This document shows positions 1 through 64,000 of a DNA stretch of 64,000 nt, piece by piece (within the stretch, counting starts at the first letter, position 1; every line of letters begins with the position of its first letter). The stretch lies in the NCBI GenBank assembly GCA_029204225.1, contig CM055102.1:8374280-8438279 (forward strand), in the 5' to 3' direction. Origin of the DNA: Diphasiastrum complanatum (taxonomy: Eukaryota; Streptophyta; Lycopodiopsida; Lycopodiales; Lycopodiaceae). The notes below the pieces were generated by a model. It was not told where the DNA came from and made no database searches. It worked only from the letters and a program-made list of their open reading frames with translations. A program made the position numbers and the translations under genes.

Positions 1-1041
<1,041 letters not shown>

Positions 1042-1180
1042 CTTACTGTCTTCTGATGCCAAAAAGCATACAAGACAGTAGTAGTATGTCTCAAGTGTGT
1101 AGTAACATGGGAGCATAGTAACTCCACAAAACAACTAAAGAAATATAATCTGAAATACATAATGTCTATCACTAAAAGAA

Positions 1181-1500
1181 CTAAAACAAACCAAAATATA
1201 TCCAAGAGATAGAACTATATGTGTCATCTTTGTCATCTTCGTGGACACTAACTCTAAGAAGTATGGGGCTTTGAAGGCAAACTCTCCTAGTAGGCGCAGG
1301 TGCACGAGTAGTGGTAATACCTGAAGTCAAGCATTGTCTCTGGTCAAGATGGGCTAGGTCAAAATCTATGTCATCATTTGAATCTGAATATGCTCGTGGA
1401 CGGCGACTAGTGAAAAAGTCTGTAATTTGAGGTTGTGTATCAATATCCACTACAGCCTGGGCTCTTCACAGTAAGGACATGTCATACATCATAAGGGCAA
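1181..1500 (-). pseudogene. Possible transposon protein C-terminus, unassigned
   Basis: Reading leftward there is a short stretch with DPRCVALMMYD, a stop, then DIDTQPQITDFFTSRRPRAY and an acidic DDIDFDL segment. The acidic tail resembles the ends of plant transposase fragments, but no catalytic motif is visible. It lies between two dinucleotide arrays. Assignment to any family is a guess. Confidence 0.15.
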
Positions 1501-1591
1501 CACATCTAGGATCCACAGAAGTGATAAGAGAGCTTAGAGTGGGTGCATACTTGAAAAGGCAAAAGTATGCAGGCAATGACAAATTGCGTTG

Positions 1592-1730
<139 letters not shown>

Positions 1731-1980
1731 GTTCACTCTGTTGCAAGAGGTGGACTCCAAATTATGATACAATTGGATTCTATAGCTCGTGGGTTTAGAT
1801 AGAGGCCTCCACCAAGAGTTTCATAGCATGTAATCTATATTGAAATGTTGTTGCTTTGTTAATTAAAGATTCTACTACTTGCATTTCTTTCCATGCTCCA
1901 TCTTCATGCATACAATTTGGGTACTAATGTATGAATGTGTTTGTTGTTGTCTATTTCTCTCTTAAGGATTGGTTTGGGAT

Positions 1981-2250
1981 TAGCATCAGTAGATGTGCAG
2001 GGCTTGGAGGCTGATCCATCATTCCATTCAATTCAGATGCTTCTTAGTTATCGGCTCCTTGAGAAGTTCTTCTTACAACTATTGAGTGACAGTTGTAGGA
2101 AGCACTTTGTAGGATTCTCATTTGTGTTAGCATCAAGTAGATGTGCAGGACTTGGAGATTGATCCACCATTCCACTGAGTTCTGATGTCTACCAGTTTCT
2201 CCTTACAACTGTTGAGTGACAAATGTAGGAAGCATTTGTAGATTCTGTGA
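1981..2250. repeat. Imperfect tandem duplication, period about 147 bp
   Basis: The segment beginning TAGCATCAGTAGATGTGCAG at 1981 recurs at 2128 with one inserted base. The shared order continues through the GATCCA(T/C)CATTCCA and CTTACAACT(A/G)TTGAGTGACA blocks. The second unit is slightly shorter. Downstream to about 2400 the sequence is T-rich with AATAAAGC, as at the 3' end of an old LTR or transcript, but no element could be defined. Confidence 0.6.
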
Positions 2251-3423
2251 TTTTAGTTTAGAGGATGTTATGTTGATTCTGTGATTCCAGTAAGAGTAGT
2301 TTTAGTTTAGTTCCCTGATGTTTCTGTAGATTAGTTAAGTAATAATTTGCAGTTTGTAATAATAAAGCAAGAACTGAAACAGTCTATAGAAAGTAGGAAT
2401 CAAGTTCTGATAGATCCTATATCCAAGTTGAGCTTCCATTGCCAGTAAAGGATCGAGATCAGGTCATAGGTGTGCCTTTGACAGGCGGGTACATCATTGT
2501 TATACTACAACCAGATTCAGTGACTGAGCCTTTGCATATAGATTTGTAACCACGTGAATCCTTGTCAAACTGAATCTCTGTCAGATAGTATCGAGCTAAC
2601 ATTCAGACAGAGAACCATTGCTAAACACTGTCAAGCTTCCGCTGCGACAGCCGAGTAGATGCCATCCGTAGTAGAATCATCCATGAGAGATCCTACTGCA
2701 ACATGGCTGGTCGTTGGTAAGCAGATTCTGTGAGGCAGAATCAATGCTAGCTGACAAAGAAGATACTTGCGCTAACAGCTATTCGTTATGATTTTTTCAC
2801 ATATCCTATTCTTCTTCATCTTCAATATGCTTTCAAAGCGACCGTGTAGTTTGGTACCGCCCATCTGCCACTATACAAGAGGGTTGTTCAAAGCTGCCTC
2901 TAGGTATGTATACATTACATGCATCATTTTATGGTAAGTAATACGCATGAGATACGATCTTAATTTATGATTTGAATAGGCTACATTGAGGCTTGCGGCC
3001 TTGTGGCTAAAAGATTGCAATAAGCAATTTGTTGATCACACACATATTGTGATAGTCGCTGATTGCTGACAGCTTTTGTAAAACCAATTTGCACATGTTT
3101 AGCAAGCGTCCTTTCATTGATTTAATATATACCAAAGACTAATAATTGATATGGACTAATACATGTTACACTTATTAGCATGGCTTTTGTCCTGATACGG
3201 TAATATGACGACTTAGCCTATCGCTAAGATTCACAAGTGAATGGGAAGATTGGGCTAAGATTTTTTATTTTAAACTAAGTTGTTAAGTAGCAATGCTTAT
3301 TTTGTACTCCTCACATACTAACTCGCGTGGTTTTGTGTTGTGGGATGGTGGCAGGTACCAGCTGGATGTCTTGAAATAAGTCTTGCTTTATGGTGTTTTA
3401 CTGTACTGTATTTTACCTCTCAG
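2251..3423. other. Unassigned DNA between tandem repeat and copia remnant
   Basis: No coding signal or terminal repeat was recognised. It may contain old LTR sequence belonging to the copia remnant to the right, but no matching partner was found in the window. Confidence 0.35.
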
Positions 3424-4550
3424 CCAACAAAAATAGTTTTAAAAGAATGCTCATCTAATTTCTTTCTATTGTCATTTGGGACATGAGCATAGGCAGTACA
3501 TCCGAATACTCTCAAATATTTCAATGAAGGTTTGGAACTTGTCTAGTCTTCATGAGGGGTCTTGTTATCAGGGAGGCCTTTAGTTATACATCAATTCTGC
3601 ACGTAGGTCACTATTGAAACAACATGTTGCCAGAACGATTTGGGCAACGAATCATGAGTTATCATGCATTTGACAAACTCGACTAAGGTCCTGTTCTTCT
3701 TTTTTGGCAGTCCATTCAATTGTGGAGAATAGGAAGCAGCAAACTGCTGCTCGATGCTATTGGCTGAGCAATAGTCCTTGCACTCATTTGAGATGTATTC
3801 ACCGTCGTTGTCGCTTCTAAGAGCTTTGATCTTCTTGCTTGTCTGCAACTCAACATTTTTTTTGTATTTCTTGAAGAACTGGAAAGCTTCATATTTGTGC
3901 TTTAGAAAATATACAACAGTTCTTTTGGAATAGTCATCTATAAATGTAATAAAGAATTTAGCACCAAGCAATGATGGTGTTTCCATTGGGCCACATATAT
4001 AAGTACGTACAATGTCTAGCAAATCTTTAGATATATATTATTGATTTGACTTAAATGGCCTTCTTGCATGCTTTCCTATGATATAGCTCTGGCAAACATG
4101 AGGGTCGACAGTTTGATAGTCTAAGTCATGAACATCTAGACATGTTACCTATCGATACGTGATTAAGGTGACCAAGTCTATAATGCCAAATCAATCCTTT
4201 ATGATTAGATGGTGAACTACTTAAAGCACAATCAGTTACAAAGTTACAATAACTAAGCCTATAGAGATATCCTTGCCTCTTTCCGAGTGGAAAAATCCTC
4301 TTGCTAATTTTATCAAGAATCTGACAGGAATCTACCTGAAACTCTACCCTATGTCCTAAGTCTCTAATTCGACTGACCCCGACAACAGATTTGTTGTCAG
4401 GTTCAGGACATATAATAAATTTGGTATGAGCTTCGATAATCCATTCTGAAAACTCAGTCTTACAGTCTTCACCTTCAAGGCTGAGTCGTCAAGATATTGT
4501 CATCTATTCCCTTGTATTTCTACATACTATTAGGAAACACGTGTGTATCT
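3424..4550 (-). pseudogene. Ty1/copia pol remnant (pre-integrase and integrase)
   Basis: Read on the minus strand this is a decayed copia polyprotein. From the right it shows a protease/pre-integrase stretch with LGKRQGYLYRLSYC and the HYRLGHLNH zinc-binding segment. The integrase core follows (3591-4022: FFITFIDDYSKRTVVYFLK, then ALRSDNDGEYIS and ERKN-like KKKNRTLVEF), then the downstream RVFGCTAYAHVP motif near 3500. Frameshifts and stops separate the pieces and no intact ORF spans them. The same family recurs at 53590-53930 and in the internal region of the copia element at 13-17 kb. It is non-functional. Confidence 0.85.
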
Positions 4551-5138
4551 CTGCAGAGTATGCGACTTTGCAAGTATTTACAACAACTAGTGAATGGATC
4601 TAGATTAATAGAGAGATAGGGATGGAGAGGATAGAAATCCAACAAATAGAAAGGATGAACGATGAGTAGAGAGTGTCTTCAAATCCTCAACAAGATCTAC
4701 AGGTTTGCAGCCATCAATATGACAGAAACATGGATATTCATTGGCCAACAACCTGAATCAACTCCCTGTGGTCTTAGACAGAAAACTGAGTTTGAAGCAG
4801 GCAGTAAATTGCTTCCATTGATTCATGAAACTGGGTTACAACCTTCCAAATCACTCCAACTTTCTTATAGTTTCACAGGTCCAAGCAAAAACCATCATGT
4901 TGTTTTGCAGGGGATAGCAATTTCATTCACTTTATCTCTACAAGTCTTTGCTTTTCATTCTACTCAAAAATAAAGAATTAGTTTTATAGCTCTCCCAATC
5001 AAATGATTAAAGCATGCAATTTCTCTGGAGGATTTACTCAGTTAAAACCTTTTCATTCTCAAAATTTAATCATCGAAATCTTGTCAAATGTTGTCTACAA
5101 CCCATACATCCGGATAAATTGATTTATTGTCAATTTAA

Positions 5139-5305
5139 CTACGAAGTTGGTTGTTTCGGACAGTCTTTGAAACTATGTTTCTTGACACAGTCAGGACACT
5201 CGGCATGGTACTTGGTCTTGACTAGGCAATCAACCATGAAGTGGCCAGTTTCACCATAGATGAAACATCTGGCGGGCAATGGCCCTTGTATAACGGCATA
5301 GCCAT
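5139..5305 (-). pseudogene. Retrotransposon gag fragment with zinc knuckles
   Basis: Minus-strand frame ending at a stop at 5139. It contains ARCFIYGETGHFMVDC, a CCHC knuckle whose second Cys is replaced by Tyr, followed 11 residues later by CPDCVKKHSFKDC (C-x2-C-x3-H-x4-C). Two adjacent knuckles indicate a nucleocapsid-type Gag tail. It may belong with the copia pol remnant at 3.4-4.6 kb, on the same strand, but gag is on the expected side only if the intervening DNA is insertion or decay. Confidence 0.5.
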
Positions 5306-9009
<3,704 letters not shown>

Positions 9010-10760
9010 ATTTTTTCTCTCGTTGAACTGCTTTTGTCCTCAAAAGTGAAAAATAGAAAAGTTCTTCTTTGTGCTTTCAATTCTTTCCCATGAATCAACA
9101 TCCTCAGTGCGTCCTTTCCAATGGATCAAGGACTCAGAGATAGACTTATTTCACAATTCTTTATCTCTAGTTTTGAGTACTTTTTATGGTTTCCAAATGT
9201 ACACTAAGCGATAAGTACTTCAAATGGGTAAGATCCTCATCAGCAGATCCAACTGTATTACTTTCATGTAAACTTAGTTTCAACCAACTTACATGAAACA
9301 CTCGATGAGCAGTAGATTTATTCTAAAGATCAAGTTCATAAGCTAAACAACCAATTTTATTTATAATCTAAAATGGTCCACAATATAGGCAAGTTATAAT
9401 GCTTCTCTATACACATAGTCCTAAGATCTTTTGGAATTCTAACATATACTCAGTCATCAAATAAGAAATATCTGGGAGATCTCTTTAGATCGACATGAAA
9501 TTAACAACTTTTTGGATCTTAACAGATTTTTTTTTTCCCACATTTATCAGAGATCTAGGTTGAAAATTGTACATAAGCATAAATGGACTATAACTTATAG
9601 TAAAAGTGACCTATAAACTTAGTGATCAACAATATCACTTGGTAGTTCATAAAATCTCAAGAATCTTTTTCACAAAGATCTGGGCCAAATTTGAACCTTT
9701 GTAGTTGACTTTATTGGTAGAAATGTAGCTAACTTAGTTAACCTATCCACTAACACCAAAATAGAATCATTTTCCCATTGGGTCTTAGAAAGTCCAACTA
9801 CAAAATTGATAGATATGATTTTCCATCATTTCTGAGGGATATCTAAGGGATGTAACAACCCTCCATTTTGTAAGCGTTCCAATTTGGCTAGTTGACAGAG
9901 CTTACATTTAACCATAGCCGACTAACATATGGCTTGAGTTTTGGCCAATAAAGCTCTCTTCTGACTAAGTCCAAAGTCTTGTGTATACTTGGATGACCTG
10001 CATAGAACTCTCTTCTTTATCTCATCATCCCCTAATACACAAACTTTTTCATTTCAAAATAGTAAACCACTTCGAATGGTGAACTGTTCTACAATATTCT
10101 TATCTTTCTTGGAAAACTGGGATCTCTATGAATTAATTTTTTTTTTCACTCTCATTTCTTCTAGTCTCAACTATTTCCAAATACGACCAAAATGAGAATC
10201 TGATTCTTGCATAAGCTCAGCCCGTTGAGGTTTACAATTTCTTAGATCGTGTTGATTACAAAAGTATTTTAGAGGCTAGTTGTCTATATACACTATAAAC
10301 TAACTACCACAAAGGTAATGTCTGCATGTCTTATGTATCACAACAAATTACTTAAGTTGCTCCTATTGCCGAGTCACTTGCGTCAATTTTAATGACGTAA
10401 TATAAATCTGGATTCATGATATGTAAAACATGAGCCAAAACGACCATACATTTGAGCTTCTCAGAACATTAGCTTAGTTCTTCGTTTCACTCAATAGACG
10501 GACTAGGTCGACCTCTCTTCTTTTTCTTCTTAACTCTATATCTATAGTCAGATTATTAAGAGGTGATGCGACCTTGTGACATAATCCTCTATAGACTTAT
10601 AAAAGAAAGCTGAAAAATTAAGAAAAGATTTAACTTCTCTAATTGTTTTCGGTATTTGATTTTATCCTCGTCTATCTTCAATCCTTCTGAGGCGATCTTA
10701 TGACCAAGATACACCAACTCATGCTTAAAAAATATGTATGACCCATTTCAAGATAATTTT
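9010..10760 (-). pseudogene. Ty3/gypsy pol remnant (RT end, RNase H, integrase)
   Basis: On the minus strand the order is as in gypsy pol. ELVYLGHKI at about 10700 closes the RT. RNase H fragments follow near 10270 (FIVYIDN.PLKYFCNQHDLR), then an integrase-like stretch around 9760 (WENDSILVLVDRLTKLATF), then YELDL...AHRVFHVSWLK near 9300, typical of the region before a chromodomain. Many stops and frameshifts. The RNase H block is closely similar to the one at 54.3 kb. Confidence 0.75.
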
Positions 10761-12099
<1,339 letters not shown>

Positions 12100-13223
12100 T
12101 AGTATATTCTTTTTATGATGGTTCTACGCATAATTTTATTGATGCTAAGTTGGTGCAGAAGCTGCAGTTGGCAACCGCACCAAGTGACCACAAGTATGTG
12201 GTTAGAATGGCAGCTGGTGGGGAGCAGTAGGTTTGGGACCACTTTGTCCCTCACGCGTGGTTGAATATTCAGAACTATGTAATAGTTTATCTTTTCATGC
12301 TATGAATCTTGATAAGGTAGATTTAATCATAGGTAAAGAATGGTTTTATTCGTCATTAAAGAAAGAAAATGTTTCTCATAGTATATCTTTCTTGCATAAT
12401 GGCTCTATGGTTTGTCTTAAAGGCAATGAGCCTAATCTACCTTTTGTACTTGCTCATGAAGCTAATCAATGTATTTTGGATTTTGAGTATCATTCGTATT
12501 TATGTTATCTGAAATATGAATCGTACATGGATGCCTTTAGTACTCATAATTTCAATGTTGATGTTTCGTCTTTCCCTAAGACATTGTCTTTTTCTGATGT
12601 TAATTTAGAATCTTCACCTAAGGGCAAAATCTTCAAAAGATTTAGGGAGGAATAAAATGATATATTCCCTGAGCAGTTGCCTGAGGGTCTTCCCCCCTCA
12701 CAGGGTGTAGATCATCATATAGATCTTCTTCCCGACAGCTCTCCTGTATTGTTTTTTCCCTACGGGATTAGCCCTTAGGAGTTGTTACATAAGGGGCACA
12801 TTAGACCCAGTAAGTCTCCTTGGGGAGCTCCTATTTATTAACCGGCAAGAAAGATGGTGGTATTTGTCTTTGTGTCAATTATAAAAATCTTCATAAAATG
12901 ACTATTAAGAACTGTTATCCCTTACCTCTGATGGACGACTTAATGGATTGATTGAATGGTGCTAAGTATTTCACCAAATTGGACCTTAGGTCAAGGTACC
13001 ATCAAACTAGAATTTACGAGGGGGATGTTTTCGAAACTGGTTTTTGTTCTAGGTATGGCCATTACAAATTTTTAGTTTTACCCTGACAACCTTCCAACAT
13101 ATGATGAACGATATTTTTCATCCATATCTAGGGAAGTTTCTCGTGGTACTTTTGGACGACATACTGATTTATAGTAAGTCTATCGTCTACAGATCACACA
13201 GAAACCGATGGTCAGACCCAATG
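12100..13223 (+). pseudogene. Ty3/gypsy protease-RT remnant, truncated by copia insertion
   Basis: A 140-aa open frame (12233-12655) covers the protease-linker region (DKVDLIIGKEWF). Past its stop, RT segments can be read in shifting frames: PEGLPPSQGVDHHIDL, then GHIRPSKSPWGAPI, KMTIKNCYPLPLMDDL, KYFTKLDLRSRYHQ, and finally FLVVLLDDILIYSKS at about 13170. The pol stops abruptly at the left end of the copia 5' LTR, which is good evidence that the copia inserted into it. The rest of the gypsy is not found beyond 17035. Confidence 0.8.
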
Positions 13224-14383
13224 TGTTCTTGGATTATTCTCCTTCCTACTAATCGACTAATCGGTTTTTAATCTTCATCCAACTGTTTATCCAGCTCTGC
13301 GGATTTTCCCGTGTCTTTATACAGTCTGTAGAATTACAAGTGTTTTTACACAGTCTGTAGAAATACACTGAGTTTGAAAGCAGTGTTGCATTTTCTCTCT
13401 CTACAAACCCGACAGTGTCGCCTGTCAGGAATCTCGTGTAAAAATACAGTGTCAGCTTTCTCACATTTTTCTCCTATCAGGAATTACGTGTAAAAATGCA
13501 GTGTCGTCTTTTTCGTCTTTTTTGCCTGTCAGGAATTACGTGCAAAAATGCAGTGTCACCTTTTTCGCCTGCCATAAATTACGAGTAAAGATATAGTGTC
13601 ACATTTTTGCCTGTGGCAGTTTATGTTCATTTATTGCAGAATGACAGTTTACGTTCATTTATGCAGGCAGACTGTTTACGGCCGATTGTCACCACTTATC
13701 AACAAGCAACTTCTGAGAAGAACTGGATGAATGTTGGCGGACTCCAGCCAACTGGCAATCACATTTGACGACCTAATTACTTAGTATAAATCAGTTGTTC
13801 ATACATCTCATTAATAAGTAGAATGATCAATCAACATTGTGAATTGTGAAGGAGTTGAGTGTTATTACATGACGCTTCCTATGCTCTCATCAAACAGATC
13901 GTTCACAATCAGAAAGTATTGTTGTTAGCTCTCTATCAAACTTTCAAGCTTGAACTCTCTTGAGCATTCTAGCTCAGTCTTTTAGAGATTTATATTAGAG
14001 TTGCTATTGTGTCACTGCTTATCAGCAGAGTTGCTTATTTCATGCTTATTCTCAATTACTCATAGACAGCTTTAGAGTGCGCGGTTTCTATCCGCTATTG
14101 TCTTGCACTCATTAGCATCTGATCTTGTTTTTTTTAATCAATACTATTTTCTTATTGCGTTCAGTTTGTGTCAGAAATGCATGCATCTTTTGTAACTAAT
14201 AGAAATTGTCTTAGAATTGGATACTTTATGTTTGGCTACGTAATCACTTAGTATCTAGCGAAAGCTACTTGCTAAAGATTGAACGTGATTTTCATCACTA
14301 CTGCTTTGTTCAATTTTTTATGGGCGTAGTCATGCATTGGAAGTAGGAAGTTTTTGCATTCTATTACTCACCTATTTTTGACA
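13224..14383 (+). repeat. 5' LTR of the 13-17 kb copia
   Basis: About 1160 bp, ending in CA directly before the primer-binding site. It contains about four imperfect copies of a roughly 50-bp unit (GGAATTACGTG(T/C)AAAAATGCAGTGTC and TTTTTCG) between about 13410 and 13600. Confidence 0.8.
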
Positions 14384-14480
14384 TGGTATCAAAGCACACC
14401 TGTATGGTATCAGAGCATACCGACATGGTATCAGAGCATACCTACATGGTATTATATCATACTATTATAGTATCAGTGCT
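14384..14480 (+). repeat. Five tandem 21-bp copies of the primer-binding site
   Basis: TGGTATCA(A/G)AGCA(C/T)ACC-type units start at 14384, 14405, 14426, 14447 and 14468, exactly 21 bp apart. The first three keep the tRNA-Met complementary core almost intact; the last two have decayed (TGGTATTATATC, TAGTATCAGTGC). A normal LTR retrotransposon has one such site at the LTR edge. Confidence 0.9.
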
Positions 14481-15918
14481 AGATCACTACTTCTTTATCA
14501 GAACCGTTACGGTATCAGACTTGTGATCTCTATGATGGCCTAATACCATTTCGATATCAAATCAAAAAGCTCTAATACTTGATATCTTTCGCGATATCAA
14601 ATTGATATCATATTCTTCAGTTGCTTTCATCCTTTCAGTATCAAAGAATTGATTTCCTGTTGTTGGCATCACTACATCTTAGCGTCATCGATACAATCGA
14701 CAGATTAAGTTCCAGATGGATTCTCAAAGTAAAGTTAGTCTTATCGCATACAAGCTGAATGGATCCAATTATCATTTGTGGAAATTTAAGATGAAGACCT
14801 TGCTAATCGCCAACGAGTTATGGGATGTTGTTACAGGTATCGAAGTGAAACCTGAAAACAAAACATAAGACTCAAAATGGAAATCGAAGGATGGTAAAGC
14901 TTTTGCGCTTATTATCCTCAATATATCAGATACTCAAATTGGCCACATAGTTGAAGCTAAAATTTCGAAATAAGTTTGGGACATCCTAAGCTCATAGATT
15001 TAGGTCACAAGGTGGAATTTGAGTCTAATCAATGCAGAAGTATCGATATGAGTACTAAGATCCTTGCACTCGGCAAGAGGCATGGATACTTATATAGATT
15101 GGCACATTGTTATTCTGATTCCGAGAGAAAATATATCTCCACCGAATTCAAGGAGTACTGCCTTAACAACGACAACAATGATACATTACCTCCTATTCAC
15201 CTCAATCAAATGGTCTTGCTGAGAGAAAGAACAAAACCTTAATCGAATAGGCAAAGTGCATGTTATCACATGCGACACTTCCGAAGTCCTTCTGGACTGA
15301 AGCCGTTTCAACAACAACCTATATTCAGAACAGATGTCCTACTAAAGGTCTCTTAGACAAAACATCATTTGAAGTTTGGACAGGTACCAAACCTTCTTTG
15401 TCAAACTTACGAGTTTTTGGATGTACTGTTGATGCACAGATTCCTCACGATCTCAGGAAGAAGCTCGACATCAGAGTATTAAATGTATTTTCATCAGCTA
15501 CACTACTTCGGATCAAGCCTACAAGTTGTTCGATTCCATCGAGTCGATGATATTCACTAGCCGAGATGTCATCTTCATCAAAGATCAGTTTCAAGACCTC
15601 AAACGGTTTGGTTGAGAAACTTACTTTCAGATATCAGTCTGAATCAATCTACTACGACATTATTATCTTGTGATAATCAAAGTGCCATTGCCTTATCATC
15701 CAACCTTAGATTTCATTCTAGGAGTAAGCACATTGAACTGAAGTATCACTTTGTCAGAAGCAAAGTTCTCAACGAAGAGGTCAGATTGCAGTACCGTTGA
15801 ACGCAATATATGACATCGGATATTTTTACCAAAGCACTAAGCTTGGATGCACACAAAAGGTTTTGTGCAGAACTAAGTTTAAAGGTCAAGGCATTCATGG
15901 ATTCAGATTAAGGGGGAG

Positions 15919-17035
15919 CGTTGAAATATTCTCTTTCCTACTAATCGACTATTCGGTTTTTAATCTTCATCCAAATGTTTATCCAGCTCTGCGGATTTTC
16001 CCGTGTCTTTATACAGTCTGCAGAATTACAAGTGTTTTTACAGAGTCTGCAAAAATACACGGAGTTTGACAACAATGTCGCATTTTCTCTCTCTACAAAC
16101 TCGACAGTGTCGCCTGTCAGAAATCTCGTGTAAAAATGCAATGTCGGTTTTTTCGTATTTTTCGCTTGTCAAAAATTACATGTAAAAATGCAATGTTGCC
16201 TTTTTCGCATTTTTCGGTTGTTAGAAATTACGTGCAAAAATGAAGTGTCGTCTTTTTCGCAATTTATGTCTATTAGGAATTACGTGCAAAAATGCAGTGT
16301 CGTCTTTTTCGCCTGTCAGAAATTACGAGTAAAAATGCAGTTGCGCAATTTTTGCTTGTGGTAGTTTACATTCATTTATGCAGAATGACAGTTTACGTTC
16401 ATTTATGCAGACAAACTGTTTACGACCAATTGTCACCGCTTATCAGCAAGCAACTTCTGAGAAGAACTGGATGAATGCCAGCGGACTCCAACCAACTAGC
16501 AATTTGACGACCTAATTACTTAGTATAAATCAGTTGCTCGTACATCTCATTAATAAGTGAAATGATCAATCAACATTGTGAATTGTGAAGGAGTTGAGTG
16601 TTATTACACGATGCTTTATGCGCTCTCATCAAACAGATCGTTCACAATCAAAAAGTATTGTTGTTAGCTCTCTATCAAGCTTTCAAGCTTGAACTCTTTT
16701 GAGAATTCTAGCTCAGTATTTTAGAGATTTATTTTAGAGTTGCTATTGTGCTATTGCTTATGAGTAGAGTTGTTTATTTCAAACTTATTCTCAATTACTC
16801 AGAGACAACTTTAGAGTGCGCGATTTCTATCGACTATTGTCTTGCGCTCATTAGCATTTGATCTTGTTTTTCTGAATCAATACTATTTTCTTATTGTGTT
16901 CCATTTGTGTCGGAATGCATGCATCTTTGTATTGCTTTTGTAACTGATAGAAATTGTCTAAGAATTCAATACTTTATGTTTGACTACGCAATCACTTAGT
17001 ATCTAGCAAAAGTTAGTTGCTAAAGATTGAACGTG
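15919..17035 (+). repeat. 3' LTR of the 13-17 kb copia, truncated
   Basis: Follows the polypurine tract and matches the 5' LTR with many substitutions. Its internal 50-bp tandem region has about five units, compared with about four in the 5' LTR. It ends at TTGAACGTG (17035), whereas the 5' LTR continues for another 96 bp. Confidence 0.8.
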
Positions 17036-17260
17036 GAAACTTTTTTGAGGTTCCTCTCAAAAATCCCATATGTTAAGGAGTTTTTCGGCTACTAACAGAG
17101 ATATGCTTCTACATGCCAGCTTTTCCTTATAAAATCTTAAATTTATCACGTAAAAAATCCTGCAAAATTTCCTAATTCTCAATTTTTGGAAAAAGATGCC
17201 GATTCCATTCCTTAAGAATGCCGACTTTCTCGAACGCTGCAAGTTTGCGGGGAAGGCCCT

Positions 17261-17368
17261 ATGCCTGAGCCTAGCACCCACAAGGTGTTTTCTACTAGGC
17301 TTTTCAAAGCACTACATGAAGGGAATACCCTTCTTGCACGTGTCGTGAAGCCCACTGTGATGTTGTAA
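17261..17368 (+). CDS. Short upstream ORF of the non-LTR element
   Basis: A 35-codon frame beginning MPEPSTHKVFSTRLFKALHE and ending in TAA six bases before the main RT frame's first usable start codon. It is in another frame than the RT ORF. It may be the true N-terminus of the polyprotein separated by a frameshift, or a leader ORF. Nothing in it identifies a function. Confidence 0.3.
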   Translation: MPEPSTHKVFSTRLFKALHEGNTLLARVVKPTVML

Positions 17369-20100
17369 ATTCCTTGCTTGTCTCCTCTGGCCAGGTGGTG
17401 CCATACTGTCCGCCCCATCTTCGCCATCAGCTTTCTTCCTCTCTTTCTGTTTCTCAGCTTTCTCCTTCTTCCTCTTCTCGCCCCCGTGTTCCATGTGCAG
17501 GCTGTGGTCACCTTTATGTGCAAGGTGCCGGTCTTTCTCGCCATCATAACGCTTGCTCTGCTTTTCGTCAACAACTCGCATTAACCAATGTCGACCTTGC
17601 ACCTCATCCTGCTCCCACTTCGCCACCTGACTCGGCTTGGACCTGGATTTGCTCCCTTGATATTTTGACCGCTTTTCACTTGGGTTTTTCTCGTCCTCGT
17701 CTTTATGCACACATTCCCTTTGCCTTGTGCTTAGACGTCCAGAGAGCTTTGTCCTTACCTTTGTCTCGTCTGGCTTCCAACCCTTCTGATATTGCAACTT
17801 GGCATGCCTTTTTGCTTTTTCCTCTCTGGAGTTTGCCTCTGCCTCCTCGGGGTGGTGATGTTGGTCATAGGGAAACTCGCAACAGGCTTCATCGCTTTAT
17901 GTCAAGAGATTGGGAAAATCTGCAAGAAGAGCATTTCCTTCGCTGTCATGCGCTTGCTGCTCAGTGGGATTCGACTTCGGATGGTGTTTCTATACCCCTT
18001 GTTCATCGTCGGTTGCGTCGTTGTGTTTTACTTGGGCAAGTGGGTGAGTATTCTCGTGCAGCTCGTGCTCTAGCTCCTACAAGTCCAAGTACTCCTTCTG
18101 CTGCCACCCTTCAGGCTTTGGAGCTTCTTCACCCACCGGCAAATGACTCCCTTCCTTCTTTTGTTGAGGACTTTGAACCTGATTCCGATTTGCAGCTCTC
18201 AGAACCTCATTTTCTTAATGCTTTTCTACGCAGCCCTCATTTGTCAACTAGGGGTCCTTCTGGTATGGTTTTCGAGCATCTTCGTGACTGTTTTTCTCCT
18301 GATGACTCTGCTAGCGGGTTTGGTTTGCTCTTTCAAGTTTGCTCTTTCGTAGCATGTAGCCGTATTCCTCTTTCTATTGCTCGTATTCTTGGTGCTGCTC
18401 GTTTGATAGTCTTGGATAAGCCTGGCGGTGGAGTGCGTCCCATTGCTGTTGGAGAGGTTTTATACAGATTGGTTTCTAGGGCTCTTGGTTTTCAGCTTCG
18501 TGACAGTTTTCATGACCACCTATTTCCTCATCAGTTTGGTTGTGCTACTTCTGGCGGTTGCGAGACAGTCATACATGCTTTGCGTGCTACCTTGGATCTT
18601 CATCCATATTGGGTTGTCCTTCAGGTGGATGTTAAAAATGCTTTCAAATCTGTTTCCCGAGGGGCTATTTTCGAAGAACTTCGTGCGGCTCACGGTCCTC
18701 TCGCTCAGCTCACCCCGTTTGTTCGCTCTTTTTATTCCATGGATGCGCCTCTATATTTCAGTCATGCTTCTCGCTTAGGTGATGTTTCAGTTATCTCGTC
18801 TGCTAATGGTATCAGACAAGGTGATCCATTGGGTGGTGTTCTTTTTGCTTTGGCGCACTTTCGGGCATTGCGTGCTTCTTCAGCTGCTTTTCCTTCTTGT
18901 TTGTTTTCCTCTATTGCTGATGACACGCATATTGTGGGACCTGCTAATGACGTCTTTCCGGCTTTCCTTTATTTCTCTCAGCAACTTTCGGCTTTGGGCC
19001 TCATTGTCAATCCCTCTAAGTGCGTTGCTTGGTGTCCTCAGGGCCTCCTTGCTGAGGTCCCTTTACCTATAGGTTTCAATACTCCGGTTGATGAGATTAG
19101 AGTGCTTGTTATTCCTATAAGTTTATCGGATTTTGTGGCTTCCTCTTTGCGGGACACTTTGGACGCACATCTTCGTCACGCTGATCTGCTACCAAAGCTT
19201 GGCAATGCTCAAGTTGCACTAGGGATTCTCACTCAATGCTTCGCTCAACGGCCAAGTTATATTCTACGGTGTGTTCCTCCCTCTCCTGATGTTTTGACTT
19301 TGCTACAGGATTTCGATAATACTTTATCAGATATTCTGGGTCGCTTGATGGGTTCAGAATCCTTTCGTATTCCCAATGATCAATTCGTTACGCGACAAGT
19401 CTCTCTTCCCGCTTCATCCAGAGGTGTTGGTCTTTCTTGCACAGCTTCTATTGCTCCAGCTGCTTTTATGGGAAGTTGGGCCCTTGTTGCCTCTGCACTT
19501 ATCTCTCGGTTTCAACAGGACAACAAGCCCATTCTTCTCGATTCAGTAGCTCATGTGGAAACATGCATTCTTCCTTTCCAACAACATCTTCGTGCGGCCA
19601 AGGATCTCATTCCTCCACCTGTGCGAGCTTCTTTGCCTCCCTTTGAGTCTTTGCTTAGCCATCAACGTGGTCATTTTCAGAAGTATCTTTTGGAGCGCTT
19701 CCACTCTCATGCTTTCACTCAACTTCTCATTGATTCACCTTCCGATGAGACTCGGGCTCGCCTTTTGTCTTGTGTAGGCCCGGGTGCCGATGCTTGGCTT
19801 GTTGCAAGCCCTGTTGTTCCACACTTGCGTCTTTTTTCAGAGTTGTTTCTCACCACTCTTCGGTTTAGGTTGGGTCTCCCTCATCCAGTGCTGGCAGGTT
19901 TGACAAAATGTTCTTGTGGTCATCCTGTTGATCCTATTGGCACTCATCTCATGCGTTGCCCTTCTGGCGGAGAGCGTATTGCGACTCATGATTCAATTCA
20001 TGACGTATTGGCATCTATTGCTCATGAGTGCGGCTTTCATGTTGTTCGGGAGCAGACCCACATCTTGCCTGTGTCTGATTCACAGTCGACGCCGAGTTGA
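17320..20100 (+). CDS. Reverse transcriptase polyprotein with N-terminal zinc finger
   Basis: Open from just after a stop at 17317. No early ATG exists; the first near-cognate start is TTG at 17374, giving 908 aa (numbering used here). Near residues 41-61 a C-x2-C-x12-H-x3-C finger (CAGCGHLYVQGAGLSRHHNAC without its last Cys is CAGCGHLYVQGAGLSRHHNA) resembles the target-binding fingers of R2-like elements. RT motifs follow in order: VRPIAVGEVLYRLVSRAL, motif A VDVKNAFKSVSR (Asp 419), motif B GIRQGDPLGGVLF, motif C SIADDTHIVG (Asp 516/517) and motif D GLIVNPSKCVAW. A CCHC motif at about 846-862 (C-S-C...H-LMR-C) precedes the endonuclease. No APE endonuclease domain is present. All RT catalytic aspartates are intact. 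The frame ends at 20100 through a probable frameshift just before the nuclease core. Confidence 0.85.
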   Translation, partial: REYPSCTCREAHCDVVNSLLVSSGQVVPYCPPHLRHQLSSSLSVSQLSPSSSSRPRVPCAGCGHLYVQGAGLSRHHNACSAFRQQLALTNVDLAPHPAPTSPPDSAWTWICSLDILTAFHLGFSRPRLYAHIPFALCLDVQRALSLPLSRLASNPSDIATWHAFLLFPLWSLPLPPRGGDVGHRETRNRLHRFMSRDWENLQEEHFLRCHALAAQWDSTSDGVSIPLVHRRLRRCVLLGQVGEYSRAARALAPTSPSTPSAATLQALELLHPPANDSLPSFVEDFEPDSDLQLSEPHFLNAFLRSPHLSTRGPSGMVFEHLRDCFSPDDSASGFGLLFQVCSFVACSRIPLSIARILGAARLIVLDKPGGGVRPIAVGEVLYRLVSRALGFQLRDSFHDHLFPHQFGCATSGGCETVIHALRATLDLHPYWVVLQVDVKNAFKSVSRGAIFEELRAAHGPLAQLTPFVRSFYSMDAPLYFSHASRLGDVSVISSANGIRQGDPLGGVLFALAHFRALRASSAAFPSCLFSSIADDTHIVGPANDVFPAFLYFSQQLSALGLIVNPSKCVAWCPQGLLAEVPLPIGFNTPVDEIRVLVIPISLSDFVASSLRDTLDAHLRHADLLPKLGNAQVALGILTQCFAQRPSYILRCVPPSPDVLTLLQDFDNTLSDILGRLMGSESFRIPNDQFVTRQVSLPASSRGVGLSCTASIAPAAFMGSWALVASALISRFQQDNKPILLDSVAHVETCILPFQQHLRAAKDLIPPPVRASLPPFESLLSHQRGHFQKYLLERFHSHAFTQLLIDSPSDETRARLLSCVGPGADAWLVASPVVPHLRLFSELFLTTLRFRLGLPHPVLAGLTKCSCGHPVDPIGTHLMRCPSGGERIATHDSIHDVLASIAHECGFHVVREQTHILPVSDSQSTPS

Positions 20101-20557
20101 TCTTGTTCTTTCGCGCGAGGGGATTCGCACGCTTGGGGATGTTGTTGTTGTTGATCCTTCGCGGCCTGACCTCCTTCGTCGTGCTTCAACTACTCAGGGT
20201 GCCGCTGCTTCTCATGGAGCTCTAGATAAAGAGCGAGATTATTCACATCGCACTCTTGGAGAAGGCTTTATCTTTTTTGCTTTGGAAACATATGGGTGCC
20301 TGCATAAGAAATTCGATGATTTTCTATCATCCTGTGCAGGTTTTGCAGCGAAACTCCAAGGTCGTGGTGCCTCACCTTTATCTATCATTACAGCTTATTA
20401 TCGTCAACGAGTTTCAATGACTTTACAACGCACTCAGGCACTTGCAATACTTCGACGTGCCGTAGTTGCAGGAACGGCTGCTTCACAGCTTCCTGCACTA
20501 CCTAAACTTCCAACTGTTTTAACTAGCGACTTACACCAAGCAGTAGGCTTTATGTAG
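20088..20557 (+). CDS. Restriction-like endonuclease C-terminus, frameshifted from RT ORF
   Basis: In the frame +1 relative to the RT ORF the sequence continues RRRVDLVLSREGIRTLGDVV and then VVDP, the R-x-D-L and D-V-x-V pattern of the PD-(D/E)xK-like nuclease that follows the CCHC motif in RLE-type non-LTR elements. Further on, GEGFIFFALETYG resembles the conserved distal block of these proteins. It ends at 20557 with ...LHQAVGFM. The two frames overlap, and a one-base change near 20085-20090 would account for the break. The break could be a mutation, a sequencing error or, less likely, programmed. Confidence 0.7.
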
Positions 20558-20700
20558 ATACTCTGCGAGATTGTTGCTTTGTTATACTTATACAATATCT
20601 CAATTCGCCTTATGGCCTTTACGTTTTTTACATGCATTTCTTTGTACTCTGATGGGTTTTCCCATCTTTTATTAATAAAAACATGAATTTCTCTCTAAGG

Positions 20701-20863
20701 GACATATTGCCATAAAATTTGGCCTTGAAAACACCTTATGCCAAGTGGCACCTTGAGATTGGACACCGGTGGTGGTACACTATTTACCTCCCTTTTGCCT
20801 TTCATTTGTTGTATGTGACGAAGATATCGCGTACATCCTTTCCCGCCATTTCTCTCTCGCTCC

Positions 20864-20917
<54 letters not shown>

Positions 20918-21079
20918 ACTCTCGCCCCCTTTTTCTCTGCTCCATCCCTGTATTCGCTCGTTTTTCGTGGCTGCGAGGATCGACTATGCTGTTCACCATC
21001 GATCGCCAGAGGGAGTGCATTTGCATGCTTGCTTACAAGCAGCTCCTCATGCTCGAAGACCGCATGTGCTGCATGCAAA
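20701..21079 (+). promoter_or_regulatory. FAS1 upstream region and 5' UTR with CT array
   Basis: Only about 380 bp separate the non-LTR element from the predicted FAS1 start. It contains a CT-rich stretch and a (TC)n array (20867-20916). CT-rich tracts are common near plant transcription starts. An ATG at 20986 in another frame opens a short ORF that, after splicing, ends a few bases into exon 2 and so overlaps the predicted main start. No TATA box was convincingly placed. Confidence 0.4.
20867..20916. repeat. (TC)n microsatellite in the FAS1 5' region
   Basis: About 50 bp of TC dinucleotide, the shortest of the arrays in this window and the only one beside a gene start. Confidence 0.95.
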
Positions 21080-24000
21080 ATGCGTTCTCTAAACCCTCGT
21101 AAGTGCGATATCGGCAACCAATAATGGCTTTTTGAATCTCGGAAGGAAGGCATTGTTCTTTGGAGAAAGGAAGGCATGTGAGCTAGAGGCATCATTGTTG
21201 AGATTAGGTCTATTCTTAGTCTTGGATCTCTGTGCATTCTAAGCTTAGTGAAACCGGAGGCTTAAGTTTCTCTTAAAGAGGGGGCAAACAAAGTGAAAGA
21301 TGAATCCTGGGACTTGCGCATGAATGTAGAGATATTTGTGTTTACATGAAACGAGCAGTGGCCGTAGGATCAATTGTGCAAGTATCGTACGCATGATCGT
21401 AATGCATTTCGTTTTGATTCCATCTTATTTGCCATAATGAGGGTACGGATCTGCTGTAAAGTGTAGAATTGCATACCACCAGCTGTTAAATATCTGCAAA
21501 GAAAGTCATTGGCTGAACTTCGTTTGAGGATGGAAAAAGATGTAGATACATCGGTTCAACAGTTGGCCGACAACGCTGATGTCTTGGACAAGAATGCAGG
21601 CGTGAAAGCGCCAGGATCAAAACATCACAAGTCTAGAATACCTAAGAGGTGAGGGTTCCTCCTAAAATTTGCAACAACAATAAGCTGTATTGAAAATCAC
21701 GATCTGTCTGTTTCAGAAAAACCATGAATAGTGTTATAAGAAGTTCTTTCTTCTAGTCTCGGAGTTCTGAATGTTGCGGCATTTGATCTGCGTGCTTCAG
21801 GACGCACAAGCTATTCAATAATCCGAAAGATACAAAAGATGCCGTGCAGGCCAAAAACAAAAAGACAGAAAAAGTGAATCTTCGTCTCGACAGGGAAAAT
21901 ACCCGACAGGTGATGCCTTTACATTAGGATTGCATTGTAGATATCCAGGTTATCAAATAAACCATTTTCTTTCTTCATCAGGAGAAATTAAGGGAGAAAG
22001 CTGAAAAGGAAGCAATGAAGGAGCAAGCCCGAGTTCAGAAGGAGGCCGAGAAAGTAGTACGTATTGAATCTGTAGACGTGAAAAATTCACAATTAGCACT
22101 TTGCACAATAGTCTATGAAATGTTGAAAGTGGAATAGGAGGGTTCCAATCCATCTGCAATGGGTTTGCTTGTTATAGGGAAAATCGAAGCAGGAAGCTGA
22201 AAAACAAGCACTTAAGGAGCAAACTCGTGCATTGAAAGAACTGAATCGACAAGTGCGCATATTCAATACATCTATTTTGTTCACTTACTCACTAAAATTA
22301 AGTTAAATAGAGTTGCGCTGCTAGTAGCATAAGAACATTTAATAAATCGAGTCTTTCATGCGTTGGGTTTTGTTGTTTTATTGATTCTTCAGTAATGTGT
22401 TCCAAGCTTACATTTACCCGATTTATCTCAAGGTTTGAAGTTTATATCCTATAGTGATGCTCGTCATGACTCGTATCAATAAGATCGCACGATTTTGTTC
22501 AAAGGACAGAGATTGCATCAAAGAATTAATAATGTGGTTAATGATAAAAACTTTTGCCTTCAAAAGTAGAAAATGTGCTTTAGCTGTTGCATCATTGATT
22601 TGACAGGAGAAAGAGAAAGAGAAAGCTGAAAAGGAGGCTAAGAAAGAGCAAGCCCGAGTTCAAAAGGAAGCTAAAGAGAAGGAGAAAGTTGAGAAAGAGG
22701 CGAAGAAAGAGCAAGCTAGGCTTCAAAAGGAAACTCTAAGACAAGTAAGTGTCTAGGGCACATGGATCTTAATGATGCTTCAATAACATTATCGTCATTT
22801 GCTACTTCATGACCCTTGGTTGAAGGATTTTGGATTTGGCTTTTTTTGGATGCATTAGAGTACCAGATTGATCAATTATATTTCATCCAAAATGTTGTAG
22901 ATTATCACCATGTTTAGTTCAATCCACTGTCTTTTGTATGTGGTCTTGGGGAATAGTAGATTGTACTTGTCAAGAAGTGTGCAAGGGAATTCTTTCTAAA
23001 GTGGTTATACTTGTAGAAATAATGACCAAAACAATACATAACTTGGATATTGGGTATGTATCCATCGATGTTAGTATGAACTTGATGTTTGAAATGCATT
23101 GTTCTAGAGTGGTTTAGGAAATCAAAATTGTTTGGGATTGGAACCTAGTGCATCTATATTTTGGGTGAAACCAAAATGCAATGTAAAAGTTTGTAAATTA
23201 TGAATCAAACTATCAATGGTCACCATGTGGTTGATACCTATATTGGTGTACATCCTCTTATGGTTTGGTTTACTGTCAATTTGTCATAGCTTATAGAGGT
23301 CGTGAACATTGAGAGGCTTACATGTAAAGTAATGACACATATTAAAGGGGTCATACAAAGCATACACTTTGCAAGTTAGCACTGGCATACTAAACCTGAA
23401 ACCCGAAACTTGAAACGTGAAACTTGAAAATAATAACAATTCACATAATACAAGAAACTCAAGATTCCACACATGCCTCATGAGAATGATCAATATGTCA
23501 TAAACCATTTGATGTATATGTCATATGGCCATTAGGCAAGTACATGACTATGATAGATAGACGGATTTATTATCATGTGACATGAAAATAAAACCTAAAT
23601 CCCTAAAATCGGAGATGATCAAAAAAAATTTCATCATTGTCGTTGGTGGACAAATAGGAAGATAGGGAATCCTCTTCAAGGATGTGTTGATGTCTCCTTG
23701 AAACTTTACCTTTGTTGCTGCCTCTAGGTCTATCAGGGCCTCTCGCATTGTTGCTCCTTTGCTTGTGATGTTGTTGCCTAGTCTTGGGCTTGACGTGCAA
23801 ATCTAGCAGAAATACCCCATGCCTACCTGCCCTCCGTGTACAAGTGATCGGGATTAACAAAACCCACATTCTTGCCAATGTCCATCTCTATCTCATCATC
23901 CAAGGCCTCCTCCTCCTCCTCCTCCTCCTCATCCTGATCCTCTTCTCCTACATCCTTTGCATCGGCCCTACATGGACCTCGTGGCCTTGTGTTGCCTCCC

Positions 24001-27000
24001 AATGATACTCTGAAAACATCTCATCATTAGTCACCACCTCTATCTGTGCATGAACTATTGTGACGTCTATGGATCTAAGGCACTCCTCGAGGTTCACCTA
24101 TCCAGGCGTACCATGTCTTTGCATGTGCATGACTAGCCTTAGGTTGGGGGTGCAGTACACCAATGTTGTGCTTATTGCATCGAGTGCTTTAGTTTTGCTT
24201 ACAAGCCAAAGCAGAACAATCTTGAGCAAGGATGTGAGACAAGAAATCACACATGGGGTAGATTTGCATCGTGGCCTCCACTGTTGATGAGATAGATGGT
24301 CAAGATCTCCTCTAGAAGAGTGAAACAAGCAAATCCTTTGGCCGAGTGCCTTGTTTCAAGTTCATCTTGAAGGCCTTTGGTAAGTCCATTGATGCCATGC
24401 ATTATATTCCAAAAGAGCCATGGTCATGATCCAAGTGAGCTTTTTTTTCCTGAAAATTCTTTAGTCCTAGGAGCAAATAAAGTTAGAAGATAATGCCTTG
24501 CTTTACATAATTGTTTTGTATGCCTTGTCCGAAAAATTCCTTCAAGTCCTCAATAAGATGAGCTATGCTGTAATGGAGGTGCACACTTAGTTGTACACCT
24601 AACTAAAGATTTTGCATAGAATACATTTTGCAAATAGACTTTTTAGCAACTCATTGAAATAGCGCAAACCTGTATCATTGATAACATTGCTGGTTTATAT
24701 TTATCACCTTGCAAACTTGCATACACTTAATTTCTTTTGGTCCTTTGATATCAGGAGAAAGAGCTGAAGCGCCAACAGGAGGAAGCTGAAAAGGAGCAAA
24801 AAAGAAGGGAAAAAGAAGCGGCAGAACGCAAAAAACAAACAGACCTTCAAAAGCAAGCCACAATCATGGATCGATTTCTGCAGAGCCAGAAAGAAAAAGC
24901 TGACGCATTACAGACTCAGAAGCATGTCGAACACAGTTCGCAACCTTCAGTACTACTAAAAGAGAATGAAGAACGAAGAAGTTCCCAGCTATTCGTCACA
25001 ATCGCTGGGTTGGCCACATTGAGCATGGATCAGGAGTTGAATGCTAATAAGGAGTACAGTACTGTGGAACTTCTGAGGTATTATTAGTAAACTAGCAAGT
25101 TTGTTAACTTTGATGTTACTGATTGTTTAATCTGTATGCATGAATCGTGAATTGTGAATTGTGAGTTCCTTTTTGAAGTTCCGAAAGGAATCTTGGAACT
25201 TATTGTCAATCTGTGACATCGAGTGCTGGAACCGATTACCATATCTTTGTAGACAGCCTCAGTGCTATTCATTAATTTTTTAAATTGATCAAATCATTCT
25301 ATCTGGATAAATAGGAACCATGTGTTAGCTTGGAAGGCTTGGCATTCCTCTGAAAAGGTCTGGAGATGGGGAATACGGAGGTATCCTAAAGCTGTAGTGT
25401 ATAAGGAACTTAGGCTACAGGGCACATCTGCAGATACTTGCAATGGGACTACTTTGAGCCCAACATTGAAGCATGTTGGGAGCTCTCCTGCAAGTCAGGT
25501 TTGTAAACGACTTCATTCCCAAATGAATGGAACTCAAGATGTGAACCTGGAAAATCTTGATGTAGATTGGGAAAGTGGCTTGACAATGCAAGCTGGTAGT
25601 TCATTGGAAGACATTAAGAGTTATGCGTACAAGGACACAGGGAGTACCAACAAGCACAGGAAGCTCCTTCAGTTTGACAAGAGTCATCGTCCTGCTTACT
25701 ATGGAACATTCTCAAAGAAGAGGTAAGTGCATTGTGGTTTTATGCAAATAAAACATTATTAGCAGCTTTTATTTTAAGCGGTTAAATTTCGAATTTGAAC
25801 GTTATCTTAGATTCTAAGAATGTCTGCCTTGAGGACAGACAGTGAACAGGCATCTCATTATTAGTTTTTAACTTGAGAGTGTCATCTGTTTTGTATTTCG
25901 GTATAGTGAGACTATTGGGCCTCGCCGTCCTTTCGACAAGGACGCTTCTTTGGACTATGAGATTGATAGTGACGAGGAATGGGAAGAGGTAGCCCACCCA
26001 CAAATGTTCTGTCTTCTTGCAGTTGTCTTCTAGATTTTTAACATATTTTTAAAATTGTTTGAAGAAAATGTTGGAATATCAGGCAGCAGACTCATTTGTC
26101 TTGTAGATTAGGACCTTACTATGACAATGTTACCTAGCAAGCACTAAGTCTTCTTTTGACAGGACGATCCTGGTGAAAGTCTTTCTGATTGCGATAAAGA
26201 TGAGGATGATGAAAAGCTAGATGTTGAAGAGGATGAGGCTGCAGATGGATTTGTTGTCCCAGATGGTTACCTGTCTGAAAATGAGGTATTGCGCGATAGT
26301 ACTAGGAATCAAAGAGTATACTTTTGGCTTCTGTACACATCAGCATTTATGAACCTTCTTCGTCTTTGATGGTAATGTAAGTAGTTTTAGGACTAAATAT
26401 CCGTCCTTTTAGTTGTACGCAATTATAGAAATCCTATGTGATGTATGTCAATTGAACAATTTTCTTCTTAATTAATTGAGTAGTTTTCCACATGCTGAAG
26501 CACTGCTGCAATGAGTAGCTTTGAAGTGAGTGAGTAACGAGCAAAACAGACAACCATGGCTGTTGTGTCGAGCTGGATTTTTATTGTTGCTATTTTTTCT
26601 TAACATTTTTGAAGAGTTGCTAATCAGTACACAAGTGAGCATGTGTTTAGCTAACATAGACTGAGATGCGGTTAGAACTGATGTGTTTATCTGGTTTTGC
26701 ACTATGATCAGGGAGTTCAAGTAGAAGAATTTGAGGCAGAGCATAATTGTCAGAAGCAGACTGAAGCTTCGAGTTGTGAAAACCCTTTTTATGGTGACAC
26801 TGATGCAGAGCAGCAGACTCATTCAAAGCTCCAAAGTATTCTGAGCACTATGACAGAACATGCTTTGCGTTCAAATCGTCCTTATATCATATCGAACTTT
26901 TCAAATAATGGGTGCAGTGAAGGAACTGGACAAATTTTTTCTTTGAGCAAAACTGAGGAGTTGTGTCTTGAAGCTTTGAAAATGCAGACATTGATACCTG

Positions 27001-29414
27001 GTGTGTATGTTGAGCTTTTGGAGGATTGGAAAGAGGAAATGAATAGTCCCTCTGCCCTGGAAAGCTCGAGAAGTAGAAAGGGTGGAAACCAATTGCCTGA
27101 TTCAGCTCTTCCAGAAATGGCAAGTGATGACACAGTCGCCATTAGGTTATTGCTTTATATACCACAGGGGTCAGAATCCTATACAGACTTACTCACCTTC
27201 ATCTATTTTTAAACCATGCAGGTGAAATTTCTGCTGTCATGTTCTCAGGGAATGAAGAAGACTGTTGACTCATTATCAAAGATATTCCCTGGTGTGACCA
27301 AATCCGAACTGGAAAATAAAGTCAGGGAGATCTCTGAGTTTGTTGGCAACCATTGGCAGGTATAACTTGTATAGCATTGTTTTGGGCCGAGACACGACTA
27401 CTGATTTTGAATATTTGACATTTATAGATTCACTGCAAAGCCTGGTTCTACTAATATAAAGTACTACATAATACAATTGTAGTAGCTCCCTCAGGTTGAA
27501 TGTACCAGGCTCTTAGGGTTTGAGCTTAGGATTTCAGATTTTTCCATCTCTCAACTGGATATGGGGAGAGACAAAACTGATTCTATCACTTTGCATCCAA
27601 TATCTATAATAGCCAGGGAGTTTGATGATATCAAGCTCAACTAGCAATTAACCCCAAACTCCTGCAACTATTTTTTCTCTATACAGTCCAGAAACCCCAA
27701 TTGTCTCTCTAGCAATTCAATTATACCTACAAGACTCTACATGTTTTCTGCACCACAAACAAAAACCCGTGAATCTAAGCATTATCTCTCTTCAAGAAAA
27801 TTATTTCTTTCTAAAGCTTGCTTCTCCACTCTCTTTGCAACACACTTTTATCAATCAGCAAAATTCATCGCATGTTTAATACAGCATCAGTGCAACAAGT
27901 TGAGAATTTTGTCTGTATGCAGGGAATGATTACACTTACATTCATGTCTCTTGGCAGATCGATAGAGCATGTCAAAATTGGCCGCTTGAATTCCTTGTCC
28001 AATATGGACAACACTCTTATCCAAATTTGACAGATAAACATCAGATTAGATCTGAGACATTGAAGTTTAAATGTCCATGCAATTTATCACATTCCAAATC
28101 AAAAACTCCTCTTGCAAGAGTGTAGTTTCTACTTAGGATGAAATGGCCCATTCCCATCAATCTATCCGCTACTGGCAAGAAAGAATCAAACCCAATATGG
28201 GGGGGGCATACATAAATAGCTTCAAATGAATGGGGTGAATCAGAGAGCTTACCTATGCAACCTTACAAATTCACTTGCACAGCTCATGACAGTCTAACCA
28301 ACAATAGTGGCTGTTAAAGGATTCAACTCTTTCATCACGCTCGCCATGCTCTACGCACAAACCTTAATAAAGGCTCTACTATAAGATTCGCTCACATCTG
28401 GCACTTTAAGGTCCAAGTTCCAAGAGTCATCTTAGACATGTAGTGTGAGAAAGTCCAACTCTCCATCAAACATTGTACTATTTGCAATCATGATCAATAA
28501 AGGTTGCTATTCATCTTGGGCTTGATTGTACGTTTGATCTAAGTCTTGCACTCTACTGCAGTTTTCAGATAATATTAATTAGGCTTCCACTTATTGCAAT
28601 GACATTACTGCTTCTTCACTGGAGTTCACATTTCAAATAGTGGCTAGTGAGAAGAATACGTGAATACTTCAAAATTGGATTATGTGACTAGGAAATTGAA
28701 GCAACCATTTTGATCTGTGTGCGAATTTATTGCGATGAACTTTAACCATGGCTCTTGTTTTGGGACCTGAGTTTTGTGTAGAAGAATGAAATGTTCGAAA
28801 TATCTAATATATTTTGAGTTGGTTTTTTGGGATTTTTGTCTTTGAGCAGTGTCTTGAAGCTGTCTCCATACCAGGGGAGCATTGTTATTTATCAGTGCTG
28901 CGAGATGAGGACATACTTCCCCTTCTCACAGATGTCAGCACTTTAACTAATCTCAAGTTTCTGTATTTTGAAACTGATCAGGTGAAAAAAGAAGTCATGG
29001 AAAAGATGGGTATAAACACACCGCACATTGCTACTGGTATGGATTCATTGGTGATGAGATTTGATAAGCATTTGATGAGTACAACAGATGACTGGTTCTA
29101 TTTTGGTTTTGTTATGAAGCTCTTCACATGTTTAAATTATTTATATTTTCATATGGTTGGCTCTTGCAGCAATGACTGGAACCAAAAAGAATTCCCCACC
29201 TCAATTGAGGCCCATAACCAAATTCTTCTCCAAGCGCTGTTTACCTCTGGAGGAAGCAGCCATTCCAATGCAGTCTCATGAAGAACAGAGTCCAAAGAAA
29301 CCAAACTTGGATGCAATGCAGTCTCATGAAGAACAGGGGCAAAAGAAACCAAAATTGGATCCAATGCAATCTCATGAAGAACGTGGACCAAAGACACCAA
29401 AGTTGGAGTCATAG
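21080..29414 (+). CDS. FAS1: Chromatin assembly factor 1 large subunit (FAS1/p150)
   Basis: CAF-1 deposits H3-H4 behind replication forks in the nucleus; FAS1 is its largest subunit. Exons: 21080-21098, 21483-21648, 21801-21909, 21982-22056, 22178-22252, 22607-22744, 24755-25077, 25315-25722, 25907-25988, 26163-26285, 26712-27119, 27222-27359, 28982-29036, 29170-29414. All phases close, giving 787 aa (Arabidopsis FAS1 is about 815). Key blocks: a charged KER region (exons 3-7) ending QATIMDRFL; LLQFDKSHRPAYYG then RRPFDKD and DYEIDSDEEWEE; an acidic segment with GESLSDCDKDEDD and VVPDGYLSENEGVQV; KVREISEF...HWQVKKEV; ITKFFSKRCLP near the end. Intron 11 uses a GC donor. The N-terminus before KER is much shorter than in Arabidopsis. 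The start at 21080 is uncertain; ATG 21530 in exon 2 is the alternative. The family call is very secure. Confidence 0.92.
23560..24330 (-). pseudogene. hAT-like transposase C-terminal remnant in FAS1 intron 6
   Basis: On the minus strand, TPCVISCLTSLLKIVLLWL is followed by KTKALDAISTTLVYCTPNLRL. This lines up by eye with the hAT dimerisation region, where a CERNWS-type segment precedes KKRNRL...LNDLVYVHYNLRL. A stop follows, then CLRSIDVTIVHAQIEV and a strongly acidic tail (DEEEEEEEEALDDE) typical of these proteins. It is broken by at least one stop and has no catalytic region. It explains much of the length of this 2-kb intron. No terminal inverted repeats were identified. Confidence 0.4.
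27360..28981 (+). other. FAS1 intron 12, 1.6 kb, no recognised content
   Basis: Separates exon 12 (ending HWQ) from exon 13 (starting VKKEV). An open frame runs through from 28814 into exon 13, but the join HWQ-VKKEV matches known FAS1 without any insertion, so I treat the upstream part as intronic. No transposon motif was seen inside. Confidence 0.55.
29268..29411 (+). repeat. Three 48-bp tandem repeats in FAS1 last exon
   Basis: Units begin at 29268, 29316 and 29364, each encoding 16 residues of the form MQSHEE(Q/R)xxKxPxLxx. They make up the C-terminal 48 residues after the conserved SKRCLP block. The spacing is exact and the frame is preserved. Confidence 0.95.
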
Positions 29415-30400
29415 CTTCTTGCAACTAAAAAGAACTTAACTTTCACATTTGGCCATTATAAGCTGCTCAGCTGTCTTTGCGCTCGAAGCTGGTTTGAGGC
29501 AGTTTAGGCTTGTGCATCAGAAACTTTTGTCGTGATGTGTAAATTGAAATAATAGATATTAGTTCAACTAGGTAAGTGTGTTACCCACCTATAAGAGTGT
29601 GTGTTGTATTTCAAAACACCACCTTACCTTGCTAGGTGAGTTTTGAATTAGAAGTTAGAGATGTATCACTGACTTCCATGGAAAATGTGTTGTCTACAAA
29701 AACCAAGCAGTCTTCAAATGATGCAGTTTTATTTACCCCTTGTTTACCTCATCTAAGTTCTCATGTACAGAACAGAGAATCTGAGGAAGTATCATTTTGA
29801 TTGTAAAAGGTGTGCAAAAAAAATCATCCTTACCAAACATCGAATCTTGTTACTCTAAGGGAGCAGGATTTTTGCATGCAGGGAAGATTGAGAGCTATTT
29901 GGTTCAGTTCTCATACTTTGGAATGACGAGACTGGAAAATATTATATATGATGGCTAGCAAAATTTTAATAAATGTTCCTTTGAAGAACATTTTGCGTTT
30001 TTATGGTATATTTATCAACTGTGCTCTAATTTCGAATCTGTTATATTGGACTGTTGTCGACAAAGTTTTGTTGTGTGCTAGCTGCTGAAATTGTGCAGAC
30101 ACCTATTAAAGATTACCAACTTGTATCATTGTGGATAGCTTAACAAAGTATAGAGTTGCTTTGGTGTCACTATTAGTAAACATCAGAGCTTCGAAACAGG
30201 TATTGATCCGGAAGTTTCTGTTAAATGCAGAAGGATTAGCTGTCTATTGGGTCTGTATCTTGAAGCAGCAGCCTTTTTCACAAGTATTCACTAGCATTAT
30301 TGTCCTTGTCAATTGGAAGATTTTTCCTTCTTAATCCAATTCAATGGTTGAGAATGACGTCTGGACCAAGAAATAAACCTAGACAACTAGTGATGCTTAC
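29415..30400. other. FAS1 3' flank, otherwise unassigned
   Basis: The first 100-200 bp should be the FAS1 3' UTR; AT-rich AATAATAG-like sequence near 29550 could serve in polyadenylation. The rest shows no gene. Confidence 0.35.
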
Positions 30401-30410
30401 CTCTTAATCT

Positions 30411-31215
30411 TAGAAACCCGTTCCAACCCTTTTGGGCCGGAACGTACTGTAAGGAATGTACAGTACGTTCCTGAACGTACTGGGTCAGAATGTTTTCTTT
30501 TTAAAAAAATACAAAAAACAGGAACGGCCCCTGCATACGAACCATCTACTACTGGATCTTGTCTCAATTTGATATACTGGATGGCTGTCTCAAGCACGCA
30601 TTATCTGTTGCTGTTTTTTGCCTTGTTAAATCAGCAATAGATTATAATCAGATTACTTGTTGATCTGTGAGTTGATGCTGGATCGAACACCTAGCTCAAA
30701 AACTATTCCGCTGAAACTACGGAGATCTCACTGACCTGGAAGCTAAGAATGAAATATTTGCTCAACTGTGGGCGGTTCGTTCATCCAGTCAGTCCATTTC
30801 TTCAGCTGAGACCCAACGGGGTTGGCTCAGTTGGTTGGCTTGGCATCCAAAGTTTCTTTGGTCCCAGGTTCGAGCCTCCCCTTGGAAACCAAGAAACATT
30901 TCTTCAGCTGAGATATCATCAAGGCAGCTGCAATTTGCGAATCAGTTGCTACCCGGACAGATGTCAGTAGCAGAAAGCTCAAAATGGGAGACGGTGCACA
31001 GTGATCGAGATGAAATCACTCCTCAACGAGCATCAGATCATCAATTCACAGAAAAGGTTCTTCTGTTTCTTTCTATAGAGAATTATTCATGAGATTTGGA
31101 CAGTCTGATAGAAGATTGAAGAAAGATGGCATCTAGCACTGTTTTTTTTTTTCAAATTTTTTTTGGTCTAGTTCTGGAACGGAACGCATTCCAGAACATA
31201 TGGTTCCAGAACGGG
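30411..31215. mobile_element. Palindromic GGAACG/CGTTCC repeat pair, possible MITE-like element
   Basis: A cluster of CGTTCC/GGAACG words and short palindromes (for example GTACAGTACGTTC near 30460) lies next to an A/T run. A second cluster of opposite character (TTCTGGAACGGAACGCATTCC near 31173) lies next to a T run about 750 bp later, with the tRNA-like insertion between them. A similar pair occurs at 61.15-61.49 kb. No clean inverted termini or duplication were established. Confidence 0.3.
30812..30896 (+). mobile_element. tRNA-derived SINE-like insertion, copy 1
   Basis: An 85-bp insertion flanked by an exact 17-bp direct repeat (CATTTCTTCAGCTGAGA at 30795-30811 and 30897-30913). It contains a good RNA polymerase III A box (TGGCTCAGTTGG) and B box (GGTTCGAGCC) at tRNA-like spacing. 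The TSD and boxes point to LINE-mobilised retroposition of a tRNA-related transcript. It is unlikely to be a working tRNA: the flanks pair poorly and no clear anticodon arm could be drawn. Confidence 0.75.
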
Positions 31216-33600
31216 CAACTATGCTCTTAATGAGCCAATGGAAGATCCACCTTGGAAGGAAAAGGGATGAAGAGTAACCATGGTTTTAGATCATCACACG
31301 TGGGAATAGATTGTCAAGTTTGAGATTTAAGGGGCAATTTTTGCAAAGCTTCAATTATGCAAAGGTTGTTCAGTCATTCAGATTAAGGAAATGTGCAATC
31401 AAAGGGAGATCTTGATAGTTCAAAAAATTTCCTGTATCTGCACTGCAAAACTATGATTCACATCTTGCCTGTAAAGCTAACCACTGATGGTATGTGCAAT
31501 AGCAACATCCAAATCAAATCCCAGAGTCTACTTTTGTTTGCTGGTTCTCGCTTTGGAAATCCGGTAATTGAATAATATTTTAGAGTCTTGCTTGAGTTGT
31601 CACCTTGTTAGACATCCAAATTTGATATTCAGCTTTTCAAAAGTGAGGACTTGAATTCCTTTTTGTTGTACAGATAGATACACGAGAGAACAAATAGTTT
31701 GAAGCTTCACATCAAGTTTTAGGCCTCCATCTGAAGTCCTCTATGGTATATAAGTAACAGACGTTTCACTGGCAAGCTGGAAGGGCATTTCTACAGCAAG
31801 TATTTTGACTGCCATCCATTGTAGCTACCTCCATGATTTCATAAACTTGTGCAAGTATATTATTTTGATTCAAGTATCTGCAGGCTTCCGAAAGAATTTT
31901 TTTTTGTATAAAACAGTGAGATAAGATACGAGGAACATCAGTGTACGCTTTCAGTAAATAGCAATGACAATCTTGCTGGAGTTTAGAACAGTTTGTCATG
32001 TAACCTTTCTATTTTAACGTTCCTTGCTCAGGTCTTCAAGACCAACCCAAAGCCTGTACCAAGGCAGGTATTAAATGCCTGAAACATTAAAACAGGAGAC
32101 CATTGAAACTTGTTATATTCGACTTATAAACTTAGGGGGTTAGACTTAATCTTAGATTTATTTTGTAAAACTTAGACGTATGAATTAATTCAAAGTTTAA
32201 GTGAAGCTTTGTAACTTGTGACTTGGGCTCAAGTCCCATAAGTAACCTGGAAGTCTTTGCTTTCAATCATTCTCTATAGAAGAGACCTCATATACTCGAG
32301 AAGTTTATGCAAAGTTTATCCATAATGTGACGTCACTTTTGGGTCTGTTTGTCAATCTAGGTGTATGCTTTGTTTTCTCTCTTTTGTGCTTATGCTTAAT
32401 AATGCTATGGGATTGCAGAGGAGGAACTGAAGGCTATGATACTCGTATGCTTATGTTTTCTTAAGCTTCGTGCTAGAACATGGCTTATGGACTTATTGTG
32501 TGTAGTGTGGTAATTTAGAATTTTGTGTGTGGAGTTGTGGGCGGTAAAAGAGTGTATGTGAATGTGGGTAGGGCATGAATTTTTTGTTGCCATGCTTATT
32601 TTCATTGCTTAGTTGAAATGTATTCATGCTTATTCATTGCTTTTTCTTGATTAGCTTCGATACTTGTTACCCTTGTAGGAAATTGTTTTACATGTGAAGG
32701 TTTAGCAACCACTTGTGCTACAATGACATCCATGTTCTTTACCTACTTCCCTTTGCTTCTCATAGCATCATCAGGGGAGGTCCACGCGAGCTAAAAGGAC
32801 CTTTTGTATAGATGTTTTTTTTTTGTTAACTTTTCAACTATTCGATGTCCACATGTCCCAATAATGTTTTTACATGTGTAACGGTGTTTGTCGGATTTAA
32901 TTTTTTGGAATTTTTGGGGCATATTTTTGGCCAATTCAAAACTCTTGCCGGGCAAAGTCTAGGCATGTGATTGGATAATATATTGTTGCTCGTCGGCAAA
33001 AGACTGCCCGAGTCAAAAAAACAAAATGGTTTAACTAACTGTAGTTTAACTAACTTGCATGGATGATTTAAAGTGAGTTTATTTTCAATGTACATTATTG
33101 GAACTCTTTGTATCTTGCACTGTTATGCATGTGTGATGGCCGCTTGGAAGACCACGTAGTGCGATGAATTCGGTTACTATCTGTAATGAAAGGGATTCTG
33201 AAGGGTTATGGATACCACACATACATAAAGTTTCAAATGGCTGTGATGCATCCTTCATCAAAAGGTGCATTCTGCAAAAGAAAGAGATCAAATATGGATT
33301 ATAGAAGCTTTTGGAAAGGAAGAATTTTAGAGTTCAAAGTTTTAACGAGAGGTAAATCCATAAGTCTTCATTCAACATGTGTATATGCACAATGAAATTA
33401 TGGCGGTGGATATCAATTCCATAGATCGACTCAATTGCAACTGTATGTGATGCAACTTATGCTGGTTTTTATATATCAAGTATCCACACTCTTATTGTGA
33501 TATCATATATATTAAAGATATTTTAATGAGAGTGTGTAGCCATACCTATGTCACACTACCTACCTACCCTGTGTCACACTACGTACGTTTAAAAAAAAAG
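31216..33600. other. Unassigned intergenic DNA
   Basis: No protein motif, RNA gene or repeat pair recognised. Open frames are short and lack splice-linked partners. Confidence 0.35.
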
Positions 33601-33616
33601 CATAATTTTTTTTTTC

Positions 33617-33774
<158 letters not shown>

Positions 33775-34113
33775 CAACAACTCACATTATGGATATTTCA
33801 CATTCTAAAATCCTAAAAAAAGTCTAACCTAAAAAAGCCCTAATTTTTTTTTTTGAAAAAGCCTCTCTCCCTTATTCTAATCACACTGGCTCCTATGCGC
33901 TCTCTCTTTCTCCACACACACATATATACATATATATATCCTTTTCTCTCTCTACGAAACCTCTAGATTTTTTTCTCTCTACTCTTTTCTGGAAAGTTCT
34001 AGAAAACTGGCCGTCACCCTTCAGTTGTGCCCTTCAACTGCCTATCATTGAAGACTTAGGGCACACATGGCCCAATCAATAGTCAAAAATCATCTTTTAT
34101 CCATGACAGCCTA

Positions 34114-34116
<3 letters not shown>

Positions 34117-34202
<86 letters not shown>
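34117..34202. repeat. (TC)n microsatellite, about 86 bp
   Basis: Pure TC array that passes directly into a G-rich repeat block. Confidence 0.97.
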
Positions 34203-34204
<2 letters not shown>

Positions 34205-34432
34205 GGGAGGGGGAGTGGGGAGGGTGCAAGGAGGGCATGCGCGCGTAGGGAGGGCGTGCGAGGAGGGCACATGGGAGGGGGCACAAGGAGGGCGAGGGAG
34301 GGCGCATGCGCCGGGAGGGTGCTCGGGAGGGGGCACAGGAAAGGCAAGCGGGGAGGGTGCAGAGGGAGGGCCCACAGGGAGGGGGCACGAGAGGGGGGAC
34401 AGGGAGGGGGCACGGGGAGGCCCGCAGGGAGG
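34203..34432. repeat. G-rich minisatellite (GGGAGGG-type units)
   Basis: About 230 bp built from short irregular units of the form GGGAGGG(G)GCAC(A/G), with many runs of three to six G on the + strand and almost no T. It is strongly GC-rich inside an AT-rich region. Long frames on both strands are simple-sequence translations (Gly/Arg or Pro-rich), not credible proteins. The G runs could form G-quadruplexes. Confidence 0.9.
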
Positions 34433-34559
34433 AAAATTCTGGTATTTTTTTTTAAGATTCTTTTTACATACCATTCAAAAATGGTTTGAATGATAGACTA
34501 GAAGCTTTACTTCTGCCACATTTTTTGAGTGAGTAATGGGTTCCTCCCAAGTCTACCAT

Positions 34560-37480
34560 TGCACAAAGTTTTAAATCAAGGTTTTTTATGGACATTCAGA
34601 ATTGCATGAAATGTAGCACAAGTTCAAAAACCAATAGACTGTATCGGTTTTTGCCTTTTACAAATTTTGTAGACTTTTTTGCAAGATGTAATGTTCGTAA
34701 AACAACCACAATGTTCATTGCAAAAGATTTAAATGACGAAATGATATCAGAACTCCTTGATGATCATTGGGATGTGAAAAGTGATGGCAACATTCAATGT
34801 AGAGTTAACAATCACCTATGATATTTTGATATCATGTAGAAAAACAAATGCTTTCTTTGATGTTTTATTAAAGAAGATGGATTTAACAATGAATGGAAGG
34901 CATTAGATCAAGACTTTATAGTGAACCATTGTGAACAAGTGCAAATAGAGGTGAAGCAAAATGGGGTTGCTGTTGTGACAATTGAAGTGGAGGAGGACTG
35001 AAGTTTGAAATATAAACGTTTGGAACTTACAATGCTACAATTTGACATTATTCAAAACTATGGTTTTCGAGTAAATGGAAGAACGGTACGTATTTGTATT
35101 TGAATAGTATGTTATGTAATTGTTTTCTTTGCTATTTAATAACAATTATTTACTGATAGGCCATTTGCAATGTTAATGAATATCGGAGCAAGTCAAGAAG
35201 ACCATATCCCATGCAGAGATTTAATGTCCAGCATAGAAATTGTCGAAATAGAATAAAGCTTGGTGGATCAAGAAAATGTACTTCCATTATTTTCACGTGC
35301 AGGTTCAAAGAAAATGTAATTGAATATGTACGATATTCAGTTACGTTTGGCATATAAAAAAGATGAAAATGGCAACAATCGCATATCAAATGGCTCGAAA
35401 GGATCATCATTTACATACATCGAATGTAGATTTTTGAAGTACATCACTGCTTCCTTCTCCTTCGTCCCTCATCAGTCTCTTATCAGCGACAAGACTGATT
35501 GCTCTCTCGAATGTCATATCTGGTAGGCTCAGTATGAGCATGCTCAATGGTTGATAGGACACAAGTAGGGATTTCATGAAGTACATCAGCTGTTGTGGTG
35601 TTGGGACCTGGTGTTCTTGCCCTGATGCAGCGAGTTGAGCGAAGATCGTTCTGATCTTCTCAACATGTTGATCCAACTGGTTGCCAACCCATCGCATAGA
35701 TTGCGGCTAAATGTGAAGGTGCATCACTGAAGCGGAAGTCCTCACTTTGTACTTCTGCTTTAGTCTTTCCCATGCTTCATGGTTGCTCTCACAATCTTCA
35801 ATCTACATGAGTATTTCTTTGTTAATGGACAAAACGATGATCGCCATTGCACGTTCATCTTTTCTGATCCACTCAGCTCTCCTTGGGTCTCCCTCTGGAG
35901 GCTGCACCTCTATGAGTTCTCAGTCACCTAAGCATTGAAATCCAACAGGTAATATTGTCAGGCATATCCCAAAAATCAATTGAAGACCATAATAGCTTAC
36001 CACTGTACTATGTGGAGAGTGAGAAGGGACCTTTGTTACGTATGTATGCTTCTCACCTCCGAGGGGATGGTATTTTACTCATAGTACGATGTTTCGGATG
36101 TGTTGGAAGATATCGCCGATCAGAATGCCCACATCGAGGTGATCCAATAGCCTTTTCATGTCGGTGTTCACAATGTGGTGTCAACTATCCATGTCTAGAT
36201 TGTCCACTGAGGCAATTACAAAAGCTAAAATGGCATTATCTTACAAAGACCAGCATGCACCATATTATCAAAAAATTCTAGTCAAGGTGCACGACAAACG
36301 AAAATTCTTGGTGCCACCTGGTTTTGGGACAAGTGGATTACACGACAATCCACCCAAATCTAGTGCACAGAGTCACCTCACGCTCCAATGCCTATAAGTT
36401 CAAGGGGACCTTTCTGTCACTCCTGGAGTAAATGTTTTATCGGACTCCTCTTCAGAGAGTGAAAAATCTTTGGATGTGCCTAGACATACCACAGAGGATC
36501 TGGATAGATATATAACAAAATCAATTGCTCTTTTTCCTAAAAGCCCTTCCCAATCATTGGGCACTGTATATAAAAATATAGTTGTTAAATATTCAGTTGA
36601 TCCCAAGCAAACATTTTTTTTTTATTTTGAACGATATATAGCCTTTGACGAATACATAGCTAAGAAAATAGATAGATTAGGTGGTCGCTTTGAATTTAAT
36701 ATATATTCGGCTTTATATGTGAATTATTTTAATCTTGATGCTTGTAAGGAACTTAGGAATAAATCTTTGGACCTTACAAATTCACTTGTGGAAGGTGGAC
36801 TCAATTATTGGATCGAATTGTACAAAAGTGACATTGTTTCGGGTGTTTTTGTTGTAGCTCAATTTTTTTTTTCACTTGATCATGGACGAGCAGTCAGCTT
36901 CATCGTGTTTACGACCTATGCAAGGTGATACCGAAATATTTGTTGTGCCATATTGTCACATGTATGTATTGATGATTGTTCTATTTGAAAACCATGTGCA
37001 TTGCAATTGATTGTTTTCATTTTGTAATCGACGACTATTTTGGTTGTTTGCAATCATCATTGGTATGTACACACTGTATCACTAAGAGTGGATGCAGCCA
37101 GTATGTGTAATCCAGTGGTATTGAAAATGAACTCTTTGAGATCAACACACCTCAATGTAGACATTGCCATGTACAAAGCATGATTGCATATTTTTCGACG
37201 AAGGCCCTGTGTGTAAACAAGCACATAGAAATTATAGATGCACAAGTAAATAATGTTTCAACTGATTTTTTTCCGTGATGCAAATTGCAATTTAAAAAAA
37301 GTGAAATTAACATTCACAATTTTGGTTCTCAATCCTCCCAGCAAGTTGACGCGTTCAATTGTGGCTGGTATGCTATAAAAAATGTAAAATGCTTTATGGA
37401 GTGGTACATTCAACCAAGGTGAAAATGTTGATATATGTTAGGTAATTTGAGTTTGGATACTTAGTGATTGTATCTATATG
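34560..37480 (+). pseudogene. Decayed transposon with Ulp1-like cysteine-peptidase motif
   Basis: Several broken + strand frames of similar character: 34588-34821 (FLPFTNFVDFFARCNVR), a Cys-rich segment 36080-36220 (CFGCVGRYRRSECPHRG, then CRCSQCGVNYPCLDCP), and 36470-36928 (LDRYITKSIALFPKSPSQSL). Near 37321-37415 a frame reads QQVDAFNCGWYAIKNVKCFM, which fits the Gln...Asp-x-x-Asn/Asp-Cys-Gly active-site region of C48 (Ulp1-like) peptidases carried by some plant DNA transposons. The catalytic Cys codon is at 37360-37362. A possible His region (NHHWYVH, about 37050) is weak. No transposase catalytic core was recognised. The transposon class is unknown. Confidence 0.4.
35400..35950 (-). pseudogene. 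Ty1/copia gag fragment
   Basis: On the minus strand, EAWERLKQKYK is followed after a stop by LDQHVEKIRTIFAQLAA, LMYFMKSLLVSYQPL and FERAISLVADKRLM, the UBN2-type Gag pattern of copia elements. It sits within the Ulp1-type remnant and on the opposite strand, so it probably inserted there. Confidence 0.6.
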
Positions 37481-37689
37481 ATTTTTCATTTTTTCTATTG
37501 GACTAACTTATGTATTGTTGATGATTCACACAAAATGACATATTTGAATTCGGACAAGAGATAATTAAGATTTTCCTGACTAATGCAACGTCGGTGATAG
37601 TGGAGCAAGAAGCTGAGGGGCTTGCACTTGTTGAAAAAGACATATTCATAGAGAAATAGATAGATGATCTTGTTGAAAGGTTCAAAAGA

Positions 37690-38169
37690 AGTAGATTCAC
37701 CATTGCATTTCCAAAATGCACCTTTGAGTGGAAAGGTTCCAAGGACTGGCCCTTTTCACAAAAGAAAAGAAGAAGAACAAACCCAGACCTAGATTCGACA
37801 AGGTGAATACAAAGTCTTCGAGCAAAGGCAACGACAACCAACAAACATCCTCCTATGATCACTGTCACAAGTCAGGACATGCCACCAACAAGTGCTGGTT
37901 AAATATGTGTGACAATATTTCAACACAAGCCCTCAACAATCCAATCCAATATATTATGCAAGGAGCAAACACATCGAGGTTGCACATCACTTCGTGAGAG
38001 AGAAGCTCATTGGAGGGAAAATCTACTTGGAGCACATCGACACATCATATTGTATTGCAGATTTGCTCACCAAACCTTTGAGCAAAAATTTCTTCATCAA
38101 GCATAGAGCCAATCTTGGAATAATACCAAAATCCATGTTCAAGTCAACATAGATTATTTTTAGGAGGAG
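37690..38169 (+). pseudogene. Copia remnant: gag knuckle joined to RNase H end
   Basis: FKRSRFTIAFPK and a Lys-rich stretch lead to YDHCHKSGHATNKC, a Gag zinc knuckle whose first Cys is Tyr. About 40 codons later the frame shifts to the RNase H C-terminus (REKLIGGKIYLEHIDTS, then IADLLTKPLSKNFF). AGGAGGAG at 38162-38169 is the polypurine tract. Everything between the knuckle and the RNase H end is deleted. Confidence 0.7.
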
Positions 38170-38522
38170 TGTTGAAAATGAAAAATCATCTATCCTCTTG
38201 ACTGCAGGCTTGCCACAAACTTTTCTCTATGTAAGTTTGTGTTGTTTCATAATGTAAATGCCAAATTTGGCCTAGAAGAAACTCGAGCTATATGGGTTTC
38301 TCAAGTCTAGTTGGTAGTATACAACTTGCATATAGATTATAGACTTAGAAATGTCATTAATATACTTGTAGACACTCGTGGCATATCACATGTTGTAAGT
38401 GATCCATAGTGACATGCAAGGCATGCACAAAGTGAAATGGACACATGCATGATGTACAATTCTAGTTGGAAAAATGACACTTGGTAAAAGTAGGTAGAAA
38501 TGCATGCATGAGAAGTGACAAA
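38170..38522 (+). repeat. 3' LTR of the older copia, left part
   Basis: Starts TGTTGAAAATG right after the polypurine tract. It is interrupted at 38523 by the younger copia, and the sequence resumes at 42730. Where the LTR ends on the right is unclear (somewhere before 43420). Confidence 0.55.
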
Positions 38523-39204
38523 TGTTAAAAATTCACAATTCTAGCTTGACTAGTTTTGGTCATATGACTTGTAAATAGTTAAATGGTCATGATGTGGCTT
38601 GTCACACGTGCCAAATAGCATATGATTCCATTCATAAGGATGTTCTCAAGTAGACCTAAGTGTTAGAACCTTTGGAATGAGTCCAAATTATGCTTAGATA
38701 CAAGGGAGAAAAAATAGGAGCTACTTTTGGTAATTTTTGCATTGTTGAGGGATCTCCAAGATTCCAACCCTAACTTGGTAGGGATGAAAGATCCACCAAA
38801 ATTAGCATTAGGGATAGGTTTAGGGCTACTCATACCTGCCCAAAACCGTGATGGATCATGTATATATAGGTGATGATATCTCACCAAAATCAATCAAGCA
38901 ATTTCATGTTTTTTCTCTCATAATGGTGCAATTGCTCTCTATGTTCATAATTGTTTGAGTACTTGTGATTACTAATGATTATAGGATTGAATGTAGGTCT
39001 GGTGTACAGTACTCAGACTGTGGGAGGCCGTACTTTCACACGTGTGAAGCCTTCTTCAAGGATTTGGGCCATTTAGTGAGATTCAAGCATAGATTTTTGA
39101 TGGATTTTGATGGTTCAACTTGTGCTAATCTTATGAAATCATAATCTATTGTTTCCCTCATCATTTCAAGTGTTTTAGGATCCTTATTTGCTGTAATTTT
39201 TACA
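38523..39204 (+). repeat. 5' LTR (682 bp)
   Basis: TG...CA termini. A TATATATA stretch near 38858 may be its TATA box. A 14-bp palindrome with a CACGTG core (39035-39048) lies in the presumed R/U5 region. Confidence 0.95.
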
Positions 39205-40015
39205 TGGTATCAGAGCCTAAAGGCTGAAATGAGCTAAATCCTTGGTTTGCATTCAATTTGATCACAATTTTTGATCTAAATCTTGTGTAGATTGGATCTT
39301 AGCATCTAGTATTGATTCTAGAACTCAAAGTGAGTCAAATACATTGGAGATTGGTGTTGTGTGACTTAATTTGCAGGTGTTTAGGTGTCTAAAACCAGAG
39401 GCAAAGTTGAATTCAATTCACATTACCAAGATAGCAAGTTTTGCTTGCTCCAAGCATTGATTTCTAAGCGAGTTTTGGAGGTGATTTCATAGAGAAGGCT
39501 TTCTAGCATTCAAGGAGAGGGAAGATCAGAGTTTTGGGGACTCTTCAAGGCTGTTCTAAGGTGTAGTAGGCACCTCCTAAAGTGATTTAGGTTCAGTCCA
39601 ACCATTGCTTGACTTATGCACCAAATTAGATCAATTTTTCATCAATTTTGATCATTTTTTGCTTGTGATTGGATAGTAGATTTTGTTGCATCCTCATTAA
39701 GTTCCATTTAGATCTTTTACAAGTGATTTTGGAAGTATATTAGGTTGCTGAAATTCACTCTTGATCAGATCATTTGGAAGCTTTAATGTTCTTTATAGAA
39801 AGAGAGGCAATTCTACTAGTATTGTCTACTTCAATCAAGCAAGTGCATTGTTTCTAGTATTCTATGATTTGATTTTGTTAGAGATCATTCTTAGATCTTT
39901 ATAGGAAGTCTATTACTGATCTTTTCAGGTCCCTAAGAAGTGGGATAAGGTAGACCTTCAATCAAATCAATAGAAGTAACCTTCATTTGTGTCAAGTCCT
40001 TGATTAGGAGACTAG

Positions 40016-41623
40016 ATGGCATCTATAAATGCATATCTTTTGGATACTAATGAAAGGCTCAACAAAACTAACTATTCCATATGGAAAGTTAGAATGGAAT
40101 CTATCATGATCATGCAAGATCTGATGGAAATTGTAAATGGTAAGGAGGGTGAACCTATTCATCCTCAAGAAAAAGCCAAATACATCAAGAGGTGCAATGT
40201 TGCACTACATTGCATAAAAATGAATGTTGCAAATGAACTCTTAAGAGAGGTAGGAGATTGCACTTCAGCTCAAGATGCTTGGGAGACTTTGCAAAAGGTC
40301 TATGAATCCAAGAACCAAACTAGAATGTTAGCTTTGAAGAATCAAATCTATAGAAGCTATCAAAAGAAAGGAGAGAGTGCACATACTTTTGTCCTAAGAG
40401 TAAAAGAATTGAACAAAGAGCTAGCCTTTATAGGTGAACCTATCAAGGATGAAGAGCTTGTTCAACTCATATTGAATGGACTAAGCTTTGAATTTGACAA
40501 TTTGGTTCAGGGATATGCAATTATGGGTAAGCTACCCATACTTGAAGAACTCCAAGGCACGCTCATGGCCGAGGAATCAAGAAGGAGCCAAATGCAAGAG
40601 AGGATGGATAGGCTTTCCATCCAAGGTGGAGATGACCAAGCTCTCTTCACCAAAGGCAAAGGCAAGTCCAAAGGCAAAGGATCAACATTCAAGAAGTCTA
40701 CAAAGCTTGAGGATCAAGAAGGACCCCCAAAGGCATCTCCATCAACCACCAAAGTCAAGAAGGACAAATCAAAGGTGAAGTGCTACTATTGTAGCAAGAT
40801 GGGGCATTATGCCTCGGAATGCTTCAAGAGGAAGCAAGATCAAAGCAAAGCCAACATGAGCAAAGAGGAGGAGGAGGAGAGTTCACATGAGGACTCTCTC
40901 ATGATGTCCATATTTTCTTCAACAAGCTTCAAAGGAGAAGATCCTTGGTGGATTGACTCGGGTGCTAGTTCACACATGACTAGTAAAAGGGAGTTTTTCT
41001 CTTCTCTCTTATCTTATGATGGACCTATAAAGTCTATCTATACAACAAATGATGAAGCTTGTAAGATTGAAGGAGTTGGTAGCATTCCCCTTTGCTTAGG
41101 ATCTTCCAAAAAGATCAACATAGAAGGTGTTTTGTACATTCCTACAATAACAAAGAATCTACTAAGTGTTGGCCAAATGGTAGACAATGGTTTCAATGTT
41201 GACTTTGCTTCAAATGAATGTTTCATCAAGAAGAAGGGTAAGATAGTGGCTAAGGGCACTAGACTTGGCAAACTTTATAAGCTGGATGCATTTGTGGATA
41301 CTAATGTTGTCATGTTGGCCGAGAAGAGCAAGATATCTACCTTTACTTTATGGCACAAAAGACTTGGACATGTCAACTCGGGTTCCATGGAGGCTACGAT
41401 CAAGGAGGAGTATGCTTTAGGCCTACCAAGGTCTATTGGGAAGGAAGACAAGGTTTGTGAAGCTTGTGCCTTATCCAAGGCACATAAGAAGCTGTTTCCT
41501 AACTCCATCACAAAGTCATCTCATCCTCTTGAACTCATACACTCGGATGTGCACATTGCTAGCACCAAATCTAATGGAGGTTCATCCATGTTTTTAACCT
41601 TCATTGATATTCAACTTTCATAG
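40016..41623 (+). CDS. Copia Gag-protease-integrase N-terminal polyprotein, truncated
   Basis: 535-aa ORF starting MASINAYLLDTNERLNKTNY. Gag (UBN2-type) occupies about residues 1-220. A zinc knuckle CYYCSKMGHYASEC lies near 256-270. The aspartic protease active site WWIDSGASSHM is near 311-321. The pre-integrase domain LWHKRLGHVN...CEACALSK runs about 440-490, and the integrase start is HPLELIHSDVH. The ORF ends abruptly at FLTFIDIQLS where the catalytic integrase sequence should begin, at an internal deletion junction near 41605-41630. Gag and protease look intact, so it could still make particles. Confidence 0.92.
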   Translation: MASINAYLLDTNERLNKTNYSIWKVRMESIMIMQDLMEIVNGKEGEPIHPQEKAKYIKRCNVALHCIKMNVANELLREVGDCTSAQDAWETLQKVYESKNQTRMLALKNQIYRSYQKKGESAHTFVLRVKELNKELAFIGEPIKDEELVQLILNGLSFEFDNLVQGYAIMGKLPILEELQGTLMAEESRRSQMQERMDRLSIQGGDDQALFTKGKGKSKGKGSTFKKSTKLEDQEGPPKASPSTTKVKKDKSKVKCYYCSKMGHYASECFKRKQDQSKANMSKEEEEESSHEDSLMMSIFSSTSFKGEDPWWIDSGASSHMTSKREFFSSLLSYDGPIKSIYTTNDEACKIEGVGSIPLCLGSSKKINIEGVLYIPTITKNLLSVGQMVDNGFNVDFASNECFIKKKGKIVAKGTRLGKLYKLDAFVDTNVVMLAEKSKISTFTLWHKRLGHVNSGSMEATIKEEYALGLPRSIGKEDKVCEACALSKAHKKLFPNSITKSSHPLELIHSDVHIASTKSNGGSSMFLTFIDIQLS

Positions 41624-41631
41624 GAGAAGGT

Positions 41632-42033
41632 GTGGTTTCATGGCTTTCAAAAAAGCAAGAAACTATATCTCTATCTTCAACTGAGGCCGAGTACAAAGCT
41701 TTGACAACCACTACAAAGGAGGTACTTTGGATCAAGAGATTATTGGTGGAACTAAAGATCATGGATTCAGAGGAGGCACCAATCATCTACAATGACAATA
41801 TATCAGCCCAACACCTTGCATCTAACCCAATCTTCCATGCAAGATCTAAGCACATTGAGATATGCCATCACTTTGTGAGAGAAATGGTGCAAGCCAAGGA
41901 GATTGCTTTGGAGCATGTTCCAAGCAATGAATGTGTAGCTGATCTACTTACTAAACCACTTCAAAGGACACCTTTTATGAAGTTCAGATCATCACTTGGA
42001 GTGATTAGTAAAGCAATGATTGAACCAAGCTAG
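41632..42033 (+). CDS. Copia RNase H C-terminal segment
   Basis: 133-aa frame with GVVSWLSKKQETISLSSTEA upstream of the start, EYKALTTTTKEVLWI, SKHIEICHHFVREMV and VADLLTKPL, the C-terminal copia RNase H. It lies immediately after the deletion junction, in a frame different from the Gag ORF, so the two are not fused. It probably has no independent start and is not expressed as a protein. Confidence 0.85.
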   Translation: MVSWLSKKQETISLSSTEAEYKALTTTTKEVLWIKRLLVELKIMDSEEAPIIYNDNISAQHLASNPIFHARSKHIEICHHFVREMVQAKEIALEHVPSNECVADLLTKPLQRTPFMKFRSSLGVISKAMIEPS

Positions 42034-42047
42034 ATAGTGAGGAGGAG

Positions 42048-42729
42048 TGTTAAAAATTCACAATTCTAGCTTGACTAGTTTTGGTCATATGACTTGTAAA
42101 TAGTTAAATGGTCATGATGTGGCTTGTCACACGTGCCAAATAGCATAGGATTCCATTCATAAGGATGTTCTCAAGTAGACCTAAGTGTTAGAACCTTTGG
42201 AATGAGTCCAAATTATGCTTAGATACAAGGGAGAAAAAATAGGAGCTATTTTTGGTAATTTTTGCATTGTTGAGGGATCTCCAAGATTCCAACCCTAACT
42301 TGGTAGGGATGAAAGATCCACCAAAATTAGCATTAGGGATAGGTTTAGGGCTACTCATACCTGCCCAAAACCGTGATGGATCATGTATATATAGGTGATG
42401 ATATCTCACCAAAATCAATCAAGCAATTTCATGTTTTTTCTCTCATAATGGTGCAATTGCTCTCTATGTTCATAATTGTTTGAGTACTTGTGATTACTAA
42501 TGATTATAGGATTGAATGTAGGTCTGGTGTACAGTACTCAGACTGTGGGAGGCCGTACTTTCACACGTGTGAAGCCTTCTTCAAGGATTTGGGCCATTTA
42601 GTGAGATTCAAGCATAGATTTTTGATGGATTTTGATGGTTCAACTTGTGCTAATCTTATGAAATCATAATCTATTGTTTCCCTCATCATTTCAAGTGTTT
42701 TAGGATCCTTATTTGCTGTAATTTTTACA
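42048..42729 (+). repeat. 3' LTR (682 bp)
   Basis: Nearly identical to the 5' LTR. The two differences I saw are T/G near the CATAT/GATTCC block and C/T near GAGCTA(C/T)TTTTGG. Confidence 0.95.
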
Positions 42730-42734
42730 ACAAA

Positions 42735-43424
42735 TGTCACTAATACTCTAGTTTTCACTTTTAGATGTGGATGGAAGGTGGATGGATGTGGTTCTAGCTT
42801 GAGCTACCTCAAACTCCAAAAATATGTGTAGACACTCTCATAATCTTTGATGAAGAACCAAGCTTTGAAGCTATTCCATGCCATTTTTAATCTACACTAT
42901 CATTTGCTTGCATGCTAGATTGTGATTAAGCCATTAAATTATGTACTAGATCTTGGTATTCAATCTAGAATCAGTTTGTGTGCTAATCATAAAGCTTAAT
43001 AATGAAAGAAACAATTTGCATTGCCAACTGGCAGCTCGATGAGCATGGTGCATTGTACTTCATGCTCAGCTGAAAGAGACAACAATAACAGAGAATAACT
43101 AGCTAGTTGATTAGCATTAATTCGTCTTGTAATTCTCTGATAAATTATCTTGTACACTCCTCATAGTGGAGATAAATACGTATTTTGATTAACACGAAAG
43201 AGAGGACGAGTGAGGAAGATAGAGAGAACGATAAGAATAGAAGAGAGTAGAGTTGTGCATGAAAGTCTGCCAACAAGCAGAACACAGCGATTGTGGTGAG
43301 CATTAGGCCACCAATGAGCGAGACACTGGACGAAAAACAGAAAATACAATTGGCTCTTCTCCACCTCATCGTTTGTGTTGTCTTCTCGATATAGGATCCT
43401 GAAAACAAAATAGAAACAAAGCAA
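42735..43424. other. Continuation of older LTR and unassigned DNA
   Basis: Sequence right of the young copia's target-site duplication should continue the older LTR interrupted at 38522. No second copy is present to fix its end. Minus-strand frames at 43145-43444 look fortuitous. Confidence 0.35.
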
Positions 43425-44739
43425 GATTCGCTACAGTCAAGCATGCTTTGATTAGACTACTACTCTCCTTTGCAACTGCAGCAGAGCTCAAAGTCCATCA
43501 AATGGATGTCCAGACCACTTTCCTTAACGTGACCATTGAAGAGGAATTTTTATGTCACAGCTAGAAGGATATGAACTGAGGGGTAAGCAACACCTTGTAT
43601 GCAAAATTCACAAGGCACTCTTTGGGCTAAAACAATCACCCAGAGCCTGGTTGTAGAAAATAAATGTATTTCTTATTGATAATGGTTTTATTCCAAACTC
43701 AGCAGATTCGAATGTCTACTTCAAATCTGTATCGGAGTTCCACATCATCATCACTCTCTATGTTGATGATACTCCATTATTCAGTAATAATCTGAATCTG
43801 ATGAATGATGCCAAATGCATGCTAGCCAAGGAGTACAAAATGATTGATAAGGGTGCAGCTCACTATTGTCCTGGAATAAAAATTTTTCGAATCCGACCCA
43901 GCAGACTGATATTCATATCTCACAAACGTGCTGAAAAAGTATGGAATGGCCAACTGCAAACCAGGTTACTTTCCACTTGACCTTGGACTGAAGCTGTCAA
44001 AGGAACAATCTCCTCAAACCGAGGAAGAGAAGGAGGAAATGAAGAAATATCCATTTCACTCCATCATTGGCTCACTGATGTATGCAATGATCTGCACTTG
44101 ATCGACATTGCATATTCAATCAGTTCACTCAACCAGTTCCTATCAAATCTAGGCCTAGCCCATTGAAAAGCACTTACAAAGGTCATGAAGTACATCCAAG
44201 CAACCAAACATCTTAGCATATGCTATGGAGGCAGCCAATCTGCCAATATTCTAGAAGGATACACAGATGCAGATTGGGCAGGGCACTTTGATACTAAAAG
44301 ATCGACTTCTGGATTTGTATTTTTAGAAATTCAAGGCCCAATCTCTTGGAATAGCCAAAAGTAGACCTCAATAGCATTATCATCAACCGAATCATAATAC
44401 ATTGTTGTCACGGATGCTACTAAGGAGGCAATTTGGCTGAGGCACTTGCTAGCAAAAATCCACCTTGCATAGTCACATCCAACAACCATTTTCTGTGACA
44501 ATCAAAGCACCATTGTTCTCTCTCTCTCAATCCGAGATTTTATTCACGAAGCAAGCATATCGAAATCATGTATCATTAAGAGAGAAAGTGCAAAGCAAGG
44601 AGGTATCATTAGTCTACTATAGGACAATCAATAACAACAGATTACTTCACAAAGGCTCTATCAAAAGAGCACCATCTCAGATTCAACGACATGTTAAATA
44701 TGAAAATCAAAACTATTCAGGATCCACATTAAGGGGGAG
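43425..44739 (+). pseudogene. Ty1/copia RT-RNase H remnant
   Basis: RFATVKHALIRLLLSFA then LKVHQMDVQTTFLNVTIEEE is the copia RT start. A YVDD-like block near 43760, GYTDADWAGHFDTKRSTSGF near 44260 (RNase H), and a degraded SKHIEI near 44550 follow. Multiple stops and frameshifts. It ends with polypurine tract AAGGGGGAG at 44731-44739, directly before an LTR beginning TGTTGGATTTC. Confidence 0.85.
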
Positions 44740-45250
44740 TGTTGGATTTCAATGCTCAGCCTCAAATCCAGTTATTAATGAGCATCTTGAAAAGCCATTC
44801 AAAACAGAGATTTTTTCTTGGGTCGGGTCGAACCGGTTCAAATTTTTTCAACCCTTCACTAAATTATCCGGATGTGTTTGACCCTGGATCAGATTGGATC
44901 GGGTCTAATTTTTTCGACCCCAAAAAATTCGACCCTCAGCATATTTTTTGACCCAGTGTAAATTTTTTGATCATTCGTATAAAATTTGACCCATTGTAAA
45001 TTTTGATATTGTTGGTCAGAAATCCCACCCAATGACTTCACATTGACTGTCCACCTACGTTGTACATGTATTTACAGTTACAATGCGGTTGTAATTAATA
45101 TATAAGATAGAATTCAATGCAAGTTAGTTGTAGATATTTTTAGTATATCTAATTCTAGAATCTTTATCAGAAAACTTAATCGGATATATAGTTACTACTA
45201 AAATTGTAATAGACAAGATATTTTTCTGTTGCCAGTGTTATCAAACACAA
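44740..45250 (+). repeat. LTR following the RT-RNase H remnant
   Basis: Starts TGTTGGATTTC after the polypurine tract. It contains several near-repeats of TTTTTTCGACCC and ATTTTTTGACCC between 44830 and 45000, and an AATATATAAGATAG TATA-like stretch near 45098. The right end, near ATCAAACACA (about 45250), is a guess. No partner LTR is in the window. Confidence 0.45.
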
Positions 45251-45567
45251 TGATTAGCTGAAGTAATTACTTCAAGCATTGTACTCATTGTTGATATTAA
45301 TCATAGTGCAATTATCTGTCTTACTACTGTTATAGTTCACTTGCATTTGTTGAATCAATTCATTTTGAACTATTTTGCTGCTAACTGTGGTGTTTCCGAT
45401 CCACGCATCTAGCTCACTCCCAGCTTTCGCACAAACCCAACTGATTTTCGACATTGCCAAGACTTCCATTCCATTTTTTTTCGGTTGAGGACTGTCTTGA
45501 TGTGCTCGGGACAAAACTCTTTACATCTGTTGAGTGATCCTCTTGTCGGCTCATCATCAACCTTTCT

Positions 45568-45813
45568 TTATTTTAAACTCCAACCTTGCTCTGCATTATG
45601 CCCTTGATTTTTTAATTGAGGGTTTCTAATTGGACATCCAGTGCGTGCATGATGTCCATAACAATATCCACACTGGTTTGCTTGAAGAATTTTTATATTG
45701 CAGGCCTTAGACTCATGTTGGTCATCTTCTTGATGGCCTTGGTGATGGGGCAAGGGAGACAGAAGAACGTGAATGGAGAAGAGAGCAGAAATATTGCAGA
45801 ACAGATCTCTCAT
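45568..45813 (-). pseudogene. Gag-like zinc-knuckle fragment
   Basis: Minus-strand frame containing NQCGYCYGHHARTGC (C-x2-C-x3-H-x4-C), a Gag knuckle pattern, without other supporting domains. Low complexity around it limits the call. Confidence 0.3.
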
Positions 45814-45899
45814 TACAATTAGCTGCTAGATGCAAAGACAGTCTAATAGAAAGCTTATGCCAAATATAATCACAGCTTCAAGTGTTCTAATTGCCCAAT

Positions 45900-47040
45900 A
45901 GGATCTTAAAAATTAATTTATATTGACAAAAACAAGAGTGCAGTCCACCGAAGAGATTAGAAATGTTTTGTGTGTGGTATTACTGAAAAATGGATTCAAT
46001 GTGAAGTTTGATATCACGAGTTCCTCAGGCGTCAAAGACAACCATCATCTGATCAGAAGCGAAGGAGTCATAGACGTCCATGTTCTGATCAGAGTGAGTA
46101 AACAAGCATGATCAAATAGCGATAAAGTGCATTCAATCACAACAAGCATTCATCTACGTCATACATAGATAGAAAAACATGCTGTTGCTATATTACACTG
46201 AAGCACAATAAATTAGCAATTACAACTAAAATGACGACGTAACTGGGAGGCTCAAATAATACGTCTCATGGACGGAGTTTCAAGTAATTTGTGCTGGGAT
46301 GATCTATTTATAAATTGCATCCGTGTATTAACTACATTAAATGTTGTCACCAAATTAGATAAGCCGTTGTACTTGGAAGTATATGGCTTTTGTGACAACT
46401 GTACATAGTGTATAATGTCAACGAATTAGGAATGTTGACGCGAACGAGGACATCACGAATTATCTCACTTCGCATTTTACGTGAAGTGGTTTTCTCTCAC
46501 TTCGCAAATTTCGGGAAGTGGCTGGGAACATCCTTCATTCAAGATAGACGACCTTTGCTTTTTCTCTCTCTTCAAGTTTTTTGCAAAAAAGCCGAAGGTG
46601 CCCTAAAACAGTTCAATTCTTGAAGTAGATGACCTTCAAACTGTGCCTAAGTGTCGCATTTCGGGGAAATGCGAAAAGGCGAAGCTGTTGCAAAATAGTT
46701 TAAACTATTGAACTATGCTAGTTTCGCATTTCGGAGAATGCGAAAAAGGCAAAGATGTTGCAAACATAGCTCATTTCTATAGATTGTCATGACACTTGGA
46801 GTATTTTTGTAGACCGTCGCAAAAGTAATGTATTTCTGCAGACTTGTTCTAAATGTTAATCTTGTGGAAGTTCTTGAAGATGGCCAAGTCTTCAATTACT
46901 TCAAATTATTGAAGTTAGCATCCGAACTTGAAATTATGCTTGCTGGAGATTAGCCGGAAGTCTGTTGTAGACGTTTTTCAAATAAATTGGATGTCTGAGT
47001 TGTGATTCCAAGGAGACAACTGTGGGCTTAATTTCCAACA
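45900..47040 (-). repeat. LTR region of the minus-strand copia, left end unknown
   Basis: On the minus strand the polypurine tract (TAAGGGGGAC, complement of 47041-47050) is followed by TGTTGGAAATTAAGCCC, an LTR start at 47040. Within it two related units, each an imperfect CGCATTTCGG-GAAATGCG palindrome followed by GAAGCTGTTGCAAA-like sequence, lie at about 46652 and 46723. The CA end of the LTR was not located; the stated left edge is a placeholder. Confidence 0.45.
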
Positions 47041-47050
47041 GTCCCCCTTA

Positions 47051-48462
47051 AGGTCACAGTTGGTGCCTTGGTTTCTTCGTCAGGTTCAGCATGTTGAAGA
47101 ATTTCTGATGCTTGATCCTAGGAAGCGCTTTGGTATAGATGTCTGCGACCATTTCTGTTGTGGAGCAGTATTGAAGGGTCACTTGCCCTCAGAAAACTTT
47201 CTCCCGAATGAAATGATACTGGATTTCTATGTGCTTGGATTTGCCATGAACTCTGAGATTCAGTGACAGTGAAATACAGCTCAAGTTGTCACACTGAATG
47301 GTGGTAGCATTGAATTGAGTGTGATGTAAGTCGTGAAGTAACAACCTGATCCATACAGTTTCTTTTGAAGCTTGACATGCTCCAATGTACTTTGCCTCGG
47401 TCAAAGAAAGTGCAACTGATTTCTGCTTCCTTGAGTTCCACGAAATCGGTCCCCCTGCCAGTACCTGGAGGTAAATTTTCTAATAAAGACTGTTCCTCCC
47501 CAATCTGAGTCGGAGTAGCCTCATAGGACGAGTGCGTCGATAGCATTTTCATCATAACATAAAATGTGATCTAAACTTTTCTGAAAATATCTCATCACTC
47601 TCTTTAATGCTTTCCAATGAGAGATCCTAGGATTAGACATGAATTGACTTAATGTGCTAACAGTGTATGCTAAATCTGGTCTAGTACATAGCATTGCATA
47701 CATCAAAGATCCTATTTGTGAATGATAAGGGTACTTCGCTATGTCGAGTACTTCACTATCAAAATCAACACAAGTAGCTTTAGTCAATACTATATTTGGA
47801 CCCATTGGAGTATCAATTGGTTTACAATCAGACATATGAAATTTTTCTAAAATGCCTTTTAGATATGCCTACTGGCTAAGATAGATCTTCTTCTAAAGCC
47901 TATTTCTAGTAATGTGAATTCCTAGCAAAGAACAAACAGCTCCTAAATCAGTCACGTCAAATTCCTTTGACAAATCACTCTTACTAGTGTGCAGAAGAGA
48001 AGTGTCGTTAGACAAAATAAATGCATCAAATTATCCCAACAAACTGACAACTCCATAACCATTGGAGTGAAGCAGGGCTGCTCTTCATCTCCCACTTTAT
48101 TTCCAATTGAATGAGATAAGAGTTGATTCTATCAACCCATGCTCTTGCGGCCTGTTTCAGACCTTAAATTGCTTTGTGCAGCTTGCACACTTTGTGCTCT
48201 TGGCCTTTGACTTCAAATCCTTATGGTTGGAAGGTATACAGCTCCTCTTCAACGTTGTCATTGAGAAATGTTGTCTTGACATCCATTGGATGCATTTCAA
48301 GGTCTTCTGCGGCTGCTAACGCAATCAGAGTTTTGATTGACTGCATCTTGACGACAAGAGTGAAAATTTCTTGATAATCCACTCCTTGGACTTGACTGAA
48401 TCCTTTAGCCACTAGCCATGCTTTCCATTTAGCAATGGAACCATCAGAGATGATCTTATTCT
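47051..48462 (-). pseudogene. Ty1/copia RT-RNase H remnant
   Basis: Minus strand, from right to left: RT start AKGFSQVQGVDYQEIFTLV and LEMHPMDVKTTFLNDNVEEE (48221-48412), then the linker-RNase H block TPMGPNIVLTK, YHSQIGSLMYAMLCTRPDL and SNPRISHWKALKRVMRYF (47521-47835), then the RNase H tail SKHIEIQYHFIREKV (47189-47404). The pieces are separated by frameshifts and a missing central RT. The right end is cut by the next LTR element. Confidence 0.85.
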
Positions 48463-49489
48463 TGAAGATCAGATTTCAACTAGTTTAGTCTAGTTTAGTC
48501 ATATTTTGGTAAATTGTCAATAAGAGGCCAAAACTCATTTTAGACTTAGAGATAAACTTTTTGAAGTTATATTAGTTTAAAATACATTCAATAAACACTT
48601 TTTGAAAGTGTGGGAAAGTTGGTAGTTGAGTTTGAGAGAGATTCAAATTTGAACTTTGGGTACATTGAATCTAGACCTAAAAATAGTGGGGTTTACATTT
48701 TGGAGGGAAAGCCAAGTGGCAAATGAATTGAACCACCGAGATCCGACAATGGGGGAGAATACATCTCCATCGATCTCTCTTAGAGTTTGCATCTCATTTT
48801 GTATGTAGATGCTGATTTTTCTACATTGGCAGGATTGTTGGTTTGCTCCTTATTGTAACCAAAGATCAGGGACATGGATTGGATCTTGAATGATCTGAAA
48901 TCCTTCACATGGCATCAGAGCTCTTGTGTTTCAGGTTGAAAGGATCAGCCATCTTTAGCAAAGATTTGGAGGAGTTACCAATGCTAGAGCATGCTAGATT
49001 GATCTCTACTCAAAAATCAGCATTTTTGAATGTGTAGATTTAATCTTTTGTAGGTCAAAACTCAATATAGGGTTATATACTTGATCAATTCCGATTTCAC
49101 ACTTGTTTTATTGGATAAAAGGTCTCATTGGAGTCTACAAGAAGATATATGAAGTTTCTAGAAATTGCATGTAGAATTTGAGATATTCAATTTTTTGTGA
49201 TTTTGTCAAAAACCTAATTTTGATTGGATCTCGAGTTTGTGAAGTTACTGAACTTCATTTGAGTGTGTTTCAAACTTAGGAAGTGGCAAGAATCATTAGA
49301 TTGAGGATAGATCATAGGTTGATCAATATTTCACTATTCTATGTGTTGATTTTCTAGTTAGAAGTGTTAGAAGAGATTTGAGAGGTTCCATATCTTTGTG
49401 ATATCTTCTTGAGTTCATGTGTTGACATTCAAGAGAGTGCTTTATGCATTGAAACAGGTTGAAAGAAGAAGATCAGGGCACTTCAATAT

Positions 49490-49967
49490 GGCTACAAGTG
49501 GAGGCTTTATGTTGGAGAGCAATGATAGGCTTATCTCAATCAACTATTCTACTTGGAAGGTGAGGATGGAGTCCTTATTGGAGATGAATGAGTTGATGGA
49601 GATTGTTGCAGGTGTGGAGGAGAGGCCTCAAGCACCTCAAGATCAAGTGAGGTATGACAAGAGAGCAAAGAAGGCTCTACACATGATTAAGATGAATGTT
49701 AAGTGCACATCATCTTTGGAGGCTTGGGAAGCTTTGAAGAAGCTTTATGAATCCAAGTCTACATCAAGAGTGCTTACTCTTAGGAGGCAAATCTTTCAAA
49801 GTTTTCAAAAGAAGGAAGAGAGTACTCATGCTTTTGTTTTGAGGGTTAAAGCATTCAATGATGAGTTAGCATGTATTGATGAAAGCATTAAGGAGGTAGA
49901 ACTTGTTCAAGTTATACTTAACGGCTTGTTTCATTTTTTCAGCAAGTGGAGTCACACGTCTTCATAA
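49490..49967 (+). CDS. Copia Gag, C-terminally truncated
   Basis: From MATSGGFMLESNDRLISINY (the start at 49490 is preferred to the upstream 49419 ORF start because it matches the Gag N-terminus of the 40-kb element). Conserved UBN2-type blocks are STWKVRMESLLEMNELMEIV, LEAWEALKKLYESKS and FVLRVKAFNDELACI. The frame is lost after LVQVILNGL, before any zinc knuckle. It belongs to the same family as the Gag at 40016. Confidence 0.8.
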
Positions 49968-50948
49968 AGAGAGTAGATCAAATGGTTCTATCAAGAGACT
50001 TGGTGAGGGAGATAGTCACAAGTCAAGAGGAAGAGAAGTATGTGAAGAGTTCAAAGTTGGATGTACTTTGAATGATGTCATTGTGAATGATAGTGAGGAA
50101 AAGTCATTATCATATGAGTCATTACCTAAAACCTTGAATTGAAGTTCTTGTTTGAAAAAAGAGAGTACTTCAATCATCCTTATGTTGAAGGTACTAATCA
50201 TTTTTTTTATGGCTTCTAATGTCTTTGAGGTTTCTACTTCTTATGATGTGATCATTAAGAGGGAGTCTTATGAAGGAAAGAGCAATGGAAGATTGGTTCT
50301 TGGGAAGATCCAAGGCATGGATCTCACATCTCTTCATCAACTCAAAGGATTCTATGATTATGAATTGATCACTCATGATTGAGATGGCAAAAGGTTGGCT
50401 GGAGAAGACTACATGGAGCAAATCGAGAGGCAATTTCTTCAAGGAAAGAGAGATCTAATTGGTGAGCTTATTGAGGTTTGTTATGGACTCAAGAGGGCTG
50501 GATTTATTAGGTTTGATACTCATCTTCACCTACTCTACCTCATGTTGGATGAAAAGTTTGGAATCTATCTTTTGATTTATGATGATGACATTGGTGACAT
50601 TGTTTTCACTAACCTTTATGGAAATTTGAGATCAAGCATTGATGAGATCTTGTTGGATATAGATCATATGTTTGAGAGGGAGTATTTCCAGAGATAGATT
50701 TTGAAAAGCATGTTCTCTCTTTTCAGGAGGATAAAGAAATAGTTACATCGTTTGGAGACAATTTTGTACATCCATCTGGGATGAGTTCATTTGCTAATGT
50801 AATGGAAATTTTTGATTCACCGTATGAGCCAATTTTGGATTTATCTGAAATCATCTAAGTAGTTGCAAATTGTCAAAGATTCTTAACTCACAAGTCTGAG
50901 GATATTCATATCTTTGATATCTTTGATGATCAAGAGAAAGGTAAGCAA

Positions 50949-51656
50949 GTGAAAGCGACTCATTTTGCTTTACTCACATGTTTTGGAGAATTTTCTTGTG
51001 TAGATGATGCTATGCAAGTGGATATTGGTTCTCATGGTTTTCATACTGGAAAAGCAAGTAATGGATCTGGAAACCAAAGTTTGTTCAATGACTTTGATGG
51101 TCAAGAGGAAGATCAAGAGGTTGGTCTCAAAGAGCTTCAACAACACAAAAGGAAAGGTGGCAATTTGGAGCTAGTCAAGAGCATCAAAGGAAGGTTATTT
51201 GGCAAAGATGTTTTGGGTATGTTTTTGCAGGTTATTGTAGAGTCAAGTAAGGTCAAAGGAGCAGCAAGGAAGTGCTGTTCAAGTTTACTTTACTTGTTCT
51301 ATCTCATATTTGAGCTATTTCATGTGGATGTGTGCAAATTGTCAAGATATGGACAAACTAGCTACATTGTCTTGCAATATCTTATTGTTGGAGTTGTACT
51401 AGCATTATTGGCTGGTTTTGCTGATGGAAATCAAGCTATTGGAGGTTCATTATGTCAGTCATCCATGCCTAAGTTCTCAAGTGTTGAGCTACTTGATGCC
51501 AATGTTTGGAGATTGTCAATTTTTGGTGAATTCATGGTCATTTTCTTGTGTCAAGTAGATCTTGAAGATGGACTAGTGCAACGTACTTGGTTTATCATGT
51601 GGTGCTGGATTTGCATCATTTATGCACTCACCTACTCATGTATTTCCAAGGTTTGA
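50949..51656 (+). other. 235-codon open frame, unknown
   Basis: An uninterrupted frame inside the internal part of the 48-52 kb element. The first half is polar (DFDGQEEDQEVGLKELQQHK); the second half is hydrophobic (YLIVGVVLALLAGFADG, WFIMWCWICIIYALTY) with possible membrane segments. I do not recognise it. Given the neighbouring decay it may be chance or captured sequence. Confidence 0.25.
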
Positions 51657-52007
51657 TGGTTTCTTGTGGCAAGATGGAGATGGAGGCTCATTCATGGAGT
51701 TTTATGGGGGAGACATATTAAGAAAGGACAAAGTTGGAGGAGACAAGCAAGCAAATGGTCATCACTCACATTTATTGTTTGGTTGCTGTAATTTTCCAGA
51801 GAGTTCAAAGTTTGAAACATGGAGGAATCATTTCATTCACATTCTATTTGGTTCTTCATGTTCTAGTTATATCTTGATGTGTAAAATTGATGTAAGAAAT
51901 AGTGAAGCATCCAATTTGGACACTATTCTCTATATCAATTATGAAAGATACTAAGTTGGATCAAAGTTCTATTGTCAAAACTATGCCAAAACTAGTTGAA
52001 GAGGGAG

Positions 52008-52642
52008 TGTGAGAGATTTCAACAAGTTTAGTCATATTTTGGTAAATTGTCAATTGAGGACCAAAACTCATTTTAGACTTAGAAATAAACTTTTTGAAGT
52101 TATATTAGTTTAGAATATATTCAATAAACACTTTTTGAAAGTGTGGGAAAGTTGGTAGTCAAGTTTGAGAGAGATTCAGATTTGAACTTTGGGTACATTG
52201 AATCTAGACCAAAAAATAGTAGGGTTTACATTTTGGAGGGAAAGCCAAGTGGCCAAACAGGGTTTGGACACTCTATAAAAGGATGTAACTCATGGAGAGA
52301 CACATCTTCTCTCTTCTCTCTCTCATTTCATCATTATACATGGTTCTCTTTGGGTTCTACTATCTATTGGTGTATGATATCTTGCAATCTTGTGTGTAGA
52401 ATGCTCATATTTAGCTATTTTCGGTTCCACACGTGTGAAATAAAATAGGGTAATGTAATTGTATGGAAAACAAACATATTTTATATTTTGGTTCATGTTT
52501 GATCAGTATCTCTTAGAGTTTGCATCTCATTTTGTATGTAGATGCTGATTTTTCTACATTGGCAGGATTGTTGGTTTGCTCCTTATTGTAACCAAAGATC
52601 AGGGACATGGATTGGATCTTGAATGATCTGAAATCCTTCACA
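52008..52642 (+). repeat. 3' LTR with TATA box
   Basis: TGTGAGAGATTT start, CA end. It contains CTCTATAAAAGG at about 52271-52282, a textbook TATA box, followed by CT-rich sequence and a CACACGTGTG palindrome (52425-52439). The 5' LTR lacks this central part. Confidence 0.85.
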
Positions 52643-53355
52643 TTTTATAGGGAATATTCCTATTTTTGTGGAGACTAGCTTTTGGTTTCTAGCTAGTATG
52701 ATAAGTCAACTTTGGAAAATGAGCATATATGGCTCCTATTGGTGGATCTACATGTTGTGGTACTTTCCACACGTGTGAAGGCCTGTTGTACTAGTACACA
52801 GATCATTCATATACTTGATCTATAAAGAGATCACCATTTTTAATGAGAAGTTGATGAGACATCGACAATTTCTACTTTTGCTTGTATTTTCCACATTTGT
52901 CTTGTGTTTTTGTGATTGGAATGCATTTCTAAGCTTGAGTAATTTACTCTCTGTTTACAACCCGTAAAGGTACTGTCCTCCACACATGTGAGGCCGCTCC
53001 TCTAATATTTTAATCATTTGATCCATTTCTCTTGCTTAAATCATAGTGTAATGCATCTAGATCAAGATCTAACACCTAGAAGTTGATAGATCATTGGATT
53101 AAGCAATCAATAACTCTTAACAATTGATTAGTACAATCATAATTGTCCTTTTTCTCTAAAAATTGAGATTTTGAAGCTAAAAATCCTGTAAATAAAAAAC
53201 CATTAGATCCCTCCTCACTCAAATTGATCAATGATTGAAGGTACAAATCATAGATTATGTCTAGATAGCAATCAATGCTTGAATTGCATCAAAATCTATG
53301 ATTCTAGCATGAATTAAATTCATTTCTTGGAATGGATCTGATACCATGTAAAAAA
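52643..53355 (-). repeat. Further copia LTR/leader remnant
   Basis: The CACACGTGTGAAGGCC block recurs at 52765-52779 and a CACATGTGAGGCC variant near 52980, as in the other copia LTRs. At 53337-53352 GGATCTGATACCATGTAAAA is the reverse complement of an LTR end plus tRNA-Met primer-binding site, so a minus-strand element has its 5' LTR to the right of this point. Boundaries are unresolved. Confidence 0.4.
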
Positions 53356-53589
53356 TTCAGCAAAATAATCCCATTTGATCCTAGAAATGATGGAGAAAGC
53401 ACCTACTTTTGATCTGGAAGCTAGACTACTAGTCAATGCATTGATTTCTAGCTTATCTTCGCTTGAACTCCATGAATTAGCTCCAAAACCATGCTAAATT
53501 CTTCACACATGTGAGTGTATAGCTTGCTACTGCTTGTGTACTGTAGCTGCACCTCCAAACTCATCCAATTATCACAAAAAATTCGATGT

Positions 53590-53930
53590 CGTTGGCTGAG
53601 TAGTAATCCTTAAACTTCTTTGAGATGTATTCATAGTGGTTGTCGCTCCTAAGAGCTTTGATTTTCTTGTCTGTCTGCAACTATGCATTTTCTTTATATT
53701 TCTTGATGATCTGGAAAGCTTCATATTTGAGTCTCAGAGATTATACAACAGTTCTTTTAGAATGGTCATCTATGAATGCAATAAAGAATTTAGCACCAAG
53801 CAGTGATGGTGTCTACATTAGGCCACATATATCTATATGTACTATGTCTAGCAAATCTTTAGATACATGTTCTTGATTTGACTTAAATGGTCTTCTTGCC
53901 TACTTACCTACGATTCAGCTTTGGCAGACA
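53590..53930 (-). pseudogene. Copia integrase fragment, second copy of the 3.4-4.5 kb family
   Basis: Closely similar to 3765-4085 over its length (for example TCGCT(C/T)CTAAGAGCTTTGAT and AATAAAGAATTTAGCACCAA), in the same minus-strand orientation. It encodes the integrase core in broken frames. Confidence 0.75.
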
Positions 53931-54299
53931 AGAGGGTTCAATGATCCGGCTACTTTTTCTTGTCGCTGTTGAACTTCAAGATCCGGAAATCCTGGATTTC
54001 GTCGTTCATTCTTGCAATACTTGTAGAAAACTCTCTTCTTGTTCTGAGCAAATTGTAAATTCTGTCTTCTATGACTGTTTTTTATTGTTGTCGATATGTC
54101 TGACAACCTTTTTCTTTTGTTGCTTCCTTGTGTTCTTCTTTGAGAATAATGTCTACGAGTCACTAATGGAGGATGAGGATGCTCCATTCCATCTTGTCTC
54201 CTCCTGCAACAACATGATTATGATTCTAGAAAATGTAATATCTGAGTGTGTGGAAATCATCATTACCCGGTTTTCATATGAGGACGGTAGGCTAGACAA

Positions 54300-55200
54300 T
54301 AAGGTCATTACAACGTCATCCATCTTGCATCAATTCAGCCCATCGAGCTTTTCTCCCCCGAAGATCATGTTGATTGCAAAAATACTTAAGAGGCTGGTGA
54401 CCCGTATACACTATAAACTTACTACCATACAAGTAGTGTCTCCAAGTTTTAAGTGTTTGCATTACTGCAAACAATTCCTTTTCCTGCATATTATAACGCA
54501 ACTAAGGACCTGTGAATTTTTTGCTTTCAAACGCCAGTGGCCTATCCATTTGTAATAGAACCTCTCCAATTGCAATATCAATTGCATTAGTTCTCATGAC
54601 GTAAGATAAGTCTGGATTTGTAATTTGTAACACGGGAGCTGAAACAACCAATGTTTTAAGTTTCTCAGAACACCGATTCAATTCCTCGTTCCAAACAACA
54701 GACGAAGTAGGTTGATTCCTCTTTTTCTTTTTATTAACAATCCATTTTGTCAGATAATTAAGTGGAACTGCTACCTTAGCATAATCCTCAATAAAACTTC
54801 AAAAAAAAATGACAAATCCTAAAAATGATTTAACTTGCCTCACAGTTTCCAAAATTGGCCATTCAATTACAATCTTGATCCCCCATTAAGTGTGATCTTA
54901 TGACTGAGATAAAGCAACTCTTGCTTAAAGAATTCACACTTGGATTCTTTTGTAGAGTAACTCCTGTCGGAGTTTCATCAAGACGATTCTCAAGTGATGT
55001 ATGTGTTCCTTAAAGGTTTTACTGGAGATGAGAATATCATCTAGAAATACCACCACAAACTTCCCCAAATATGGACGAAATAAATCGTTCATCATTTGCC
55101 TAGCTACAAACAAGGAACTTTTGAGACTCCAATAGAGAATGATGTCCATGAAGGATCTTTCACCACCTCTTAAAGGATCTCTTACATGATGTTCCATTAT
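54300..55200 (-). pseudogene. Ty3/gypsy RT-RNase H remnant
   Basis: Minus strand: MNDLFRPYLGKFVVVFLDD and ILISSKTFKEH are the RT catalytic block at about 55020-55100. Downstream YLYGSKFIVYTGHQPLKYFC and NQHDLRGRKARWAELMQ (54316-54501) are RNase H. The expected catalytic block of RNase H is only partly readable. A long + strand open frame here is the antisense shadow. Confidence 0.85.
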
Positions 55201-55429
55201 CATGTCTATATACATGTACACACTTCAAAACTAAACACCATGCCAAGCTATGAATTTAAGGCATTTTGTGCACTTGATGATACATCAATTAAGCTATTAA
55301 ATGCATAGATAATGTTGCCAAAAACAGCTTGCCTTGCTTGATTCATAGGATTGAGCCTTGATGGCATGCAAGAATGAATGTTGATCCATCATTAAACATA
55401 AGGATAAGAATTGGATCATGTTCTTTCAA

Positions 55430-56210
55430 AATGGATTTAAGAGAGTAAAGAAGGACTTTGAATTGGATAGGCCAAGAACTTGGTCTCATTCCTTATTGGC
55501 GAGGATGTAGATGCCATCAAGAATAGATCTCCTTCATCTTCCTCCTCTTCATCTGCAAGGTTTCCTTGTTTGTTCTCTTCCTCTTGTGCTCTTTGCCTCT
55601 TGCAGCATTCGGATGCAAAATGCTCCTTCTTTCCACAAAAGAAGCATTTTTGCCTTGATTGGTCCTTTGCCTTTGAACTTGATGCTTGATCCTCCTCCTT
55701 GGCCTCCTTTGCTTGATCCTTCTTGGATCCCTTGGTCTTCTTCTTTCCCATGAATGAGAAATTTACTTTCTCATCTCCATCTTGCAATGATAAGGATCCC
55801 ACCTTGCTTTTGCATGGAGTATCATGCACCCTTCAGCCACTAGCACACTATGGAGCTTATCAATTGATGGAAAAGTGTGTTGGATGGCAAAACTTTGAAC
55901 CAAATTGGAGAACTCATCTCCTAAGCCATTGAGGATCACTTGTACAAGTTTATTATCAAGGACCTTTTCTCCTATGTTGAGAGACTTGATCCTTAGCACA
56001 TACTCTTGTGCACTTTCACCACTTCTCCTCATGCTTTGTAAGATTTGGTTTCTTATCATAACCACTCTTGAAGTGTTGTTGATTCATATATAGCTTTTGA
56101 AGAATCACAAGCTTCCTTGGTTGAACTACAAGAGGACACTTCCTTTAGAAGGTCATTACTAACATTCATCTTAATGCAATGCAATTCTAGTCTAGCCCTC
56201 TTCTTGTACT
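55430..56210 (-). pseudogene. Ty1/copia gag remnant with zinc knuckle
   Basis: Minus strand: SAQEYVLRIKSLN and LVQVILNGLGDEFSNLVQSF (Gag), then after a frameshift KDQAKEAKEEDQASSSKAKD and the knuckle CFFCGKKEHFASEC (usual Gly-His changed to Glu-His), then an acidic linker DEEEEDEGDLFLMAS. Same general family as the other Gags in the window. Confidence 0.8.
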
Positions 56211-56469
56211 TTACAACTCTTGTCCTCCAAGAGACACATCCTCTTCATCTAGGCCAATGTCAAAGAGATCTTGGAGTATCAATAATGACTCCATTCTCAC
56301 CTTCCATATCGAATACTTTGTAGAGTTCATGGTGATCTTGCTACAATTTCAGGTTTCTTGGCTGGTTATCTCATCAAGTCCATGCCAAAGGATCAACTTG
56401 AGAAGCTATTTTTGGCTTCTTAAGATTTGGAGAGAACTAGCACACTCATCAAGCTAGTTTTTTAAAAAC

Positions 56470-57600
56470 AAGCATCCATTGCCAAAAATGGATAATTTGG
56501 TGGATAGATTGTGGAACTAAATACTTCACCAAGGCAGATCTACATACGAGATACTATCAAATCTATATCCATCTTGATGATGCTCAAATGACTAGTTTAG
56601 GACCCAATTCGGTCATTATGAGTTTCTAGTATTTCTATCCAACGAGGTTGTCTTAGTTGATTAGCTTGACATCCAAAGTTTCTTTGGTCCTAGGTTCGAG
56701 CCTCCCCTTAGAAACCAAGAAGTATTATGAATTTCTTGCGCTTTCATTTGAATGAAGACCAATGCTCCTACCACTTTTGAACAAAAGAAAAATTGATTAT
56801 TGGCCATATCAAGAAAGTTTGTGGCTGTATTTATATATATTATTCGCATGTATAGTGAGATGTAGAAGGAACAATTGGAGTATCTTCGAATTATTTTGAA
56901 TATCTTGAGGCAAGAGAAGCTATATGCAAAAGAATCCAACTATAGGTTTACGAAGCATGAACTTCTTTATTTGGGTCATTGAATTACCTTTGAAAATTGA
57001 CTTTGAAAAAGTAAAGATAGTTGTTGAATTTGCAATTTCCAAATAGTCTATCAATTGAAGTTATTACTAAAATTCACTATATTTTTTTTGGAAATTTATT
57101 AGGTGCAAATATTGCAATTCCTCTCAATGATCTAAAGATAAGCAAGAAAGAAAGACCTAGCCTTTCAATAGAATGGATTGAATCTTTGGATGAGAGACTT
57201 TGAGCTTTGAAAATCACATTTTTTTGGCACAAATTTGTTAATAGCTTATTTTGATCTTCCTACTGAAGTTAGAACTTATGTTAGTAATATTGTTGCAAAA
57301 CCAAAACTTACGATTTTTTCAATTAAGAAGTTAATTAATGTGCAAGTGAAATATTCTACTCATAAAACCTTTTTAATGCGATTAAGACAACAAAAACTTG
57401 GTAAAAATATATGAATTGTGACAAATTCACTATGAAGAATGATTCCCACCATATTTTTGTACTCATAATGATTTGAGAGGTAGGGAAGGCAAGAATCTAA
57501 TTCAAGATTCGATATGTCAACAAATCTAAATATCAAGTTGCAGATGCTCTAAGCCATATCTGTGAAGTGAATGAACTTTTTTTCACAAGAATCTATACAA
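56470..57600 (+). pseudogene. Ty3/gypsy RT remnant interrupted by a SINE-like insertion
   Basis: Broken frames give FGHYEFLVF before the insertion and a continuing TNAPTTFEQ block after it. Later blocks are EYLRIILNILRQEKLYAKES, KHELLYLGH and, near 57500, RYVNKSKYQVADALSH (end of RNase H). Many stops; non-functional. Confidence 0.7.
56630..56723 (+). mobile_element. tRNA-derived SINE-like insertion, copy 2
   Basis: About 94 bp closely matching copy 1, including the identical run ATCCAAAGTTTCTTTGGTCC and the B box GGTTCGAGCCTCCCC; the A box has decayed (TCTTAGTTGA). It interrupts a gypsy RT reading frame. The flanks ATTATGAGTTTCTAG (56615-56629) and ATTATGAATTTCTTG (56724-56738) look like a 15-bp target-site duplication with two mismatches. 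Confidence 0.7.
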
Positions 57601-60600
57601 ATTTATATCTTTTGTTAGAAGACTTTGTGAGAAAGATCCATTAATAAAAAGGTTGAAATTCAATTTTTCATTTGTAATGGATTGTTATTCAATGAAAGGA
57701 AAGTATGCGTACCAAGTGACTATGCTATTAGAACAAAGATTTAATATCCTGCACCTTGGTATACATAGAACATCGATTTGGTGTGAAGGAACTTCTTCTG
57801 ACCAAAGATGAAACCTTTCATAGAATCTTATGTTGCTAATTGTAGATAATGTAGATGGCTAAAGCCAATTCCGTAAAAGTTAAAAACCGTTGTTACCATT
57901 GGAAATTCCATCTAAAATGTGAAAAAGTTTTTCAATGGATTTTGATTGGTCTTCCACTACAACGTAATAGTGTCGATAGCGATGTAAATTTTAACAAAAG
58001 TTCTCGAATTTTTTTATTATTATTTACGACATATGTCAAAACATCTAAGAGTCTTTGTCAATAAAGGACTTGAAATTCGTTGGATGTTTCTTTTCATCAA
58101 CCAAAAATACATGTCAATTGGAATCCAATATATATAAATTCTAGATTCCAACACTTTTTCAAACCATAGGAATCCGATACATTAAAATGTCAGCTTCCGA
58201 CATATAAAACTGATATATTTTGACTTCTTTTTCGATTTCTCAAAATCTAACATCTTTAATCCATCAAGACAACTTTAATTTGTCAAAATTTGACACCCTT
58301 GAAATGTCGAAATTTGATGGGCTTTAGAAAAATTTCAAGAGACTCATATTTGAAAACTATGTAATGTAAATTCTCAAAGCTTTTTTAAAAAAATATTCAT
58401 AAAAAAAAAAAAAAAATCTAGCATTGGATACAATTCGCCAACACATCATTTTATAGTCTAGTATGCGGTTCATTAGAAAAATGGTATACATTTTAACCAT
58501 AGCTCTGATTGAAATAGTTTTGGTGCCATTGGAGAGAACTCGACTAGAGCTTTCCAACGACACTCTATATGACCTAGTTTCAACCTATGGTATAACAGTT
58601 ATGGTTTGTCAAAAGCTGTAATCAACACCTAACATCGATTATATATGTTTGACCACCTCAAACATGTCAAATGCACAGAGCCGAAAATATAATTGACTGC
58701 AATTGTATCTTTGACCGGTTGTAACTTTCAAAGCACAACTCAAAACTAGATCATGTAGGATGTCATTGAAAAACTATTGTTGAGCGATTTCTAATGGAAC
58801 AATATGCTTATCAGTAGACAAATAATCCTAACAAATCTACATTTATCTACATTGTTTATCTCATATTCAATGGTTATGGTGAATTCACACCATAGATCTT
58901 AATATAAGATTCATTTATAACATATGGTTCTAGTGAAAACTAATTTCCATGTCCTAGGCAAATTAATCTCAATCCAATTAGTGGACAATCATCAATTTTG
59001 GTTCAATCACTAAGTTACCCTCAATCTATTTCCTAATCTTAGTATACCAAAATGTCTAGAGTGATCTGACCTCACTAGGCTCCTAGCTATGGCATCCCAC
59101 ACTACCATAACTCTCTCAAAAGTAGTAGTAAACCTGTAGATCTTACCACATCTTGGTTTAGATTCTGATTCGTTAAGAAATACCATTAAAGTTCCATCAA
59201 ACAAATCATTGGTAACCTACAATCAATAAGTCAAATAGTTTTCAAATATTCCATAACTCAAGAAATGACTTATTACTATATGAAGCCCACAATTGTACCA
59301 AACAATTCTTCTTGGAAAAATATGTCTATGCCCATGTACTGATCCATGCATGCTATAAACTAAGTACTAGGAGAAATTAGAGGGTCCCCAACAGGACTTA
59401 GGTTACTCAAACAAATGTAATAGTGTTTCCTCTATTAAAATAGCATATCAAAATGAAGACATTGATCTTACACCCATATTATCTCTCCCATCAACTCAAG
59501 CATCCTGGGACTCAGCCAAGTCACTGTTGTGCACAATTTTTGTTCACACCCAAAGAATACTGAAATATTCAATTACAACCATTTAGATGAGAGACAAAAT
59601 TAGTACAAACATAGATTACGATGATGGGAAGTAAATTCAATCATTTCAACAAAAGCTTATGTTACCCCGCAAGTAACACTTTCAAAACTCTTTGGGACAA
59701 TAATACAACCCCTATATTTATTTGAGATTCAGAAGTACAAGAATTTATAGATTAACTTCTATCAAAACATTAGCTTCATTGAAAGGCATTGGAGAATGCA
59801 AGTGCATACCGAATTCCAGACCTGACACCCAACAATGGCACCACTAAAAATTGTCCCAAATCACTGAATTTGGTACAACAGTGTACCATGGTACGTGAGG
59901 TCAAATCCTTAACAACAAAAGTCTGATATTGAGCAGTTAGTCTTTTTCAAAACTGCCATTCTGTACTGACTCAAATTATGTCATATGCAAGCTTATGCTC
60001 CAAGTGACAAGGTAAACTGTAGAAGTGGCAAGATGAAAAGGGAATATTTAGAATACCAGAATGTGCTGTCCAGCTTTCAGATAGATTCGCGGCTATATGA
60101 GGAAGACCAGAATAAGGTCCTTGGTAATCTGAATAAGGTTCAAACTCTCACAATGTTTAATCTCTTCTGATAACTTTTGCATCGTTCTTCAATCAGCTTA
60201 TCTTTTGCATTCAGAAAGATGCATTCGGAAAGACACAGGATAAGTCCACCCATCTATAGGCACACGACTGATTCACCTGGTGACCTGCTATTGCAATGCA
60301 GCTACGTGTAGGTCCATTTCAAGCCTGTTATGATTGCATATTACAATTCCCTAAGATGACTGTAACTGCTTAAAGATCCACCGCGATTGAACACTGTTGG
60401 ATTCTTGCAAAAGTAATAAGCTTGGGTGTCATTCTTACTCAAGAATAAAAGACCTTTAACAGTGTTGCAGCACATTGCAGGAGGCACAGTGGTTACAATC
60501 AGCTGTACAGGACTTAATGAAGCAAACAACTAGATGGGATGAATGTACACCAATCAAAATATCAATCACCATTGAGAACTTGGAACTGGGATAGTATAAA

Positions 60601-60620
60601 ATTTTACCTATTCAGGAATA
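57601..60620. other. Unassigned DNA downstream of golgin gene
   Basis: AT-rich. No protein motif, LTR pair or RNA gene recognised. There is an A-run at about 58397-58415. The last 100-200 bases should hold the golgin 3' UTR (minus strand). Confidence 0.35.
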
Positions 60621-62335
60621 TTAGCTCGCTCTTGTTGCATTCAAGACATTAATAGAATCAGCGGAATTCAAAACTGTGGAAGAATTAGCAATTGAGCTAC
60701 CTTCCCTACTTGAATTTGAATGCATCAAAAGGATAAATAAGACCCAGCAATGGAGGGCCAACAAGTAGAAACCAGCCAAGGCTCGAGCTAACTTGTGCAT
60801 CCGCAAGATATGGGCCCCTCCTAGGAAAAGACTGTCAATACGACGGTAGAAACCATCTAACATATGAGGGTTAATGAGAGCCTTGGTGAGTACATTTCGA
60901 TGAAGATCATCACGATTGTTAGTAGAGACTTTGTATTTGGAGCTATAGAATTTGCTAGCTCCATACTCCAAATCTTCATCCATGCTTGACCAATCAGAGA
61001 CACCAGCCTTTTTGCGATTTGTTGAATGTGATGCCAAAGGAGATCCTTGATCTTGGAGAAGATTTGACAGTGTCTGCATTAGCACAGAGAATGCTGCAAA
61101 AAATCAGGCAGGCAGAAGATATGGCTTATGAAAAAGACTATCTTGCTTTCTAATAAGTTCGTATACACGATGTATGCTGCGGAACACGTTCCACTGCATC
61201 CATGTTCCGGAACACCTTTGTTTTTTAGATTTACCTAAAAATAAATATAAAACCACTAAAGATTCAATTTTAAGCATTACATACAAATTCTTTCAAACCC
61301 TAACATTAAACACTAACACCTTAAACCATTAACAGAATACAAACCCAAACACAAATTTTAAAAAAACCTATTTCTTTTTTTTTTGGGTGGTGGACACATT
61401 CCAGGAAACCCAGATGGGATTTTCCGGAATGCGATCCAAAATGCATTCCGGGTGTTCTAGAACACGTTCTGGATCAGAGCCTGCATCTTCGTAAATATAC
61501 ACTGGCTTTAGAGATACATCACTATAGATGTGGAATTTTTCATTGGAACGCAACTCAAAGTGGAAAATAACATGAATACTGAATTTTTTGTAGACATTTC
61601 ATTGTCATACCATTTCTATTTTGAATTTCATGGATAGGCAACAAGTTGAATCCATCAAATGTTGGTATTCAAATAACAAATTTGACATATGAAATGGGTC
61701 ACAACTAAAATTGTGTCAATCCTCTCCATGAATTCCATCGTTTGTGGTTGATGCTAATGTCAAGTTATCTTGTGCCTTCTCAACAACTTTGATGGGGATT
61801 TTGATGGTCTTTAACTACTTTGGATGTTATGTTGACCTCCAACTCCATATCACAACAAATCTATTTTGACAAATTCATAACTATAAGTGTCTTAATTAAA
61901 GAAAAAATTTCATGGTGCTGCAAAGAAATACAGATCCTCACCTCAAGTCTGAATACAAGAGTTGCCTTCTCTGTGGAGAGTTCCTCTACCTGACATGACA
62001 AACACAGAACTGTAACTTTAGTATACATGATCAATAACTTTTGCACACTCCTTGGTTTGGAGATTTTTCTGGAATAACGAAAAAATTTGCATGACAATTT
62101 TTCATCATAGTCATGCCTTCAACCTGATACTGCATTTTTAGAATCACAGTTTACCCGAGTTGTACTTAAATGTTCTGCAATGCCAGCTTCAGAATGGTCA
62201 AATGTTTACCTGTGCCTGTTTCTGAATAAGGTGTTCAGTTAACTGATTCAGCCGGTGTTCTAGTTCTATCTCAACATCTGTTGGAGTTTGCTGAACATTC
62301 TTTGCATTTGCTAACTTCTCCTCAAGATCCTTCAC
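60621..62335 (-). CDS. Golgin-84 / Golgin candidate 1, C-terminal exons
   Basis: Golgin-84 proteins are coiled-coil tethers anchored in the Golgi membrane by a C-terminal transmembrane segment. Minus-strand exons: 62210-62335 (VKDLEEKLANAKN...ELEHRLNQLTEHLIQKQAQ), 61942-61989 (VEELSTEKATLVFRLE) and 60621-61093. The first two are in phase 0 with good GT/AG sites. The HRLNQLTEHLIQKQ and LSTEKATLVF blocks are characteristic of golgin-84. The last exon has an acidic linker (MDEDLEYGASKF), then RRIDSLFLGG and the anchor LARALAGFYLLALHCWVLF, with a short Ser-rich tail. At least one small exon between 61093 and 61942 appears to be missing from my model, because the last exon begins with two bases of a split codon. 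The 5' end of the gene is beyond the window. Confidence 0.85.
61150..61495. repeat. GGAACA/CATTCC palindromic repeat pair in golgin intron
   Basis: GCGGAACACGTTCC and ATGTTCCGGAACACC near 61170-61215, followed by AT-rich DNA, a T run, then CACATTCCAGGAAACCC, TCCGGAATGCGATCC and CATTCCGGGTGTTC near 61390-61480. Same motif style and same association with A/T runs as at 30.4-31.2 kb. Probably a small non-coding transposon family. Confidence 0.35.
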
Positions 62336-63842
62336 CTTTAAACACGATTTGAAATCACAAAAATGCATCATATTGGACAACAAAAGAGGCTCAACATAGA
62401 TAATTGTGTGCAACCTAGAGCAGTGAACAAACAGGAAATTGAGAACCCACGTGGGAATTTTGGTATACTTTTTAGAGACATCAACTGCAAAACCATTTTG
62501 AACTTGAACAAATTTGTCCACATGCAACATGAGAGGTCATCCAAGGCGATAGTGTTTCTTTACACAGCTTATTGAAGAATTTACCTCTATGTAATCTTGG
62601 CATAGAAATGCACATATGAAGACAGCGTTGCTTGAATGTAGGAACTTAATACGGTGAAAAAAGAAAACATGGGCTGCCCACTTTCCTTAAAAAATGTTAT
62701 CAGTGTTATGGCAAAAAGAGATCACAGCTCGATTATGCATCAAATGCAACTATAGGCTAGGTGGCAAGACAAAGCATTTTCAGATTTAAACCAATAGTAC
62801 ACATACGAAACCCATCATGCACCATATTGCAAAAATCTCAACCATCTTGGGAGCACGACTGTCAATACAACACTACTCAATTCACAGCTGAACCAGAATA
62901 AGCCATTACTGTGAGAGGTTCAGTACGTTCTTAGTCTGTCAATATCATTTGATATGATTTTGACTGTATTGGCATTTCTATTCCTTAAGTTGGCACCTTC
63001 CTGAAGCATTTCAGCACACGCAGGCTACATGATGGGGATATGCATTGTAGGCTGTCATATGGATAAAAAGACTATTTGTCTTTACTCCCACAGTGCAGTT
63101 GCCACCTTTCAGACTTCAATAAAAATACTTGTCACATTGTTTCTCACATCTGCGTTTAACTGAAATATGAGTTTTCAGATATCAGTATCACCTAAAGGTT
63201 ATTTTCATGAGGTTCTGTGCATTGATTGTGGTATTTACTTTGCAGTTGTTGAGGGATTTCTGTTTTCTTTCCGTTTGATCTACTAAACAAAAGCTGCAGC
63301 TGATCCAGACAGTAGATCCTGACCATGTGTATGTGCATGTGGTCAAGAGATATAGATGCTTGGTTCTACTCGTACAGTCACTTATCGTGATCTCATTGTA
63401 GCAGAATTGTCGAAATATTGTGCTTACCGTATATTCTGATCTTTAATGTCCAGCATTAAAGCCTTGCACAGCCCAATTTATAACAGAACTGGACTTCTTG
63501 GTACTGTTTTCCATATCAAGAATATCTTAACATCAAACATTTGTAAATCTCACAGGCCATAAATAACAATTACTAGAAATGCTGCATCAAAAACAATAAA
63601 GCTCAAATAGAGTTCCAGACAATCAAATATAACTGGCATTTCCGCCAAATAACTAAATAATTTGTTTCATATATGTGATCAATCAGGTCAAAATACAGAA
63701 CCACACACAACATCAGACCTGGCATCTGCTACTCGTTCAAAACAGGACTTCATGTATTATGTGCCACTGCATAGTAAGATCCAAGCACAATATTACGAAG
63801 TCCGTACACATTCTAAAAAAAAATGCATGTAATACAAGATAC
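62336..63842 (-). other. Golgin gene intronic DNA, further exons not resolved
   Basis: No additional exon with golgin-like coiled-coil coding and splice sites was clear. The region is AT-rich without a recognised repeat. Confidence 0.35.
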
Positions 63843-63920
63843 CTGCATTTTGCAGTCATTGATTTTCAACAAGATTTCTGTTTTTTCCTCTGCCACAAAG
63901 CCATAGTCTGCTTCTCCTGC
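63843..63920 (-). CDS. Candidate upstream golgin-84 exon
   Basis: 78 bp, phase 0 at both ends, flanked by TTCAG acceptor and GT donor on the minus strand. It encodes AGEADYGFVAEEKTEILLKI then NDCKMQ, polar and compatible with the coiled coil. It would join in frame to the exon at 62210-62335. Supported only by splice sites, phase and position. Confidence 0.35.
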
Positions 63921-64000
63921 CTGAATTTCAGTTCAGACCTCAGCAATACGTCAAGTTTTTTTGGGTTGACAGAATATCATAGTATTAACAGACGTTAATT

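Follow-up and report, generated by a model that had tools for sequence, protein, structure and literature searches.

The window, a 64,000-nucleotide stretch of DNA, very probably carries a 5′-truncated and frame-broken copy of a dispersed family of LINEs with a restriction-like endonuclease (RLE), in a large and probably land-plant genome (Table 1). The neighboring sequence belongs to a copia-like element; at another locus of the family, L032, a short copia fragment lies on the 3′ side. A first-pass annotation had drawn the LINE from 17036 to 20700. Copy alignments uphold the span given in Table 1 and place 17036-17327 outside the element, this segment being matched among the fetched copies only in L038, besides 25 bases in L012. 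Similarity to the window begins at 17328 in 21 of 28 copy comparisons (30 loci, the window copy and its duplicate L038 being set aside) and ends at 20683-20697 in 25 of them, and the 3′ end in the window is 20690 plus at most 6 nt more.

Table 1. Features of the window copy and of the sequence adjoining it.
Feature	Position	Strand	Basis or remark
3′ LTR of adjoining copia-like element, outside the LINE	15921..17035	+	aligns with 13229-14287 at 87-88%
RLE-type LINE family, 5′-truncated copy (probable)	17328..20690	+	copy alignments; placed on fuller copy L019
ORF, first frame: finger, RT, linker, CCHC, first part of endonuclease	17328..20100	+	open frame starts at 17320
N-terminal C-x2-C-x12-H-x3-C finger, CAGCGHLYVQGAGLSRHHNAC	17494..17556	+	
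Reverse transcriptase with VDVKNAF, RQGDPLGG, IADD	~18415..19035	+	Pfam RVT_1, 64.3 bits, E 1.6e-17
CCHC zinc knuckle C-x1-C-x9-H-x3-C, CSCGHPVDPIGTHLMRC	19909..19959	+	
Predicted restriction-like endonuclease and C-terminus, two frames	19960..20554	+	signature, R2 profile, residue counts
3′ UTR, end ..AATAAAAACATGAATTT in the window copy; no poly(A)	20555..20690	+	
CTCTCT at 3′ junction: element end or target preference	20691..20696	+	loose 6-nt consensus, 40 kept junctions

The long ORF, the finger, the reverse transcriptase (RT) motifs, the CCHC motif and an R-x-D-L..D-V-V-V stretch one frame over, all named at first pass, were located in the window. The first frame is open for 926 aa (17320-20100), and the second (19904-20557) reads RRVDLV..LGDVVVVDP. 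The break between them, at 20093-20101, falls between the conserved E and the RVD of the endonuclease and, across the 30 loci, is common only to the window copy and its duplicate L038. Compared with L019, and taking the M of MVPQESS as the start codon, the window copy is without the 5′ UTR and some 37 codons at the beginning of the ORF. With this truncation and one frame break, the earlier description "nearly intact" was too strong.

A protein search of the window's own genome (1.74 Gb) gave 60 matches, from which 30 loci were fetched. The probable plant origin of this genome is judged from its size and from the neighbors of the element. Since copies with 80-98% protein identity to the window element occur elsewhere in the genome, the latter is not a chance assembly of motifs. 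Fuller copies are ~4.6 kb long and hold one ORF of ~1,110 codons encoding the finger, RT, a linker with the CCHC motif and the RLE. The longest shared 5′ end is that of L017 and L019, which start ~1.1 kb ahead of the ORF; elsewhere the 5′ starts vary between copies and several 5′ junctions are joins of modules. Most copies end ..AATAAAAACAGGAAGTT (3′ UTR end ..ACAGGAAGTT) and lack poly(A). Collecting genomic copies, as had been proposed, showed that the family has a shared 3′ end lacking poly(A), 5′ starts that vary, and scattered sites. Outside its own genome, scans of viral contigs and genome contigs returned no relatives; tblastn found nothing in phages and, in plasmids, one group II intron RT (E 0.04). 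The NCBIfam matches were a model for group II intron RTs, far under its cut-off, and one at chance level.

Residue counts and dN/dS were taken over 21 loci, after removal of 9 same-insertion duplicates from the 30. The RT Asp triad (the motif A Asp and both motif C Asp) is kept in 21/21 independent copies, as are the first C, the H and the last C of the CCHC motif, the second C being kept in 20/21. Among the 19 independent copies covering the finger, the first and second C are each present in 18, the H in all 19 and the last C in 17. Pfam matched neither a finger nor a Myb domain when given N-terminal pieces from two copies, and it likewise revealed no RNase H or protease. RVT_1 was also matched in 6/6 other copies tested and, with R2 as the top PDB match, the enzyme is identified as a LINE RT.

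The endonuclease signature, C-x1-C-x9-H-x3-C-x8-THD-x19-E-x15-RVD-x12-D, is a widened form of the published one, allowing T in place of R in RHD, V in place of P in PD and slightly altered spacing. It occurs in a single frame in 19/30 element loci (14/21 without duplicates), and is absent from every other frame among 713,832 translated residues and from 100,000 shuffles; the strict published signature is matched by none of 16 copies, the widened one by 10 of the same 16. An R2-derived RLE profile scores 11.2 bits on the read-through C-terminus of the window, compared with 8.2 for the best of 20,000 shuffles, and 2.9-13.4 bits on the 16 copies. The profile test suggested at first pass was mixed: the R2 profile rises above all shuffles, but hhalign of the C-terminus is weak (P 0.0075, probability 5%) and a C-terminal profile found no match in the PDB at E<=10. 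AlphaFold models built without an alignment have pLDDT of 37 for the C-terminus and 35 for the RT. The prediction of a restriction-like endonuclease, with a presumed PD-(D/E)xK fold, at the C-terminus of the family is supported, although the profile evidence alone is weak. In the window copy the second RLE Asp lies at 20138-20140 and a candidate distant Lys at 20228-20230.

In LINEs that use an APE endonuclease, this domain is N-terminal, according to part of one account (PMC5678591). Pfam matched no APE domain in the window ORF, in 6 copies, in the N-terminal pieces of 2 copies or in one 149-aa 5′ ORF, so that the single-ORF, APE-less layout holds across the copies and ORFs examined; an upstream APE, which would have told against the first-pass reading, was looked for there and none was found. 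The claim of a LINE with a C-terminal RLE and no APE is borne out to this extent, by the signature in 19 loci, the R2 profile and the ORFs examined. The genome does have APE-family matches, and the six top-class loci listed are mostly helicase-linked and not LINEs; we take the helicase-linked ones to be Helitron- or Helentron-like.

In a PDB search with a six-copy RT profile, the best matches were R2 proteins (9nl3, 9dou; E 2.1e-5). L1 ORF2p was not among the matches at E<=1, nor at E<=10 in another PDB search, whereas an R2 fragment used as query does find it (E 5.5e-6). Group II intron RTs rank straight after the R2 matches and before Bombyx R2. RT identity is 25-27% to R2 and 30% to the APE LINEs of this genome; the profile scores of the latter, 9.6-15.7 bits, overlap two of three R2 scores (13.6, 17.5). 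An RT tree of 11 short sequences, with R2 as the only RLE reference and L013 and L066 left out, places the element outside both R2 and the APE LINEs of the genome (UFBoot 83-90). In this small tree, a weak test of R2 membership, the element stands apart from the APE LINEs and does not group with R2.

The 3′ junctions comprise 48 rows, reduced to 40 by removing 3 with variant tails and 5 duplicates; as L091 and L093 nearly duplicate each other, no more than 39 of the 40 are independent. Sixteen of the 30 loci were added to this set by hand, and those left out include L027 and L028, which carry a different tail end, and L035 and L037, which lose similarity at window position 20272. The sole flank feature in common is the loose CTCTCT, which may be either the end of the element or a target preference; past 6 nt the flanks of the 40 junctions differ, and the insertions are dispersed. 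An Rfam search of the window, and of 20 loci extended by 1.5-kb flanks, found no RNA genes, though it could miss short fragments. Near the window copy there is no target-site duplication scoring >=9, and in 23 loci (L035 having no usable 3′ end) the best shared stretches score 5-7, with one of 10 in L017, compared with <=9 in 506 mismatched pairs. The L017 stretch was not accepted as a duplication, the control itself reaching 9. The site specificity expected at first pass was not found in these flanks. Neither the 28S rDNA insertion of R2 nor, allowing for short fragments, the U2 snRNA/spliced-leader target of Utopia and NeSL was found at the loci searched. Site specificity is not strictly defining, because RLE LINEs are described as only "generally" site-specific in the relevant part of PMC5678591.

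The family can be set beside known systems. It shares with R2 (PDB 8gh6, 9dou, 9nl2, 9nl3) a single ORF in the order finger-RT-CCHC-RLE and collinear RLE motifs. R2 differs in its fixed rDNA site, its RHN/KPD where the family has THD/RVD, its RT sequence and tree position, and its Myb domain, of which Pfam found none in the two N-terminal pieces. The RLE elements CRE, SLACS, MoTeR and FoTeR have an RxD motif form like that of the family (RAD in MoTeR and FoTeR), but their described members are site-specific or telomere-associated in the portion of PMC12857005 concerned. NeSL, Utopia, Hero and R4 are also RLE-type LINEs; unlike them, the family yielded no U2 or other RNA-gene target, and no RNase H or protease by Pfam. 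The endonuclease of plant L1 and RTE LINEs is an N-terminal APE. These LINEs share RT, CCHC and 5′ truncation with the family, but are given an endonuclease, an RT and an (A)n or (GTT)n tail in a section of PMC9033089, and the family showed neither an APE nor a tail of this kind.

Could the element be a plant L1 or RTE LINE of the usual kind, carrying its C-terminal motifs by accident? The same section names only these clades for land plants (PMC9033089), and RT identity is slightly higher to the genome's APE LINEs than to R2. The missing APE in the ORFs examined, a signature seen nowhere else in the scanned sequence or in shuffles, the lack of L1 ORF2p among PDB matches, the 3′ ends without poly(A) and the tree make this exceedingly improbable. 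Dualen LINEs carry both APE and RLE. They occur in green algae, on the evidence of excerpts from PMC8226300 and PMC3747384. A Dualen/RandI-like element whose APE was lost or is hidden is very unlikely here: the two N-terminal pieces and the 149-aa ORF have no Pfam APE match, the copies with the longest shared 5′ end begin ~1.1 kb before the ORF, and the pairing of both nucleases was seen in none of the copies examined.

Two further readings accept an RLE LINE by descent. If the family truly belonged to one of the site-specific clades (R2, NeSL, Utopia or CRE) and were now seen mostly off-target, it would have the same architecture and might leave the loose CTCTCT; a parallel exists in some Utopia families of weak specificity, only partly at their target according to part of PMC4640811. 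For this reading, with 40 differing flanks, no Rfam RNA gene in the 20 flanked loci (short fragments aside) and a tree position outside R2, the probability is low. An endonuclease that is dead, with copying in trans or insertion at pre-existing breaks, would account for the missing target consensus and duplications, and the changes RHD to THD and PD to VD point the same way. dN/dS is 0.77 over 819 codons (21 loci, frame of L009, no stop), rising to 1.09 across the N-terminal portion and to 1.38 over the final 69 codons, so that either selection is weak or dead copies dilute it. Against this, the RLE H, E, K and Y are kept in 21/21 independent copies and both Asp in 20/21, which is modest support only because 391/819 codons are invariant anyway; a dead nuclease seems improbable. 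If the preferred reading of a dispersed RLE-type LINE family is right, its protein would recognize its own RNA and most likely nick dispersed target DNA with its endonuclease, the free 3′ end would serve as primer for reverse transcribing that RNA from its 3′ end, and early stops would leave 5′-truncated copies.

A bolder proposal is that the family forms a separate, early-branching land-plant RLE lineage outside R2, NeSL, CRE and the other named clades, which has lost fixed-site targeting, lies on most chromosomes and swaps whole 5′ UTR/promoter modules. This is tentative, and we regard it as somewhat doubtful; if true, it would alter the accepted list of plant LINEs, confined to L1 and RTE in the available text of a 2022 review (PMC9033089), and supply a natural relative of R2 without site specificity. 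An RLE family spread across a plant genome would in itself show that an older LINE branch persisted in, or reached, land plants. Site choice by R2-like proteins is a live question for gene-insertion tools and, as RLE LINEs are generally site-specific, a dispersed one would help to test it.

The D. complanatum assembly (1.7447 Gb in 5,176 contigs, with C1-C23 at 42-102 Mb and C24 at 10.9 Mb) contains many relatives of the LINE found in the window, which itself occupies C11:8374280-8438279. With the window protein as query at least 60 matches were obtained (7,383 candidates, of which 55 were scored), all of 80-98% identity apart from the window's own match, and a 391-bp 3' query gave at least 41 (40 of 1,339 candidates scored). 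Among the matches listed, the two queries together reach 21 of the 23 large contigs, C19 and C20 being without one; all copy numbers are lower bounds. Across 28 fetched loci (L-numbers; the 30 fetched minus the window and L038, its duplicate), similarity to the window begins at 17328 in 21 and stops at 20683-20697 in 25. L020 has a gap close to the 3' end, and in L035 and L037 similarity is gone at 20272. Independent copies are 2.4-6.2% apart (median 4.3%, 210 pairs), and the sampled insertions are therefore not very recent.

Features of the window by position
Feature	Window position	Remarks
Copia-like element	13229-17035	LTRs ~1.1 kb, 87-88% alike, only ~1.6 kb between
Copia-type gag/pol		also in window
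Segment duplicated at L038	16795-21598	98.9% identical, inverted, same contig (C11:36.62 Mb), frame break included
LINE copy	17328-20690 (+)	5'-truncated
Long frame: finger, RT, CCHC	17320-20100	RT = RVT_1, E 1.6e-17
Second frame: RRVDLV and GDVVVV	19904-20557	
Chromatin assembly factor 1A gene piece	25289-25726	downstream of LINE
Long perfect (GA)n/(CT)n arrays	927-1038, 1595-1728, 6764-6886, 11292-11428, 34117-34202	

The first-pass annotation described a nearly intact element, and the motifs it named were found where it had placed them. That description overstates it: the copy is damaged, and because L017 and L019 are fuller, running ~4.6 kb from a common start (AGATGATGGCAGATG, with unlike flanks; six copies extended) to the 3' end, it is 5'-truncated. 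Among the at least 60 matches listed, the residue at the frame break ends a match only in the window and L038. The sense strand of the window copy is strongly T-rich (35.6% T versus 16.4% A; 52.5% T at third codon positions of the long frame), a bias that three other copies share.

Copy starts vary, at 3409, ~3737, 4173, 4263, 4351, 4387, 4496, 4614, 4985 and 5466 on the L019 scale. Since copies starting at 4263 have upstream sequence in common, as do those starting at 4387 and at 4173, several shared starts are read as joins of different 5' modules to the same body rather than as truncation. At least three alternative modules are attached to one body at fixed points (L015, L020, L023, L026, L029, L031, L036 and others), which resembles promoter or 5' UTR exchange.

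The restriction-like endonuclease (RLE) is taken as established by signature, position and conservation, without leaning on profile score alone. The signature published for SLACS, in the passages of PMC12857005, is C[1-3]C[7-8]H[3-4]C[9-10]RHD/N-x19-33-E-x9-21-R/KPD-x12-14-D/E; that of the element is C-x1-C-x9-H-x3-C-x8-THD-x19-E-x15-RVD-x12-D, in a single frame at 19 of 30 loci (14 of 21 once duplicates are dropped). A version of the published pattern widened in this analysis found these 19 loci and had no further hit among 713,832 translated residues; of 100,000 shuffles it matched 0. It fitted 10 of 16 C-termini, and the strict pattern none. Of two R2 fragments, one fits both patterns and the other, its start cut short, neither. 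RLE LINEs have a variant PD-(D/E)xK core with the Lys further away, according to passages of PMC5678591, an arrangement that agrees with the Lys in DKERDY, retained by 21 of 21 copies.

The expected match to an RLE profile was borne out in part. A profile of three PDB R2 endonucleases gave the window read-through C-terminus 11.2 bits against 8.2 for the best of 20,000 shuffles, and 2.9-13.4 bits across 16 copies (for three of them, each compared with the best of its own 10,000 shuffles: L012 10.9 versus 9.8, L009 10.7 versus 5.4 and L034 7.8 versus 5.7). The hhalign result was a probability of 5% (P 0.0075), and nothing in the PDB matched the C-terminal profile at E<=10. With a longer profile the region was collinear with the R2 endonuclease, at negative scores.

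No match to APE, the nuclease of ordinary plant LINEs, was found in the window ORF, six copies or the N-terminal pieces of L013 and L016. The same genome does hold APE LINEs (L065-L068), in which the motifs are ADD and a KQGC(P/S)LSP type. APE endonuclease ORFs linked to helicase occur at L045, L047, L052 and L055, which we take to be Helitron/Helentron-like. In the PDB the RT matches R2 proteins best and group II intron RTs next. A tree built from 11 short sequences and rooted on a group II intron fragment puts the element outside both R2 and the APE LINEs (UFBoot 83-90), a position that fits an early branch, with too few sequences for naming a clade.

In most copies the 3' end reads AATAAAAACAGGAAGTT and no poly(A) follows. 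Across the 40 junctions retained, the six bases after this end tend towards CTCTCT (21-25 of 40 per position), and beyond them a consensus is absent. CTCTCT could belong to the target or to the element; as none of the 40 continues into a long CT array, common as such arrays are in the window, the evidence tilts towards the element end. Insertion is dispersed: junction flanks differ between copies, Rfam showed no RNA gene in 20 loci with their flanks, and no target-site duplication stood out among the loci compared. Site-specific insertion, common in R2/NeSL/Hero-type elements, is not borne out by these flanks.

Open frames of 1,106-1,119 codons are kept in four loci (L013, L016, L018 and L036), of which L013 and L018 are one and the same insertion. 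Among 21 independent copies dN/dS is 0.77 across the 819 codons that begin shortly ahead of the RT and run to the end (by block 0.95, 0.75, 0.69, 0.65, 0.75 and 1.38), and 1.09 in the N-terminal part.

Since other eukaryotes have proteins of similar general look, databases may already contain the lineage itself. The passages of PMC9033089 give plant LINEs as L1 and RTE, and those of PMC4640811 place Utopia in Amoebozoa, SAR and Opisthokonta. The open-literature matches listed, judged by titles and abstract openings, included none that describes an RLE LINE from a land plant. This is a real, dispersed RLE-type LINE family with a damaged copy in the window and, as far as these passages of the literature go, an addition to the published list of plant LINEs.
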